A DNA stretch of 64,000 bases from Lentiprolixibacter aurantiacus (GTDB taxonomy: Bacteria; Bacteroidota; Bacteroidia; Flavobacteriales; Flavobacteriaceae): the NCBI RefSeq assembly GCF_026241225.1, contig NZ_JAPFQP010000001.1, positions 1,488,001 through 1,552,000 on the forward strand, read 5' to 3'. The notes under the pieces are model-generated. The model did no database searches and was not told the origin of the DNA. It saw nothing but the letters and a program-made list of their open reading frames with translations. The translations under genes and the position numbers were made by a program. How positions within the stretch are numbered: position 1 is the stretch's first letter; the number at the start of each line of letters is the position of its first letter. Below are positions 1-64,000 of the stretch, piece by piece.

Positions 1-251
1 AGGGTAAGGAACATAAGGACATTGATAAGCACCTTATCCTCTATTAAATATATGTATGCCCACCACAAGCCTAAATAGGCAATAAATATGTAGTAACCCC
101 TCAGGTGTACAAGGCGCTTGTACTCATATAAACAAGCCAGCCCGAAGACCATAAACAGGAAATCGAAGGCATCCGAACTGAGAAAAATCGCTGAAAGCAG
201 GATTAGCACATACAATGCCCCGGTAAGGAGTCTCCTTAACAATTCTCTCAT
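1..251 (-). CDS. cdsA: Phosphatidate cytidylyltransferase, N-terminal part (cut by window edge)
   Basis: The minus strand reads an open frame from an ATG at 251-249 to the window edge (83 codons). It begins MRELLRRLLTGALYVLI and continues with closely spaced hydrophobic segments separated by short loops. This matches the start of CdsA, the integral membrane enzyme that makes CDP-diacylglycerol from phosphatidate and CTP for phospholipid synthesis. The catalytic C-terminal signature lies outside the window, so the call rests on the N-terminus and on context: cdsA usually follows the LUD gene and ftsH in Flavobacteriaceae. The start lies one base beyond the stop of the LUD gene (253-255), which suggests translational coupling at the end of the rsfS-ftsH operon. 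Confidence 0.8.
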   Translation of the reverse strand, partial: MRELLRRLLTGALYVLILLSAIFLSSDAFDFLFMVFGLACLYEYKRLVHLRGYYIFIAYLGLWWAYIYLIEDKVLINVLMFLT

Positions 252-252
252 A

Positions 253-864
253 CTAAAGATCTTCCAGTAATAAGAGATATAAATGCTTGGAACTGCTACC
301 GTAGGTTAGAAAATCATCCTCGTTGTCTTCGGAAGCCTGAAAATGCTTGATAGTAGTAATGTTGCCTGGGAAACCATCCCTGTACTTGCGTTTGATTGAT
401 TTTAACCCCTCACCAATGGATTCCACTAACTGACTGGTTGTGGCAAATACAATGACGTTTTCAGGAACTTCGTTAATCTTCTTTTCCTTCAATTGATTGG
501 AGGATACCAGAATAGAACCGTTTTGAGCTATCAGATGTTCACAGGTAGTGAAAAACACCTCACTTTCGGAAGCCTTGTTCGTAAAGGTGAGGTTTTCTTT
601 TGAAAAGCGCTCTTCCAGACGTGGATTTAACGTGAAGAAGGGGTGATCGTGCCACCCGTTTTCGTCAAGGATATTCTTAAGGGCTTCGGAGATTTCATCA
701 AAGGAATCACAGTATAAAAATTTACCGCCATTTGTTTTAAAATGTATGGTAAATTTTTCGTCTACTGGTATCTGGAGGTCGGGCATATGCACCCCTCTGG
801 TTTCTGCAGTTTCCTTGGAGACCTTTTTTTTGCCTCCCCCGAAAAGTTTATCCCAAAGACCCAT
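253..864 (-). CDS. LUD-domain protein (lactate-utilisation LutB/LutC-like fold)
   Basis: The 203-residue protein starts MGLWDKLFGGGKKK and has the LUD (DUF162) pattern: an acidic middle segment, a stretch around residues 105-150 resembling the nucleotide- or substrate-binding core (HLIAQNGSILVSS, then VIVFATTSQLV), and a short C-terminal strand ending LYLLLLEDL. LUD proteins are named from lactate oxidation (LutC), but this single-domain flavobacterial version sits between ftsH and cdsA with no lutA or lutB beside it. Its true role is unknown and may concern membrane quality control or lipid synthesis. It lies 56 bp downstream of ftsH and almost touches cdsA, so cotranscription is likely. Confidence 0.75.
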   Translation of the reverse strand: MGLWDKLFGGGKKKVSKETAETRGVHMPDLQIPVDEKFTIHFKTNGGKFLYCDSFDEISEALKNILDENGWHDHPFFTLNPRLEERFSKENLTFTNKASESEVFFTTCEHLIAQNGSILVSSNQLKEKKINEVPENVIVFATTSQLVESIGEGLKSIKRKYRDGFPGNITTIKHFQASEDNEDDFLTYGSSSKHLYLLLLEDL

Positions 865-920
865 TCGTGTACAGTCAAATCACGTAGCGTCCTTTGTATT
901 AATAAAAACGCTATACGAAC

Positions 921-2912
921 TTATTTATTTTCTTCGGTAGTTTCCTCCTCGGGTGTAAGTTTGTCCGAGGGAATTTCCTGACCTTTTTGATCAAAATGTT
1001 TTTCAAAAGGCCTTCTACCAAAGATTTTTTCCAAATCTTCCTTAAAGATAACCTCTTTTTCCAATAATCGTTCTGCAAGAGCAGTAAGTTTGTCTTTATG
1101 CTCATGAAGTACAGCTATGGCACGCTGATACTGTTCCTCAACAATTTTGGAAATTTCTTCATCTATCTTCTGGGCAGTTTGCTCGCTGTAGGGTTTGGTA
1201 AATCCATACTCACTTTGCCCTGAGGAGTCATAATACGTAAGGTTGCCAATCTCGTCATTCATGCCATAAATGGTAACCATGGCACGGGCCTGTTTGGTAA
1301 CTTTTTCGAGATCGCTTAAGGCTCCGGTAGAGATTTTATCAAATATAACTTTCTCCGCAGCCCGGCCTCCCAGAGTGGCGCACATTTCATCCTGCATCTG
1401 TTCCGGGCGCACTATAAGACGTTCTTCCGGCAGGTACCAGGCCGAACCTAGCGACTGCCCACGAGGTACAATAGTTACCTTAACCAGGGGGGCCGCATGT
1501 TCCAGCATCCAGCTTACCGTGGCATGCCCAGCTTCGTGATAGGCAATGGTTCGCTTTTCCTCGGGTGTGATAATTTTGTTTTTCTTCTCCAGTCCTCCTA
1601 CAATACGGTCTACCGCATCAAGGAAGTCCTGTTTGCTCACCGCCTTTTTCTCTTTCCTTGCTGCGATAAGGGCTGCTTCATTGCATACGTTGGCGATATC
1701 TGCCCCTGAGAATCCCGGGGTTTGCCTTGCCAGGAAATCGAGATCCAGGGTTTCCGAGGTCTTAATTGGTCTCAGGTGGACTTCAAATATTTCCTTGCGC
1801 TCACGTATATCCGGAAGGTCTACATAGATCTGGCGATCGAACCTCCCTGCACGCATCAGGGCTTTATCCAGCACATCTGCGCGGTTGGTAGCGGCCAGTA
1901 CAATTACATTGGTGTTGGTGCCAAAACCATCCATCTCGGTTAACAGCTGATTCAGGGTATTTTCCCTTTCGTCATTAGAACCGGTAATATTATTCTTCCC
2001 ACGGGCACGTCCAATGGCGTCTATCTCGTCTATAAAAATGATAGAGGGAGACTTGTCCTTGGCCTGCTTAAACAGGTCTCTTACCCTCGAGGCTCCCACA
2101 CCGACAAACATTTCAACGAAGTCTGAACCGGACAGTGAAAAGAAAGGTACTTTGGCTTCTCCTGCTACTGCTTTGGCCAACAAGGTCTTTCCCGTTCCCG
2201 GAGGTCCTACCAGCAGGGCCCCTTTGGGGATCTTACCTCCCAGGGAGGTGTATTTATCAGGATTCTTCAGGAACTCGACAATCTCCTCAACTTCTTCCTT
2301 GGCACCCTCCAATCCGGCTACGTCCTGGAAAGAAGTACGGGTATCGGTTTTCTCGTCAAAAAGCTTGGCTTTGGATTTCCCGATATTGAAAATTTGCCCT
2401 CCTGCGCCTCCTCCTGCACCTCCGGACATACGCCTCATCAGGTAAATCCAGATACCTATGATGAGCACAAATGGCAGGATGGTTATGAGAAGATCCATAA
2501 ACAGGTTGGACTCCTTGTCGAATTCAACAATGGTATCCAGGCTGTTTTCTTTCTTAATTTCGTCAATATCGCTCTGAAAAAGCTGGAGGTCACCATAATC
2601 CAGAATATATTGGGGAATTGCCCCTGTAGTAGGAAAGAGTGGTTTTTCTGCCACATCTTTATGCACATCTTTCTGCAGGGCCTCGTCTGTGAGGTATACC
2701 CTGGCCTGATCGGTATTGGTAATAATGATGATCTTCTGGATATCACCATTTCTCAAATACTCCTGCAATTCGGAGGTAGTTGTCTTTTTGGTAGTTGAAA
2801 ACCCTTCTCCCCCAAAAAACTGAAACCCGATGAGCAATATGGCTATGAGGCCATAGATCCACCAGGCGCTGAATCTCGGTTTTTTCTGAGGGGTCTTATT
2901 GTCTTTTGCCAT
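921..2912 (-). CDS. ftsH: ATP-dependent zinc metalloprotease FtsH
   Basis: This 663-residue membrane AAA+ protease degrades unassembled or damaged membrane proteins and selected cytosolic regulators. Visible landmarks are a first membrane helix at about 16-33, a periplasmic FtsH extracellular domain at about 40-138, a second helix at about 139-159, a Gly-rich linker, Walker A GPPGTGKT at 236-243, Walker B FIDEID at 293-298, the second region of homology with its Arg fingers near the GRFDR motif, and the zinc motif HEAGH at 459-463. Length and architecture are normal for the family. The start lies 7 bp after the rsfS stop, so the two are one transcriptional unit with the LUD gene and cdsA downstream. 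Confidence 0.97.
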
Positions 2913-2919
2913 TTTTAAT

Positions 2920-3297
2920 TTACTGATTTACACTTCGCTCCACTACTGTCATCTTCGCATCACCCCAAAGGCCTTCTATATCATAGAATTCGCGGGCCTG
3001 TGGCTGGAAAACATGGACTACTATATTGACGTAATCCAGAAGTACCCATTCGCCGTTTTCCCTGCCTTCTACATGCCAGGGTTTGTCTTTACTAGCTTTG
3101 CTAACGGATTTTTGTACAGAATTGACTATCGCATTGACATGCGTATTGGAAGTACCATTGCAAATGATGAAATAATCACAAACAGTATTCTCAATTTCCC
3201 TTAAGTCAAGTAGGTTTATATCCAGTCCTTTTACTTCTTCTATTCCGTGTAAGATTAGGGCAATTAACTCATCTGCACTAGCTTTCCTTTTCTGCAT
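2920..3297 (-). CDS. rsfS: Ribosome silencing factor RsfS
   Basis: A 125-residue RsfS/Iojap-family protein. The family binds ribosomal protein L14 on free 50S subunits and blocks subunit joining when nutrients are scarce. The conserved core is clear: the DYFIICNGTSNTHVNAI segment at about 41-57, the WHVEGRENGEWVLLDY segment at about 74-89, and the HVFQPQAREFYDIEGLWGDA tail at about 94-113. It is first in the operon with ftsH, LUD and cdsA, and divergent from birA. A TAACTTTG -7 box on the minus strand (3317-3324) lies about 20 bp before the start codon. Confidence 0.95.
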   Translation of the reverse strand: MQKRKASADELIALILHGIEEVKGLDINLLDLREIENTVCDYFIICNGTSNTHVNAIVNSVQKSVSKASKDKPWHVEGRENGEWVLLDYVNIVVHVFQPQAREFYDIEGLWGDAKMTVVERSVNQ

Positions 3298-3316
3298 TAA
3301 GTGATTTTAGTTTGTA

Positions 3317-3324
3317 CAAAGTTA
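3317..3324 (-). promoter_or_regulatory. -7 promoter element of the rsfS-ftsH operon
   Basis: On the minus strand this reads TAACTTTG, an exact match to the Bacteroidota -7 consensus TAnnTTTG. Predicted transcription start is about 4 nt downstream, leaving a leader of roughly 16 nt before the rsfS ATG. I do not see a clear TTTG -33 element at the expected distance. Confidence 0.55.
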
Positions 3325-3336
3325 TTATTTTTTTGT

Positions 3337-3367
3337 TTTGCCGGACATTGTTTTTAACATAACATTG
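3337..3367 (+). promoter_or_regulatory. birA promoter (-33 TTTG and -7-like TAACATTG)
   Basis: TTTG at 3337-3340 is followed after exactly 19 bp by TAACATTG at 3360-3367, one mismatch from TAnnTTTG. The predicted start of transcription, about 3371, lies downstream of the possible GTG start at 3370. This supports the ATG at 3391 as the birA start. Confidence 0.5.
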
Positions 3368-3390
3368 TAGTGATAAAACAAGGCCTCCGC

Positions 3391-4122
3391 ATGCTTTTGA
3401 TCAAACTTGATGCCACGGATTCTACCAATGCATACCTAAAAGATCTTTTGGTAAAGCAAAACCCACCTGATGGTACCGTAGTCCAGGCAGACTGCCAGAA
3501 AAAAGGCCGCGGGCAGCTGGGCAGGGAATGGATTTCAGATCCAGGTAAAAACCTGACAATTAGTATCTTAAAAAGATTTGATCAGTTAAAGGCTTCGGAT
3601 CAGTTCGCAATCAGCATAAGTACTTCACTGGCTATAGTCGAAGTACTTAAAAGGTATGAAGTACCGGATATTAGGGTAAAATGGCCGAACGACATTCTGT
3701 CAGGTAAACAAAAACTCTGTGGGATTCTGGTCGAAAATATAGTAAAAGGGGCCTATCTGAAGGCTGCCGTTATCGGTATCGGGCTTAATGTAAATCAGGA
3801 TCAATTTCCACCAGGACTAAAAGCTACTTCTATTAGCTTACAGATCGGGAAAGAACTGCCACTGGAAAACGTCCTGAAAGACCTGACCGGGGCCCTGGAA
3901 AGGCAAATCAACAAATTTCTGTCCGGTCCTGTAGAAAATGCTCAGGTATCATACGAAGAAATGCTCTATGGGAAGGGGGAGAGGATGCTATTCAGTACGC
4001 CACTTGGAGATAGTTTTAGCGGTGTTATCCAGGGAATAGATACCATTGGTAGACTTGTGGTGAAAAGAGATTCGGGTACCGAAGATACTTACGGTTTAAA
4101 CGAAATCCGGATGGTCCTATGA
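3391..4122 (+). CDS. birA: Biotin--[acetyl-CoA-carboxylase] ligase BirA, monofunctional
   Basis: The protein attaches biotin to the carrier domain of acetyl-CoA carboxylase and other biotin enzymes via biotinyl-AMP. From ATG 3391 it has 243 residues. It shows the N-terminal DATDSTNAYL segment, the GRGQLGR adenylate-binding loop at 39-45, and KWPND at 97-101. There is no N-terminal helix-turn-helix, so it is a pure ligase and not the repressor type found in E. coli. A GTG at 3370 would add seven residues, but family N-termini and the predicted promoter favour 3391. It is divergent from rsfS and convergent with the SRPBCC gene (21 bp apart). Confidence 0.93.
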   Translation: MLLIKLDATDSTNAYLKDLLVKQNPPDGTVVQADCQKKGRGQLGREWISDPGKNLTISILKRFDQLKASDQFAISISTSLAIVEVLKRYEVPDIRVKWPNDILSGKQKLCGILVENIVKGAYLKAAVIGIGLNVNQDQFPPGLKATSISLQIGKELPLENVLKDLTGALERQINKFLSGPVENAQVSYEEMLYGKGERMLFSTPLGDSFSGVIQGIDTIGRLVVKRDSGTEDTYGLNEIRMVL

Positions 4123-4143
4123 AGGTGATCCTGGAAGGCCAAT

Positions 4144-4539
4144 CTATTCGATGCGACTCATATTTTCGGACAGGGTGCCGATAAAATTGGTGATCGGGGT
4201 TTTGATCATCATCGCCATCATGGCGTTGAATTCTCCCTCAAAGCTCAGGAAAACTTCAGATTTCTCTTCCGCAATTTCAGCAATATGAGCGGTAAGGGTA
4301 AAGGGGAGCTTATCACTTGCTGCACCCAGGACAACTTTGGAAAAAGGGACTTCTTCTTTCTTTTTTAAGGCTATTTCCGGCATACCCTTTAAAGCAAAGA
4401 GGAAGGTGTCCGGATTTACTACTTCAAATTTATCCACATTATCCGGCATTAATGTTTCAAAATTTTTAGGTTCGGTAAGGAATTCAAATACTTCCTTGCT
4501 GCTTTTTCCTATCGTATTCTTTGGGCTTTCTAAGTGCAT
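4144..4539 (-). CDS. SRPBCC-superfamily (polyketide cyclase/START-like) protein
   Basis: The 131-residue protein resembles small flavobacterial SRPBCC proteins. It has an N-terminal strand (MHLESPKNTIGKSSKEVFEFL), central strands, and a long C-terminal helix beginning near FNAMMAMMIKTPITNFIG. The fold makes a deep hydrophobic cavity for a ligand, but no ligand can be named from sequence. It starts one base after the pyrE stop on the same strand, so the two are almost surely cotranscribed and possibly translationally coupled. No signal peptide is visible, so it should be cytosolic. Confidence 0.75.
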   Translation of the reverse strand: MHLESPKNTIGKSSKEVFEFLTEPKNFETLMPDNVDKFEVVNPDTFLFALKGMPEIALKKKEEVPFSKVVLGAASDKLPFTLTAHIAEIAEEKSEVFLSFEGEFNAMMAMMIKTPITNFIGTLSENMSRIE

Positions 4540-4540
4540 T

Positions 4541-5185
4541 TTACAGAGTATTCCAGCCTGCGGGATTTTGTCGCCAGTCCATCAGGGTATCTAGTTGTTC
4601 TTCCTTTATATAGTTCGTTTCCGTGGCCTGGCGTATCAGGTGGTCGTAATCGCAAAGCGTATGCAAGTCAACCCCTTTTTCTTCGAAATTGGTTTTGGCC
4701 ACTTCAAATCCATAAGTAAAAATTGCGACCATTCCTTTGACCACTGCATTCTGCTCTTCAAGCGCTGCCACCGCATTCAGGCTGCTTTTCCCTGTACTGA
4801 TCAGATCTTCAATAACCACTACTTTCTGATTGGCCTCCAGGTAGCCTTCAATCTGATTTTGCCTGCCATGGGATTTGGGTTCAGGCCTCACATAGATAAA
4901 AGGAAGCCCCAGATATTCCGCTACCAGCATGCCAATTCCTATTGCCCCGGTAGCTACTCCGGCAATCACATCGGGTTTGCCGTATAAATCTTCCACGCAT
5001 TTCCCCATTTCTTCACGGATAAAGTTTCGAATTGGGGGATAAGAAAGGATAATTCTATTGTCGCAGTAGATAGGTGATTTCCATCCCGACGCCCATGTAA
5101 AAGGATTTTCGGGTCTCAACTTAATTGCATTAATTTGCAACAGAAGTTCTGCTGTTTTCGCCGCGGTATCTTTGTCCAAAACCAT
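4541..5185 (-). CDS. pyrE: Orotate phosphoribosyltransferase PyrE
   Basis: PyrE converts orotate and PRPP to orotidine 5'-phosphate, the fifth step of de novo pyrimidine synthesis. The 214-residue protein carries an N-terminal substrate segment (KLRPENPFTWASGWKSPIYCDNR region), the flexible catalytic loop with RPEPKSHGRQNQIEG, and the PRPP-binding signature VVVIEDLISTGKSS. The frame extends 24 codons further upstream, but family proteins begin near MVLDKDTA, so ATG 5185 is chosen. A TACATTTG -7 box ends only 4 nt before this ATG, so the mRNA may have almost no leader. The SRPBCC gene follows directly. Confidence 0.95.
   Translation of the reverse strand: MVLDKDTAAKTAELLLQINAIKLRPENPFTWASGWKSPIYCDNRIILSYPPIRNFIREEMGKCVEDLYGKPDVIAGVATGAIGIGMLVAEYLGLPFIYVRPEPKSHGRQNQIEGYLEANQKVVVIEDLISTGKSSLNAVAALEEQNAVVKGMVAIFTYGFEVAKTNFEEKGVDLHTLCDYDHLIRQATETNYIKEEQLDTLMDWRQNPAGWNTL
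5167..5174 (+). promoter_or_regulatory. -7 promoter element of the NUDIX gene, inside pyrE
   Basis: TATCTTTG matches the TAnnTTTG consensus exactly. It lies within pyrE codons 4-7 on the opposite strand and 9-18 bp before the two candidate NUDIX start codons (5184 and 5193). No convincing TTTG occurs 17-21 bp upstream. Confidence 0.55.
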
Positions 5186-5189
5186 GTCG

Positions 5190-5197
5190 CAAATGTA
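5190..5197 (-). promoter_or_regulatory. -7 promoter element of pyrE, overlapping the NUDIX start codon
   Basis: On the minus strand this reads TACATTTG, an exact TAnnTTTG match. Its downstream edge is 4 nt from the pyrE ATG, predicting a nearly leaderless transcript. It overlaps the NUDIX ATG at 5193-5195. A -33 TTTG is not evident. Confidence 0.5.
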
Positions 5198-5780
5198 TAA
5201 AGTTTTTGTTAAAAACGCTCCGCTGATTTTAACGAATAAACTCTCCGAAACCAACAATGGCGAATACTTCTTGCTGAACAGCGATGCTATTCAAAAAGCC
5301 ATTGATGCCCTAAACAGTGGAAAGCTGGAAAAGGCTTTCATTTACCATCCGAACAATGAGGAGATCCTGAAGAAATTCACAAAAAAAATTCCTATGGAGA
5401 TTGCGGCCGGTGGTGTGGTAACCAACAAGGAAGGAAAAGTTCTTTTCATCTATAGAAACAACAAATGGGACCTTCCCAAGGGAAAACTGGATAAGGGTGA
5501 AACCATTAAAGAATGTGCCCTTAGAGAGGTGGAAGAGGAGACCGGGGTGCAAAACCTGAAGATCGAAAATTTCTTAACCACTACCTACCATATTTTCAAA
5601 AGCAATGGCAAGTACAGGCTTAAGGAGGTGCATTGGTTTGCCATGAAAACTAATTACAAAGGCCCTCTGATTGGTCAGCTAAGCGAGGGTATAGAAAAAG
5701 TGAAATGGAAAGGCCCCAAAAAGATCCAGAAAGCCCTTGAGAATTCCTACACCAACATCAAGTCCCTGTTCGGACATTGA
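5193..5780 (+). CDS. NUDIX hydrolase
   Basis: The 195-residue protein contains a complete Nudix box (G-x5-E-x7-REVEEETGV, residues about 97-119), which binds Mg2+ and cleaves nucleoside diphosphates linked to another moiety. The roughly 70 residues before the NUDIX fold form a lineage-specific extension, including a segment (AIDALNSGKLEKAFIYHPN) that does not look like a known domain. ATG 5193 (MYKVFVKNAP) is preferred; ATG 5184 would add three residues. The substrate cannot be predicted. The gene is divergent from pyrE with no real intergenic space, and convergent with the M14 peptidase 9 bp downstream. Confidence 0.88.
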   Translation: MYKVFVKNAPLILTNKLSETNNGEYFLLNSDAIQKAIDALNSGKLEKAFIYHPNNEEILKKFTKKIPMEIAAGGVVTNKEGKVLFIYRNNKWDLPKGKLDKGETIKECALREVEEETGVQNLKIENFLTTTYHIFKSNGKYRLKEVHWFAMKTNYKGPLIGQLSEGIEKVKWKGPKKIQKALENSYTNIKSLFGH

Positions 5781-5789
5781 TGCCTTCTT

Positions 5790-7538
5790 TTACTCAGGAA
5801 CCCTTATTACAGGGTATCTTTTATATTCTTTTTCCGCATAGGGCGACTGTTCAAATAACCAGTACAGCTGGCGGTAGGCATTTTGACCAAAGGCTTCATC
5901 TTCTGTCTTTTTTTCCTGGAAGGCTACACGAAGACTGTCGTCTTCCTCAAGCAATTCCTCCATCATATCTTCAAAAACATAGGGTGAAAATCCTTCCTTG
6001 CGCTGTAAAATGGCATCAAAGAAGTTCCAGTTAAAAAAGGAATCCGGCGCTGATGGCTCCAATGTTTCCAGTAAGTATCTCACCCCGGCCTGGCCGGTAG
6101 GAATCCACAATCCTCCTTCCTTTACCAGCACAGAATCCATACTTGAATCAACTGTGGTATTGTAATGCGGGTAGTGGCCTTCATATGCCCTGCTCCGAGT
6201 CTGGTAATGATCTATGTTATATACTTCTGCCATCAAAGTGGTGTCCCGGTCAATTCGGGTGTATTGGATTTCATTGCGATCCAAATAGGGTTGAATATGA
6301 TCCCAGCCCGCGGGAATTATGTAGGCAGCAGGAATGCGAACAGAATCCGAAGGTATAAAGGTGTCGTAATAGGGTATCTCCTTTTCAAATGGTCTGTTCT
6401 GGTCATAACGGAGGCGGGGGAGGCCGGTAACTTTGCTTGGGATTGTATCTGCATGATACCCTTTGAAATTGAGTTGCCTCACGCTGGCGGAATCAATTTT
6501 CCATCCTGTTGGGTAGAAAGCGCCTTCTGTGAGGGCCGCAAAGGCTTCCTGCTTTTGTTTTTTGATTTCCCCACTGTATTCCCCTGTTACGGATACAACA
6601 GACTTAAGCAGGGCATAGGTTCCGGCCACGCGGTCTTCATAAGGTTTAAGCATGTGGGTTTCTACCATTAGCCCCAGCGTATTCCATAGGGTTGTATAAC
6701 CCGTGGAGTAGCGCGGGTAGTCCATAAACTGGCTGAACCCTGTTTCGGGTACGCGATTAAAGACATTTACATAGGGTGTGATGTCCCAGCCATCCAGGGC
6801 CAGTGCTTTTTCCAGTGAAGGTTGCCAGGTATCATGCAGAAAAGCACCCATGTTACCCCCAAGTTTGTTATGCTGGGTAAAAAGATGGGTAAGCGTGTAC
6901 TGATAATCGGCACCATTACTTACGTGGGTATCTACAAAAACATCGGGTTTGAGCAGGTGGAAAATGCGGGCAAAGCTAGCTGCGTTTTTGGTGTCTGCTT
7001 TGATAAAATCACGATTCAGGTCGTAGTTCCTGGCGTTGCCCCTGAAACCATATTCCAGAGGCCCGTTCTGGTTTACCCTGCTTGTGCTATTCCTGTTCAT
7101 TGCACCGCCAATATTGTATACGGGTATAGTTGCAATAACCGTTTTTTCCGGGGCTTTTTGTTTCCCTATCGCAAGGTCACGGAAAAACATCATGGTGGCA
7201 TCTATCCCATCGCTTTCGCCGGGATGGATCCCGTTATTGATCAGGATGATAGATTTATTTTCCCGTACTTTTTCGAAGTTGAATTCGCCCTCCGGATTGA
7301 AGGTCACCACATGCAGCGGCAGGCCAATATCTGTTTCTCCTACAGATTGAATGTTGATTTCGGGAAATTCCCTGGCGAGCTTGAGATAAAAAGCAAGTAC
7401 CTGGTCATAGGTAGCTGTTTCATTTCCTGAGCCCTGCTCGTAAGGTGTCTGATAATCCACTACCTTCTTTTCCACTTTGGTTTCACATGACCATGTCAGG
7501 CCCGTCAGAAACAAAACTATGAATGCCTTAAAGCGCAT
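5790..7538 (-). CDS. M14-family zinc carboxypeptidase lipoprotein
   Basis: The 582-residue protein has a lipoprotein signal (lipobox LTWSC, Cys18) and an M14 carboxypeptidase domain in its first 300 residues. The zinc ligands H105 and E108 lie in HPGESDG and the third ligand H205 lies in VDTHVSNGAD; the NARNYDLNRDF segment (168-178) supplies substrate-carboxylate contacts. The C-terminal 250 residues are a less conserved extension typical of Bacteroidota M14 proteins of this size. It probably trims peptides at the outer membrane or in the periplasm. It stands alone, convergent with the NUDIX gene and 61 bp downstream of the response regulator. Confidence 0.87.
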   Translation of the reverse strand: MRFKAFIVLFLTGLTWSCETKVEKKVVDYQTPYEQGSGNETATYDQVLAFYLKLAREFPEINIQSVGETDIGLPLHVVTFNPEGEFNFEKVRENKSIILINNGIHPGESDGIDATMMFFRDLAIGKQKAPEKTVIATIPVYNIGGAMNRNSTSRVNQNGPLEYGFRGNARNYDLNRDFIKADTKNAASFARIFHLLKPDVFVDTHVSNGADYQYTLTHLFTQHNKLGGNMGAFLHDTWQPSLEKALALDGWDITPYVNVFNRVPETGFSQFMDYPRYSTGYTTLWNTLGLMVETHMLKPYEDRVAGTYALLKSVVSVTGEYSGEIKKQKQEAFAALTEGAFYPTGWKIDSASVRQLNFKGYHADTIPSKVTGLPRLRYDQNRPFEKEIPYYDTFIPSDSVRIPAAYIIPAGWDHIQPYLDRNEIQYTRIDRDTTLMAEVYNIDHYQTRSRAYEGHYPHYNTTVDSSMDSVLVKEGGLWIPTGQAGVRYLLETLEPSAPDSFFNWNFFDAILQRKEGFSPYVFEDMMEELLEEDDSLRVAFQEKKTEDEAFGQNAYRQLYWLFEQSPYAEKEYKRYPVIRVPE

Positions 7539-7599
7539 ATTCCCAAATCTTGAATGAGCGGGAATAAAAATAGGGAATTATGAAGGAAAGTTGGTTGTT

Positions 7600-8004
7600 T
7601 CAGGCTACTCGGGTGATCTCGGCGATATCTGATCTGCGAATAGGCTTATTCTTGTAATCCAGAAGGTGATGTGTCCGGGTTTTGAAGCGTTCCCAGTTTT
7701 GTTTGTCAGCCGGGTCAATGGAGGAGGTTACGATATTTATCCTGATCCTTTCTTTCAGCGGAAGGGCGATAAATTCTTCCAGGAACTGCCATCCATCCAT
7801 GATGGGCATATTGATATCCAGAAAAATAACTTCTGGAACACCGGAGCCTTCCTCAATACGCAATTTTATCCCATCCAGGGCTTCTTTGCCGTTTCCATAG
7901 GTAATAATATCCTGGCTGGCTTCTATGGAATGAAGCATTTTTTTTATTCCGAAAACTGTGATGGGGTCGTCATCAATAATGCTAATAGCCCTAATTTTTT
8001 TCAT
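7600..8004 (-). CDS. Single-domain response regulator (CheY-like receiver)
   Basis: The 134-residue protein is a receiver domain without an output domain. The acidic pocket (IIDDDP, residues 9-14), phosphoacceptor D63 (FLDINMPIMDGW), a switch T/S in IVTSS near 93-95 and the conserved Lys120-Pro121 (NKPI) are all present. The loop before D63 is slightly extended, a feature of small Bacteroidota receivers paired with PAS kinases. The gene overlaps the 3' end of the histidine kinase by 14 bp, so the kinase is its likely phosphodonor. With no DNA-binding domain it must act by protein contact or as a phosphorelay intermediate. Confidence 0.92.
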   Translation of the reverse strand: MKKIRAISIIDDDPITVFGIKKMLHSIEASQDIITYGNGKEALDGIKLRIEEGSGVPEVIFLDINMPIMDGWQFLEEFIALPLKERIRINIVTSSIDPADKQNWERFKTRTHHLLDYKNKPIRRSDIAEITRVA

Positions 8005-10648
8005 TAAAATGAATATTAAATGTCGTTCCCTTCCCTGGTTCGCTGCTAACGGTGATCTTTCCGTTCATAGCTTCTACCTGGTTTTTAGTTATGTACAAGC
8101 CAATACCCCGGGCATCCGGATTTTCGTGAAAGGTTTTGTACATTCCGAAAAGTTTGTCTCCATACTTCTCCAGATCAATACCAAGGCCGTTGTCAGTTAT
8201 GCTAAGGACAGTGTAGTCATTGCACTGTTCCAGGGATAGCTTAACCACAGGATCTCTTTGAGGATCCTTGTATTTAACCGCATTGGTAATGAAGTTCATC
8301 AATACACTATCCAGGTAGGCTGGTACTACCTTTACCTGGGTGTCATGGGGGATTTCATTTAAGATTTGGGCATTATTTTTCTTGAGGAATGCTGCCAGGT
8401 TCTGTTCTACGGCAGCGATCTTTTTAACCAGGTTCACTGGTTTCTTTTTCAGGTTAACATTGGTGCTGATGGCCACTACCTCGTTGAGGTTATCCAGGGT
8501 TTCCAGCAGGTTGTCTGAGGCTTCGGTCAGCATTTTTACCAGCTTTTCCTTTTCGCTTTCGTCCGTTTCATTCACCAGGAATTCCAGCAGCATGGAAAAA
8601 TTGGCTGAGTGCGACCTCAAATTGTGCGATACGATATGTGCAAAATTGATAAGCTGCTTGTTCTGAACCGAAGTCACACTGATCAGGTCCTGCAATTCTT
8701 TTTCCTTTCGCTTTAAATCGGAAATATCCATACTAATCCCGATCAGGCCTTTGGCTTTTCCATCGTCGCCAATAAGCGGAATTTTAGAAGTCAGAAAGGT
8801 GGTTAACCTGCCATCTTTTTTAATGTTGATGGTTTCCTTGCCCAGTATGGGGGTAAGGGTACTCATAACCTTCAGATCCTCTTCCCTGGAGATTTTGACC
8901 GAGGTGTCATCGTAAAAATCGGAATCACTTCTGCCTATGATATCGGCGTGTTCTTTGATTCCGCAATAATCCATTTCCGCTTTATTTACCAGTAACTTTT
9001 TAGAATCCAGGTCTTTAATGTAAACATTCAGCGGAAGATTGTCTATAAGCGTCCGCAGCAACTGTCGCTCTTCATTGATCTGTTTCTCTTTTCTCTTTAC
9101 CTCGGTAAGGTCCTGAGCAGCCGTCCACAATAGTCTTTTGCCATTTTTGATTTCTACAAGAGAGCCACTTAAACTTGCTTTAAATGAGACTCCGTTTTTT
9201 CGGACTAATTCGTGTTCCAGCGGCCCAAACGTACCCTCTTTTTCCAGGATTTCTTTAATCTGATTACGTTTGAGGCTCCTGGTATTGGGTACTATATTGG
9301 TGTAGTTTAAGGAAGCAGCTTCTTCTTTGTCAATACCCAGCACTTCGGTAAAGGCACTGTTGATCTCCAGGATTTCCCCGGTATCAAAATCACTTAAGAT
9401 CTTGGCAATAGGTGATAATTCGAACAAGGCCCGGAATTTCTTCTCACTAACTTTGAGCTTCTCCCTGGCCACAACCATTTCCTTGATCATCCTGCCTTCA
9501 GCTAACAGGGAAGTAACCTGTTTCTTTTTGTCAAAAATGGGTTTTAAACTAAAGTCGACAGGCACTTTTTCCTGGTTTTTGTCCAGCACCACTATTTCGC
9601 TTCGAATAACCTCACCACCAGCTGCCGCTTTAACCACATTTTTAAGTCCGTCCCGGACCATATCGGGAATGGGCCACCAGTAAGCGTCCCAGAATTTCTT
9701 TCCAACTACATCAGATTCTTTGATTTCAGCAAAATTCAGGGCTGTTTCATTAATCTGCAGGAATGTGCCGTCAAGGTCTAAAATCCCGGTAAACTGATAT
9801 GAGGAGTTGAAGATACTTTGGAACTGCCGTTCCTGTTCTTCGTTTTTACGCTGACTTATAATATCTTTTGTAACATCCTGAAACGTACCAATCAGTCCCA
9901 GGAATTTATCGTCTTTAAATATGGGTTTCCCTGCAGCTATTACCCAAATTTCGTTACCTTTTGCTGTAACCAGTTGCAGCTTTTCGTTCCAAGGTTTCCC
10001 TTCATTCATAGCCTGATCTACGGCCATGGCTATGGTGTTTCTGCTATATCCTTCCTTGTAAAAGCTAATAGCGGTTTCTATATTCGGGGTATAATCTGCG
10101 GGCACTTCATGGATTTCCCTGGTGATTTCGCACCACGTCAGATCTTTTCTAACGGCATCGTATTGCCAGCTTCCTATCCTGGAAATCTCAGATTTATCAT
10201 TGAGCAGGATCTCCAGCTTCTCCATTTTGGCACTGTCAAAGATCTCGTTGGTAATATCCTCGGTTTGAATAATAACTCCGATGATCTTTCTATTTTGATC
10301 GTACCAGGGAGAATTGGTCCAGTTAAACCAGTGCTCATCCCCATTCTGATCCAAAAAGCACTCAATACCCGTTATGTTGGTACCCCTGGTGATTACTTTT
10401 CGAAGATCTTTTTTCCAGGAGTTGCGGATGTCAGGAAATAATTGAAATAAATTTTTACCAACAACCATTTTGTCCTGAAAATCAAAGTCGGAAATCCAGC
10501 GGTCAGAGGCATGCACCACCTCCAGTTTCGAGTTGATGAATGCTGTTGCGATTGGCAACTGCTTTATTAAGCTATTGGCTAAAGAATCCTGAGTCCCCCT
10601 CAACATTAAGTCGTATTTTCCTACTAATGTATACGTATTTTCTATCAA
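7991..10648 (-). CDS. Soluble multi-PAS sensor histidine kinase
   Basis: An 885-residue kinase with no signal peptide or membrane helix, so it should sense cytosolic cues. I can trace five successive PAS-like units at about 25-135, 155-265, 270-395, 400-520 and 530-645, several with PAC-type ends (IGVIIQTEDIT, LIGTFQDVT, LLWTAAQDLTEV, LIGISMDISDL). A HisKA-type dimerisation helix follows, with H675 in HIVSHNLRSH. The ATPase domain has N-box NFITNAVKY, G1 DNGLGID and G2 RGIGLYI. No cofactor-binding Cys or His motif identifies the ligand. It overlaps the response regulator gene by 14 bp. Confidence 0.92.
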   Translation of the reverse strand: MIENTYTLVGKYDLMLRGTQDSLANSLIKQLPIATAFINSKLEVVHASDRWISDFDFQDKMVVGKNLFQLFPDIRNSWKKDLRKVITRGTNITGIECFLDQNGDEHWFNWTNSPWYDQNRKIIGVIIQTEDITNEIFDSAKMEKLEILLNDKSEISRIGSWQYDAVRKDLTWCEITREIHEVPADYTPNIETAISFYKEGYSRNTIAMAVDQAMNEGKPWNEKLQLVTAKGNEIWVIAAGKPIFKDDKFLGLIGTFQDVTKDIISQRKNEEQERQFQSIFNSSYQFTGILDLDGTFLQINETALNFAEIKESDVVGKKFWDAYWWPIPDMVRDGLKNVVKAAAGGEVIRSEIVVLDKNQEKVPVDFSLKPIFDKKKQVTSLLAEGRMIKEMVVAREKLKVSEKKFRALFELSPIAKILSDFDTGEILEINSAFTEVLGIDKEEAASLNYTNIVPNTRSLKRNQIKEILEKEGTFGPLEHELVRKNGVSFKASLSGSLVEIKNGKRLLWTAAQDLTEVKRKEKQINEERQLLRTLIDNLPLNVYIKDLDSKKLLVNKAEMDYCGIKEHADIIGRSDSDFYDDTSVKISREEDLKVMSTLTPILGKETINIKKDGRLTTFLTSKIPLIGDDGKAKGLIGISMDISDLKRKEKELQDLISVTSVQNKQLINFAHIVSHNLRSHSANFSMLLEFLVNETDESEKEKLVKMLTEASDNLLETLDNLNEVVAISTNVNLKKKPVNLVKKIAAVEQNLAAFLKKNNAQILNEIPHDTQVKVVPAYLDSVLMNFITNAVKYKDPQRDPVVKLSLEQCNDYTVLSITDNGLGIDLEKYGDKLFGMYKTFHENPDARGIGLYITKNQVEAMNGKITVSSEPGKGTTFNIHFNEKN

Positions 10649-10818
10649 AGCTTAATCAATGTTGTGAAGTTCCCGATTATCGTTGTGTGTCGTATAATTC
10701 GTATGGAAAATAAGTATAATATGAATAAAAATACAGAAAAAACTTACAATATAATAAGATTGGAGGATACAGAAATTTTTAGAATGGCATAACAAAAACT
10801 GCCTTAAACAGCATGAAA

Positions 10819-11274
10819 TCAGCTTATTCTGACAGTATGGGGGACCAATACCGTGTAATCTCCACCATGTCTTATAACATCTCTGACAATGGAAGAACTA
10901 ATGTAGGATTTTCCGGATGAGGTTAGTAAGAAGACTGTTTCAATTTCAGAAAGCTTTCTATTGGTGTGTGCGATAGCTTTTTCAAATTCGAAATCTGCAG
11001 GATTGCGCAATCCCCTCAGAATGTAATCTGCTTTGATCTTTTTGCAGAAGTCTATCGTAAGCCCCTCATAGGTTTCCACTCTAACTTTGGGTTCGTGAGC
11101 AAAAGCTTCAGCGATGAATTTTCTGCGTTCTTCAAGTGAGAACATATATTTTTTATCTGCATTGATCCCAATGGCGATCACCAATTCATCAAAAAGCGGG
11201 ATACCCCTTTGGATAATATCGTAATGTCCAAGGGTTATGGGGTCAAAGGATCCGGGAAAGATTGCGCGCTTCAT
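10819..11274 (-). CDS. coaD: Phosphopantetheine adenylyltransferase CoaD
   Basis: CoaD transfers AMP from ATP to 4'-phosphopantetheine to make dephospho-CoA, the penultimate step of coenzyme A synthesis. The 151-residue protein has the nucleotidyltransferase signature GSFDPITLGH at 8-17 and the ISSSIVRD motif near 123-130, with the RGLRNPADFEFE segment between. Length is normal. It is 25 bp downstream of ddl on the same strand, so the two are probably cotranscribed. The 170 bp between coaD and the histidine kinase are AT-rich and hold no gene that I can see. Confidence 0.96.
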   Translation of the reverse strand: MKRAIFPGSFDPITLGHYDIIQRGIPLFDELVIAIGINADKKYMFSLEERRKFIAEAFAHEPKVRVETYEGLTIDFCKKIKADYILRGLRNPADFEFEKAIAHTNRKLSEIETVFLLTSSGKSYISSSIVRDVIRHGGDYTVLVPHTVRIS

Positions 11275-11299
11275 GATATGTCGGTTAATGCACCCTAAG

Positions 11300-12283
11300 T
11301 TAATATTTCTGATTCAAAGCGTCTTCTACAGCGCTTTCAAACAGCTTTCGCAGTGAAATACCTGCGACCCTGGCTTGCTGGGGCAATATACTTTCCTCGG
11401 TCAGGCCGGGGTTGGAATTCATCTCCAGCATATGGGGCTCATCCCCAATAAATATAAACTCACTCCTTGAATAGCCTTTCATTTTCAATACCCTGTAAAC
11501 CATGGAGGCAACCTCGGACACCTTCCTGGCCTGTTCATCGCTAATCCTCGCCGGCGTTATTTCAGTGGACTTTCCCTGGTATTTGGCCTCGTAGTCGAAA
11601 AAGTCATTTTCACTAACAATCTCAGTGATAGGGAGCACGGTTATTTTTCCTTCGTAACGGATTACCCCTACCGAAACTTCCGTGCCTTCCAGCGCTGCTT
11701 CAATAATGAGCTCATCATCTTCTTCAAAGGCCTTTTCGATGCAGGCTTTGAGTTCACGCTCCTGATATACTTTGAATACCCCGAAACTACTGCCAGCCTT
11801 GTTGGCCTTCACAAAACAGGGTAGTCCTACCTTCTCGAGTATAGCTACGGTATCCAACTCGTCCTCTTTATTCAGGTGATAAGAACGGGCACATTTTACC
11901 CCGTAAGGCCTCAATACGCTCAATAAATCGCGTTTGTTGAATGTAAGTGCCGCCTGGTAATAATCGCAGGAAGTTTGCGGGATGCCGAGTAATGCGAAAT
12001 AAGCCTGCATATATCCATCTTCACCTGGAGTTCCGTGAATTGCATTGAAGACACAGTCGAAGGTCAGCGGTCCCTGTCCGAAATCCACGCTAAAGTCATG
12101 GCGGTTTACCGGAAACATCTGTCCATTTTCATCAAGCCCCACCCATTTGTCCTTCAGGATATGGATACGGTAGGCATTGTAAGAGTCATTGTTAAGATGG
12201 GCATACACCACTTCCCCGCTCTTGAGGGAAATGTCGACTTCACTGGAGTACCCTCCCATGATTATGGCAATGTTCTTTTTCAC
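11300..12283 (-). CDS. ddl: D-alanine--D-alanine ligase
   Basis: Ddl joins two D-alanines for peptidoglycan precursor synthesis in the cytosol. The 327-residue ATP-grasp protein shows the N-terminal GGYSSE loop (10-15), the substrate segment FNAIHGTPGEDG, the ATP-binding KANKAGSSFGV stretch, and the metal-binding end LEMNSNPGLTEESILP. Some flavobacterial homologues are annotated as UDP-N-acetylmuramate-alanine-type ligases, but these motifs are those of Ddl. The gene leads the short ddl-coaD unit and is divergent from the PASTA gene, with 167 bp between their starts. Confidence 0.95.
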   Translation of the reverse strand: MKKNIAIIMGGYSSEVDISLKSGEVVYAHLNNDSYNAYRIHILKDKWVGLDENGQMFPVNRHDFSVDFGQGPLTFDCVFNAIHGTPGEDGYMQAYFALLGIPQTSCDYYQAALTFNKRDLLSVLRPYGVKCARSYHLNKEDELDTVAILEKVGLPCFVKANKAGSSFGVFKVYQERELKACIEKAFEEDDELIIEAALEGTEVSVGVIRYEGKITVLPITEIVSENDFFDYEAKYQGKSTEITPARISDEQARKVSEVASMVYRVLKMKGYSRSEFIFIGDEPHMLEMNSNPGLTEESILPQQARVAGISLRKLFESAVEDALNQKY

Positions 12284-12421
12284 TTAATGAGTTATGGGCT
12301 ATACACAAATATCATCTTTTCCCGTTAAAGAAAAAATAGGCCAAACTAAATCTTGTTGCGTATATAAGAAGGAGAATATAAATTGTAAATGCTGCAGGAG
12401 AGATAAAGAATTGGCATTTCC

Positions 12422-12429
12422 TATCTTTG
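12422..12429 (+). promoter_or_regulatory. -7 promoter element of the PASTA-rluD unit
   Basis: TATCTTTG matches TAnnTTTG exactly and ends 21 bp before the ATG at 12451. It lies over a possible TTG start at 12427, arguing that translation begins at 12451. Confidence 0.5.
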
Positions 12430-12450
12430 GGCAGTAAAGCGAAACCTTAT

Positions 12451-13038
12451 ATGAAAAAGTTTTTTGCATTTTTGAAGAGCCGTGTATTTCTTATAAATAT
12501 AGGACTGGCCCTGGTGGCTGTCGTTGTCATTGTATACCTGAGTATGCAATGGCTTAAGAGCTCTACGAATCACGGTGAGTTTGTTGAAGTACCCGATCTG
12601 GCCAAGTTATCGGTTATGGAAATGAGGGAAACTCTTGAAACTGCAGGACTGCGTTACGAGGTACTGGACTCGGCCAATTTCAATCCTGACTATCCCCGAT
12701 TTTCTATTATTGAGCAGGACCCCCCCGCTGGCAATAAGGTGAAGACCAATAGAAAAATATATGTCACTGTAAATCCATCGGGATATAAAAAAGTGACCAT
12801 ACCAAAAATTATCCAGGTTACCCAAAGAAATGCGACCTCGATGTTACGTGCAGTAGGCCTGGAGGTAGACAGGGTCACGTATATAGACGAACTGGGGAAG
12901 GATATGGTGTATTACATCAAATACAAGGGAAAGCGGATGAACCCAGGGGATAAGTTGCCCAAAACTTCCAAACTGGAATTGATCTGTGGGAATGGAACTG
13001 TTCCGGGCAAAGCCAGGGTACAAGGTAATTCCAATTAA
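12451..13038 (+). CDS. PASTA-domain membrane protein
   Basis: From ATG 12451 the protein has 195 residues: a short basic N-terminus (MKKFFAFLKSR), one membrane helix at about 12-32, and a periplasmic part with two PASTA-like units beginning VEVPDLAKLSV and VTIPKIIQVTQ. PASTA domains bind muropeptides or other cell-wall ligands in kinases and PBPs, but here there is no kinase or transpeptidase domain. The diverging neighbour ddl and the adjoining rluD are a conserved flavobacterial arrangement. Its role is unknown; a wall-sensing or scaffold function is inference. It ends 2 bp before rluD. Confidence 0.85.
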   Translation: MKKFFAFLKSRVFLINIGLALVAVVVIVYLSMQWLKSSTNHGEFVEVPDLAKLSVMEMRETLETAGLRYEVLDSANFNPDYPRFSIIEQDPPAGNKVKTNRKIYVTVNPSGYKKVTIPKIIQVTQRNATSMLRAVGLEVDRVTYIDELGKDMVYYIKYKGKRMNPGDKLPKTSKLELICGNGTVPGKARVQGNSN

Positions 13039-13040
13039 TT

Positions 13041-14069
13041 ATGTCTGCTGATCAGCTCATTCCTCCTGGGGAAGACGATCTTTTTGAACACTTCAGGTTT
13101 ATTGCTTCAAAAGGGCAGGAACCACTGCGTGTGGATAAGTTTCTGATGAATTTTATTGAAAATGCCACGCGCAACAAAATTCAACAGGCGGCCAAATCCG
13201 GGCATATTTGGGTGAACGGCAAACCGGTTAAACAGAATTACCGGGTAAAGGCAGATGATGAGGTAAAAGTGCTCTTTGAACATCCGCCATACGAGTTTTT
13301 ACTGGTCCCTGAAGATATCCCGCTGCATATCGTTTATGAAGATGATGCCCTTCTGGTGGTAAATAAGCCCGCCGGCATGGTGGTGCATCCCGGCCACGGC
13401 AATTATTCGGGTACCCTGGTAAATGCGCTGGCGTTTCATTTTGAAAAGCTGCCGATGAACAGCAATAACCGGCCGGGTTTGGTGCACCGAATTGACAAGG
13501 ATACTTCCGGACTTCTCGTGGTGGCAAAGACCGAAGAGGCCATGACCCATCTCGCACAGCAGTTTTACGACAAAACAAGTGAGCGGGAATATATTGCCCT
13601 GGTATGGGGTAGTGTGGCTGAAGATGAAGGAACCATTGAAGGACACATAGGCCGTAACCCTAAAAACCGATTGCAGATGCAGGTTTTTCCGGATGGGGAA
13701 CAGGGGAAACATGCCGTTACACATTACAAGGTTCTGGAGCGAATGCATTACGTGACCCTGGTTTCCTGCAGGTTGGAGACAGGGAGAACACACCAGATCC
13801 GGGCACATATGAAATACCTTGGACATACCCTTTTTAACGACGCCCGCTATGGGGGGGATAAGATTTTGAAGGGAACAACCTTTACCAAATACAAGCAGTT
13901 TGTTGAAAATGCCTTTAAATTGCTCCCGCGACAGGCGTTGCACGCGAAATCACTTGGTTTTGTTCATCCAACCACGGGGAAATCTATGTATTTCGAAGCT
14001 GAAATCCCTGAGGATATGGCCAATTGTATAGACAAATGGCGACAATACGCCTCCCATCAGGATGCGTAA
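13041..14069 (+). CDS. rluD: 23S rRNA pseudouridine synthase, RluD family
   Basis: The 342-residue protein has an N-terminal S4 RNA-binding domain (about 27-90, VDKFLMNFIENATRNKIQQAAKSG region) and an RluA/RluD-type catalytic domain. The signature HRIDKDTSGLLV is at 149-160, with catalytic Asp152. Closest in layout to RluD, which modifies U1911, U1915 and U1917 of helix 69; the exact target is inferred from family. It starts 2 bp after the PASTA gene, so they are one operon. Confidence 0.93.
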   Translation: MSADQLIPPGEDDLFEHFRFIASKGQEPLRVDKFLMNFIENATRNKIQQAAKSGHIWVNGKPVKQNYRVKADDEVKVLFEHPPYEFLLVPEDIPLHIVYEDDALLVVNKPAGMVVHPGHGNYSGTLVNALAFHFEKLPMNSNNRPGLVHRIDKDTSGLLVVAKTEEAMTHLAQQFYDKTSEREYIALVWGSVAEDEGTIEGHIGRNPKNRLQMQVFPDGEQGKHAVTHYKVLERMHYVTLVSCRLETGRTHQIRAHMKYLGHTLFNDARYGGDKILKGTTFTKYKQFVENAFKLLPRQALHAKSLGFVHPTTGKSMYFEAEIPEDMANCIDKWRQYASHQDA

Positions 14070-14137
14070 TAAATTTCTTCGATGCAGCTATTGATAAGAC
14101 TTTAGTTTATCCCCGAGGATTTCACAAAAATCATCGT

Positions 14138-14145
14138 TATTTTTG
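14138..14145 (+). promoter_or_regulatory. -7 promoter element of yaaA
   Basis: TATTTTTG matches TAnnTTTG and ends 17 bp before the yaaA ATG. No clear -33 TTTG. Confidence 0.5.
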
Positions 14146-14162
14146 AAGTCAAATCAGGAGCT

Positions 14163-14924
14163 ATGAAAATTGTTATTTCTCCCGCCAAATCACTGGACTA
14201 CGAAAGAATTTTGCCTACTGACAGATTTTCTCAGCCTCAGTTCCTAAAGGAGGCCGAAACACTGAATAAGGTACTGGTAAAGAAAAAGCCCAAGGCATTA
14301 TCTGCCCTGATGAGCATATCAAATAAACTGGCTGAATTAAATTACGAACGGAACCAGGAGTTCAATCCACCCTTTACACCAGAAAATGCCAGACCGGCTA
14401 TTTATGCTTTTAATGGAGATGTTTACCAGGGACTTGATGCCTATTCGATACCGGAAAGTAAACTGGATCAGTTGCAGGACAGCCTGCGTATCCTGTCCGG
14501 TTTATATGGCGTGTTGAAACCGCTGGACCTTATTCAGCCATACAGGCTTGAAATGGGCACTCAGCTCAAAGTGGGCAGAAAGAAGAACCTTTATGAGTTC
14601 TGGAAAAAGACACTCACCGAGGCGATGAACGATGAATTGGAGGAGGGTGAGCTTTTTCTAAACCTGGCGAGCAATGAATACTTCAGTGTGCTGGATGAAA
14701 AGAAGCTCAAGGTGCCTGTTATCACACCAATTTTCAAGGATTGGAAAAACGACAGGCTTAAGATCATTAGTTTCTTTGCCAAGAAAGCCAGAGGTTCCAT
14801 GGTGCGGTATATTCTGGATACCGACGCCAGGACACTGGAAGACATCAGGGGCTTCAACTACGACGACTACTTGTTTAGCCCTGAGCATACACTCAAGGAG
14901 AACCAGCCCGTATTTATCCGATAG
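14163..14924 (+). CDS. yaaA: YaaA family peroxide-stress protein (DUF328)
   Basis: The 253-residue protein begins [14 protein letters not shown], the hallmark of YaaA, and keeps [32 protein letters not shown] and the C-terminal [12 protein letters not shown] motif along its length. In E. coli YaaA lowers free intracellular iron during hydrogen peroxide stress and binds DNA. It has its own -7 box and stands alone between rluD and a small lipoprotein gene. Confidence 0.95.
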
Positions 14925-14967
14925 AATAATTTAGGCTTCCCACCGTTAATTCATTAAAAGCAATTTT

Positions 14968-15333
14968 ATGAAACGGTGTATATTTCTGATCGCAGTTCTG
15001 GTATTGGCTAACTTCTCCTGTACAGACCAGGATGATGATCTGGCAGCTGTGAATATCCGGGTAAAGAATGTAAGCGGGCTTGTATTTGATTCGGTTCTTG
15101 TCGGAGAATCCACCGAAGCTTTTACTGACCTTGTCCCCGATGACTACTCGGAGTACCAGGAGTTTGATACGGCTTATACCTATGCTTTCATACAGATTAC
15201 TTCAGGTGAGGAAATATATACCCTACAGCCCATCGACTTTGTTGGAGAAACGCCTCTGCCTTTTGGGTTCTATACTTATGAACTGGATGTAACAGACACC
15301 GGGACAGTGCTGCTTACTTTTGTGATCGACTAG
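14968..15333 (+). CDS. Small lipoprotein of unknown function
   Basis: The 121-residue protein has a lipoprotein signal peptide with Cys18 (LANFSC), then a single predicted beta-sandwich-like domain of about 100 residues rich in Asp, Thr and Tyr. I recognise no family. The first residues after the Cys (TDQDDDL) are acidic, a feature reported to favour surface export of Bacteroidota lipoproteins, so it may sit on the outer leaflet. Its stop codon overlaps the stop of the THX gene on the opposite strand. Confidence 0.7.
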   Translation: MKRCIFLIAVLVLANFSCTDQDDDLAAVNIRVKNVSGLVFDSVLVGESTEAFTDLVPDDYSEYQEFDTAYTYAFIQITSGEEIYTLQPIDFVGETPLPFGFYTYELDVTDTGTVLLTFVID

Positions 15334-15458
15334 GTTTTGCTTTTTACACCTACCTTATCCTCTACGGAGGTTTTTTTCCTGATCTTACGTGGCCTTCGGA
15401 CACCGTAACTCTTGTTGGCAATTTTCCCGCGTTTCGATTTTTTATCTCCTTTTCCCAT
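15330..15458 (-). CDS. 30S ribosomal protein THX
   Basis: A 42-residue, strongly basic protein starting MGKGDKKSKRGKIANKSYG and continuing with RRPRKIRKKTS. This is the Bacteroidota version of THX, a tiny peptide that sits in the head of the 30S subunit among 16S rRNA helices in Thermus. Every codon from ATG 15458 to TAG 15330 was read, and the Lys/Arg-rich composition and KxKRGKI pattern are diagnostic. It overlaps the lipoprotein gene's stop by 3 bp in convergent orientation. It is easily missed because of its size. Confidence 0.9.
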   Translation of the reverse strand: MGKGDKKSKRGKIANKSYGVRRPRKIRKKTSVEDKVGVKSKT

Positions 15459-15545
15459 ATCATTATCTTTCTGTACCTAAAGCTAAGGAATTAGGCAGTT
15501 TTTTCAAAGTGTTTGCCGGGCTGTGTTTATGTGATGCAGGTGTCT

Positions 15546-15553
15546 TATTTTTG
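15546..15553 (+). promoter_or_regulatory. -7 promoter element of the glycosylase-like gene
   Basis: TATTTTTG matches TAnnTTTG and ends 14 bp before the TTG start at 15568. It helps justify that start, since no ATG is available before the conserved N-terminal motif. Confidence 0.45.
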
Positions 15554-15567
15554 ATAAAAGCTATTAC

Positions 15568-16236
15568 TTGTTCATCCACAAACATCCATATGAACCTTTC
15601 CTCTTTGAAGGGGTAGAGAAACTGATCGTGGGCACGCTGCCTCCCCCTCGGTTCAGCAGTCGGGAACTAAAACCCGGGGATGTTGATTTTTTTTACGGGA
15701 GCCGGGACGGGCAGCTATGGCGCATACTGGACCAGCTTTTTGAGCTTGATCTAACCTATGAAACCTCCGTTAAAGCTGTCAGGGAACGTAAGGACTTTCT
15801 GCTTAGTCGCAAGATCGGTATTTGTGATATAGTTGAGGTTGCCCGGAGGGAGAAGGTAGACGCTTCCGACCTGGGTATGCAGGAAGTAGAGTTAAGGGAC
15901 CTTTTAGGGTATTTGCGCAAATATCCGAGTATTCATACACTTTTATTCACAGGGGGAAACAGCAAGAATGGACCGGAATATTTTTTCCGGAGACTCCTTC
16001 GGGAGAATGATTTGAGCTTTACTCAGGTATCTGATCAGTTACCCAGGCAGCATGAATTTGAACTGCCTCTGACCAACGGGGGATTCAGGAGAGTGCACAC
16101 TGTTTCCTTAACTGCACCATCAGGTTCGGCTAACAGGGCTGTTGGGAGCATTCCGGAGTACAAGGCGCGCAAGGCTAAAAATCCAGGATTTACGGTAATG
16201 GATTTTCGTGTGGAGCAGTATCGGAAGTTTTTTTAG
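15568..16236 (+). CDS. Uracil-DNA glycosylase-superfamily protein
   Basis: The 222-residue protein has two features of the UDG superfamily. An N-terminal GTLPPPR loop (about 22-28) corresponds to motif A, GxxPxx, and a C-terminal LTAPSGSANRA segment (about 178-188) corresponds to the DNA-intercalating SPSxxN motif. It therefore probably removes uracil or another deaminated base from DNA, although motif A lacks the classic catalytic Asp or Asn, so the chemistry is uncertain. The start is TTG 15568 (MFIHKHPYEPF), just after a -7 box. It stands alone before kdgK, 38 bp apart. Confidence 0.75.
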   Translation: MFIHKHPYEPFLFEGVEKLIVGTLPPPRFSSRELKPGDVDFFYGSRDGQLWRILDQLFELDLTYETSVKAVRERKDFLLSRKIGICDIVEVARREKVDASDLGMQEVELRDLLGYLRKYPSIHTLLFTGGNSKNGPEYFFRRLLRENDLSFTQVSDQLPRQHEFELPLTNGGFRRVHTVSLTAPSGSANRAVGSIPEYKARKAKNPGFTVMDFRVEQYRKFF

Positions 16237-16274
16237 CTTAGTAAAATACAAAGAGCCCGTAAAAACCAGTAAAT

Positions 16275-17315
16275 ATGAAGAAAGTAGTAACCTTTGGGGA
16301 GATAATGCTGAGGCTGTCCCCACCAGGGTTTTTAAGGTTTTCCCAGGCTAGCAGTTTCGATGTGGTCTATGGTGGGGGAGAAGCCAACGTTGCCGTTTCA
16401 TTGGCCAATTATGGCATCCCGGTAGATTTTGTTACCCGCTTACCCCATAATGACCTGGGCCATTGTGCGCTGATGGAATTGCGCAAAAGAGGTGTGGGGA
16501 CCGATAAGATCATATTTGGGGGCGACCGATTGGGTATTTATTTTCTGGAAACCGGGGCCGTTAGCCGGGCCAGCAAAGTAGTCTATGACCGGGCACACTC
16601 TGCCATGGCGAAAATCCGGAAAGGTATGCTAGACTGGGACCAGGTTTTTGACGGCGTGGAATGGTTCCATTGGACCGGGATTACCCCCGCAATTTCCCAG
16701 GGTGCTGCTGATGTTTGTTTGGAGGCGGTCCAGGCGGCCAGTAAAAATGGGATCACTATATCTGCAGACCTGAATTACCGCACGAAATTGTGGAAATACG
16801 ACGGGGACCGTGAGGCCATTATGACCGAACTCACTTCCTACTGCGATATTATCCTTGGGAATGAAGAAGATGCCGAAAAGCATTTTGGAATCAAGCCGGA
16901 AGGACTCGATATTACTACCCAGGGCGAAAATGTAAAGGCCGAAGCTTTCCTGTCGGTTTGCAAACAAATGATGGAGAAATTTCCAAAGGCAAAAAAAGTA
17001 ATTACTACGCTGAGGGGTTCCATATCTGCTTCGCACAACAGTTGGGCAGGGGTACTTTACGATGGAAATACCATGTTTAAGTCTCCTGAGTATCAGATAA
17101 CCCACATAGTGGACCGGGTAGGGGGTGGAGACTCTTTTATGGGGGGATTGATCTACGGGCTTTTAACCTATCCGGCAGACGACCAAAAAGCCCTTGACTT
17201 TGCCACGGCAGCCTCTTGCCTTAAGCACACCATTAAAGGGGATGCCAATCTGGTGACTGTTGAAGAAGTTCAAAAATTAATGAAAGGAGACGCCTCAGGG
17301 CGGGTTGCCCGTTGA
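16275..17315 (+). CDS. kdgK: 2-keto-3-deoxygluconate kinase (PfkB family)
   Basis: The enzyme phosphorylates 2-keto-3-deoxygluconate (KDG) to KDPG with ATP. The 346-residue protein has the PfkB N-terminal GGGEANVAVSLANYG motif (33-47), the NYRTKLW sugar-binding stretch near 167-173 and the C-terminal ATP motif RVGGGDSFMGG with catalytic Asp286. It is followed after 69 bp by KDPG aldolase, which takes its product, so both act in the lower Entner-Doudoroff route used for uronates such as alginate or pectin monomers. No edd or uronate isomerase lies in the window. Confidence 0.92.
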   Translation: MKKVVTFGEIMLRLSPPGFLRFSQASSFDVVYGGGEANVAVSLANYGIPVDFVTRLPHNDLGHCALMELRKRGVGTDKIIFGGDRLGIYFLETGAVSRASKVVYDRAHSAMAKIRKGMLDWDQVFDGVEWFHWTGITPAISQGAADVCLEAVQAASKNGITISADLNYRTKLWKYDGDREAIMTELTSYCDIILGNEEDAEKHFGIKPEGLDITTQGENVKAEAFLSVCKQMMEKFPKAKKVITTLRGSISASHNSWAGVLYDGNTMFKSPEYQITHIVDRVGGGDSFMGGLIYGLLTYPADDQKALDFATAASCLKHTIKGDANLVTVEEVQKLMKGDASGRVAR

Positions 17316-17384
17316 TGTTGACTTAATTTATTAATTTCATATTACACAGCTCAAATGCCGGGCTGTGTCCAAAACATTAAGAAA

Positions 17385-18053
17385 ATGGCAAAATATTCCA
17401 GGCTGGAAGTAATCAGAATGATGCAGGAAACGGGCATGGTGCCCTTGTTCCATCATCCGGACCTGGATTTGTCCAGAAAGGTGCTTAAAGCCTGTTATGA
17501 TGGCGGTGCCCGATTACTGGAGTTTACCTCCAGGGGCGACTTTGCCCATGAGGTCTTTAGTGAACTCAATAAATATGCCTTGAAAGAACTTCCGGGAATG
17601 ATCCTGGGAGTGGGGTCCATCACTGATGGCCCCGCCGCTTCCCTGTTTATGCAAATGGGGGCCAACTTTATCGTTACGCCTTCCTTACGCGAAGACATTG
17701 CCCTGATCTGCAACCGGAGAAAAGTACTCTGGTCTGCAGGCTGCGGATCCCTTACGGAAATTAACCGGGCTGAGGAACTGGGTTGTGAGATCGTTAAATT
17801 GTTTCCTGGTTCTGTCTATGGGCCTGGTTTTGTCAAAGCCATTAAAGCACCACAACCCTGGACGAGCATTATGCCCACCGGTGGTGTAACTACCGAAAAA
17901 GAAAACCTAAGGGCCTGGTTCGATGCCGGAGTTACTTGTGTAGGTATGGGTTCCGGATTGATCAGCAAGGAGATACTTGACAATAAGGACTTTGAACGAC
18001 TGGAATTCCAGGTCAGAAAGGCCCTGGAGACTATTCGAAAAGTACGCAAATAG
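17385..18053 (+). CDS. eda: 2-dehydro-3-deoxy-6-phosphogluconate (KDPG/KHG) aldolase
   Basis: KDPG aldolase cleaves KDPG to pyruvate and glyceraldehyde 3-phosphate. From ATG 17385 (MAKYSRLEVI) the protein has 222 residues with catalytic E46 in LLEFTSRG and Schiff-base K138 in EIVKLFPG; the phosphate-binding end is MPTGGVTTEKENL. Ten extra residues from ATG 17355 do not resemble the family, so the inner start is chosen. Forms a functional pair with kdgK and is followed by a strong hairpin terminator. Confidence 0.92.
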   Translation: MAKYSRLEVIRMMQETGMVPLFHHPDLDLSRKVLKACYDGGARLLEFTSRGDFAHEVFSELNKYALKELPGMILGVGSITDGPAASLFMQMGANFIVTPSLREDIALICNRRKVLWSAGCGSLTEINRAEELGCEIVKLFPGSVYGPGFVKAIKAPQPWTSIMPTGGVTTEKENLRAWFDAGVTCVGMGSGLISKEILDNKDFERLEFQVRKALETIRKVRK

Positions 18054-18082
18054 GTTGTTAACCCTGGGTACTATTAATAATT

Positions 18083-18109
18083 AAAAAAGCCCCGAAAGGA
18101 GGCTTTTTT
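18083..18109. terminator. Bidirectional intrinsic terminator
   Basis: A 9-bp perfect stem (AAAAAAGCC / GGCTTTTTT) encloses a 9-nt loop. It has a T run on the plus strand and, by symmetry, on the minus strand. It sits between the convergent eda and NTF2-like lipoprotein genes and can serve both. Confidence 0.88.
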
Positions 18110-18134
18110 CTTGTGTTCTTAAGGTTGCAAATCA

Positions 18135-18665
18135 TTATCCTTCTTCTCCCATCTTAAGGGGGGAGTGATGTTCGGCTACAATTTTCCATTCCCCATCACT
18201 GTTTTTTACGAATAGTAAACTGATCTGATCATTCACAACAGCCAGGTCTTCCCCGAATTTCAGGTGAAAATCAGAGTGGAAAGTAACATTGGCTACATCC
18301 CCGTATACTGCTATCTGCATGTCATTCGTGTCCATTTTTATTACTTCGGTTACCGCCCCGAATGTGTTCCTTTCAAACTCTTCGTTTTCAGCAGCTCCAT
18401 TTCGGGGAGCACCACCCTTGAATTCAGTGAATTTCGGGCTATAAGCATGAAAAGCGATCAGTTTGTCAATATCCCCGTCTTTCACACTTTCAAAAATAGC
18501 TTCCATGGTTGCCGTTATCTCTTTCTTGGCTTCCGGGAAGTCATCATTGATTAAATCTACGACAGCAGCTGGCTCTGCCGGTGCCTCGGTTTCCTGTTTT
18601 TCCTTGCACCCGAAACTGATCAGGCAACAGGCGATAGCAATTGCTAATGTAATCTTGGTTTTCAT
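18135..18665 (-). CDS. NTF2-like (SnoaL-type) lipoprotein
   Basis: The 176-residue protein has a lipoprotein signal (SFGC, Cys20), a 25-residue Glu/Ala-rich linker, and a single NTF2/SnoaL-type domain (IFESVKDGDIDKLIAFHAYSPKF through GEWKIVAEHHSPL). Such domains often bind small ligands or act as enzymes, but no catalytic pair is evident. The C-terminal HHSPL is a common end of this subfamily. It should be anchored to the periplasmic or outer membrane. It is transcribed towards the terminator shared with eda, and the 270 bp upstream to the PEP carboxylase gene hold no other gene I can support. Confidence 0.78.
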   Translation of the reverse strand: MKTKITLAIAIACCLISFGCKEKQETEAPAEPAAVVDLINDDFPEAKKEITATMEAIFESVKDGDIDKLIAFHAYSPKFTEFKGGAPRNGAAENEEFERNTFGAVTEVIKMDTNDMQIAVYGDVANVTFHSDFHLKFGEDLAVVNDQISLLFVKNSDGEWKIVAEHHSPLKMGEEG

Positions 18666-18935
18666 GTTAGGTTGTTTTTATTTGAATTTCAACAAGTTAA
18701 GAAATAATAATTAAAAGGACCCAGGGAACTGCCTGCTGCACTGTTTTGATAATCTTACAGTACTGGAAACATATGGCGAGGGATATTATTTTTAAGGGAT
18801 ATTGTTGGTTTTGTGGTATGCTGGCTGTATTTTGTTACAGCAGTGGAATAGAAACCCCTGTTTTTATCTAAATTGCGATATTTGGCCGCTGCCAATACAA
18901 GCGCAAGCCAAATATACCTAATGTAACCAGCAAGC

Positions 18936-21482
18936 ATGAGCCAGATCGAACGACTTAAGGAATTCAGGAAATCGGTCCAGAAAAAATTCAATATTTACAA
19001 CACACTTTTCCTGAACATCCCCTACACGGATATGGAAAACATCGGGACTCTGGTTCCTTTATTGTTCCAGCAATGCGAAAAGGGTTTGAAAGCCGGGAAG
19101 AATCCCTCTGAAATCCTGGATAACTTTTTTACCAAATATGCGGGGATCACCGAAGAAAAGGAGCGCATTGCTTTCATGTTCCGGATTATACAGTACGTGG
19201 AACGGCAAGTGGTTCTTTACGACAGTGTGGAGGATGCTGCTTTTCCCAAACTTCACGCACATACCCTTTCTCTCTCCATTCGGGATTACTTTCAACTGGC
19301 CAACAAGAATCAGAGAGCCGAAGAACTTTTTAAGAAACTCGAGTCTTTCAGTGCAAGGATCGTGCTTACAGCACACCCCACACAATTCTATACTCCTGCC
19401 GTACTGGGTATCATAAACCGACTCAGGGCACTGATACCGGAAAACGATATTGACGAAATTGACCTGACCATGCAGCAACTGGGGCTTACTACCTTGGTTA
19501 ACCGCAAGAAGCCAACACCCCTGGATGAGGCCAAGAATATCATTTTTACCCTGCGCCATGTATACTACGATGCCGTTGGGGATATGTATTCCTATATCAA
19601 ACAGCATGTGGGGGACAGGGATTTTCACAACCCGAACATTATAAAGCTGGGGTTCTGGCCGGGGGGAGACAGGGATGGCAATCCTTTTGTTACCGCTGAA
19701 ATCACTAATGCCGTGGCCGATGAACTGCGCATGACCCTGATGAAGTGTTATTATCACGACCTTAAAGCGCTAAACAGGAAAATTACCTTCAGGGGTTTGC
19801 ATGAGGCCATCTACAGGCTTCGTTCGGAACTTTACCAGTCCATGTTCAACGCAGATAAGATTCTGCAAGTGGATAGCATCCTGGAGCAGCTACAGGATAT
19901 CAGGAATACCCTGGAGGAAGAGTACCACGGTCTCTACCTTAAGGAACTGGACCATTTTATCGATAAGGTCCACATCTTCAAAACACATTTTGCTGCCCTG
20001 GATATCCGGCAGGACCACAGGGTTCACAAAAGGCTGGTAACCGAGGCTTTAAAGCAAAGGGGAGCGATCAAACAAGACCTGGAGGAGCTTGATAGGGAAC
20101 AACTCATCGCATATTTGCTGGAGGAAGATATGCAGGTAGATCCGGAGGATTTCAGTGACCCCCTGCTTAAGGACACCCTTGTGAACATTGGACAGTTAAA
20201 AACCATTCAACAGAAAAATGGGGAAGCGGGTTGTAACCGATATATCATAAGTAACTCCGAGGATATCTTTTCAGTGCTTTTTGTGTTTGGGTTGTTCCGA
20301 TGGAGCGGCTGGGATGCTGAGGCGATTACCTTTGATATCGTTCCGCTTTTTGAGACCATGAACGGTATGGCCGCATCAGAATCGGTTATGCAGGACCTCT
20401 TTGACCTCAGGGTTTATCGTGCGCATCTTGAAAATCGCAAGCTTACCCAAACCATGATGCTGGGCTTTTCAGATGGCACGAAAGACGGAGGTTATGTGAA
20501 AGCCAACTGGTCTATCCTAAAGACCAAGGAAAAATTATCAGGTGTTTGCCAGGAAAATGGCATCAAGGCGATATTCTTCGACGGTCGAGGCGGACCACCG
20601 GCACGTGGAGGAGGGAAAACGCACCGCTTTTACGCAGCTCAGACCCGGGATATTGCCAATCATGAGATCCAGCTTACCATACAGGGACAGACTATCACCA
20701 GTACCTATGGCACCAAAGAACAATTCATGCACAACAGCGAACAATTACTTACTGCCGGCCTTTCCAATACCATTTACGGGAAGGAAAACGTGATAACTTA
20801 TGCCCAAAGGGAATTGATCGAAGCCTTGTCCGAATTGAGCTTTGCGAAATACAACGACCTGAAGAACCACGAGGTTTTTATCCCCTACCTGGAAAATCGA
20901 AGTACTTTGAAGTATTACCAGAAGGCCAATATAGGAAGCCGCCCGGGTAAACGTGGAAATAAGGCCAAACTGGAGTTAAGTGATTTAAGGGCCATTTCCT
21001 TTGTGGGCTCCTGGAGTCAACTCAAGCAGAATGTCCCCGGCTATTTTGGTATCGGTACCGCCCTAAAAACCCTGCAAGAACAGGGGAAAATGGAGGCACT
21101 TAAAAATCTTTACAAAGAGGTGCCCTTTTTCCAGGCTTTGATGCGCAATAGTATGATGTCCCTTTCCAAGTGCTATTTTGAACTGACCGGCTATATGGAA
21201 GATGATCCTACCTACGGCTCCTTCTGGAAGATTTTATATCAGGAATTCCTCCTTTCTAAAAAAATGCTGCTAGAAATTTCAGGTTCTGAGGTACTTATGG
21301 AAGACGAGGCCGTCTCCCGGGAATCCATTAGGATACGGGAGAATATTGTTCTGCCCTTATTGGTTATACAGCAGAATGCTCTTCAGAAAATCGGGGAAGA
21401 TGATGAAAACCGGGAAGTTTATGAAAAGATTGTTACCCGTTCGCTTATCGGAAATATTAATGCCAGCCGTAATTCGGCTTAA
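18936..21482 (+). CDS. ppc: Phosphoenolpyruvate carboxylase
   Basis: PEP carboxylase makes oxaloacetate from PEP and bicarbonate, refilling the TCA cycle. The 848-residue protein has the catalytic His147 in VLTAHPTQ, the GFWPGGDRDGNPFVT motif near 239-253 and the FDGRGGPPARGGG loop with Arg551 at 548-560. Length is slightly shorter than the E. coli enzyme (883). The last residues are RNSA where most family members end in xNTG with an invariant terminal glycine. It is followed after 43 bp by the BLUF gene on the same strand. Confidence 0.95.
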   Translation: MSQIERLKEFRKSVQKKFNIYNTLFLNIPYTDMENIGTLVPLLFQQCEKGLKAGKNPSEILDNFFTKYAGITEEKERIAFMFRIIQYVERQVVLYDSVEDAAFPKLHAHTLSLSIRDYFQLANKNQRAEELFKKLESFSARIVLTAHPTQFYTPAVLGIINRLRALIPENDIDEIDLTMQQLGLTTLVNRKKPTPLDEAKNIIFTLRHVYYDAVGDMYSYIKQHVGDRDFHNPNIIKLGFWPGGDRDGNPFVTAEITNAVADELRMTLMKCYYHDLKALNRKITFRGLHEAIYRLRSELYQSMFNADKILQVDSILEQLQDIRNTLEEEYHGLYLKELDHFIDKVHIFKTHFAALDIRQDHRVHKRLVTEALKQRGAIKQDLEELDREQLIAYLLEEDMQVDPEDFSDPLLKDTLVNIGQLKTIQQKNGEAGCNRYIISNSEDIFSVLFVFGLFRWSGWDAEAITFDIVPLFETMNGMAASESVMQDLFDLRVYRAHLENRKLTQTMMLGFSDGTKDGGYVKANWSILKTKEKLSGVCQENGIKAIFFDGRGGPPARGGGKTHRFYAAQTRDIANHEIQLTIQGQTITSTYGTKEQFMHNSEQLLTAGLSNTIYGKENVITYAQRELIEALSELSFAKYNDLKNHEVFIPYLENRSTLKYYQKANIGSRPGKRGNKAKLELSDLRAISFVGSWSQLKQNVPGYFGIGTALKTLQEQGKMEALKNLYKEVPFFQALMRNSMMSLSKCYFELTGYMEDDPTYGSFWKILYQEFLLSKKMLLEISGSEVLMEDEAVSRESIRIRENIVLPLLVIQQNALQKIGEDDENREVYEKIVTRSLIGNINASRNSA

Positions 21483-21525
21483 AAACCCATTAAAACCAGC
21501 TTTTGACTTATCCATTGCCTGATCT

Positions 21526-21969
21526 ATGCTGTATCAGCTCACATACCGATCCGAAGCCAAACCAGGAATTAAGGCGGAAGACATCAATGCCATCCTTCAG
21601 CAGTCTGAAGCTAATAATCCCAGGGATGAAATAACGGGATGCCTGGTGTATAATGAAGGTTATTTTGTACAGCTTCTGGAAGGGGAAAAGGAAGTAGTTA
21701 AAGAACGCTTTGGCATTATTGAATTGGATGATCGTCATAAAAGGGTGGAAGTGCTTTCTGAGGGAGAAACCCTGGATCGCATGTTTGAAGACTGGAAAAT
21801 GGCTTATATCAAATTACCGGATGAAGCTGTTACTAAAATGGAAAGCCAGGTTAAAGCAGATTTAAAAGTACTTGAAGATGCTGCGGAACGACCTAATTTT
21901 ACTTCCAAAGTATTCTGGTATAATGTGTATACCCTGCTTGAGGAAAAAGGATTTTTCCGCCCACAATAA
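21526..21969 (+). CDS. BLUF-domain blue-light sensor
   Basis: The 147-residue protein is a BLUF (blue light using FAD) domain with a short C-terminal helical extension and no output domain. Key flavin-site residues align with the family: Tyr7 (LTYRS), Asn31 (NNPRDEITG), Gln49 (YFVQLLEG) and W90/M92 (FEDWKM), plus the DDRH turn at 68-71. BLUF proteins switch on blue light by rearranging hydrogen bonds between Tyr, Gln and FAD. Lone BLUF domains act through a partner protein. The gene lies 43 bp after ppc and is convergent with the M20 peptidase 15 bp away. Confidence 0.88.
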   Translation: MLYQLTYRSEAKPGIKAEDINAILQQSEANNPRDEITGCLVYNEGYFVQLLEGEKEVVKERFGIIELDDRHKRVEVLSEGETLDRMFEDWKMAYIKLPDEAVTKMESQVKADLKVLEDAAERPNFTSKVFWYNVYTLLEEKGFFRPQ

Positions 21970-21984
21970 GCCTTATCGCCTGGC

Positions 21985-23481
21985 TCAATCTGCAGCTGTG
22001 GTCAACAATTTATGGAACACCTGTATGCCATAACCAATCTGCCCAATCCTGAGGTTTTCGTCAGGGCTGTGCTGGTTGTTATCAGGGTTAACAAGCGGCA
22101 GTATAAAGGCTGGGATTTCCAGCTCATTGATAAAAGGTGCAATGGGGACTGTCCCGCCCATAATCCTGATTTGAACCACGTGTTCATTAAAGCTGTCGGA
22201 TAAAAGCTGCACCAGGTGATTGCCAAAGGGATCTCTGAGGCTTGTACGGAAAGCATCGGTGACTCCCCTTTCCTCAATCCGGATTATCCTGGGATGCTTT
22301 TTGCGCATTTCGCTATCGGGTTCAGTATCGGTAATGAAATATCCCTGTTGTTTAATGTGATCCCGGACCAATTTTTTGAGCCGGGTTCCATCAGATTCGG
22401 GAACCAGCCTCAGATCCAGCTCTGCAGTAGCTGTAGCCGGGACAATAGTCCGGACCTTATCACCTACCCAGCCCGCACTTAGTCCGCGGATATTCAGTGA
22501 GGGATATTGCAGTGCTTCCTGGTAAAAACCACCTACTTTCTCCGGTTCACTTATCTGAAGCATCTCATGGATGTGTGCTATATCATCCGGAACACTTTGC
22601 AGGATATTTCTTGTTTCTTCATCGAGAGCTATCCCATCATAGTAGCCCGGGATAATTACTTTGCCATCCTTATCCTTCATGCCGGATAATAAACGCGAGA
22701 GTTCCAGGGCCGGGTTGGGAGCATAATTGCCGTAATGACCACTGTGCTGTGGTTTTACTGGTCCGTAGGCTGTCAGTGTAAGGGTTGTAATACCCCTGCA
22801 TCCATAGACTACCGTTGGCAGCCCCGAGGTATGAACGGGTCCGTCATTAATGATCAGATAATCTGCCTGCAGCAATTCCCTGTACTCCTTAACGGCCTTG
22901 GCCAGGGGGTTGCTTCCTTTTTCTTCCTCACCATCCAGGATTACCTTCACATTGAAAGGCAGTTTATCCTCTTTCTTTTTGATTAAGTCAATTGCATTCA
23001 GAAACATGACTATGGGACCCTTGTCATCTGCTGTAGACCTTCCGAAAAGCCTCCACTCGGAAGGGATGCTGTCTTTAAGTTCGTCAAAATTCCTGTCCTC
23101 CCAACCGGAGTCGGCCGGGGCCCTTAATACCACTTCGTAGGGGTCAGGTTGTCTCCATTTACCAGGATCTACAGACTGTCCGTCAAAATGCATATAGAAC
23201 AAAAGGGTAGGCTTTTCGTCTGTTATGGGGAGGGCGGCAAAAAACAACGGTTGCCCCGATGTGGGCAGCGTTGTGGTGTTGAATCCCCTTTCGCTGAATT
23301 TTTTGGTCAACCAGGTAATATTCCGGTTGATGTCTGCACCGTCAAGCGCATCATTGGGGATCCTGACGAATTCCCGTATTTCGTCAATGGTGTGTCTGAT
23401 CTGGGTTTTCATTTCCCCCTGCTCCTGAGCCCAAAGGCCGAGCAGCATAAATTGCATGAATAATGCCAGGTACTTTTTCAT
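21985..23481 (-). CDS. M20-family metallopeptidase, secreted
   Basis: The 498-residue protein has a signal peptide (MKKYLALFMQFMLLGLWAQ) and an M20 dinuclear zinc peptidase domain. Metal ligands appear as H98/D100 in YMHFDGQ, D152/D153 in GRSTADDKGP and E186-E187 in ILDGEEEKGS. The lid or dimerisation domain follows at about 220-380. It resembles the carnosinase/CNDP-like branch of exported dipeptidases, so it probably cleaves dipeptides in the periplasm. It begins 37 bp after the small membrane protein at the end of the trp operon and may receive readthrough. Confidence 0.86.
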   Translation of the reverse strand: MKKYLALFMQFMLLGLWAQEQGEMKTQIRHTIDEIREFVRIPNDALDGADINRNITWLTKKFSERGFNTTTLPTSGQPLFFAALPITDEKPTLLFYMHFDGQSVDPGKWRQPDPYEVVLRAPADSGWEDRNFDELKDSIPSEWRLFGRSTADDKGPIVMFLNAIDLIKKKEDKLPFNVKVILDGEEEKGSNPLAKAVKEYRELLQADYLIINDGPVHTSGLPTVVYGCRGITTLTLTAYGPVKPQHSGHYGNYAPNPALELSRLLSGMKDKDGKVIIPGYYDGIALDEETRNILQSVPDDIAHIHEMLQISEPEKVGGFYQEALQYPSLNIRGLSAGWVGDKVRTIVPATATAELDLRLVPESDGTRLKKLVRDHIKQQGYFITDTEPDSEMRKKHPRIIRIEERGVTDAFRTSLRDPFGNHLVQLLSDSFNEHVVQIRIMGGTVPIAPFINELEIPAFILPLVNPDNNQHSPDENLRIGQIGYGIQVFHKLLTTAAD

Positions 23482-23518
23482 GGTTTTGTCCTATTTCCTA
23501 ACGTAAATGTATGGATTT

Positions 23519-23743
23519 CTAACCTTGCTTTTTTCGAATCAGCTTAAGAAAGAGAAAGCGCAACAGCAGTATAAAGGGAGTTCCGTGCAGGACCACATCA
23601 AAATAATCTATGGGTTGCATTCCTTTGGCCCCGCCTGCCAGCCAGCGAATCTTGCCCCATATGTGGGGTTCAGGGACATAAGGAGCCAGCCCCAGGGTAA
23701 GGCAAAGCAGGATTAACAGTTTCCAATCGTTCAGGAACTTCAT
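23519..23743 (-). CDS. Small membrane protein of the trp operon tail
   Basis: The 74-residue protein has two hydrophobic segments (about 8-22 and 47-66) separated by a polar stretch with PEPHIWGKIRWLAGGAKGM, and a basic tail (KLIRKKQG). I recall similar proteins next to trpA in other Flavobacteriaceae, but no function is known to me. The ATG overlaps the trpA stop codon by 4 bp (ATGA), indicating translational coupling with the trp genes, so it is likely expressed with tryptophan synthesis. Confidence 0.75.
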   Translation of the reverse strand: MKFLNDWKLLILLCLTLGLAPYVPEPHIWGKIRWLAGGAKGMQPIDYFDVVLHGTPFILLLRFLFLKLIRKKQG

Positions 23744-24510
23744 GCCGGTACTTTAATGGATTTGATAAACTTGTCTATATTCTTCTTTCCTTCACGAGTA
23801 AGGAATTTTATAAATGCCGATCCAATTATTGCTCCCTTGGCCCGCTGGGTAGCCTGGTCAAAAGTTTCCGCATTGCTTATCCCGAAGCCAACGATCTGGG
23901 GATGTTTCAGCTGCATACTTCCAATGCGTTCAAAGTATTGTTGTTGTTCGGGCCCGAATCCGGATTTGGCTCCGGTAGTACTGGCAGAACTAACCATGTA
24001 AATGAATCCCTCCGAAGCCTCGTCTATTTGCCGGATTCTTTCGTCACTGGTCTGCGGGGTGATCAGGAACATGTTTAACAGGCCGTGTTTTTTGAATATT
24101 TCTTCATACTGTTCCTGGTAAACATCCAGGGGAAGATCAGGCAAAATAAGGCCGTCTATACCAATTTCGGCGCATTTTAAACAGAATTCCTCAACTCCAT
24201 ACTGCAGGACCGGATTAAAATAACCCATTATGATCAGCGGGATCTTTACTGAATTTCGAATTCCTTTAAGCTGTTCAAACAGCAGAGCGGTAGACATGCC
24301 ATTGCGCAGTGCGGCTGTAGAGCTCTCCTGTATGGTAGGCCCATCTGCCAGCGGGTCACTGAAAGGCAGTCCTATTTCAATCATATCCACACCACTCCTT
24401 TCCAACTCCTCAATAATGGAAACGGTATCTTCCAATTGCGGATACCCTGCAGTAAAGTAAATGGAGAGCAATTTTCCCCCATCTTTCAGTTTTTCTGTAA
24501 TCCTGTTCAT
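23740..24510 (-). CDS. trpA: Tryptophan synthase alpha subunit
   Basis: TrpA cleaves indole-3-glycerol phosphate to indole and glyceraldehyde 3-phosphate; indole is channelled to TrpB. The 256-residue TIM barrel has catalytic E45 (DMIEIGLPF) and D56 (DPLADGP), and phosphate-binding Gly motifs near VSSASTTGAKSG and VGFGIS. It is 11 bp downstream of trpB and overlaps the small membrane protein start by 4 bp. Confidence 0.97.
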   Translation of the reverse strand: MNRITEKLKDGGKLLSIYFTAGYPQLEDTVSIIEELERSGVDMIEIGLPFSDPLADGPTIQESSTAALRNGMSTALLFEQLKGIRNSVKIPLIIMGYFNPVLQYGVEEFCLKCAEIGIDGLILPDLPLDVYQEQYEEIFKKHGLLNMFLITPQTSDERIRQIDEASEGFIYMVSSASTTGAKSGFGPEQQQYFERIGSMQLKHPQIVGFGISNAETFDQATQRAKGAIIGSAFIKFLTREGKKNIDKFIKSIKVPA

Positions 24511-24521
24511 TGGGTGTCTGA

Positions 24522-25703
24522 CTAAAGTTTAAAGTAATCGATATAGGTCTGCAGGTCTTTGTCGCCCCTACCGGATAAATTGAATACAACAATATCTTCT
24601 GGCTTAAAGCTGCGATGATCAAATATGGCAAAGGCGTGTGAGGTTTCAATAGCGGGGATTATGCCTTCCAGTTTAGAAACCAGTAATCCGGCTTCCATAG
24701 CCTCTTTGTCTGTTATGGAAATGAATTCGCCCCTTCCGGATGTGTAGAGGTTGGCATGCATGGGGCCAACCCCGGGATAATCCAGTCCGGCCGAAATGGA
24801 ATAAGGTTCAGTGATCTGGCCATCCCCGGTTTGCATGAGGAGGGTTTTACTACCATGGATGATGCCCACTTTTCCCAATGCTGAGGTGGCAGCACTTTCA
24901 CCGGTATGAATGCCTTTGCCGGCAGCCTCCACAGCGATTATGCCTACTTCCGGATTGTCCAGGTAATGGTAGTACAGGCCAGCTGCATTGCTTCCCCCCC
25001 CTACACAGGCTACCACGTAATCCGGGTTGGGCGTTCCTTCTTTTTCAATAAGCTGCTGTTGCACCTCTTCCGAAATAACCGACTGGAAACGTGCTACCAT
25101 ATCGGGGTAGGGGTGTGGTCCTACAACAGAACCAATGATGTAATGTGTATTAACCGGGTTGTTGATCCAGTCCCTGATAGCTTCATTGGTCGCATCCTTG
25201 AGGGTTCTACTGCCGGAAGTTGCCGGTTTTACAGTGGCACCAAGCATCTTCATTCGGGCAACATTGGGCGCCTGCCTGGCGATATCGACCTCACCCATAT
25301 ATACAACACATTCTATACCCATCAAAGCACAGACAGTAGCCGTGGCTACCCCGTGCTGACCAGCGCCGGTTTCGGCAATGATCCGGTTTTTACCCAGGCG
25401 TTTGGCCAGGAGTATTTGCCCTATGGTATTGTTTACCTTATGGGCACCAGTGTGGCACAGGTCTTCCCTTTTCAGGTAGATTTTGGTATTGAATGTATCC
25501 GAAAGGCGTTTTGCAAAATACAACGGTGTAGGCCTGCCCACATAATCGCGCAGCAGTTGCCGGAATTCTTCCTGGAAGTCCGGAGCTTCCATGATTTCAA
25601 TGTACTGCCTGCGCAGTTCGTCTGTGTTGGGGTAGAGCATTTCCGGTATAAATGCCCCTCCGAACTGTCCATAATATCCTTTTTCGTCAACGTTATAGCT
25701 CAT
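24522..25703 (-). CDS. trpB: Tryptophan synthase beta subunit
   Basis: TrpB is a PLP enzyme that condenses indole with serine to tryptophan. The 393-residue protein has the PLP lysine K89 in [12 protein letters not shown], the phosphate-binding loop [11 protein letters not shown] and the ETGAGQHG substrate loop. It is of the common TrpB1 type. It begins 3 bp after trpF. Confidence 0.97.
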
Positions 25704-25706
25704 CGT

Positions 25707-26354
25707 CTACTTATCGAAAATTAGTTTTATAAATTGTTTTAGGCCCGGAATGTCCTTGACTCCCGGAGCCGTTTCAAATTTGCTGTTTACATCCAGGGCG
25801 TGGCAATATCTGGCCTCTGGTGATCTCATAAAGCGGATCAGCTGGGGGACTTCTCCCAGCCCTATTCCTCCACTTAAAAAGTAAGGTTTTTTTAAGGGAT
25901 ATGCCCTGAGCAATTCCCAGTTGAAGGCATAACCATTACCGCCCGGAAGTTTTCCCTTAGTATCGAAAAGGAAATAGTCACATACCTCTTCGTAAGGGAC
26001 AATTCCCGAGAATTCAAATTCATCATTCACGGAAAAAACCTTGATCAATTCTATTTTTTGAGTGTTGTTTCCAAAGGCTGTTGATAATTCTTTTCGAAGG
26101 GCAAGACAAAATTCAGGGCTTTCCTCACCATGCAACTGCACCAGTGACAATTTAAATTGCCCCACCTGCGCAAGGATATAGGGTATTGAGGCATCTACAA
26201 AGACGCCCACTCTTTTAATATCATCCGTTAGGCCAGCCGGTGGCTGAGAAATGAATCTCGTAGAAGGTTTCCAGAAAATAAATCCCAGGTAGTCCGGGGC
26301 CAGATCCGCTACCTCCTGAGGGTTTTCCTTCATGCCACAGATCTTTAGTTTCAT
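25707..26354 (-). CDS. trpF: Phosphoribosylanthranilate isomerase
   Basis: TrpF carries out the Amadori rearrangement of N-(5-phosphoribosyl)anthranilate. The 215-residue barrel has general base Cys6 (MKLKICGMKEN), the QLHGEES segment and the catalytic Asp in FLFDTKGK. The ATG overlaps the trpC stop by 4 bp. Encoded as a separate protein, not fused to TrpC as in E. coli. Confidence 0.95.
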   Translation of the reverse strand: MKLKICGMKENPQEVADLAPDYLGFIFWKPSTRFISQPPAGLTDDIKRVGVFVDASIPYILAQVGQFKLSLVQLHGEESPEFCLALRKELSTAFGNNTQKIELIKVFSVNDEFEFSGIVPYEEVCDYFLFDTKGKLPGGNGYAFNWELLRAYPLKKPYFLSGGIGLGEVPQLIRFMRSPEARYCHALDVNSKFETAPGVKDIPGLKQFIKLIFDK

Positions 26355-27136
26355 CCCCTGATATTTTGTATAAATTCTTCAGCTGATTTTCCGGGATCCC
26401 CACTTTTCATAAAGTGCTCTCCTACCAGGAAACCCTGATATCCAAAACCCTGCAAATTGAGAATCGCATCAGTGTTGCTGATGCCACTTTCAGAGACTTT
26501 TACCATGGAATCCGGAATATGCCCGGAGAGTTGCCGGCTAGTTTCCAGGTCTACTTCAAATGTTTTGAGGTTCCGGTTATTGACCCCCAGCATCTGGATT
26601 CCCGGAACAAGTGAATTATTGAGCTCCTCCAGGTTATGCACTTCCAGGAGTACTTCAAGTCCCAGATTGATGGCAAGTTCGCTGAAAGTTCTGATTTCCG
26701 CTGGTTTCAGAACAGCTGCAATGAGCAGTATTGCATCGGCACCATATGCCTTTGCTTCAATGATCTGGTATTCGTCTACAGTAAAGTCTTTGCGCAGCAG
26801 GGGCAGATCTACAACGGACCGGGCCAGGAGGAGGTCGTCCAGGGAACCGCCAAAATACTTGCCATCAGTGAGTACGGACATGCCGCTGGCGCCTGCCTTT
26901 TGATAGCCAATAGCCACTTTGTAGACATCCAGGCCGTTATTGATCACCGACTTTGAAGGCGAGCGCCTTTTGTGTTCTGCAATAATACCTGCCCGTGCTT
27001 GTCTGAGGTTTGCCGAGAGTGAAGGGGATTCCCGTTCAAACAGCGGATAATTCTCCAGGGAACTCGTGGAGATCAACTGTTTTTTCAGGGCAACTTCCCT
27101 TCTTTTATCGGCTACTATTTTTTCAAGAATATCCAT
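26351..27136 (-). CDS. trpC: Indole-3-glycerol phosphate synthase
   Basis: TrpC closes the indole ring of CdRP. The 261-residue barrel has the N-terminal MDILEKIVADKRREVALKK helix, the catalytic Lys in AEHKRRSPSKS, LRKDFTVDEYQI, and Asn/Arg in LGVNNRNLKTFEVD. It follows trpD with no gap and overlaps trpF by 4 bp. Confidence 0.96.
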   Translation of the reverse strand: MDILEKIVADKRREVALKKQLISTSSLENYPLFERESPSLSANLRQARAGIIAEHKRRSPSKSVINNGLDVYKVAIGYQKAGASGMSVLTDGKYFGGSLDDLLLARSVVDLPLLRKDFTVDEYQIIEAKAYGADAILLIAAVLKPAEIRTFSELAINLGLEVLLEVHNLEELNNSLVPGIQMLGVNNRNLKTFEVDLETSRQLSGHIPDSMVKVSESGISNTDAILNLQGFGYQGFLVGEHFMKSGDPGKSAEEFIQNIRG

Positions 27137-28129
27137 TTAGGCACTCAGTTGTTGCAATTTTTTTAAAGCCTCCAGGGCCCTTCCGCTCAGAAGAGAATCC
27201 ATAGCCTTTTCAAAGCCATCCTTGGGACCGATGTTCTGTACTGTACTTATGGCCACCCCGGCATTGGCACACACTACGTGGTTCTGTGCATGAGTTCCTT
27301 TTCCCTGCAAAATATTCAAAAAGGTTTGGGCAGATTCTGCTACCGTGTTCCCTCCGGCAATTTCTTTCGGTTGAACCTGGTCAACGCCAAAATCTGACGG
27401 ATTCAGGATACCCTCGCTTTGATTGGAGATGGTTTTTGTAGGACCGGTCAGGGAAATCTCATCATAGCCGTCCAGGGCGTGCAATACGGTGAATTTCTTA
27501 TCCGTATTCTGATAGAGGTAACCATACATCCTGGCCAGTTCCAGGTTAAAAACACCTACCATCTGGTTTTTGGGAAAAGCAGGATTTACCATGGGGCCCA
27601 GCATATTGAAAAAGGTTTTAACTGCCAGTTCCTTCCTTATGGGAGCCACATGTTTCATAGCCGGGTGGAAGAGGGGGGCGTGAAGAACGCAGATACCAGT
27701 TTCATCAATGCATTTTTTAAGGAAATCCGCTTCATTGCTGAATTTGATTCCCAGGAACTCCATAACGTTGCTGCTGCCGCAGGTGGAAGACACACCGTAA
27801 TTTCCGTGTTTGGTTACCTTGATACCCGCACCTGCTGCTACAAAAGAGGCCAGGGTTGAGATGTTGAAGGTGTCTTTGCCATCACCCCCGGTACCGCAAA
27901 GGTCTACCGGGTCAAATTCAGAAAGATCTACCGCAAGGCATAGGTCGAGAAGGGCATCGCGGAAGCCTTCCAGTTCCTCTATGGTAACACTTCGCATCAT
28001 ATAGACTGTGAGGAATGCAGCTATCTGACTGGTGTTGTAAGCTCCCTGGGCCATATTGACCAGTATTTGCTGTGCGTCTTCCTTGGATAGGATTTCGTGA
28101 TTGATCAGCCTGTTTAGCGTTTCTTTCAT
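27137..28129 (-). CDS. trpD: Anthranilate phosphoribosyltransferase
   Basis: TrpD joins anthranilate to PRPP. The 330-residue protein has the PRPP-binding loop CGTGGDGKDTFNIST (near residues 78-92), KHGNYGVSSTCGSSN and the anthranilate tunnel residues downstream. The ATG overlaps the trpG stop by one base, which suggests coupling. Confidence 0.96.
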   Translation of the reverse strand: MKETLNRLINHEILSKEDAQQILVNMAQGAYNTSQIAAFLTVYMMRSVTIEELEGFRDALLDLCLAVDLSEFDPVDLCGTGGDGKDTFNISTLASFVAAGAGIKVTKHGNYGVSSTCGSSNVMEFLGIKFSNEADFLKKCIDETGICVLHAPLFHPAMKHVAPIRKELAVKTFFNMLGPMVNPAFPKNQMVGVFNLELARMYGYLYQNTDKKFTVLHALDGYDEISLTGPTKTISNQSEGILNPSDFGVDQVQPKEIAGGNTVAESAQTFLNILQGKGTHAQNHVVCANAGVAISTVQNIGPKDGFEKAMDSLLSGRALEALKKLQQLSA

Positions 28130-28695
28130 TATGCTTGGTTTAACCAGTTTTCTAAAATTTGCTTTCCATGAGGAGTAAGTATGGATTCCGGGTGGAACTG
28201 AACCCCTTTGACATCGTATTCGCGATGGCGAAGTGACATAAGCTGGCCCTGGGTGTCATATGATGTTCCCTCAAGGCAATCCGGCAATTCCGGGTCTACC
28301 ACCCAGGAATGATAGCGGCCCACTGGGATTTCCTCAGGAAGACCATCAAAAATAGGGTCTGCTTTAGTAATTTTTACATCGGTCGCAATGCCGTGGTAGA
28401 CCTCGGACAGGTTAATTAGTTTGCCTCCAAATACTTCGGCTATGGCTTGTTGCCCCAGGCATACGCCAAAAATACTCTTCTCTGCTGCATAGGTGGCAAT
28501 GATATCCTTGAGTAAACCTGCTTCATCCGGGATGCCCGGGCCTGGTGAAAGCACGATCTTTTCAAATGGGGCAACTTCAGATAGATCAAGCTGATCATTG
28601 CGCCTGACCACTACTTGGGCACCCAGTTCCTCCAGGTAATGGACCAGGTTATAGGTGAAGCTGTCGTAGTTGTCTATAACGAGAACTCTTTTCAT
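28129..28695 (-). CDS. trpG: Anthranilate synthase, glutamine amidotransferase subunit
   Basis: TrpG supplies ammonia from glutamine to TrpE. The 188-residue class I amidotransferase has the nucleophile Cys79 in GVCLGQQAIAE, the oxyanion loop SPGPGIPDEAG and the catalytic His/Glu in GVQFHPES. It may also serve para-aminobenzoate synthesis, as in other bacteria with a single TrpG/PabA; no pabB is in the window. It lies 1 bp after trpE. Confidence 0.96.
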   Translation of the reverse strand: MKRVLVIDNYDSFTYNLVHYLEELGAQVVVRRNDQLDLSEVAPFEKIVLSPGPGIPDEAGLLKDIIATYAAEKSIFGVCLGQQAIAEVFGGKLINLSEVYHGIATDVKITKADPIFDGLPEEIPVGRYHSWVVDPELPDCLEGTSYDTQGQLMSLRHREYDVKGVQFHPESILTPHGKQILENWLNQA

Positions 28696-28696
28696 A

Positions 28697-30094
28697 TCAA
28701 ATCTGTTCTGCCAGTTCCAGGGCCCGATTCAGGGCGCCAAGTTTGTTGTAAGTTTCCTGAAGTTCCATTTCAGAATCTGAAGCTGCCACCAGCCCGGCAC
28801 CAGCCTGATAATGCAGGAGATGATTTTTGCTCAGGAAGGTTCTGATCATAATAGCGTGATTAAAATCGCCATCAAACGCCATAAATCCTATGGCTCCTCC
28901 ATAGTAATCCCTGTTGTTCTTTTCGTATTTCTCAATAAGTTGCATGGCCATATGCTTGGGAGCCCCGCTCAGGGTTCCTGCAGGAAAAGTATCGGCAACA
29001 ATCTTCATGGTGGGTACATCCGGTTTGATCTTTCCCGTGACTTTAGACACCAGGTGAATTACATGAGAGAAATACTGTACTTCCCGGTAGTTGTCCACAT
29101 GAACCATATTCCCATGCCTGCTCAGGTCGTTGCGGGCCAGATCTACCAGCATTACATGTTCGCTGTTTTCCTTATCGTCTTCAGTCAGTTTCTTGGCCAG
29201 GCGGGCGTCTTCCTCGTCATTACCAGTACGTTTAAAAGTGCCCGCAATTGGATGGATTTCTGCCTTGCCTTTCTGCACCACTAACTGCGCCTCAGGGGAA
29301 CTTCCGAATATCTTAAAGTTACCGTAGTCAAAGTAGAAGAGGTAGGGGGAGGGGTTTATGGACCTGAGGGCCCGGTAAACATTAAATTCATCACCCTTGA
29401 AACCCTGGGAAAAACGACGGGACAACACCAGTTGAAAAACGTCACCCCTCTTGCAATGGACTTTTGCCTGCTCCACCAGTTCCATGTACTCTTCATCGCT
29501 AAGGTTAGAAACTGCCTGTCCGTCCTTGGTGAAAGAGTAAGAAGAAAAAGTCCTCACACTTAACAGCTGTTCCAGGTCTTCCAGGTTAGGCTCACTTTCA
29601 TAGCAATGCGCAAAGAGGTAAGCTTCATTCTTGAAATGGTTTATGGCGATAATATTTTGATAAACAGCATAATATACATCCGGGATGCCCAATTCGCCTG
29701 ATTTTTTCTTCAGGTCGATATCTTCAAAATAACGAACCGCATCATAGGCCATGTACCCAAAAAGTCCGTTGTTGATGAATTTAAATCCGTTTTTATCTAC
29801 TTCAAATTTCTGACTAAACTGATGTATAAATCGGGGTACATCGGTTTTGCTGTCTACAGGGGTCTGGATAGAAGTTCCGTCCGGGAAGAATTCGGTAATG
29901 GTTTCATCTGCGATCTGTATCCCGGCTATGGGGTTGCAGCAGATATAGGAAAAGGTATTGTCGTTGGCCCGGTAATCGCTGCTCTCAAGCAGGATGCTGT
30001 TGGGAAAGCGATCCCTGATCTTCAGGTATACACTAACCGGGGTAAGTGTATCGGCTAAAATCTGCTTGTAATGGGTCTTTAATCTGTAACGCAT
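28697..30094 (-). CDS. trpE: Anthranilate synthase component I
   Basis: TrpE forms anthranilate from chorismate. The 465-residue protein has the tryptophan feedback motif LLES at 35-38 and the conserved chorismate-binding stretches GTFKRTGNDEEDA and PAGTLSGAPKHMAMQ. The frame runs further upstream to 30157, but that part reads through the attenuator hairpin, so ATG 30094 is the real start. It is the first structural gene of the trpEGDCFBA operon, about 22 nt below the attenuator. Confidence 0.95.
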   Translation of the reverse strand: MRYRLKTHYKQILADTLTPVSVYLKIRDRFPNSILLESSDYRANDNTFSYICCNPIAGIQIADETITEFFPDGTSIQTPVDSKTDVPRFIHQFSQKFEVDKNGFKFINNGLFGYMAYDAVRYFEDIDLKKKSGELGIPDVYYAVYQNIIAINHFKNEAYLFAHCYESEPNLEDLEQLLSVRTFSSYSFTKDGQAVSNLSDEEYMELVEQAKVHCKRGDVFQLVLSRRFSQGFKGDEFNVYRALRSINPSPYLFYFDYGNFKIFGSSPEAQLVVQKGKAEIHPIAGTFKRTGNDEEDARLAKKLTEDDKENSEHVMLVDLARNDLSRHGNMVHVDNYREVQYFSHVIHLVSKVTGKIKPDVPTMKIVADTFPAGTLSGAPKHMAMQLIEKYEKNNRDYYGGAIGFMAFDGDFNHAIMIRTFLSKNHLLHYQAGAGLVAASDSEMELQETYNKLGALNRALELAEQI

Positions 30095-30116
30095 CTTTGT
30101 CTTGGGTCTAAAAATC

Positions 30117-30148
30117 AAAAAGGCTTGTCGTGGAAGACAAGCCTTTTT
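30117..30148 (-). terminator. trp attenuator terminator
   Basis: On the minus strand a 13-bp perfect stem (AAAAAGGCTTGTC / GACAAGCCTTTTT) closes a 6-nt loop and is followed by a further T-rich stretch. It sits between the Trp-rich leader peptide and trpE, where an attenuator is expected. Confidence 0.9.
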
Positions 30149-30164
30149 GTACAGCAATACAGGG

Positions 30165-30177
30165 GTCTCTCACGACA
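30165..30177 (-). promoter_or_regulatory. Candidate antiterminator segment overlapping the leader stop codon
   Basis: On the minus strand this 13-mer (TGTCGTGAGAGAC) can pair with 30138-30126, which is the loop and top of the attenuator stem. Twelve of 13 positions pair, including one G-U, with one A-C mismatch. A ribosome stalled at the Trp codons would leave it free; one at the stop codon would cover it. The role is inferred from pairing alone. Confidence 0.55.
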
Positions 30178-30226
30178 TTATCTGTTCGTTTGTCCACCAC
30201 CAGTTATTTGCTGTTGTTTTGTTCAT
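30170..30226 (-). CDS. trpL: trp operon leader peptide
   Basis: The 18-codon frame reads MNKTTANNWWWTNEQIMS, with three consecutive Trp codons at 9-11. Such a peptide is the sensor in ribosome-mediated attenuation: scarcity of Trp-tRNA stalls the ribosome and prevents the downstream terminator from forming. The ATG lies just 5 nt after the promoter -7 box, so the transcript should start almost at the start codon. A strong terminator hairpin follows 21 nt after the leader stop codon. It is too short for standard gene callers. Confidence 0.9.
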   Translation of the reverse strand: MNKTTANNWWWTNEQIMS

Positions 30227-30231
30227 CTGGT

Positions 30232-30262
30232 CAAAGATAGAAAGGAATTTCAGAAATCCAAA
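30232..30262 (-). promoter_or_regulatory. trp operon promoter
   Basis: On the minus strand TTTG (30262-30259) is followed after exactly 19 bp by TATCTTTG (30239-30232). This is a full match to the Bacteroidota -33/-7 consensus. Predicted start is about 30228. Confidence 0.8.
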
Positions 30263-30273
30263 TCAAAAATAAA

Positions 30274-30300
30274 ACCCGGCCGTTAAAATTTGGGCCGGGT
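30274..30300 (-). terminator. Intrinsic terminator of yceI
   Basis: An 8-bp GC-rich stem (ACCCGGCC / GGCCGGGT) with an 11-nt loop is followed on the minus strand by a T-rich tract (TTTTATTTTT). It separates yceI from the trp promoter, whose -33 box begins 12 bp further on. Confidence 0.85.
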
Positions 30301-30319
30301 CTTTGCAAATTTTCTTTTT

Positions 30320-30898
30320 CTAGAATTGGAGGTCTACCACCAGGTCGAACTCGTCGTAAATGGTCTTGTCGCCCAGGTTGTCGAAAAAGCTTCCGGAACC
30401 GTAGCGCACGTCGTATTCAGAACGGTCTACTTTCATAGTAGCTGTAGCCTTGCTTCCGTATACTGATACATCGAAAGTAACGGCTTTGGTAATACCTTTA
30501 ATAGTCAGGTCTCCAGTTACCTCGTAGGAGTTTTTCCCATTGGCCTTAACTTCAGTGAAGACCAGGGTAGAAGTAGGAAATTTTTCTACTCCGAAGAAGT
30601 CGTCAGATTTCAAGTGTCCTTCCAGCTTCCCTTTATATTCTCCTTCCAGATCCTGAGAGATCAGACTTTGCATATCAACTACAAACTCCCCGCCAACCAG
30701 CTTGTCGCCTTCAAAAGACAGAGATCCGCTTTGCAGGTTGATGATCCCGTAGTGAGATCCAGTTACTTTGTATCCTTTCCAGGTTACGGTGCTTTCGCCA
30801 GTCTTAACTTCCTTGGTTACAACTTCAACTGGTGTGGAGGCTGTAACAGCAGTTCCAATTACTACGGCCAGAGCCAGGCTTAGTACATTCTTTTTCAT
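30320..30898 (-). CDS. YceI-family periplasmic lipid-binding protein
   Basis: The 192-residue protein has a signal peptide (MKKNVLSLALAVVIGTAVTAS) and a YceI beta-barrel with the family pattern STVTWKGYKVTGSHYGIINL near the start and GDLTIKGITKAVTFDV in the middle. YceI proteins bind isoprenoid or polyprenyl lipids; the exact ligand is unknown. It lies 33 bp downstream of the marR gene on the same strand and is probably the main target of that regulator. Confidence 0.92.
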   Translation of the reverse strand: MKKNVLSLALAVVIGTAVTASTPVEVVTKEVKTGESTVTWKGYKVTGSHYGIINLQSGSLSFEGDKLVGGEFVVDMQSLISQDLEGEYKGKLEGHLKSDDFFGVEKFPTSTLVFTEVKANGKNSYEVTGDLTIKGITKAVTFDVSVYGSKATATMKVDRSEYDVRYGSGSFFDNLGDKTIYDEFDLVVDLQF

Positions 30899-30931
30899 GT
30901 TTCTGTTTTTTAATAATTATTAATATGTGGT

Positions 30932-31378
30932 TTAAAATTTATCCAGTAATAAATTGAGTGAACTCATTTCCTCTTCGCTCAGTTGGGCTACCAAAGCCGC
31001 TTCGGCCTCTGTAACAGCCTTGTCCATTTGTGTCAAAGCATCTTTTCCTTCCTGAGTGATGGTGATCTCCACTTTGCGCCGGTTGGTTTCGCATACCACC
31101 CGATCTACATATCCCTTAAGCAGGAGTTTGTCTACCAGTCTTGTGGTATTACTCATCTTACGAACCATACGGTCGTTCAGGGTACTCATGTTTGCGGGCT
31201 TTCCTTTCTGGCCCCTGAGTATCCTTAGCACATTGAATTGCTGTAAAGAGACTCCGAAAGGCTTCAGTGCATTGCCCAATTCATCACCAATTTTGTTGTT
31301 GACCAGTGTAAGGTGTATGATGGTCCGACTCGGTAAAGCAATGGGCGTTTTTGTCTTAATAACAGCTTCAACATTCAT
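30932..31378 (-). CDS. MarR-family transcriptional regulator
   Basis: The 148-residue protein has the MarR winged-helix core: a helix-turn-helix near MSTLNDRMVRKMSNTTRLVDKLLLKGYVDR and a wing with ETNRRKVEITITQEG. MarR dimers bind palindromes near their own promoter and release them on binding small molecules. The 16-bp palindrome at 31390-31405 overlaps the -7 box of this gene and is the likely operator. It probably controls itself and yceI downstream. Confidence 0.93.
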   Translation of the reverse strand: MNVEAVIKTKTPIALPSRTIIHLTLVNNKIGDELGNALKPFGVSLQQFNVLRILRGQKGKPANMSTLNDRMVRKMSNTTRLVDKLLLKGYVDRVVCETNRRKVEITITQEGKDALTQMDKAVTEAEAALVAQLSEEEMSSLNLLLDKF

Positions 31379-31389
31379 GTCACTACAAC

Positions 31390-31408
31390 ATTTGTATATA
31401 CAAATATA
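31390..31408. promoter_or_regulatory. marR-yceI promoter and palindromic operator
   Basis: A perfect 16-bp palindrome ATTTGTATATACAAAT (31390-31405) overlaps the minus-strand -7 box TATATTTG (31408-31401), 11 bp before the marR start codon. An operator here would block RNA polymerase. Confidence 0.65.
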
Positions 31409-31415
31409 GTAATTG

Positions 31416-31423
31416 TATCTTTG
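31416..31423 (+). promoter_or_regulatory. Possible plus-strand -7 element divergent from marR
   Basis: TATCTTTG is an exact consensus match, with TTTG 21 bp upstream inside the palindrome. The next gene on this strand starts at 31556, so a 130-nt leader would result. A second near-match, TATCTTCG at 31518-31525, is closer to the rhodanese gene and may be its real promoter. Confidence 0.4.
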
Positions 31424-31555
31424 TATCCTAATGTATGTAGCGCTAAAATTTTGTTAATTGTGGATCCTGCCCATCTACAACGCTACATAAGTAACAGAAT
31501 CAATAGCATCAGAGTTGTATCTTCGCGCCTCATAATTTAAAATAACACTTAAAGT

Positions 31556-31867
31556 ATGGCAGACTTAAGTCAACAGGATTGGACAGTAAAACTCAATAAT
31601 GACGACAACGCCCTTATTCTCGATGTGCGTACCCCGGAAGAGTTTGAGGCCGGCTACATCCCCGAGGCCATCAATATCAACATATACGAAGGCCAGGGTT
31701 TTCTCGATGCCGTCAATAAACTGGATAAATCCAAAAACTACTACGTATATTGCCGGTCTGGGAATCGCAGTCGCCAGGCCTGTGCATTGATGAACAATCT
31801 TGGTTTTGACCAGGCTTATAATCTCGAGGGAGGTATTCTGGACTGGAAGGGAAAGATTATCCAGTAA
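31556..31867 (+). CDS. Rhodanese-like sulfurtransferase domain protein
   Basis: The 103-residue single rhodanese domain has LDVRTPEEFEAGYIPEAINI and the active-site loop YCRSGNRS with Cys66. It likely moves sulfane sulfur in the cytosol; the donor and acceptor are unknown. It heads a plus-strand run with DUF2851, PspC and a K+ channel; gaps are 59, 12 and 2 bp. Confidence 0.92.
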   Translation: MADLSQQDWTVKLNNDDNALILDVRTPEEFEAGYIPEAININIYEGQGFLDAVNKLDKSKNYYVYCRSGNRSRQACALMNNLGFDQAYNLEGGILDWKGKIIQ

Positions 31868-31926
31868 CTCAATAAAATTTTCCTTACAGTTTGCCGCTTG
31901 CAGTGTCCTGATGCATCTTCAGGCGC

Positions 31927-33207
31927 ATGCAGGAATCACTGTTGCACATCCTTTGGGAGCATCAAAAGTTGCCCTACACAGGTTTAGTCCTTATTACCGG
32001 AGAGGAATTGCAGATCTGGGATCCGGGCATCCATAATTCAAATGCCGGCCCTGATTTTCTGAATGCCCGGATTGTAATTGCGGGGATACTCTGGGCAGGA
32101 CATGTGGAATTGCACTTCAGGTCTTCTCACTGGAATTTACACGGTCATAGTACGGATCCCAACTACCAGAATGTAATTTTACATGTGGTATGGGAAGACG
32201 ATAAACCCGTTCTCGGTTACCACGGAAGGCCCATGGCCACGCTTCAGCTCAGGGATTTTGTTTCCAAAGACACCCTGGCCGCCATATGGGATATGCAATC
32301 CCTTACAAGTGGGTTTCGGATCAACTGCCAGCAGGATCATCACGCTGTACCGATAATTATTAAGGAAGACTGGTGGTACAGCCTTTACAGGGAGCGCCTT
32401 TTGCATAAGGCGAACGAGCTTAGAACCTGGCTGGCTGTTAGCAGCAACAACTGGGAACGGGTGTTGTTTATTAGCCTGTTGAAGGGTTTCGGTCTTCATG
32501 TTAATGGAGCTGCATTTCTCAGTTTGGCGCTAAAGCTGGATTATTCGATCGTCAAAAAATTGGGGCACGACCAGTTGCAGTTGGAAGCCCTATTTATGGG
32601 CATGTCCGGCCTGATTGAAGCTGCTTCAAAAAGTGATTCCTATATCGGGGAGTTGCAATTGGCCTTTCAATACCAATGCACCCGCTTTACCCTAAATAGA
32701 ACAGGAATACTTCAACCTGTTTTCCTCAGGCTCAGGCCCTCTAACTTTCCCACAATTCGCCTCTCACAACTCTCGGTTTTGATAGTTTCACAACCCCGCC
32801 TTTTCGGAAAACTGATATCAACTTTCAATCGAAATCAGTTGCATAAGCTGTTATCTGTGTCTGCCTCGAGCTACTGGGAAACCCATTACACTTTTGGAAA
32901 TTTGTCCAAAAGAAAACCCAGAAAAGTATCTGCCGTATTCATGGATCTACTAATAATCAACTCGCTAATTCCTGTTCAATTCACCTACGCTCATGCCATG
33001 GGAAGGAATATCTGGCCGCAGCTCAGGTCTCTGCTGGAAAGCATCCCGCCTGAAAACAACCACGTCCTCGGTAATCTGTCCCGGTTGGGGATGCCGCCAA
33101 TCAACGCGCTTCAGAGTCAGGCATTGCTGCAGAAATATGAACATTACTGTGCAAAAAACCATTGCCTTGATTGTGCTATCGGGAGGTATTTATTAAAAGG
33201 AATATAG
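31927..33207 (+). CDS. DUF2851 family protein
   Basis: The 426-residue protein matches DUF2851, a Bacteroidota family of unknown function. Recognisable stretches are MQESLLHILWEHQKL, the ITGEELQIWDPGIHNSNAGPDF motif, HVELHFRSSHWNLHGH and a C-terminal Cys cluster (YCAKNHCLDCAIG, four residues before a short tail). The His/Asp-rich N-terminal half looks like a nuclease-type core, and the C-terminal Cys motif may bind metal; both are inference. It is in the same run as the rhodanese and PspC genes. Confidence 0.82.
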   Translation: MQESLLHILWEHQKLPYTGLVLITGEELQIWDPGIHNSNAGPDFLNARIVIAGILWAGHVELHFRSSHWNLHGHSTDPNYQNVILHVVWEDDKPVLGYHGRPMATLQLRDFVSKDTLAAIWDMQSLTSGFRINCQQDHHAVPIIIKEDWWYSLYRERLLHKANELRTWLAVSSNNWERVLFISLLKGFGLHVNGAAFLSLALKLDYSIVKKLGHDQLQLEALFMGMSGLIEAASKSDSYIGELQLAFQYQCTRFTLNRTGILQPVFLRLRPSNFPTIRLSQLSVLIVSQPRLFGKLISTFNRNQLHKLLSVSASSYWETHYTFGNLSKRKPRKVSAVFMDLLIINSLIPVQFTYAHAMGRNIWPQLRSLLESIPPENNHVLGNLSRLGMPPINALQSQALLQKYEHYCAKNHCLDCAIGRYLLKGI

Positions 33208-33219
33208 TATTTTTAATCC

Positions 33220-33447
33220 ATGAATATTTTTTATCAGATCCTTTACTATTTCCAGAAGCGAGGTTTTGAGGTTAGCAGGAGAATCGCTGAACGCCTGGGT
33301 ATCCGAGCCCGGGTTGTTCGCACTACATTTATATACCTAACGTTTGTAACCCTGGGGTTTGGTTTTGCCCTGTATCTCTTCCTGGCTTTCTGGTTGAAAA
33401 TCAAAGACCTGGTGTATACTAAAAGAACCTCTGTATTCGACCTTTAG
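33220..33447 (+). CDS. PspC-domain small membrane protein
   Basis: The 75-residue protein has the PspC pattern: a short cytosolic helix-turn region (RRIAERLGIRARVVRTTFIYLT) followed by a membrane segment at about 38-60. PspC proteins respond to membrane stress. This one is a single-domain version. It sits 12 bp after DUF2851 and ends 2 bp before the K+ channel, so cotranslation with the channel is plausible. Confidence 0.84.
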   Translation: MNIFYQILYYFQKRGFEVSRRIAERLGIRARVVRTTFIYLTFVTLGFGFALYLFLAFWLKIKDLVYTKRTSVFDL

Positions 33448-33449
33448 TA

Positions 33450-34457
33450 ATGATAAGACTTTTCCGATCTAAAATATTACTGGCCCTCTTTCTGATGTTT
33501 ACCGTGCTGCTTGCAGGGGTACTGGGCTACCGCTATATTTCCGATTACACCTGGCTTGACGCCCTGTATATGACTATTATTACCGTCACTACAGTAGGCT
33601 TTATGGAGGTGCGCCCGCTGGATGCAGAAGCCAAGGTGTTCACTGTATTGCTGATTGCGAGCAGCGTCTTTATTTTTGCCTATGGCATATCGGTAATCAC
33701 AGAATACATCCTGAGTAAGAATTCATTGCAAATCCTAAAGAAGAAAAAAGTGAAAAACAAGATCAACAGTCTTTCCAACCACGTTATTTTGTGTGGTTAT
33801 GGCAGGAATGGCATGCAGGCAGCAGAGCGATTAAAAGCCTATAAAAAGCCTTTTGTGGTTATTGAAAATGACGAAAAGATCATTGAGAAGCATGAAGATG
33901 ATGTCCTCTTTATCAATGGAGATGCCAATGAAGATGAGGTGTTGATTGAGGCAGGGGTAAAAGTAGCTCAGTATCTGATCGTAACGCTACCCGATGATGC
34001 CGCCAACCTTTTCGTGGTACTGTCTGCCCGGCAGTTGAATAAGGATTTGTTTATCATAAGCAGGGCCTCGCAGGTAACTTCGCAGAAGAAGCTAACCCTT
34101 GCAGGAGCGGACAAGGTTATTATGCCGGATAAGATCGGGGGCGATCATATGGCCTCCCTGGTGGTTATACCGGACCTCATAACGTTTATGGATAAATTAT
34201 CAACCGAGGGGGAGCATACCACCAACCTGGAAGAAGTGGCCATTGAGGATTTTGCAGATCAGATCGAGTGTACTTCCCTTCGCGACCTGGACCTCAGGAG
34301 GCGAACGGGCTGTACTATTATAGGATATATTGAGCCCGATGGGAATTATATTATCAACCCCGAGGCAGACCTCAAGATGGAACCCAAGAGCAAAGTGATT
34401 GTTCTTGGCCGACCGGAACAGATCAGGAAACTAAATAAGATGTTCCATATCGAATAG
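33450..34457 (+). CDS. Two-helix potassium channel with RCK (TrkA-N/TrkA-C) domains
   Basis: The 335-residue protein has a membrane helix at about 9-29, a pore loop with TTVGFMEV at 47-54, a second helix at about 62-84, then an RCK domain with the nucleotide motif HVILCGYGRNGMQ and the TrkA-C domain (about 250-335). The layout is that of MthK-type channels gated by a cytosolic ligand. In the selectivity filter the second glycine of GYG or GFG is replaced by Met52 (TVGFM). Ion selectivity may therefore differ. It is 2 bp after the PspC gene. Confidence 0.86.
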   Translation: MIRLFRSKILLALFLMFTVLLAGVLGYRYISDYTWLDALYMTIITVTTVGFMEVRPLDAEAKVFTVLLIASSVFIFAYGISVITEYILSKNSLQILKKKKVKNKINSLSNHVILCGYGRNGMQAAERLKAYKKPFVVIENDEKIIEKHEDDVLFINGDANEDEVLIEAGVKVAQYLIVTLPDDAANLFVVLSARQLNKDLFIISRASQVTSQKKLTLAGADKVIMPDKIGGDHMASLVVIPDLITFMDKLSTEGEHTTNLEEVAIEDFADQIECTSLRDLDLRRRTGCTIIGYIEPDGNYIINPEADLKMEPKSKVIVLGRPEQIRKLNKMFHIE

Positions 34458-34544
34458 GGGTATTTTCCGTAATATTTGATTGTGTAGGTATTTTTTAGGA
34501 TATTGCCGCCCTACAAATCCGATTCAAAACCAAAACAAATCAAC

Positions 34545-36158
34545 ATGAAGGAGAAACTTCTCACATTAACCGCACTCTTATTGCCTTTATTAACCTTTGC
34601 TCAGGAAAGCTCAGAGATGGGACTGGATGAGCGCATAAATGCATGGTTTGAACCCATTACTGCGGTTTGGGAAGGGATCGTGTTCTGGGAAGTCCCGGGT
34701 ACGGGTATTCCGCTGATTGTGATAATCCTGGTACTGGGTGCCACCTTTTTTACACTGTACTTTGGTTTTGTCAATATCCGGAGGTTTCCACTGGCCATAA
34801 ATGTAGTAAGGGGAAAATATGATTCCGTTGAAGAGCCCGAGGGACATGGCGTGGAACAGGCAGAAGTCAATATTGTAGACGGTGATTTGCCCGATACTAT
34901 TCGCGATGAAAGCAAACAGGGAGAGGTAAGTCATTTCCAGGCTCTGGCTACAGCCGTGTCAGGTACGGTAGGACTGGGTAATATAGCAGGTGTTGCACTT
35001 GCGATAGCTATAGGTGGTCCAGGGGCTACTTTCTGGATGATCGTATGTGGGTTGCTCAGTATGTCTACCAAATTCGTGGAATGTACCCTGGGTGTAAAAT
35101 ACCGTGATGTAGACGAAAATGGTACCGTTTACGGTGGTCCTATGTACTACTTGTCTCGTGGATTAAAAGAACGCGGTTTTATAGGGCTGGGTAAGGCACT
35201 GGCAGTACTCTTTGCCATACTATGCGTGGGGGCTTCCTTTGGTGGAGGTAATGCCGTACAGTCTAACCAGGCAGCAGAGCAGTTGGCTGCCATGTTAGAT
35301 CTTCAGGGTGGATCCACCGGATTTATAATCGGCATGATACTGGCATTTATAGTAGGTGTAGTGATCATCGGAGGGATCAAGCGAATTGCTTCCGTAACCG
35401 AGAAGATCGTTCCTTTTATGGCAGTTATCTATGCCCTGGCCTGTATTATTGTTATTGCAGCAAACTTCAGCTATGTAGATGATGCTTTTGTCCTGATTTT
35501 TAAAGGAGCTTTTACTCCTGAAGCTGGTCTGGGCGGACTGTTTGGTGTGCTAATTATTGGATTCAGGAGGGCGGTATTCTCCAATGAGGCTGGTGCTGGT
35601 TCTGCGGCTATTGCGCACTCCGCTGTTAAAACCAAGTATCCTGCCAGTGAAGGGATTGTGGCACTGCTGGAACCTTTCATTGACACGGTCGTTATTTGTA
35701 CCATGACAGCCCTGGTGATCATTTTTTACAATAGTGGAGGTGTTTTTGAATACGGAGGTGACGGAGTAGGCAATGTACTGGTCAATGGTGAAGCCGTAGG
35801 AGGGGTAAACCTGACATCCATGGCTTTTGAATCGGTATTGCCATGGTTTCCATATGTACTAACCCTTGCGGTTGTGCTGTTTGCTATTTCAACCATGATC
35901 TCATGGTCATACTACGGGCTGCAGTCCTGGAAATTCCTGTTTGGCAGGGGTAAGGTCGCAGACCTGGTTTACAAAATTCTATTTATTGTGTTTGTAGTGA
36001 TTGGGGCTTCTGCATCCATGGGTGCAGTTTTTGCCTTCTCGGATGCGATGATCCTCGCCCTGGTGTTTCCGAACATGCTCGGGTTGATGTTGCTCTTCCC
36101 GAAAGTACGGGAAGAATTGTCAAAATACCTGCAGGCGATTAAAAGTACTTCTAAGTAA
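34545..36158 (+). CDS. Alanine/glycine:cation symporter (AGCS family)
   Basis: The 537-residue protein (ATG 34545, MKEKLLTLTALLLPLL) has about ten or more membrane segments and the AGCS motifs: the FQALATAVSGTVGLGNIAGVALAIAIGGPGA core, GGPMYYLSRGLK, and FRRAVFSNEAGAGSAAIAHSA. The family couples alanine or glycine uptake to Na+. An unusual feature is the 20-residue signal-like N-terminus ending TFAQES, common in Bacteroidota AGCS proteins. A 14-codon upstream extension from 34503 is not supported. Confidence 0.93.
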   Translation: MKEKLLTLTALLLPLLTFAQESSEMGLDERINAWFEPITAVWEGIVFWEVPGTGIPLIVIILVLGATFFTLYFGFVNIRRFPLAINVVRGKYDSVEEPEGHGVEQAEVNIVDGDLPDTIRDESKQGEVSHFQALATAVSGTVGLGNIAGVALAIAIGGPGATFWMIVCGLLSMSTKFVECTLGVKYRDVDENGTVYGGPMYYLSRGLKERGFIGLGKALAVLFAILCVGASFGGGNAVQSNQAAEQLAAMLDLQGGSTGFIIGMILAFIVGVVIIGGIKRIASVTEKIVPFMAVIYALACIIVIAANFSYVDDAFVLIFKGAFTPEAGLGGLFGVLIIGFRRAVFSNEAGAGSAAIAHSAVKTKYPASEGIVALLEPFIDTVVICTMTALVIIFYNSGGVFEYGGDGVGNVLVNGEAVGGVNLTSMAFESVLPWFPYVLTLAVVLFAISTMISWSYYGLQSWKFLFGRGKVADLVYKILFIVFVVIGASASMGAVFAFSDAMILALVFPNMLGLMLLFPKVREELSKYLQAIKSTSK

Positions 36159-36226
36159 GACGCAATTACAGACATAGGGAATCCCACTGGCGTTTCAGCA
36201 AACAGGAACGAAGTGGGATTTTCTTT

Positions 36227-37021
36227 TTGCTCATGATCATTTTCCTGTTGCAGGGGTTTCGCTATTTCCTGCTAAAGGCTCCACCCAAAGAACCGGACCT
36301 TGTTTTGGAAGAACATCCTTCGGCAGTTCGCTGGTTGGATTCGTTGCGGACTTCGGCCGGTAAGGACGATCGTGTCTTCAGCTACAATCCGAATTTCCTT
36401 ACGGATTATCAGGCCTATATGCTGAGGATAACCCCGGAAGAAACAGACCGTATTTTTGCTTATCGGGCTGCAGGCAAATGGATACATTCGGAAGAGGATT
36501 TCTGGACTATTTCTAAGATTGGGGAGGATCGAAGAAGCACGATAGCTTCCCGACTTCGTTTTAAAAGCAGGTCAAAAATGAGTCAGGCCAGGGTCGAAAA
36601 GGCGGGGCCCAATGAGCTGCCCAAACTCAGGGACATCAATCAGGCAGAGGCCGCTGAATTAATGGAAATCAAAGGGATTGGACCAGTCTTATCCGAACGA
36701 ATCGTAAAATTTCGAAATCGACTGGGAGGCTTCCAGGTCAGTGAGCAACTGTTCGATGTATATGGCCTGGACCCGGAAGTGGTTAATCGGCTGCTGCACC
36801 GTTATGCGGTGTTGGAAAAACCGGAACTTGAACGCATCAATATCAACCAGGCCTCAGCAGATAAAATTGCTTCTCTCATTTACCTGAGCAGGAAAGTGGC
36901 CCGGAGGATTGTGGAATACAGGGAGCTTAATGGCCCCTTTGTAAACCTCGGGGAATTAACAAAAATTGAAGATTTCCCCTCAGATAAGATTGATAGAATT
37001 AGCCTATATTTGTCTCTCTAA
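36227..37021 (+). CDS. Helix-hairpin-helix (ComEA-like) membrane protein; start uncertain
   Basis: The coding part has a hydrophobic N-terminal segment (FFLLMIIFLLQGF), a linker, and several HhH repeats: INQAEAAELMEIKGIGPVLSERIVKFR (about 136-162) and ININQASADKIASLIYLSRKVARRIVEYR (about 205-233). ComEA-type proteins bind DNA outside the inner membrane. The frame stays open upstream to 36155 and encodes ESHWRFSKQERSGIFF immediately before, which matches the conserved N-terminus of this flavobacterial family, but there is no ATG, GTG or TTG before TTG 36227. The true start may be a non-canonical codon, or one base may be missing. Confidence 0.72.
   Translation: MLMIIFLLQGFRYFLLKAPPKEPDLVLEEHPSAVRWLDSLRTSAGKDDRVFSYNPNFLTDYQAYMLRITPEETDRIFAYRAAGKWIHSEEDFWTISKIGEDRRSTIASRLRFKSRSKMSQARVEKAGPNELPKLRDINQAEAAELMEIKGIGPVLSERIVKFRNRLGGFQVSEQLFDVYGLDPEVVNRLLHRYAVLEKPELERININQASADKIASLIYLSRKVARRIVEYRELNGPFVNLGELTKIEDFPSDKIDRISLYLSL
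37005..37012 (+). promoter_or_regulatory. -7 promoter element of the acyl-CoA dehydrogenase gene
   Basis: TATATTTG matches TAnnTTTG and lies in the last codons of the HhH gene, 22 bp before ATG 37035. Confidence 0.5.
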
Positions 37022-37034
37022 AAAATTAGCTATA

Positions 37035-38198
37035 ATGATTACAGGCACAATGTCTTCCTTAGTTTTTGATTATTCAGAAACCCAGCGAATGGTTGCGGCA
37101 TCTGCACGGGATTTTGCTACCCAGTTTATTCAGCCTCATGTTATGGAGTGGGATGAGGCACAGACCTTCCCGGTAGAGTTGTTCAAAAGAGCTGGTAAAA
37201 TGGGATTCATGGGAATACTCGTTCCGGAGTCCCTGGGAGGTTCAGGTCTTAGTTATCACGAATATATTGCCATAATTGAAGAAATATCAAAGGTAGACCC
37301 AGCTATAGGTCTTTCCATAGCAGCGCATAATTCCCTATGCACCAATCATATCTTATTGTTTGGTAACGTAGAACAGAAAGAGAAATGGATTCCCAAACTG
37401 GCCACAGGTGAATGGATAGGTGCCTGGGGGCTTACAGAACACAATACCGGATCCGATGCCGGAGGAATGTCTACAACTGCCGTTCGGGAAGGTGACGAGT
37501 GGGTGCTAAACGGGGCCAAGAATTTTATCACCCATGCAATCAGTGGGGATATTGCTGTTGTAATTGCCCGTACAGGGGCTAAGGGTGATAGCCACGGGAT
37601 GACTGCTTTTGCCATAGAGAAGGGAACTCCAGGTTTTACCAGTGGTAAAAAGGAAGATAAATTGGGGATGCGCGCCAGTGAGACCGCGGAACTTATTTTC
37701 AATAACTGCAGGATTCCTGATGCCAACCGAATTGGAGAAGTGGGCGATGGGTTTATCCAGTCCATGAAAATCCTCGATGGAGGAAGGATATCCATTGCGG
37801 CGCTCTCCCTGGGGGTAGCCAAGGGCGCCTATGAGGCGGCCCTGAAATATTCCAAGGAAAGGGTTCAGTTTGGAAAACCTATCAGCCAGTTCCAGGGGAT
37901 TTCCTTTAAACTGGCAGAAATGGCTACGGAAATAGAAGCCTCAGAGTTGCTGATGCACAAGGCAGCATACCTTAAAAATGAAGACAGGCCCATGAGCAAG
38001 TTCTCTGCCATGTGCAAAATGTATGCTTCAGAGGTTTGTGTAAAGGTTGCTAACGAAGCCGTGCAGATCCACGGGGGTTATGGGTACACCAAGGATTTCC
38101 CGGTAGAGAAGTTCTACAGGGACGCCAAGCTTTGTACTATCGGAGAAGGAACCACCGAAATCCAAAAAGTGGTCATTGCCAAGAATATTTTAAAATAA
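37035..38198 (+). CDS. Acyl-CoA dehydrogenase
   Basis: The 387-residue FAD enzyme oxidises acyl-CoA to enoyl-CoA. It has the N-terminal helical domain (TQRMVAASARDFATQFI), FAD/substrate motif WGLTEHNTGSDAGG, KNFITHA, and the C-terminal YRDAKLCTIGEGTTEIQK with the likely catalytic Glu. It is of the short-chain-like type; chain length cannot be fixed. ATG 37035 is used; ATG 37050 is a close alternative. It is transcribed alone and ends 71 bp before rpsU. Confidence 0.94.
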   Translation: MITGTMSSLVFDYSETQRMVAASARDFATQFIQPHVMEWDEAQTFPVELFKRAGKMGFMGILVPESLGGSGLSYHEYIAIIEEISKVDPAIGLSIAAHNSLCTNHILLFGNVEQKEKWIPKLATGEWIGAWGLTEHNTGSDAGGMSTTAVREGDEWVLNGAKNFITHAISGDIAVVIARTGAKGDSHGMTAFAIEKGTPGFTSGKKEDKLGMRASETAELIFNNCRIPDANRIGEVGDGFIQSMKILDGGRISIAALSLGVAKGAYEAALKYSKERVQFGKPISQFQGISFKLAEMATEIEASELLMHKAAYLKNEDRPMSKFSAMCKMYASEVCVKVANEAVQIHGGYGYTKDFPVEKFYRDAKLCTIGEGTTEIQKVVIAKNILK

Positions 38199-38224
38199 GT
38201 TGCAGCTAATTAAGTTATTCAACT

Positions 38225-38232
38225 TATATTTG
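38225..38232 (+). promoter_or_regulatory. -7 promoter element of rpsU
   Basis: TATATTTG matches TAnnTTTG; a TTG 22 bp upstream could be the -33 element. The predicted leader is about 34 nt and contains the strong Shine-Dalgarno. Confidence 0.5.
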
Positions 38233-38252
38233 CATCCGCAAAACGCTAAAAG

Positions 38253-38261
38253 AAAGGAGGT
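38253..38261 (+). promoter_or_regulatory. Extended Shine-Dalgarno of rpsU
   Basis: AAAGGAGGT, a nine-base match to the 16S anti-Shine-Dalgarno, lies 8 nt upstream of the ATG. No other gene in the window has one this strong. In Flavobacterium, bS21 helps sequester the anti-Shine-Dalgarno, and rpsU is known to be controlled through such a site. Confidence 0.85.
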
Positions 38262-38269
38262 TGTAGCCT

Positions 38270-38464
38270 ATGTTAATTATACCAGTTAAAGAAGGAGAGA
38301 ATATAGACAGAGCACTGAAGCGATTCAAGCGTAAGTTTGACAGGACAGGTAAGATGAGGCAGTTGCGCAAGCGGCAGCAGTTTACAAAGCCTTCTGTTGT
38401 GAGGCGTCAGCAGATTCAGAAAGCCCAGTATATTCAGCGATTAAGAGATGCTGAAGACGTCTAG
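38270..38464 (+). CDS. rpsU: 30S ribosomal protein bS21
   Basis: The 64-residue protein begins MLIIPVKEGENIDRALKRFKRKF, the bS21 signature, and is strongly basic. In Bacteroidota bS21 with bS18 and bS6 holds the 3' end of 16S rRNA so that Shine-Dalgarno pairing is blocked on most mRNAs. The gene has its own -7 box, a strong Shine-Dalgarno and a terminator directly after it, so it is a single-gene unit. Confidence 0.96.
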   Translation: MLIIPVKEGENIDRALKRFKRKFDRTGKMRQLRKRQQFTKPSVVRRQQIQKAQYIQRLRDAEDV

Positions 38465-38484
38465 GACAAAATATTATCAAAGAT

Positions 38485-38510
38485 ATCCCGCTTTTAGCGG
38501 GATTTTTTTT
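38485..38510 (+). terminator. Intrinsic terminator of rpsU
   Basis: An 8-bp stem (ATCCCGCT / AGCGGGAT) with a 3-nt loop is followed by seven more T residues. It ends the rpsU transcript before xerC. Confidence 0.9.
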
Positions 38511-38535
38511 GCCCTGAGTTAAGGTTTGGCTTTGC

Positions 38536-38543
38536 TACCTTTG
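38536..38543 (+). promoter_or_regulatory. -7 promoter element of xerC
   Basis: TACCTTTG matches TAnnTTTG and ends only 4 nt before the xerC ATG. The transcript should be leaderless or nearly so. Confidence 0.5.
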
Positions 38544-38547
38544 TAAT

Positions 38548-39435
38548 ATGTCCGTCCAAGCATTTACAGATTACCTTACCCTGGAAAAAAAGTATTCCGC
38601 TCATACCTGCCTGGCATATCAGAAGGATATTCAGGAATTTGAAGCGTTCTGCAAAGAAGAGTTTAATCTGAAAGATGTGGCAGGGGCCGATTACAGTCTC
38701 ATAAGAAGCTGGATTGTGGCACTCCTTGAAAAGAAGGTGACCAACAGGACCGTCAACCGCAAGATAGCATCGCTGAAAGCCTTTTACAAGTTCCTGGTTA
38801 AAACCGGCCAGTTGCAACAGAATCCCCTGGCAAGGCATAAGGCCCTGAAGACCCCGAAGAAAGTGGAAGTGCCCTTCTCCGAGAAGGAGATGGAGCTGTT
38901 GCTTAAGGAAATAGCCTTCGAGCCCGGCTTTGAAGGAACGCGGGACAAGCTTATCGTTGAGTTGTTTTATACCACAGGAATGCGCAGGTCCGAACTTATT
39001 GAGCTGAAATTAGCGGATTTGGACATGAACAGGAACACCATAAAGGTTCTTGGTAAAAGAAATAAAGAACGCCTGATCCCCCTGCTGAATCCCACCCGGG
39101 AATTGTTGTCGCAATATCTGGAGGAGCGCAATAACCTGGAAGTGATTAAGAATAATCAGCATGTATTCCTTACGGCAGCTGGAAAAAAGATTTACGCCAC
39201 CCTGGTATACCGTATTATTAACAGTTGCCTGGGCCAGGTTTCCACCAAGGTCAAAAAGAGCCCGCATGTACTGAGGCATACCTTTGCTACCCACCTGTTG
39301 AATAAGGGAGCCGATTTAAATTCGGTTAAGGAATTACTCGGCCATGCCAGCCTGGCCTCCACCCAGGTCTATACGCATAGCAGTATAGCTGAACTTCAGA
39401 AGGTACACGCCCGTTCACATCCACGGAACAAATAG
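38548..39435 (+). CDS. xerC: Tyrosine recombinase XerC/XerD-type
   Basis: The 295-residue recombinase resolves chromosome dimers at dif with its partner. It has a SAM-like N-terminal domain (about 1-85) and the catalytic domain with R146 (TGMRRSEL), K170, H240 and R243 (HVLRHTFATHLL), H266 (LGHASL) and nucleophile Y275 (TQVYTHSS). The position downstream of rpsU is standard for flavobacteria. The other Xer protein must be elsewhere. Confidence 0.93.
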   Translation: MSVQAFTDYLTLEKKYSAHTCLAYQKDIQEFEAFCKEEFNLKDVAGADYSLIRSWIVALLEKKVTNRTVNRKIASLKAFYKFLVKTGQLQQNPLARHKALKTPKKVEVPFSEKEMELLLKEIAFEPGFEGTRDKLIVELFYTTGMRRSELIELKLADLDMNRNTIKVLGKRNKERLIPLLNPTRELLSQYLEERNNLEVIKNNQHVFLTAAGKKIYATLVYRIINSCLGQVSTKVKKSPHVLRHTFATHLLNKGADLNSVKELLGHASLASTQVYTHSSIAELQKVHARSHPRNK

Positions 39436-39666
39436 GGTTTTGGAGTATGGGTTAGAAGATCTGTAAGACTCTTATACCTTAATATTAATACACTTTAAAT
39501 AACAGGTAAGTCCCAGATATAGAACCTGATTTATAATGTGTGCGAATTGCAGGGGATACAGCTAATTAAAAACGGCATTAAAAAGCGGGGTTAAGCACAT
39601 AAAACATAGGGCCTGCTGGAGGTCCAAAAATTTTCCAAAATAGTTTTGATTAAAAAAATAATTATC
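39436..39666. other. Gene-free AT-rich segment between xerC and the tRNA-tuf promoter
   Basis: I find no frame, repeat or RNA here that I can support, though the spacing is large for this gene-dense region. In related genomes a ribosome hibernation factor gene (hpf/raiA) usually lies between xerC and these tRNAs; it is absent here. Confidence 0.6.
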
Positions 39667-39674
39667 TACATTTG
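39645..39674 (+). promoter_or_regulatory. Promoter of the tRNA-tuf operon
   Basis: TTTG (39645-39648) is followed after 18 bp by TACATTTG (39667-39674), a complete Bacteroidota promoter about 50 bp before the first tRNA. Confidence 0.7.
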
Positions 39675-39724
39675 CAGTCCGTTAGAAATGACGGGGTTTT
39701 TTTATGCGTTCAAACGCTGGAAAA

Positions 39725-39798
39725 GCCGATGTAGCTCAGCTGGCTAGAGCAGCTGATTTGTAATCAGCAGGCCGTGGGTTCGAGTCCCTCCATCGGCT
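39725..39798 (+). tRNA. tRNA-Thr (anticodon TGT)
   Basis: The 74-nt cloverleaf has acceptor GCCGATG/CATCGGC, D-arm GCTC/GAGC, an anticodon arm GCTGA-TTTGTAA-TCAGC and T-loop TTCGAGT. The CCA end is not encoded. Confidence 0.95.
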
Positions 39799-39824
39799 CG
39801 AATGTTCCTAAAAATACTAAGGGC

Positions 39825-39907
39825 GGGGAGATACTCAAGCGGCCAACGAGGACAGACTGTAAATCTGTTGGTTTTTACCTTCGCAGGTTCGAATCCTGCT
39901 CTCCCCA
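39825..39907 (+). tRNA. tRNA-Tyr (anticodon GTA)
   Basis: A class II tRNA of 83 nt with acceptor GGGGAGA/TCTCCCC, anticodon loop CTGTAAA and a long variable arm, as expected for bacterial tRNA-Tyr. Confidence 0.95.
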
Positions 39908-40001
39908 CAAAGGTGAAATTCCAGAGCCAAAATCACTATCCTGATTTTGGAAGGGTTAGGCAGATCTGGAATGGATTTTTGACATATTGAAATTTAATAT
40001 T

Positions 40002-40074
40002 GCGGGAGTAGCTCAGTTGGTAGAGCGTCAGCCTTCCAAGCTGAATGTCGCCGGTTCGAACCCGGTCTCCCGCT
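40002..40074 (+). tRNA. tRNA-Gly (anticodon TCC)
   Basis: A 73-nt cloverleaf with acceptor GCGGGAG/CTCCCGC, anticodon loop CTTCCAA and T-loop TTCGAAC. The anticodon TCC reads GGA and GGG codons. Confidence 0.95.
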
Positions 40075-40086
40075 CAACAGAATTGA

Positions 40087-40143
40087 GTTCAACTTTGCGG
40101 TTTCGGTAGTGGAGGTTAACTCCGGAAACTGGAAAGTTTGAAC
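40087..40143 (+). other. Long imperfect hairpin between tRNA-Gly and tRNA-Thr
   Basis: Outer arms GTTCAACTTT and AAAGTTTGAAC pair with one bulge, then GTTTC/GAAAC and an inner GGAG/CTCC. No T run follows, so it is more likely a processing hairpin in the tRNA-tuf transcript than a terminator. Confidence 0.55.
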
Positions 40144-40159
40144 CCGTGAAACCCATTAA

Positions 40160-40231
40160 GCCGACGTAGCTCAGGGGTAGAGCGTTTCCTTGGTAAGGAA
40201 GAGGTCACGGGTTCAATTCCCGTCGTTGGCT
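40160..40231 (+). tRNA. tRNA-Thr (anticodon GGT)
   Basis: A 72-nt cloverleaf with acceptor GCCGACG/CGTTGGC (one G-U pair), anticodon loop TTGGTAA and T-loop TTCAATT. Second threonine isoacceptor in the cluster, directly before tuf. Confidence 0.95.
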
Positions 40232-40284
40232 CAAATTTTGATTAACAAGTACACTAATATAAACTAAGATTAAATTATTTAACC

Positions 40285-41472
40285 ATGGCAAAGGAAACTT
40301 TTGATCGTTCCAAACCGCACTTGAATATTGGTACTATTGGACACGTCGATCACGGTAAAACCACATTGACTGCTGCTATTACTACAGTTTTGGCTAATGC
40401 AGGATTGTCCGAAGTAAGGAGTTTCGATTCTATCGATAACGCTCCGGAAGAAAAAGAAAGAGGTATCACAATTAATACTTCTCACGTAGAGTATCAAACT
40501 GCTAACCGTCACTACGCACACGTTGACTGTCCTGGTCACGCGGATTACGTAAAGAATATGGTTACAGGTGCTGCTCAGATGGACGGTGCTATCCTTGTGG
40601 TTGCTGCTACAGACGGACCTATGCCACAAACACGTGAGCACATCCTTCTCGGACGCCAGGTAGGTATTCCACGAATTGTTGTTTTCCTCAACAAGGTAGA
40701 CATGGTAGACGACGAAGAGCTTTTAGAGCTTGTTGAAATGGAAGTTCGTGAATTGCTTTCTTTCTATGACTACGATGGAGACAACAGCCCTGTAATCGCT
40801 GGTTCTGCTCTTGGAGCGTTGAACGGTGAGGAAAAATGGGTTAACACCGTAATGGAATTGATGGAAGCTGTTGACAGCTGGATCGAATTGCCTAAGCGTG
40901 ATGTGGATAAGGATTTCCTTATGCCTGTTGAAGATGTATTCACCATTACTGGTCGTGGTACTGTTGCAACCGGTAGGATTGAAACTGGTGTTGCTAAAAC
41001 TGGTGACCCTGTCGATATCATTGGTATGGGTGCTGAGAAACTTAGCTCTACTATCACTGGTGTTGAGATGTTCCGTAAGATCCTTGACAGAGGTGAAGCT
41101 GGTGACAACGTTGGTATCCTCTTGAGAGGTATTGAAAAGTCTGACGTTAAGCGTGGAATGGTAATCTGTAAGCCAGGTTCTGTTAAACCTCACGCCAAGT
41201 TTGAAGCAGAGGTTTATATCCTGAAAAAAGAAGAAGGTGGTCGTCACACTCCTTTCCACAACAACTACCGTCCACAGTTCTATGTTAGGACTACAGACGT
41301 AACGGGAACCATCAACCTGCCTAGCGGTGTTGAAATGGTAATGCCCGGTGATAACCTTACCATTACGGTAGACTTGATCCAGCCTATCGCTCTTAACGAA
41401 GGACTGCGTTTTGCAATCCGTGAAGGAGGTAGGACTGTAGGTGCCGGTCAGGTTACCAAAATTTTGGACTAA
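40285..41472 (+). CDS. tuf: Elongation factor Tu
   Basis: The 395-residue GTPase delivers aminoacyl-tRNA to the ribosome. It begins [28 protein letters not shown]-like with G1 GHVDHGKT (19-26), G3 DCPGHADY and G4 NKVDMVD. Its codons are biased to T- or C-ending forms such as GGT, CGT and GCT more than its neighbours, as expected for a very highly expressed gene. It is embedded in the tRNA cluster. Confidence 0.98.
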
Positions 41473-41492
41473 ATATTACAAACATACTTACT

Positions 41493-41527
41493 GGAAAGGG
41501 TGTCCTGCTTTGGCAGGATACCTTTCC
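41493..41527 (+). other. Hairpin between tuf and tRNA-Trp
   Basis: A stem of about 15 bp (core TGTCCTGC / GCAGGATA with outer GGAAAGG / CCTTTCC) and a short loop. No T run follows, so a processing site or partial attenuator is more likely than a terminator. Confidence 0.5.
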
Positions 41528-41539
41528 ACGTAAATATAA

Positions 41540-41612
41540 ACGGGTGTAGCTCAGTTGGTAGAGCACTGGTCTCCAAAACCAGGTGTCGGGAGTTCGAGTC
41601 TCTCCTCCCGTG
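41540..41612 (+). tRNA. tRNA-Trp (anticodon CCA)
   Basis: The 73-nt cloverleaf has anticodon loop CTCCAAA, D-arm GCTC/GAGC and discriminator G. The acceptor stem ACGGGTG/CTCCCGT has a T-T mismatch at position 6-67. CCA follows directly in the DNA (41613-41615). Confidence 0.95.
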
Positions 41613-41739
41613 CCAAGGAAACTGCGGAAAACTAAGGTTGGTTTTTCATTTCGAGAACGCATAATCTTCACAATTTCCGTGTTATAATGAGCACAACGAA
41701 AGCCACAGCGCTTTTGAGAATATCAAACTGAAGAATACT

Positions 41740-41928
41740 ATGATAACTTACATAAAGGAGTCGATAGACGAATTGAAAAATAACGTTACCCTGCCATCCA
41801 GGGCCGAATCTTCAAACCTTATGGTGATAGTTGCCGTATTCTCCATTTTGTTTGCATTGGCTACCTGGGGCGTGGACAGCGTTTTCAGTGAGCTGATTAC
41901 GATATATTTCAATCTACTAATCGGTTAA
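41740..41928 (+). CDS. secE: Preprotein translocase subunit SecE
   Basis: The 62-residue protein has an amphipathic N-terminal helix (ITYIKESIDELKNNVT) and one membrane helix at about 27-50, the single-span bacterial SecE form. It stabilises SecY in the inner membrane. It is 10 bp before nusG, the usual pairing. Confidence 0.94.
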   Translation: MITYIKESIDELKNNVTLPSRAESSNLMVIVAVFSILFALATWGVDSVFSELITIYFNLLIG

Positions 41929-41938
41929 TAATAGGCCT

Positions 41939-42490
41939 ATGTCTGAAGTGCTGGAAAAAAAATGGTATGTGGTGCGGGCCGTTAGCGGTCAGGAGAACAA
42001 GATCAAGGGCTATATAGAAAGCGAAGTAGAGCGTCACGGATTAGGGGATTACCTGGAAGAAGTCCTGGTTCCCACCGAAAAAGTAATTCAGATCCGTAAC
42101 GGAAAGAAAATAAATAAGGAACGCGTGTATTTTCCAGGCTACATTATGATAAAAGCCAGCCTGGTAGGTGAGATGGTACACGTAATAAAATCCATCACCA
42201 ATGTAATTGGATTCCTGGGGGAAACCAAAGGTGGTGATCCGGTGCCTCTGCGAAAGTCTGAGGTAAACAGAATGCTAGGAAAGGTAGACGAACTGGCGGT
42301 AAGCACGGATTCCGTGGCCATCCCGTTTGTACTCGGTGAGACGGTCAAAGTTATCGACGGGCCTTTCAATGGTTTCAACGGCACAGTAGAGAAGATCAAT
42401 GAGGAAAAGCGCAAGCTGGAAGTTATGGTGAAGATCTTTGGAAGAAAGACGCCTCTGGAGCTGAGCTATATGCAGGTAGAGAAAATTTAA
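41939..42490 (+). CDS. nusG: Transcription termination/antitermination factor NusG
   Basis: The 183-residue protein has the NGN domain (KKWYVVRAVSGQENKIKGY) and a C-terminal KOW domain (FVLGETVKVIDGPFNGFNGTVEKI). NusG binds RNA polymerase and links it to Rho or to the ribosome. The neighbours are as in most bacteria. Confidence 0.96.
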   Translation: MSEVLEKKWYVVRAVSGQENKIKGYIESEVERHGLGDYLEEVLVPTEKVIQIRNGKKINKERVYFPGYIMIKASLVGEMVHVIKSITNVIGFLGETKGGDPVPLRKSEVNRMLGKVDELAVSTDSVAIPFVLGETVKVIDGPFNGFNGTVEKINEEKRKLEVMVKIFGRKTPLELSYMQVEKI

Positions 42491-42558
42491 ATGTTACGTG
42501 ATAAAAGTTGTGTTGCTTCCAAATTATAACACACTTTATTAGTATTTAATTAATAACA

Positions 42559-42996
42559 ATGGCAAAAGAAGTAAGTAAAGTAGTTAAACTACAAGTTAGG
42601 GGAGGTGCTGCGAATCCGTCGCCACCGGTTGGACCCGCTTTAGGTGCTGCCGGAGTTAACATAATGGAGTTCTGTAAGCAGTTCAATGCCAGGACTCAGG
42701 ACAAGCAAGGTAAAGTCTTGCCTGTTGTTATCTCCGTGTATAAGGACAAGTCGTTCGACTTTGTCGTGAAAACACCACCAGCGGCAGTACAACTTTTGGA
42801 AGCGGCTAAGATTAAAAAAGGATCTGGCGAACCGAACCGAGCTAAAGTTGGAAACGTTTCCTGGGACCAGGTGAAAGCTATTGCAGAGGACAAAATGGTG
42901 GATTTGAACGCCTTTACTGTAGAGTCTGCAATGAGCATGGTAGCAGGGACGGCAAGATCAATGGGACTGAAGGTTTCGGGCAAGAGGCCTTTTTAA
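42559..42996 (+). CDS. rplK: 50S ribosomal protein uL11
   Basis: The 145-residue protein has the L11 N-terminal motif [34 protein letters not shown] and the rRNA-binding C-terminal half. It forms the GTPase-associated centre with 23S helices 43-44. The 68 bp before it include a weak hairpin, but I cannot assign a promoter. Confidence 0.97.
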
Positions 42997-43017
42997 AATC
43001 TTAAAAGCAATTGTAAC

Positions 43018-43707
43018 ATGGCAAAGTTGACAAGAAAACAAAAGGAAGCCCGGGCTAAAATCGAAAAGGACAGGTTATACTCCATTGAAGAGGCATCAGC
43101 ACTTATCAAGGAGATTACCAACACCAAGTTCGACGCTTCCGTAGATCTCGCTGTTCGTCTGGGGGTTGATCCCAGGAAAGCGAATCAGATGGTACGTGGG
43201 GTTGTGACACTTCCACACGGTACCGGTAAGGATGTTAAAGTACTTGCACTGGTTACTCCCGATAAAGAGGAGGATGCTAAAAATGCAGGTGCAGATTTCG
43301 TTGGTCTGGACGAGTACCTTGAGAAGATCAAAGGGGGTTGGACAGACGTAGATGTTATCATCACCATGCCCAGCGTAATGGGTAAACTGGGACCTTTAGG
43401 AAGGATCCTGGGACCAAGAGGCCTTATGCCTAACCCTAAGACAGGAACAGTGACCATGGATGTGGCCAAGGCTGTTTCTGATGTTAAAGCAGGTAAAATT
43501 GATTTTAAAGTAGATAAAGCAGGGATTGTGCATGCCGCTATCGGTAAAGCATCCTTCTCTGTTGATAAACTCGCAGGCAATGCCAAAGAGTTGCTCGATA
43601 CTTTGAACAAAATGAAGCCAGCTGCAGCGAAAGGGGTTTACATGAGGAGCATCTATATGTCCAGTACCATGAGCCCCAGTGTGCAATTAGATCCAAAAGC
43701 AGTTTAA
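43018..43707 (+). CDS. rplA: 50S ribosomal protein uL1
   Basis: The 229-residue protein has the L1 pattern: [38 protein letters not shown] and KAAAAKGVY-like C-terminus. It binds the L1 stalk and in many bacteria represses its own mRNA. It lies 21 bp after rplK and 16 bp before rplJ. Confidence 0.97.
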
Positions 43708-43723
43708 CGGTAATTGTGTAATC

Positions 43724-44239
43724 ATGACAAGACAAGAAAAAGCAAACGTTATTGAGGATTTGACTGCACAGTTGGCTGAGAACGCCACGATTTATCTGGC
43801 AGACATTTCCGGCCTGGATGCATCCACCACCTCTGCTTTGAGGAGGGCTTGCTTTAAGGCCAATATTAAACTTTCTGTAGTAAAGAATACGCTGTTGGCC
43901 AAGGCTATGGAAGCTTCTGAAAAGGAATTTGGCGAATTGCCGGAGGTCCTTAAAGGAAATACTTCCCTGATGTTCTCCGAAACCGGAAACGCGCCAGCCA
44001 AGCTGATCAAAAACTTCAGGAAAAAATCGGACAAGCCTTTATTGAAAGGGGCTTTTGTTGAGGAAGCGATTTTTATAGGGGATGACAAACTGGAATCCCT
44101 TGTAAATATCAAATCCAAGGAAGAGGTAATCGGAGATATTATCGCTTTACTTCAATCACCGGCCAAGAATGTCATTTCTGGATTGAAATCCGGTGGTGGA
44201 AAACTGGCAGGCATCCTGAAAACCCTTTCCGAAAAATAA
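43724..44239 (+). CDS. rplJ: 50S ribosomal protein uL10
   Basis: The 171-residue protein anchors bL7/L12 dimers to the ribosome. Motifs: N-terminal LSGLDASTTSALRRACF-type helix, VVKNTLLAKAM and the C-terminal helix for L7/L12 binding. It is followed after 52 bp by rplL. Confidence 0.96.
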   Translation: MTRQEKANVIEDLTAQLAENATIYLADISGLDASTTSALRRACFKANIKLSVVKNTLLAKAMEASEKEFGELPEVLKGNTSLMFSETGNAPAKLIKNFRKKSDKPLLKGAFVEEAIFIGDDKLESLVNIKSKEEVIGDIIALLQSPAKNVISGLKSGGGKLAGILKTLSEK

Positions 44240-44291
44240 TTTGTACGCACTTAAAACACAATAATTAAAATTTTTATTAAACGATAGAGAA

Positions 44292-44672
44292 ATGGCAGAT
44301 TTAAAAGAATTCGCAGAACAACTGGTTAATTTGACTGTAAAAGAGGTTAACGAATTAGCCGATATACTTAAAGAAGAGTATGGTATTGAGCCTGCTGCCG
44401 CTGCAGTTGCAGTAGCTGGTGGTGCAGCCGGAGGCGGTGAAGCTGAAGCAGCTGAAGAGCAAACAGAATTTGATGTAATCCTGAAAGCTCCAGGTGGTTC
44501 TAAACTGGCCGTAGTTAAACTGGTTAAGGAATTAACCGGACTTGGCCTGAAAGACGCTAAAGACATTGTTGATAGCGCACCTAAAGCTGTTAAAGAAGCT
44601 GTGTCTAAAGACGAAGCTGAAGGTATCAAAAAATCACTGGAAGAAGCAGGAGCAGAAGTTGAGCTTAAATAA
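44292..44672 (+). CDS. rplL: 50S ribosomal protein bL7/L12
   Basis: The 126-residue acidic stalk protein has the N-terminal dimerisation helices, an Ala/Gly-rich hinge (about 37-55) and the C-terminal factor-binding domain with [24 protein letters not shown]. It recruits translational GTPases. Confidence 0.97.
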
Positions 44673-44693
44673 AAGCTTCGACCATATGGTTTT

Positions 44694-44737
44694 GGTTTAG
44701 GTCTTCCGCCTTTTGGCGGCTAGGCCTAAACCCTTTT
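44694..44737 (+). terminator. Hairpin between rplL and rpoB, probable attenuator
   Basis: An outer 8-bp stem (GGTTTAGG / CCTAAACC) and inner 5-bp stem (CCGCC / GGCGG, loop TTTT) are followed by CTTTTA. The T run is short, so termination is likely partial, allowing rpoBC to be expressed at lower level than the ribosomal genes. Confidence 0.55.
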
Positions 44738-44802
44738 ATATTGGGTATATGATGCTGTATACCACCCCGATGGAGTATTCACGTTCAAAAACTTGTCCAT
44801 AG

Positions 44803-47800
44803 ATGTTCACGAAACAGATTGAGAGAACAAATTTTGCATCCGCTAAGAACATACCGGAATACCCGGATTTCTTGGACATTCAGATTAAGTCATTTCAAGA
44901 TTTCTTTCAACTTGAAACCAAGTCTGACGAAAGGGGCAATGAAGGTCTGTACAACACCTTCATGGAAAACTTTCCAATTACTGATACCCGGAACCAGTTT
45001 GTACTGGAATTCCTGGATTATTTTATCGACCCTCCCCGTTACTCTATCCAGGAATGTATAGAGCGGGGTCTTACCTACAGCGTACCCCTTAAAGCAAGGC
45101 TAAAACTGTATTGTACCGATCCGGAGCACGAAGACTTTGAAACCATAGTTCAGGATGTTTACCTCGGGACTATCCCGTACATGACCCCAAGTGGTACTTT
45201 CGTAATCAATGGAGCAGAACGTGTTGTGGTTTCACAGCTACATCGTTCCCCAGGGGTATTCTTTGGCCAATCCTTCCACGCAAACGGAACAAAACTGTAT
45301 TCGGCCAGGGTAATTCCATTCAAGGGATCCTGGATTGAATTTGCTACGGACATCAACAGCGTAATGTACGCCTATATTGACCGTAAAAAGAAGTTGCCGG
45401 TAACTACCCTTTTCCGCGCCATCGGGTACGAGCGCGATAAGGATATCCTTGAAATATTTGACCTCTCTGAAGAGGTGAAGGTCACCAAAACCGGACTGAA
45501 AAAAATACTGGGTCGTAAACTTGCTGCCAGGGTATTGAATACCTGGCACGAGGACTTTGTGGACGAAGATACCGGGGAAGTAGTATCTATTGAACGTAAT
45601 GAGATTGTACTGGACAGGGATACGGTTCTGGAAAAGGAACATATAGACGTGATCCTGGAAACAGATGTCAAGACCATCTTGCTCCACAAGGAAAACAATG
45701 CCCAGAGCGACTATGCGATTATCCACAACACCCTGCAAAAGGATCCGACCAACTCCGAAAAGGAGGCTGTGGAGCATATCTACCGCCAGTTGCGTAACGC
45801 AGAACCACCAGATGAAGAGACAGCTCGTGGCATAATAGACAAACTGTTCTTCTCTGACCAGCGTTACAACCTGGGCGAAGTGGGACGATATCGGATGAAT
45901 AAGAAGTTAGGCCTGGACATTGGTATGGACAAGCAGGTACTGACCAAAGACGATATCATTACCATAATCAAATATTTAATTGAGCTAATCAACTCCAAGG
46001 CGGAGATTGATGATATTGACCACCTTTCCAACAGGAGGGTGAGGACCGTGGGAGAGCAGTTGTCTTCCCAATTCGGTGTAGGACTGGCCCGTATGGCCCG
46101 TACCATCAGGGAGCGGATGAACGTAAGGGATAATGAGGTATTTACCCCAATTGACCTGATCAATGCTAAAACGCTTTCTTCGGTAATCAATTCCTTCTTC
46201 GGAACCAACCAGTTGTCTCAGTTTATGGATCAAACCAATCCGCTTGCTGAGATTACGCACAAAAGACGTCTTTCTGCCCTTGGGCCAGGAGGTCTGTCCA
46301 GAGAACGTGCAGGTTTCGAGGTGCGTGACGTACACTATACCCATTATGGAAGGTTGTGTCCGATTGAAACCCCTGAAGGGCCTAACATCGGTCTGATTTC
46401 TTCCCTTTCGGTATTTGCCAAGGTAAATCCACTTGGTTTCCTGGAAACCCCTTACCGCAAGGTCGAGAAAGGTGTGGTAGATACCAAGGAATTTATCTAC
46501 CTGAGTGCAGAGGAAGAAGAAGGGCAGAAGATTGCTCAAGCTAACATTCCACTCAAAGACAATGGAGCCATTATTGACGACAAGGTTATTGCCCGAGAGG
46601 AAGGAGACTTCCCGGTGGTTGACCCCAAAGAGGTTAACTATACGGATGTGGCACCCAACCAGATCGCCTCTATTTCAGCTTCGCTGATCCCATTCCTCGA
46701 GCATGATGATGCCAACAGGGCCTTGATGGGATCCAACATGATGCGTCAGGCTGTTCCATTGCTTCGTCCGCAGTCACCAATAGTTGGTACCGGACTGGAA
46801 ATGCAGGTGGCTTCAGACTCCAGGGTACTGATCAATGCAGAAGGCGATGGAGTAGTGGAGTATGTGGATTCTGAAAAGATCATAATCAAGTACAAGCGTT
46901 CAGAGAAAGAACGCCTAGTGAGCTTTGACGAGGATTCCAAGACGTATGAACTGGTTAAGTTCCGCAAGACCAACCAGGGTACCTGTATCAACCTGAAACC
47001 TATTGTACGAAATGGGGATAAGGTGAAAAAAGGACAGGTGCTTTGTGAAGGCTATGCCACCCAATCCGGGGAACTGGCACTGGGAAGAAACCTTAAAGTG
47101 GCCTTTATGCCATGGAAGGGGTACAACTTCGAGGATGCTATTGTAATTTCCGAGAAAGTGGTAAGGGAAGATATCTTTACCTCTATTCATATTGATGAGT
47201 ACGCCCTGGAAGTAAGGGATACAAAACTGGGGGCCGAGGAATTGACTAACGATATTCCAAACGTTTCCGAGGAAGCTACCAAGGATCTTGATGAATACGG
47301 TATGATCCGTATTGGTGCCGAGGTAAAACCTGGTGATATCCTGATCGGTAAGATTACTCCTAAGGGAGAATCAGATCCTACTCCGGAAGAGAAACTGCTT
47401 CGTGCCATCTTCGGTGATAAAGCCGGGGATGTTAAAGATGCTTCACTGAAAGCCTCTCCTTCACTAAGAGGTGTAGTAATTGACAAGAAATTATTCTCTA
47501 GGTCTATCAAGGACAAGAGAAAGCGTTCTGAAGATAAGGAAGCGATCAACAAGCTGGAACTGGAATACGAAGTGAAATTCCAGGAACTGAAGGACGTACT
47601 TGTAGAGAAACTCTTTAGCCTTGTTGGAGGGAAGACTTCTCAGGGGGTTCTGAACGACCTTGGAGAGGAAGTGTTGCCAAAAGGCAAGAAGTATACGATC
47701 AAGATGCTGAATGCTGTGGACGATTTCGCGCATTTGGTGGGAGGTAGCTGGACTACAGATAAGGCCACTAATACTTTGGTAGCCGATCTGCTCCACAACT

Positions 47801-48612
47801 ACAAGATCAAGCTTAATGACCTGCAGGGTAACCTGAGGCGTGATAAGTTTACAATCTCCGTTGGGGATGAACTTCCTGCAGGTATTATGAAGCTGGCCAA
47901 GGTTTATATCGCTAAAAAGCGCAAGCTTAAAGTGGGTGATAAAATGGCCGGTCGCCACGGTAATAAAGGTATTGTAGCCCGTATCGTTCGCCAGGAAGAC
48001 ATGCCTTTCCTGGAAGATGGAACTCCTGTAGACATCGTACTTAACCCTCTTGGGGTACCGTCCAGGATGAACATCGGCCAGATCTATGAAACCGTGTTAG
48101 GCTGGGCAGGACAAAAGCTGGATAAGAAATTTGCTACTCCAATTTTTGACGGTGCGACAATTGAGGAAATTGACAACCTGACCAAAGAAGCTGGTATTCC
48201 GCAATTTGGGCACACCTATCTTTATGATGGTGGTACCGGAGAACGCTTTGACCAGGCTGCAACGGTAGGGGTAATCTACATGTTGAAACTGGGTCACATG
48301 GTTGACGATAAGATGCACGCCAGATCAATCGGACCATACTCTTTGATCACGCAACAACCTCTGGGTGGTAAAGCCCAGTTTGGGGGACAGCGATTTGGAG
48401 AGATGGAAGTTTGGGCCCTTGAAGCATATGGTGCTTCATCCACGCTCAGGGAAATCCTAACCGTGAAATCTGATGATGTCATCGGTCGGGCCAAGACCTA
48501 CGAGTCTATCGTGAAGGGCGAATCTATGCCAGAACCTGGTTTACCAGAATCTTTCAATGTACTGATGCACGAACTTAAAGGTTTGGGCTTGGATATCCGA
48601 TTGGAAGAATAA
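44803..48612 (+). CDS. rpoB: RNA polymerase beta subunit
   Basis: The 1269-residue protein has all the usual conserved regions, including the rifampicin pocket ([19 protein letters not shown] upstream, [33 protein letters not shown]), [17 protein letters not shown], the [12 protein letters not shown] active-site segment and the C-terminal GLDIRLEE. The FMDQTNPL and [12 protein letters not shown] segments are wild-type at the rif positions I can compare. It pairs with rpoC 42 bp downstream. Confidence 0.98.
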
Positions 48613-48654
48613 TTTTAGTTCTTGATTTACACATAACACTATCACCATATTCTA

Positions 48655-52953
<4,299 letters not shown>

Positions 52954-52960
52954 GGATCCA

Positions 52961-53272
52961 ATGGCTGAACAGGAGCAAAAACAGAAACAGATCAATATAG
53001 AACTGGATGAAAAAACAGCTGAGGGGGTGTATTCCAACCTGGCTATCATCAACCATTCTGTTTCTGAATTTGTGGTCGATTTTATCAGTATGATGCCCGG
53101 GGCGCCCAAGGCTAAAGTGAAGAGCAGGATTATCCTGACACCACAACATGCCAAAAAGTTCCTCAAGGCACTCAGCGATAATGTGAATCGCTTTGAACAG
53201 GCCCACGGAGCTATCAAGGATTATGAACAACCTCCGATCCCGATAAATTTCGGGCCTACCGGAGAGGCATAA
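52961..53272 (+). CDS. DUF3467 family protein
   Basis: The 103-residue protein fits DUF3467, a small family found after rpoC in Bacteroidota. It begins with Gln/Lys-rich MAEQEQKQKQINIELDEKTAEGVYSN and has a compact hydrophobic core with VVDFISMMPGAPKAKV and the RIILTPQHAKKFLKAL helix. Its place 7 bp after rpoC implies the two are one transcript. The function is unknown. Confidence 0.85.
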   Translation: MAEQEQKQKQINIELDEKTAEGVYSNLAIINHSVSEFVVDFISMMPGAPKAKVKSRIILTPQHAKKFLKALSDNVNRFEQAHGAIKDYEQPPIPINFGPTGEA

Positions 53273-53273
53273 T

Positions 53274-53307
53274 AAAAAAAGCCGCGCAAACTTGCGCGGC
53301 TTTTTTT
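53274..53307. terminator. Terminator of the rpo operon, bidirectional
   Basis: A perfect GC-rich stem of 9 bp (GCCGCGCAA / TTGCGCGGC, 2-nt minimum loop) flanked by an A run and a T run of seven each. It ends the rplK-rpoC-DUF3467 transcript and, on the minus strand, prfC. Confidence 0.92.
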
Positions 53308-53357
53308 ATGGATGCCCCAGATTTCAGGTCCGAGCTAACTACAGTGTTAAAATCGAT

Positions 53358-54947
53358 TTAATCAAATTCCGAAGTAAAATGCAGTTTTACGCTGGGATAT
53401 TTCTGCTGTGTCATTTGTAATGAGAAGGCTGAGTCTGCCAGGAAAACCAGTTGACCGCGCTTATCCTTGGCCAGGAATTTCTGCTTCACCCGTTTAAACT
53501 CCTTGAATTCTTCATTGGATGGATCCTCCGGATCTACCCAGCAAGCCTTATGTACCGGAAAAGGTTCATAGGTGCATTTGGCTCCGTATTCGTGCTCCAG
53601 TCGGTACTGAATTACTTCATATTGCAGCGCTCCTACCGTTCCAATGACCTTTCTGCCATTCATCTCCAGGGTAAAAAGCTGGGCCACCCCCTCGTCCATC
53701 AACTGGTCTATTCCCTTGGCCAACTGCTTGGCTTTCATCGGGTCTGCATTGTTGATATATCGAAAATGCTCCGGGGAGAAACTGGGAATTCCTTTGTAAT
53801 GCAGGATTTCCCCCTCGGTCAGGGTATCACCAATCTTAAAATTCCCCGTATCGTGTAATCCCACGATATCTCCCGGGTAAGAAGTATCCACAATTTCCTT
53901 TTTCTCGGCAAAAAAGGCATTGGGACTGGAGAACTTGAGCTTCTTGTTGTGTCGTACATGCAGGTAGGGTTTGTTGCGTTCAAAGGTTCCTGAAACAATC
54001 TTGACAAATGCGAGCCTGTCGCGGTGCTTAGGGTCCATATTGGCGTGGATCTTAAACACAAACCCTGTAAGATTTTCTTCATTCGCCTTTACAATACGTT
54101 CCTCTGCCTTCTTATCACGTGGTGCAGGCGCAATTTCTATAAAGCAATCCAGTAATTCACGTACCCCAAAGTTGTTCAGGGCCGAACCAAAAAATACAGG
54201 TTGTTGTTCACCTTTTAAATAGGCTTCCTTATCGAAGGCGGGATATACACCTTCTACCAATTCCAGGTTATCCCTTAGTGTTTCTGCCGCAGAAGTGCCT
54301 ATTATCTTTTCCAGTTCCGGACTCTGGATATCAGAGAAGGATATGCTTTCTTCGATATGCTTTTTACTGTCCCCGCTGAAAAGGTTGATGCCCTGCTCGT
54401 ATATATTGTAGATACCCTTAAAATCGTAACCCATGCCGATGGGAAAGCTAAGGGGCGTAACCTGCAACCCCAGTTTTTGCTCTACTTCATCCAGCAGGTC
54501 GAAGGCATCTTTACCTTCCCGGTCCAGCTTGTTTATAAAAACAATCATGGGGATGTTTCGCATACGGCAGACTTCTACCAGTTTCTCTGTCTGTTCCTCA
54601 ACCCCCTTGGCCACGTCAATGACCACAATGACACTATCCACGGCGGTAAGCGTTCGGAACGTATCCTCTGCGAAGTCCTTGTGACCGGGCGTATCCAGGA
54701 TATTGATCTTTTTGCCCTTGTATAAAAAAGCCAGAACAGAGGTAGCTACTGAGATCCCCCTCTGTCGCTCAATCTCCATGAAATCGCTGGTGGCAGATTT
54801 CTTGATCTTATTGCTTTTTACTGCCCCAGCTTCCTGTATTGCTCCACCAAAAAGTAACAGTTTTTCGGTAAGGGTGGTTTTCCCGGCATCGGGGTGGGAA
54901 ATGATTCCAAACGTTCTCCGCTTCGCGATTTCTGCCTCAAAACTCAT
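53358..54947 (-). CDS. prfC: Peptide chain release factor 3
   Basis: RF3 is a GTPase that recycles RF1 and RF2. From ATG 54947 ([18 protein letters not shown]) the protein has 529 residues, with the P-loop HPDAGKTT, the switch [18 protein letters not shown] and NKLDREG motifs, and a C-terminal RF3 domain. The frame extends 15 codons upstream to 54992, but these are not family sequence. A TATTTTTG -7 box lies 15 bp upstream. Convergent with DUF3467. Confidence 0.95.
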
Positions 54948-55334
54948 GCAAAAAAATTTGTGCAAAAATACATCAATTAATGCGAAGATCACTTGTATAA
55001 TTAAAAGCTAATCAGGTGTTCATTGAAGAAATCAAAGACCATTGTCCACCTGAAATTAGCGGATACCACTGATCGATATTCTTAAACTTCTTACCGAAAC
55101 TGAAAAATTTCTTAGCGCAAAAATGAGCTTTAAAATATGGGGTAAAAATCACGGAATAGTCCACTTCATCGAAGATACAGGTGTTTAGAAGAAGTTCTTA
55201 AAAGTTTGGTTGTTAATCCATTTGATGGTAGGAATATTGTATCTATATTGCACTTTGCTAAAGAGTTTCCCCAAGCTCTTAAAGAGAATTTTCCTACAGC
55301 ATGTATGGTGATAAGTTTATCAAAACTATCAGGT
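54948..55334. other. 387-bp region between prfC and the adhesin gene
   Basis: It holds the prfC -7 box (54963-54970) and the long leader of the adhesin gene. An open frame in the adhesin frame continues to 55206 but lacks protein-like composition, and I see no clear TAnnTTTG element for the adhesin gene. Confidence 0.5.
54963..54970 (-). promoter_or_regulatory. -7 promoter element of prfC
   Basis: On the minus strand this reads TATTTTTG, matching TAnnTTTG, and lies 15 nt before ATG 54947. It is downstream of the long-frame start at 54992 in that transcript's upstream side, supporting the shorter start. Confidence 0.5.
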
Positions 55335-58300
55335 ATGGAACAACCTTTACGCCAGCATATCTTCTGGATTACCCTTCGGAGAATCGCCACATTTATTTGT
55401 GTTGTTTTTCTATTAGGTAGTACTTCAGAAACTACTTATGCCAACACTCTGGATTACAACCTTCCCTATGCAGATACAGATGGGGACGGAGTTGCGGATC
55501 AAAGCGATTTTGATGATGACAACGACGGAGTCATTGATACAACAGAAGACCTGAACGCCGATGGGGATAACAACCCAACTACCAATCCTACTGATACAGA
55601 CAATGATGGGATTCCAGATTACCTGGATGTGGATTCTGATAATGACGGCATCATAGACAATCTGGAGGCACAGGGGGTGAATTATATCGCTCCGGCTGGC
55701 GTGGATGCGGATGGAAATGGTTTAGATGACAACTACGAAGAAACACCTGGTAGCTGTAATGGTTTAGAGCCTGTAGATACGGATGGAGATGGGATACCGG
55801 ATTATCGCGACATTGATTCGGATAATGATGGGATCCTGGATAATATTGAAGCACAGAGTGCCGGATTCTACGAGGCGCCATCCGGGGAGGATGCGAATGG
55901 CAATGGACTGGATGATGCCTATGAAAGTAATGGTGAGGTTTGTGACTATAATGGCCCTGATACAAAGTATAAGGGCAAGGACAAGGTAACCCTATGCCAT
56001 AAAGAAGATAAAAGCCCGAATAATCCAAGAAACGGGTTCCACGAAATAACCGTTGCACCGGCAGCAGTCCGCGCACATTTGGATCATGGTGATAAATTAG
56101 GCCCCTGCGGAAGTGGCTATTTTCCTGATTTAGGATTGTCGCCACTAGATACGGACGGTGATGGCCATCCTGATTTCAGGGATATCGATTCAGACAACGA
56201 TGGTATACTGGATAATGTTGAAGCTCAGGATACAGAAAGTTTCCAGGCTCCTTGCGGAGTAGACAGTGACGGTAACGGATTGGATGATCATTATGAAAAT
56301 TCTCCGGGATCAGGGGAGGGTATTACTCCCATAAATTCTGATAGCGATTCGTATCCGAATTTCCGTGACATCGATTCAGATGACGATGGAATTCCAGATA
56401 ACGTAGAGGCACAGACCACTGCGGGTTACATTCCGCCTACGGGACAGGACAGCGATAATGATGGTCTGGACGATGCTTATGAGGGATCAGGCGATGAGGG
56501 AATCACGCCAGTCAACACAGACGGCACGGACGAGGTAGATTACCTGGATGCCGATACGGACAACGACCTGGTGGCCGATAACAATGAAGGGAACGACTTT
56601 AACTTTGATGGTATCCCGGATCAGCAGTACACGGGAACCGATACAGATGGTGACGGGCTGGATGATGGCTATGAGGGCAGCGATGTAAACGATGGCTTTG
56701 ATGTCAACGATGAGATCGACGACCCGGCCAACGACCTTCCTGATACGGATGGTACCGAGGATGTAAACTACCGTGACATTGACGACGACGGTGATGGTAT
56801 TGATACCCCGGATGAAGACGTAGATGAGGATGGCGATCCAACCAACGATGATTCAGACGAGGACGGAACACCAGACTACCTGGATCCGGATACTCCCAAT
56901 GGTCCTGATACGGATGATGATGGTGTGCCGGATGCAATAGACATCGATGATGACAATGATGGTATCCTGGATACAGTGGAAGACCCTAACCTGGATGGAG
57001 ACGACGATCCGTTAACCGATCCTCTTGACAGCGACGGGGACGGCAAACCTGATCACCTGGACATCGACTCAGATGACGATGGAATTCCAGATAACGTAGA
57101 GGCACAGACCACTGCGGGTTACATTCCGCCTACGGGACAGGACGGCGATAATGATGGTCTGGACGATGCTTATGAGGGATCAGGCGATGAGGGAATCACG
57201 CCAGTCAACACAGACGGCACGGACGAGGTAGATTACCTGGATGCCGATACGGACAACGACCTGGTAGCCGATAACAATGAAGGGAACGACTTTAACTTTG
57301 ATGGTATCCCGGATCAGCAGTACACGGGAACCGATACGGATGGTGACGGGCTGGATGATGGCTATGAGGGCAGCGATGTAAACGATGGCTTTGATGTCAA
57401 CGATGAGATCGACGACCCGGCCAACGACCTTCCTGATACGGATGGTACCGAGGATGTAAACTACCGTGACATTGATGATGACGGGGATGGTATTGATACC
57501 CCGGATGAAGACGTAGATGACGATGGCGATCCAACCAACGATGATTCAGACGAGGACGGAACACCAGATTATCTGGATCCATTTGTGGCGTCGCCAAATA
57601 TTACACTTACCAAAGTAGATGTTTTTAACGATGAGAATGGGGATTTGGAGTATCAGGCCGGGGAAACCATTAGCTACATCTTTACGGTTACCAATACCGG
57701 AAATATTTCTTTGGAAAATATCACTGTGACAGATCCCCTGGTAACGGTTTCTGGTGGCCCACTTGCAAGCCTTGGGCCAGGTGAATCGGACAATACAACA
57801 TTTACCGCTGTATATACCATTTCCCAGCAGGATCTGGATAGCGGTAATTTTACAAACAGTGCAACTGTTAGCGCTGATATACCAGATGGCGAGCCAATAA
57901 GTAGCTTATCTGACGACCCTGATGATCCTACAGACAGGGATATTGACGGGGACGGCAACCCTGATGATCCAACTGTGACAGATTTCGGCACTCCGCCGGT
58001 AATGCCCAATATTACCCTGCTCAAGGTTGATGTTTTCAATGATGAAAATGGCAATGGTGAAGTACAACCAGGGGAAACAATCAGCTATATTTTTACCGTA
58101 ACCAATACTGGTAATATAACCCTGAGTAACATCACGGTAACCGATCCTTTGGTGACTGTTACAGGAGGGCCAATTGCAAGCCTGGAGCCAGGTGAATCGG
58201 ATAGCACAACATTTACGGCAGTTTACACCATAACTGCGGAAGATATTCAAAACGGCAGCTTTACCAATAGCGCCACCGTATTTGCGGATGTGCCGGATGG

Positions 58301-59507
58301 GGAGACAATCAGCAGTTTGTCTGATGATCCGGACAATCCTACAGATCGCGATATTGATGGTGATGGCAACCCGGATGATCCAACTGTCACGGATTTCGGA
58401 GATCCACCATTAGGTTTTGCAGGCATTACCTTGCTGAAGATCGATACTTTCAATGATGAAAACGGAGATGGTATCTTCCAGGCAGGTGAAACCATAAGCT
58501 ATACTTTTGTTGTGACCAATACAGGTACTATTACCCTGAGCAACATTGAGGTGACAGATCCACTGGTTAACGTAAGCGGAGGTCCGATCGCTACCCTGGA
58601 ACCCAGGGAGTCAGACAGCACCACATTTACTGCTAGTTATACCCTGACCCAGCAGGATATTGAAAATGGCAGTTTCAGCAATTCGGCCTTTGTGATGGCA
58701 GATGTACCGGATGGGGACCCCATCAGCAGTTTGTCTGATGATCCTGACAATCCAACTGATGAGGATTCTGATGGTGATGGCAATCCTGATGATCCAACCG
58801 TCACCAGTATTGAGCAGGTAGCTTCCGTATCATTGCTTAAGGCTGCAGACAGTCCAACGTTTAGCGAGGCAGGCGAAACCGTAACTTATACGCTCACGGT
58901 AATCAACACCGGTAACTTGATTCTGCAGAACCTTGTGGTATCGGATCCCAATGCGATAATTACTTCCGGATCTCCTGTTTCGGCATTAAATCCAGGAGAA
59001 ACTGCAACGGTAACCGCAGAACATCAGATTACTGCGGCCGATGTTAGCACTGGCGTCTTTATTAATACGGCGACGGTTGACGGCGATAGTGCCGCAGGAG
59101 CGGTAACAGACGATTCGGACGACCCGAACAACCCAACTGATTTTGATGCCAATGATGACGGGGAACCAGATGATCCAACGGTGATTAACCTGGATACTTC
59201 TTCAGTGGAAATAGAGGTAAATCAGATGGTAACGCCCAATGGTGATGGAAGGAATGACTTCCTGTTTATCCGTGGAGTACAGGCCGCCCTGAACAATTCG
59301 TTGAAGATTTACAACCGCTGGGGAGTAGTTGTCTACGAAGGAAATAATTACAATAACCTGACCAATGTTTTTGATGGCAGGTCCAGAGGTAGATCTACCA
59401 TAAGCGTCAATGACTATCTTCCCGCCGGAGTATATTTCTATATCTTTGAGTACCAGAGAGATCAGAAAAATATTACAGACAAGGGGTATCTGTACATAAG
59501 CCAATAA
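55335..59507 (+). CDS. Large secreted adhesin: TSP3-like repeats, DUF11 repeats, type B T9SS sorting domain
   Basis: From ATG 55335 the protein has 1390 residues. A signal peptide (to about 36) is followed by about 700 residues of calcium-binding thrombospondin type 3-like repeats (DxDxDG patterns), with a Cys/His module at 217-258 and a near-identical duplication (345-517 and 576-748). Four DUF11-type repeats of about 136 residues start near 754, 890, 1028 and 1164. The end (about 1293-1390) is a gliding-motility/CHU_C type B T9SS domain ([36 protein letters not shown]). The protein is exported and displayed on the surface; the next gene encodes its PorP/SprF partner. Its function may be adhesion; no catalytic domain is seen. 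Confidence 0.9.
55983..56108 (+). other. Cys/His module inside the adhesin
   Basis: Codons 217-258 encode KVTLCH, a short variable stretch, then [22 protein letters not shown] and PC. The two Cys and four or more His residues are well placed for metal binding. I recall similar CH...AHLxHGDxLGxC modules in other surface proteins, but no named family. Confidence 0.6.
56370..56887 (+). repeat. Direct repeat copy 1 in the adhesin gene
   Basis: About 518 bp repeated in frame 693 bp later (57063-57580) with only a dozen or so single-base differences, mostly synonymous. It codes for residues about 345-517, five or six TSP3-like units. Confidence 0.85.
57063..57580 (+). repeat. Direct repeat copy 2 in the adhesin gene
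   Basis: Second copy of the 518-bp segment at 56370-56887, separated by 175 bp of different TSP3 coding sequence. The period of 693 bp keeps the frame (231 codons). Confidence 0.85.
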
Positions 59508-59520
59508 CTAAGAACAGCCT

Positions 59521-60474
59521 ATGACCTTTAGAAATAAACTATTTGCCCTTGTATTCATTGTTGGGTCCGTTTTCACAGGATTGTATGCCCAGCAGGATGC
59601 ACAATACACCCAATATATGTACAATACCATGAGTGTAAACCCTGCTTATGCGGGCTCTCGTGGGCAATTGAGTATAGCTGCGCTATACCGATCCCAATGG
59701 GTTGGATTAGACGGTGCACCCAAAACTCAGACCCTCAATTTGCACTCGCCTATCCGCAATAGCAAACTGGGTTATGGTATTTCCGTTGTGAACGATAATA
59801 TAGGGGATGGGGTGGTGCAGGAAACCTATTTTGATGCCGTGCTTTCCTACACTCTGGATGTTTCCCGGGAAGGAAAACTCTCTTTTGGTTTAAAAGCTGG
59901 CGGTAGCCTGCTGAACCTTGATTTTGAGGGCTTGCGCAATTTTGATAATGAACCGATACAGGGCAATAATATTGAAAATAACTTTTCGCCTAATATTGGC
60001 CTCGGCCTTTATTACCATACCAATGTATTCTATGCAGGTATCTCTGCTCCTAATTTGTTTGAGTCTGATTATTTTGATAATTCGCAACGGGATGCCAACT
60101 CGGTGCAGTTTTTATCTGCAGAGCGAATCAATTTTTACCTAATTACAGGTTACGTTATTGACCTGAGCTACAATACCAAATTTAAACCTGCATTACTAAC
60201 CAAGGTAGTAAGCGGGGCTCCTATACAGTTGGATCTTTCGGCCAGTTTCCTCTTTAATGAGAAATTTTCACTGGGCGCTGCCTACAGGTGGGACGCTGCA
60301 GTAAGCGCCTTGTTTGGTTTTCAAATCAGCGATCAGCTGATGATTGGACTGGCATACGACCGGGAAACTACCGAATTGGGCAGCACGGCATTTAATGATG
60401 GCTCTTTCGAGGTGTTCCTGAGGTTTGAACTGATCAGATCTTTCAATCGGCTTGTATCACCGCGATTCTTTTAA
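59521..60474 (+). CDS. Type IX secretion membrane protein, PorP/SprF family
   Basis: The 317-residue protein has a signal peptide ending GLYAQ and the family start QDAQYTQYMYNTMSVNPAYAGSRG, followed by regular outer-membrane beta-barrel strands to the C-terminal FFELIRSF-like end. PorP/SprF proteins assist surface anchoring of type B T9SS substrates, each often dedicated to the adhesin encoded next to it. It begins 13 bp after the adhesin stop and 6 bp before the OmpA-family gene. Confidence 0.93.
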   Translation: MTFRNKLFALVFIVGSVFTGLYAQQDAQYTQYMYNTMSVNPAYAGSRGQLSIAALYRSQWVGLDGAPKTQTLNLHSPIRNSKLGYGISVVNDNIGDGVVQETYFDAVLSYTLDVSREGKLSFGLKAGGSLLNLDFEGLRNFDNEPIQGNNIENNFSPNIGLGLYYHTNVFYAGISAPNLFESDYFDNSQRDANSVQFLSAERINFYLITGYVIDLSYNTKFKPALLTKVVSGAPIQLDLSASFLFNEKFSLGAAYRWDAAVSALFGFQISDQLMIGLAYDRETTELGSTAFNDGSFEVFLRFELIRSFNRLVSPRFF

Positions 60475-60480
60475 TTCCTA

Positions 60481-62499
60481 ATGGTTGTTATGATTAAAAA
60501 GATATTACCTGTTTTACTGATCTTTTCCTGCCTGTTGACATCAACCCAGGCACAGGAGGAACCATTGACAGCCCGGGATTCGGCACGACTTAAAAAATAC
60601 CTGAATAAGGCAGACCGCCAGTTCCAGGACAAATCTTACAGCATTTCCATTGATATTTACGAGGCTGTGCTGTCCAAGAATCAGAACCAGTATATGACGC
60701 CCAATATGCTGAAGCTGGTTGGTGATTCCTATTATTTCAATGCTGCTTATAAGAAAGCCGCGAGGAACTACGAAATGCTGATCGAAAATTACAAAGACCA
60801 ACCAGGAGTGGTTGGTCCTGAGTATTATTTCAAGTATGCCCAAAGCCTGAAGTCTCTGGGAGAATATGAAAAATCTGATGGCGTAATGCAGGAATTTGCC
60901 GGGATGGTTGCTGATGATGGCAGGGCCAGCAATTTTCTGAAGGGACAGGACTATTTGGATGCCATTGAAGCGGCTAAAGGCAGGTATTCGCTAGCCGAAT
61001 TGGATATGGATATCAATTCCGAGTATTCGGACCTGGCGCCCTCATTTTACAAGGAGGGCCTGATCTTTTCATCGGACAGGGATACAGGTAACCTCGCAAG
61101 ATATCGCCACACCTGGAATGCCATGGATTTCCTGGACCTGTACAAGATTAATGTAGACAGTGCATCCCAGGATAAACCTGCTAAATTTCACCTTGATACT
61201 GATTTTACTACACGTGTGCACGAATCTTCATCCATATTCACCAAGGATGGAAAGACCATGTATTTTACAGGAAATAACTACAGGAGTGGCAGGATTGTAG
61301 GGGACAAGCAGGGTGTGGTCAGGCTAAAAATATATCGAGCTCAGTTAAAGGATGATGAATGGGTGGTGGAGGACGATCTGCCCATAAATTCAGACGCCTT
61401 CTCTACTGCGCATCCGGCTTTGAGCCCTGATGAGCGTAAGTTATACTTTGCTTCAGACAGGCATAATCCATCGGTTGAATCCGATCTGTATGTGGTATCC
61501 ATAAATGAGGATGGCAGCATCACCGAAGACCCCGTGCCACTTAAAGGTAACATTAACACGGGAGCACGGGAAACCTTTCCCTTTGTGAGCAGTGAAGGTA
61601 TCCTTTACTTTTCCTCAGACGGGCATCCCGGGCTGGGAGGACTGGATGTTTTTTCCACAAAGATTGAGGCAGACAGGCCACAAAGCCCGGTTGAGAACCT
61701 TGGAGAACCCATAAACAGTAATATGGACGACTTCAGCCTGGTGATCAACGAGGATACGCGCTTAGGCTATTTTGCCTCCAATCGTGAAGGAGGAAAGGGT
61801 TATGACGACATTTACACCTTTACCAAAGCACCTGAATGTATTCAAACCGTAACGGGAACGGTACGTGACAAAGTAACCAATGAATTACTGATTGGAGCTA
61901 CAATTAAAGTAATCAATGATAAAAATGAGGAAATCCTCAGCACCTTCACTGACGAAAACGGGCAGTACAGCCTTACCCTGGACCGTTATAAGTTGAATTT
62001 CGTTCGGGCCCAGGCAGAAGGGTATACTCCGGCAGAGGAATTCCTGGAAAGAGGAAAATGCCGTCCACCAAGAATAATCGATTTTTACCTGGAGCGGGAT
62101 GAGGTTACCTGTGGTGATGATTTATCTGTATTGATACCGGAGCTAAGAAGCACTATTTATTTTGATTTTGACAAGGATATAATCCGCGATGATGCCAAAC
62201 CACAGATTGAACTGGTTATTGCGATAATGGAGAAATATCCCAGCCTCAACATCAAACTCAAGGCTCACACCGATGCCCAGGGACCAGATGCTTACAATAT
62301 GGATCTCTCGCGAAGAAGAGCGCAGGCTACTGTGGACTATATCCTGGCTAATTCTGATAAAATCAGTCCTTCCAGGTTAGAAGCCGAAGGGTATGGAGAA
62401 AGCCAGCTGGCCAATCCGGATTGCCCCAATGGTGTAAGATGTTCGGATAAGGAACACGAAAAGAACCGGCGCACCGAATTCATCATCTGCGGGGAATAG
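60481..62499 (+). CDS. OmpA-family protein with PD40 repeats
   Basis: The 672-residue protein has a signal peptide (LLIFSCLLTSTQAQ), a tetratricopeptide-like N-terminal part (about 25-160), PD40/WD40-like beta-propeller repeats (about 175-450, with YFSSDGHPGLGGLDVF and YFASNREGGKGYDDIYTF), a carboxypeptidase-regulatory-like domain (TGTVRDKVTNELLIGATIKV, about 458-535) and a C-terminal OmpA domain (about 555-672; YFDFDKDIIRDDAK and LSRRRAQATVDYI). OmpA domains bind peptidoglycan. This adhesin-porP-ompA order is typical of T9SS type B clusters. ATG 60490 (MIKKILPV) is an equally possible start. Confidence 0.9.
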   Translation: MVVMIKKILPVLLIFSCLLTSTQAQEEPLTARDSARLKKYLNKADRQFQDKSYSISIDIYEAVLSKNQNQYMTPNMLKLVGDSYYFNAAYKKAARNYEMLIENYKDQPGVVGPEYYFKYAQSLKSLGEYEKSDGVMQEFAGMVADDGRASNFLKGQDYLDAIEAAKGRYSLAELDMDINSEYSDLAPSFYKEGLIFSSDRDTGNLARYRHTWNAMDFLDLYKINVDSASQDKPAKFHLDTDFTTRVHESSSIFTKDGKTMYFTGNNYRSGRIVGDKQGVVRLKIYRAQLKDDEWVVEDDLPINSDAFSTAHPALSPDERKLYFASDRHNPSVESDLYVVSINEDGSITEDPVPLKGNINTGARETFPFVSSEGILYFSSDGHPGLGGLDVFSTKIEADRPQSPVENLGEPINSNMDDFSLVINEDTRLGYFASNREGGKGYDDIYTFTKAPECIQTVTGTVRDKVTNELLIGATIKVINDKNEEILSTFTDENGQYSLTLDRYKLNFVRAQAEGYTPAEEFLERGKCRPPRIIDFYLERDEVTCGDDLSVLIPELRSTIYFDFDKDIIRDDAKPQIELVIAIMEKYPSLNIKLKAHTDAQGPDAYNMDLSRRRAQATVDYILANSDKISPSRLEAEGYGESQLANPDCPNGVRCSDKEHEKNRRTEFIICGE

Positions 62500-62543
62500 G
62501 CAACATCCTACTTATAAGTCGCCGTTTTTAGCAAGCCAGAAAG

Positions 62544-62559
62544 ACCCTGCTTTCAGGGT
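62544..62559 (+). terminator. Weak hairpin after the OmpA gene
   Basis: ACCCTG/CAGGGT with a 4-nt loop. The 5' arm can instead pair with a second CAGGGT at 62588-62593, which is followed by seven T and would make a better terminator. Confidence 0.4.
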
Positions 62560-62739
62560 TTGATCGACGAAAAGATAGGTGATTTCTCAGGGTTTTTTTA
62601 TGATCACCCCTACGTAATCTGTTTCTTCACAGGCAAATATGCCGCGTACACAACAATTATTTTAATAAGGCAATTGAAACCTTCAGTTTTGTAATATCTG
62701 AAAATCTGCATTTTCGGATCAGTGTCAAGCGCCTTGTAA

Positions 62740-64000
62740 ATGATAGCAGATTATTTTTATTTAAAACAGACCTCTTTTAGAGCCGGGTTGGCCAAAATAT
62801 CTATTTGGTTGATAATTCTCCTTTTTATACCTGTAATGGGATTCAGCCAGGTAGGCGTTGGTGCTAATTTCGGCGTGGAAGCTGATGCATACTCGGGGGA
62901 CGCCACTTCAGGCGCTGGTACGGACGACTGGTTTTATAATGGCATAACGGGAGCAGGGGTAATCGATGAGGCTACAGCAACCGCTATGGGCTATGCAGCC
63001 CAGCTGGCGGCCGGCAATAACATTGCATTTGACCTGCGCCAAAGCATTCCTAATTACTCTTCAAACAATGGCTATTTATGGTACAGTGCCCGATATGGTC
63101 GTGATTATGTTAGTAGTATATCCAATGATTTGACAACTTTTACAGCAGGGGGTAACGGTGATAACCCCCAAACAGCATGGACTACAGCTTCAGGTACGGT
63201 ACCTAATAAAACAGATATTGTTGACGCTGCTGTTCATATGCGCAGGGATGGGGTAGACGTTACGGACGACCTGTGGGTAAATCTTATGATCTCCACCCTC
63301 TCGTCTTCAGGGAACCACTTTGTAGATTTTGAATTATTTGTATCAGAAATACAGGCCAGTGGTTCCGGTTTTACTAATTCAGGTACTCAGGAAGGCCATA
63401 CTGCCTGGGAATTCGATGGGTCAGGTAATGTTACGCAGATAGGGGATATGGTAATTGGCTTTTCCTATAGCGGGGGAGGCGTTTCTGGAGTTGAGGTACG
63501 CCTATGGGTCGATCGATCCATATTTAACCCGGGATCATCTCCCGGAGGTACTTCTACCTTTGTTTGGGGTTCCAATATTGATGGAGGTAGTACTTATGGA
63601 TATGGACAGATCGTCGTTCCACCTGGTAGCCTTCTAAGCAACGTTAATTCCGTTGCAATGCAGGGCCCACCCTGGGGTACTACAAACACTTCGGGATATT
63701 CTACAAATTTCAATCAGGATTATTTTGCCGAGGTAGCAGTGAATTTTACACAGCTTGGTTTCGATCCCCGGGCTCTATTTGGACCAGGAGCTGCCTGTGA
63801 TTCGCCTTTCAGTGCCGTATTGCCTAAATCACGAACATCTACTTCATTTGCTTCGGCTTTAAAAGATTTCGTGGGTCCTCTGGATTTCCTCGGAAGTGCA
63901 ACTAATTCGCAGGTAAATACCGCTATAGTTGATCCTGGTGCTTTTGATTCCTGTGCAACGGGAGAAACGCGTACCCTGCAGGCAGAATTCTATTCTGCAA
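62740..64000 (+). CDS. Very large secreted surface protein, N-terminal part (runs off window)
   Basis: An open frame begins at ATG 62740 and continues past the window end (420 codons seen). It starts MIADYFYLKQTSFRAG with a signal sequence (about 20-37, WLIILLFIPVMGFSQ), then GVGANFGVEADAYSGD, GTDDWFYNGITGAGVID and further Gly/Ser/Thr-rich beta-type sequence with few Cys. This opening is typical of giant flavobacterial T9SS proteins with repeated beta domains and a C-terminal sorting signal; the end is not in the window. No stop codon is met, which is why simple gene lists miss it. It lies 240 bp after the OmpA gene. Confidence 0.85.
   Translation, partial: MIADYFYLKQTSFRAGLAKISIWLIILLFIPVMGFSQVGVGANFGVEADAYSGDATSGAGTDDWFYNGITGAGVIDEATATAMGYAAQLAAGNNIAFDLRQSIPNYSSNNGYLWYSARYGRDYVSSISNDLTTFTAGGNGDNPQTAWTTASGTVPNKTDIVDAAVHMRRDGVDVTDDLWVNLMISTLSSSGNHFVDFELFVSEIQASGSGFTNSGTQEGHTAWEFDGSGNVTQIGDMVIGFSYSGGGVSGVEVRLWVDRSIFNPGSSPGGTSTFVWGSNIDGGSTYGYGQIVVPPGSLLSNVNSVAMQGPPWGTTNTSGYSTNFNQDYFAEVAVNFTQLGFDPRALFGPGAACDSPFSAVLPKSRTSTSFASALKDFVGPLDFLGSATNSQVNTAIVDPGAFDSCATGETRTLQAEFYSA

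Follow-up and report, generated by a model that had tools for sequence, protein, structure and literature searches.

The 64-kb stretch of Lentiprolixibacter aurantiacus DNA analysed here (64,000 nucleotides, hereafter the window) carries a trp operon that is preceded by a short frame with tandem tryptophan codons, which raises the question of whether a ribosome translating this frame could set the transcription of the operon, and by what contacts. The trp attenuator of E. coli consists of Trp codons in a leader peptide, competing hairpins and a terminator before trpE, and its competing segment takes the 5' arm of the terminator. The element in the window is like it in the Trp codons, the competing hairpins, the terminator ahead of trpE and, as proposed here, the manner of working. 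It differs in the contact, since the part shared by relatives comprises the terminator loop and the tip of the 3' arm, reached by a segment (S) that overlaps the stop region of the leader frame. We consider it very probable that the element is a ribosome-mediated transcription attenuator of the trp operon, with S acting as a loop-seizing antiterminator and with a start of transcription that leaves the leader frame nearly leaderless.

A tandem-Trp leader frame and a terminator lie directly ahead of trpE

Read along the minus strand, the order of features is a yceI-like gene, its terminator, a promoter, five bases, the leader frame, a terminator and trpE. The element occupies 30262-30116 of this strand, directly ahead of trpE (30094-28697, ATG at 30094), the first gene of trpEGDCFBA, an operon that extends to 23740. 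The terminator of the yceI-like gene (30303-30271, −19 kcal/mol, z −3.69) has a U run that ends at about 30265, just 5' of the promoter. The Bacteroidota-type promoter (30262-30232) was found by pattern match where the earlier note had placed it, with TTTG at 30262-30259, a spacer of 19 nt and TATCTTTG at 30239-30232. The same pattern has 2 matches in the window against a chance expectation of 0.96, which is not significant by itself, and promoter significance from the window alone was rejected as evidence.

Sequence and gene calls confirm the 18-codon frame with three consecutive Trp codons and trpE downstream that had been reported. The frame, MNKTTANNWWWTNEQIMS plus stop, occupies 30226-30170 (ATG 30226-30224, TGA 30172-30170), and a pattern search places the three Trp codons (TGG x3), the putative stall site, at 30202-30194; in the window TGGTGGTGG has 1 match against 0.52 expected, again not significant alone. 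The minimum-energy fold has an outer leader hairpin (5' strand ACAGCAA, 30214-30208; 3' strand UUGCUGU, 30157-30151). By folding, a strand 3' of the Trp codons, ACGA (30189-30186), can sequester S through UCGU (30175-30172), weakly here, with a duplex of −3.8 kcal/mol. S itself (UGUCGUGAGAGAC, 30177-30165) overlaps the leader stop codon and is assigned as the antiterminator segment from conservation, pairing, a partner test and folding. Its target (30132-30126), assigned from alignment pairing and folding, consists of loop CAC and 3'-arm tip GACA.

The terminator of the element folds into a 14-bp stem (5' arm 30149-30136, 3' arm 30129-30116) with loop 30135-30130 at −20.7 kcal/mol (z −7.45), followed by a U run, and its arms covary in relatives. 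The terminator stem and T tract of the earlier description are confirmed, with the stem corrected from 13 to 14 bp. A tandem-Trp leader frame before the operon and a predicted intrinsic terminator between leader and first gene, as a ribosome-mediated trp attenuator has them, are both present. A tRNA-Trp(CCA) gene lies at 41540-41615, about 11 kb from the attenuator, probably by coincidence.

The element is a member of the Bacteroid-trp RNA family

The element is less new than the earlier note implied. Positions 30246-30136 match Rfam RF01692 (Bacteroid-trp) with 54.1 bits against a gathering cut-off of 49 (E-value 0.00099 over the window, 1.4e-5 over 901 bases), and the attenuator is a member of this catalogued RNA family. 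Bacteroid-trp RNA is described by Weinberg et al. 2010 (PMC2864571), Rfam terms RF01692 a tryptophan peptide leader, and for F. psychrophilum the RNA is likened to E. coli attenuation (PMC6414381). The window resembles the family by its score above the gathering cut-off, with many consensus-stem pairs flagged as non-standard in the alignment; the Rfam model ends at the 5' arm of the terminator, whereas the window has the terminator and the S:loop pairing, both of which lie outside the model. A description of S:loop pairing in RF01692 was not found in the open-access literature searched, which is weak evidence that it is unpublished. What our analysis adds to the family is a segment that is independent of the reading frame, keeps a constant distance from the Trp codons and would disable the terminator via its loop and 3' arm. 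This offers a concrete testable switch for a family whose mechanism is not spelled out in the literature found.

At E 0.1, RF01692 is present in 33 of 37 genomes of the window's own family (f1, which we take to be Flavobacteriaceae) against 4 of 23 other genomes in the order. The TrpE of a same-genus relative (G002) is 95% identical to that of the window. At the same threshold 331 of 397 genomes of the family carry the RNA (240 above the cut-off), and at E 0.3 a draw of 395 genomes from the class yields 61 with a match (18 above the cut-off). Conservation of the WWW frame in relatives, on which the earlier note had staked its reading, was borne out: 80 loci were selected by TrpE, three are cut by contig ends upstream, and a TGGTGGTGG search found WWW within 600 nt upstream of trpE in all of the remaining 77.

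All routes together gave 243 loci, 231 with a Trp leader and terminator and 215 of these distinct, of which 170 make up the f1 set (two Trp codons and a terminator required; 110 from Rfam-model loci and 60 by TrpE alone). WWW occurs in 167 of these 170 leaders, a count for which the leader finder had itself required WW. L113 was excluded from the set, the script having assigned a wrong leader, and its true leader was read by eye; a hand-picked subset of 74 leaders forms the alignment A1. Twelve of the 243 loci gave no leader and terminator in the automated pass: five have an attenuator before an inserted gene, two (L017, L146) show an attenuator by eye, three (L089, L123, L128) end at contig ends, and L034 and L195 remain. 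In five genomes an extra gene stands between an intact trp attenuator and trpE, at L063, L064, L067, L075 and L076 (about 1168-1459); that of L063 has a GIY-YIG domain (PF01541), and the other four are similar by eye. Of 217 loci covered by an earlier pass, 198 have trpE next to the leader on its downstream side, 11 have trpD and 7 have trpB, and at 1 the gene is unassigned. These gene counts, together with the layout classes and shuffle z given below, rest on a first terminator finder, which allowed one mismatch and picked wrong hairpins (for example at L097), and carry its error.

Control of the operon by a regulatory protein, a T-box or an RNA that binds Trp, in place of a ribosome on the Trp codons, is hardly credible. 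The locus has no match, at E-values up to 1, to RF00513 (the E. coli-type Trp_leader of Rfam), to a T-box or to any other relevant Rfam family, and both the WWW in all 77 TrpE-selected upstream regions and the fixed distance from Trp codons to S (below) speak against such control. We found no direct support for it; two invariant low pairs of the terminator stem, described below, could mean recognition by something.

A segment at the leader stop is complementary to the terminator loop

Pairing of 30177-30165 with 30126-30138, as claimed earlier, was confirmed by eye at 12 of 13 positions, one of them a G-U, with an A.C mismatch at 30170/30133. In the window this 13-nt pairing contacts the 5'-arm tip, the loop and the 3'-arm tip, and the part common to relatives is UGUCGUG (30177-30171) with CACGACA (30132-30126). 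The proposal that the competing segment targets the loop is supported, with the amendment that the family-wide contact comprises the loop together with the 3'-arm tip. Within single genomes the complementarity exceeds that of shuffles by only about 2 sd (with the first terminator finder, mean z 2.0, and 46% of 204 loci with z above 2), so the case for pairing has to rest on conservation.

The S motif UCGUGA, complementary to UCACGA of the loop and 3'-arm tip, is present in 154 of the 170 leaders and in 56 of the 60 TrpE-selected ones. In 98 leaders its TGA serves as the stop codon; in 29 S falls within the frame but in another phase, and in 27 entirely beyond the stop. The distance from the last Trp codon to the start of S is 17-20 nt in every one of the 154 (18 in 119), and across the 170 leaders the stop comes 2-10 codons after the Trp run. 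From these positions S does not look as if it were kept for its coding value, and it is frame-independent. An alternative is that S is kept as coding sequence or stop context, the loop complementarity being incidental and some other pairing bringing about antitermination. The 98 of 170 leaders in which its TGA is the stop codon would fit this, as would a motif that varies so little that two-sided changes are few; however, the other 56 S-bearing leaders have S out of phase or past the stop, S and loop have changed together in a few lineages, and shuffling of the leader abolishes the predicted switch (below). We regard this alternative as highly improbable.

In a MAFFT alignment of the 170 leaders, made blind to pairing, S and the loop with the 3'-arm tip form standard pairs in 1,073 of 1,190 cells (90.2%). 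The G that precedes S and would give a seventh pair is found in only 74 of 154, which leaves a family core of 6 bp. In A1 90.7% of cells are paired against 6.6-55.8% in slid controls; within-column shuffles of A1 keep 90.4% paired, and the percentage proves little because the motif is nearly invariant. In the covariation check suggested in the earlier note, the pairing is conserved and a few lineages have changed on both sides; the motif is near-invariant, and the covariation score of A1 is 0.034, compared with 0.026 for shuffles. L243 (GUCGCAA with UUGCGAC) is the sole source of the two cells of A1 that changed on both sides. Two-sided changes, which are the informative cases, are also seen in L137 and its sister L113 (CUGUGA with UCACAG) and in L197 compared with L019 and L161 (GCGA/UCGC against GUGA/UCAC), there extending into the 5' arm. 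RNAalifold on A1 found the terminator only.

When leaders were confronted with own and foreign terminator partners, 13 divergent types scored 14.77 against 12.51, a result reached by 77 of 20,000 permutations, and with 7 greedy groups the figure was 123 of 20,000. The swap gave no support for L030, L113, L154, L172 and L192, where 4 to 12 of 12 foreign leaders were equal or better; the leader of L113 was misassigned in this test. Single-linkage grouping of the terminators merged nearly all of them and gave no signal (3,323 of 20,000), and was replaced by the greedy grouping.

The hairpin that sequesters S is likely to be part of the switch, on mixed support from sequence comparisons. Duplexes of the strand after the Trp codons with its own S scored −6.17 against −3.64 when shuffled, with 40 of 130 at 5% or better, and against swapped partners the own duplex was beaten in 0 of 5,000. 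In leaders with an A after S the own partner did no better than a foreign one (−5.33 and −5.89), and the sequestering pairs are formed in 64.1% against 61.6% in the slid control.

Terminator stem and layout of the contact

Distinct trpE loci, 185 in all, were classified with the first terminator finder and are subject to its error. The best leader duplex is confined to the loop and 3' arm at 131 of them, involves the loop and both arms at 34, covers the loop and 5' arm at 18 and contacts nothing but the 3' arm at 2. A competing segment that pairs with the loop and 5' arm, such as GAACAGC with GCUGUUC, is found in several other families of the class. Within the stem of A1 four tip pairs never vary and four lower pairs vary with matching two-sided changes; S could explain the invariance of the tip, since the 3' strand of the tip would have two partners. 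Two further low pairs (A1 columns 107-108 with 126-127) show no variation in any of the 74 rows, yet S reaches no further than the tip and loop, and we found no reason for this. The exact stem sequence is almost confined to the trp site: it occurs in 16 of 40 genomes, and at 17 places because one genome has it twice.

Folding with a masked ribosome predicts a position-dependent switch

The emerging RNA was folded with a ribosome footprint masked, which reached 15 nt upstream and 16 nt downstream of the first base in the P-site codon. At 6 exposed nt of the 3' arm, the mean terminator probability over the 170 leaders was 0.06 with the ribosome stalled at Trp, 0.93 with the ribosome at the stop and 0.91 with no ribosome. 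A switch (a change above 0.5) was predicted for 161 of the 170 leaders, leaving 9 with none, against 47 of 1,020 leader-shuffled sequences; it was predicted for 57 of the 60 TrpE-selected leaders and, outside the set, for 38 of 45 leaders (other families and L113) against 11 of 270 shuffled. When the ribosome was slid along the leader, the mean of the 170 showed antitermination that began with the first Trp codon in the A site and persisted over a further five codons; at the sixth, as S became covered, termination rose abruptly. Thirteen of the 170 leaders, including L002 and the near relative L060 (0.37 each), were predicted not to terminate without a ribosome.

The window gave values of 0.00 when stalled, 0.81 at the stop and 0.94 without a ribosome. 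Termination is also low there at the five codons before the Trp run, so the model does not single out the Trp codons in the window. Two further points against an S switch at this locus are the A.C mismatch in the S:loop pairing and the weak sequestering hairpin (−3.8 kcal/mol).

The prediction depends on how much of the terminator has emerged. In 43 leaders the stalled terminator probability was 0.02-0.22 with 6 nt of the 3' arm exposed, 0.17-0.55 with 7 nt and 0.72-0.92 with 8 nt, the range reflecting the assumed edge of the ribosome. At equilibrium, then, exposure of 8 or more nt of the 3' arm is enough for the terminator to win, and with 7 nt the result varies with the ribosome edge assumed. 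Since the switch is seen only at about 7 nt or less, antitermination would have to be kinetic. About 14 nt of RNA are held within the polymerase, and with this length the decision would fall in the regime of 6 nt exposed. A competing antiterminator that depends on ribosome position is found in silico only, itself dependent on the length of exposed RNA.

Proposed mechanism

In the mechanism that we propose, RNA polymerase would start 0-2 nt before the leader AUG and a ribosome would begin on an almost leaderless RNA. When Trp-tRNA is ample, the ribosome would reach the stop codon and cover S, and the terminator would form. When Trp-tRNA is scarce, it would stall on one of the three Trp codons and leave S free, at the same time covering or breaking the leader structures that would otherwise sequester S. 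S could then pair with the emerging loop and 3'-arm tip of the terminator, mimicking the tip of the 5' arm, and the terminator would be incomplete by the time the polymerase passed the U run. A leader without a ribosome would fold on itself and usually end in termination. The attenuator is supported by its anatomy, by conservation, by the frame independence of S, by the fixed distance from the Trp codons to S and by some two-sided changes. Ribosome-mediated attenuation with a stop-region segment as antiterminator, the central claim of the earlier note, finds computational support likewise in the frame-independent conservation, the pairing, the partner test and the folding with a masked ribosome.

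The start of transcription is predicted to be nearly leaderless

Many F. johnsoniae promoters have 4 or 5 nt from the −7 box to the start site (PMC6847099), and in F. psychrophilum the box lies at −12 to −5 (PMC9723704). Five bases separate box and ATG in the window, which by the F. johnsoniae rule predicts a 5' UTR of 0-1 nt, or of 0-2 nt with one base of slack, and hence a start at 30228-30226. A near-leaderless start, which the earlier note had put at 2-3 nt before the ATG, is accordingly likely from promoter spacing, and the prediction is shortened to 0-2 nt.

The spacing is constant among close relatives. The window's clade on a quick TrpE tree comprises 34 rows (SH-aLRT 96), one of which (L089) is without upstream sequence; the other 33 (27 by script, 6 by eye) all have 4-6 nt from box to ATG, 30 of them exactly 5. 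The same box, TATCTTTG, stands exactly 5 nt 5' of the leader ATG in 49 loci, duplicates among them, and L137 has a further ATG at 1 nt. Of the 170 leaders, 86 have a spacing of 4-12 nt, 74 one of 14-22 nt and 5 a longer one, with 5 unreadable, and short (up to 9 nt) and long spacing are separated by four changes on the tree (71 rows scored). Judged from these spacings, the short form is kept in the window's clade, is not family-wide and is not part of the mechanism as such. In the window's own genome TTTG-N3-6-ATG frames containing WW numbered 52, as opposed to 23 in a reversed control; by eye only the trp leader fits.

We also weighed the same attenuator on a transcript that starts well upstream, either because polymerase reads through from the yceI-like gene or because a promoter overlaps the terminator of that gene, with the ribosome initiating in the way usual for the phylum, where Shine-Dalgarno sequences are absent and leaderless mRNAs are a small minority. 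Leaderless mRNAs make up 5.5% in F. psychrophilum (PMC9723704), and 87% of predicted F. johnsoniae transcripts have leaders of more than 10 nt (PMC6847099). Such a start would also be compatible with a promoter pattern that by itself is at chance level and a start position that is only predicted, with the 14-22 nt from box to ATG in 74 of 170 family leaders, and with the AG, rather than the commoner CA, before the ATG of the window. It is opposed by the strong terminator that ends at about 30265, just before the −33 element, and so leaves little room for another promoter, and by the constant spacing of all 33 readable clade rows. We judge an upstream start unlikely.

The near-leaderless reading points to a clade in which the frame of a regulatory peptide seems tied to the start of transcription. 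Because an untranslated leader is predicted to terminate, the start might even serve as a second input, trp expression in the clade hinging on the efficiency of leaderless initiation and the antiterminator being a kinetic-only decoy of the 5' arm; this extension is speculative and, in our estimate, quite improbable. In the open-access literature searched we found no description of a kinetic 5'-arm decoy layout for trp attenuators.

Leaderless leader frames are not new, being known for trpL of Sinorhizobium meliloti and some Streptomyces leader peptides. The attenuator RNA rnTrpL of S. meliloti has its 5' end at the ATG of the leader frame (PMC7298713), a precedent for a leaderless trp sensor, though in another phylum and with an RNA and peptide that also act in trans. 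Leaderless leader peptides of Actinobacteria, LeuL of Streptomyces lividans among them, are likewise described (PMC8079986); LeuL is alike in being transcribed leaderless, but other amino acids are concerned there.

Other amino-acid leaders

In F. psychrophilum, amino-acid operons are reported to be preceded by signs of attenuation through leader peptides, and hisG to have a 5' element (PMC9723704). The window's own genome has a his leader (L247, contig C2, about 1190-1350), in which a GTG 6 nt after the box-like TAATTTTA is followed by MKTNNTHHHFYTCTQAR, a terminator and hisG, and which by the same spacing reasoning would also be nearly leaderless. In this genome and in relatives the his leader is like the trp leader in its HHH codons, its terminator before hisG and its box-near GTG start. 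It differs in the competing segment: in 9 of 12 relatives, and by eye in the window's genome, this contacts mainly the loop and 5' arm. L247 has no Rfam match at gathering score, and no leader was seen before ilvD in the same genome.

Elsewhere in the class, other families have Trp leaders ahead of trp genes other than trpE, as judged by the best downstream tblastn match: a trpB-like gene at L139, L141-L143, L151, L152 and L160, and a trpD-like gene at L155, L156, L158, L159, L163-L165, L171, L172, L175 and L176. Tandem RF01692 matches occur in two genomes of another family, G037 (contig C26, 75-332; L030, L190) and G052 (contig C169, 4762-5045; L191), and at L030 a second Trp-rich frame is visible by eye.
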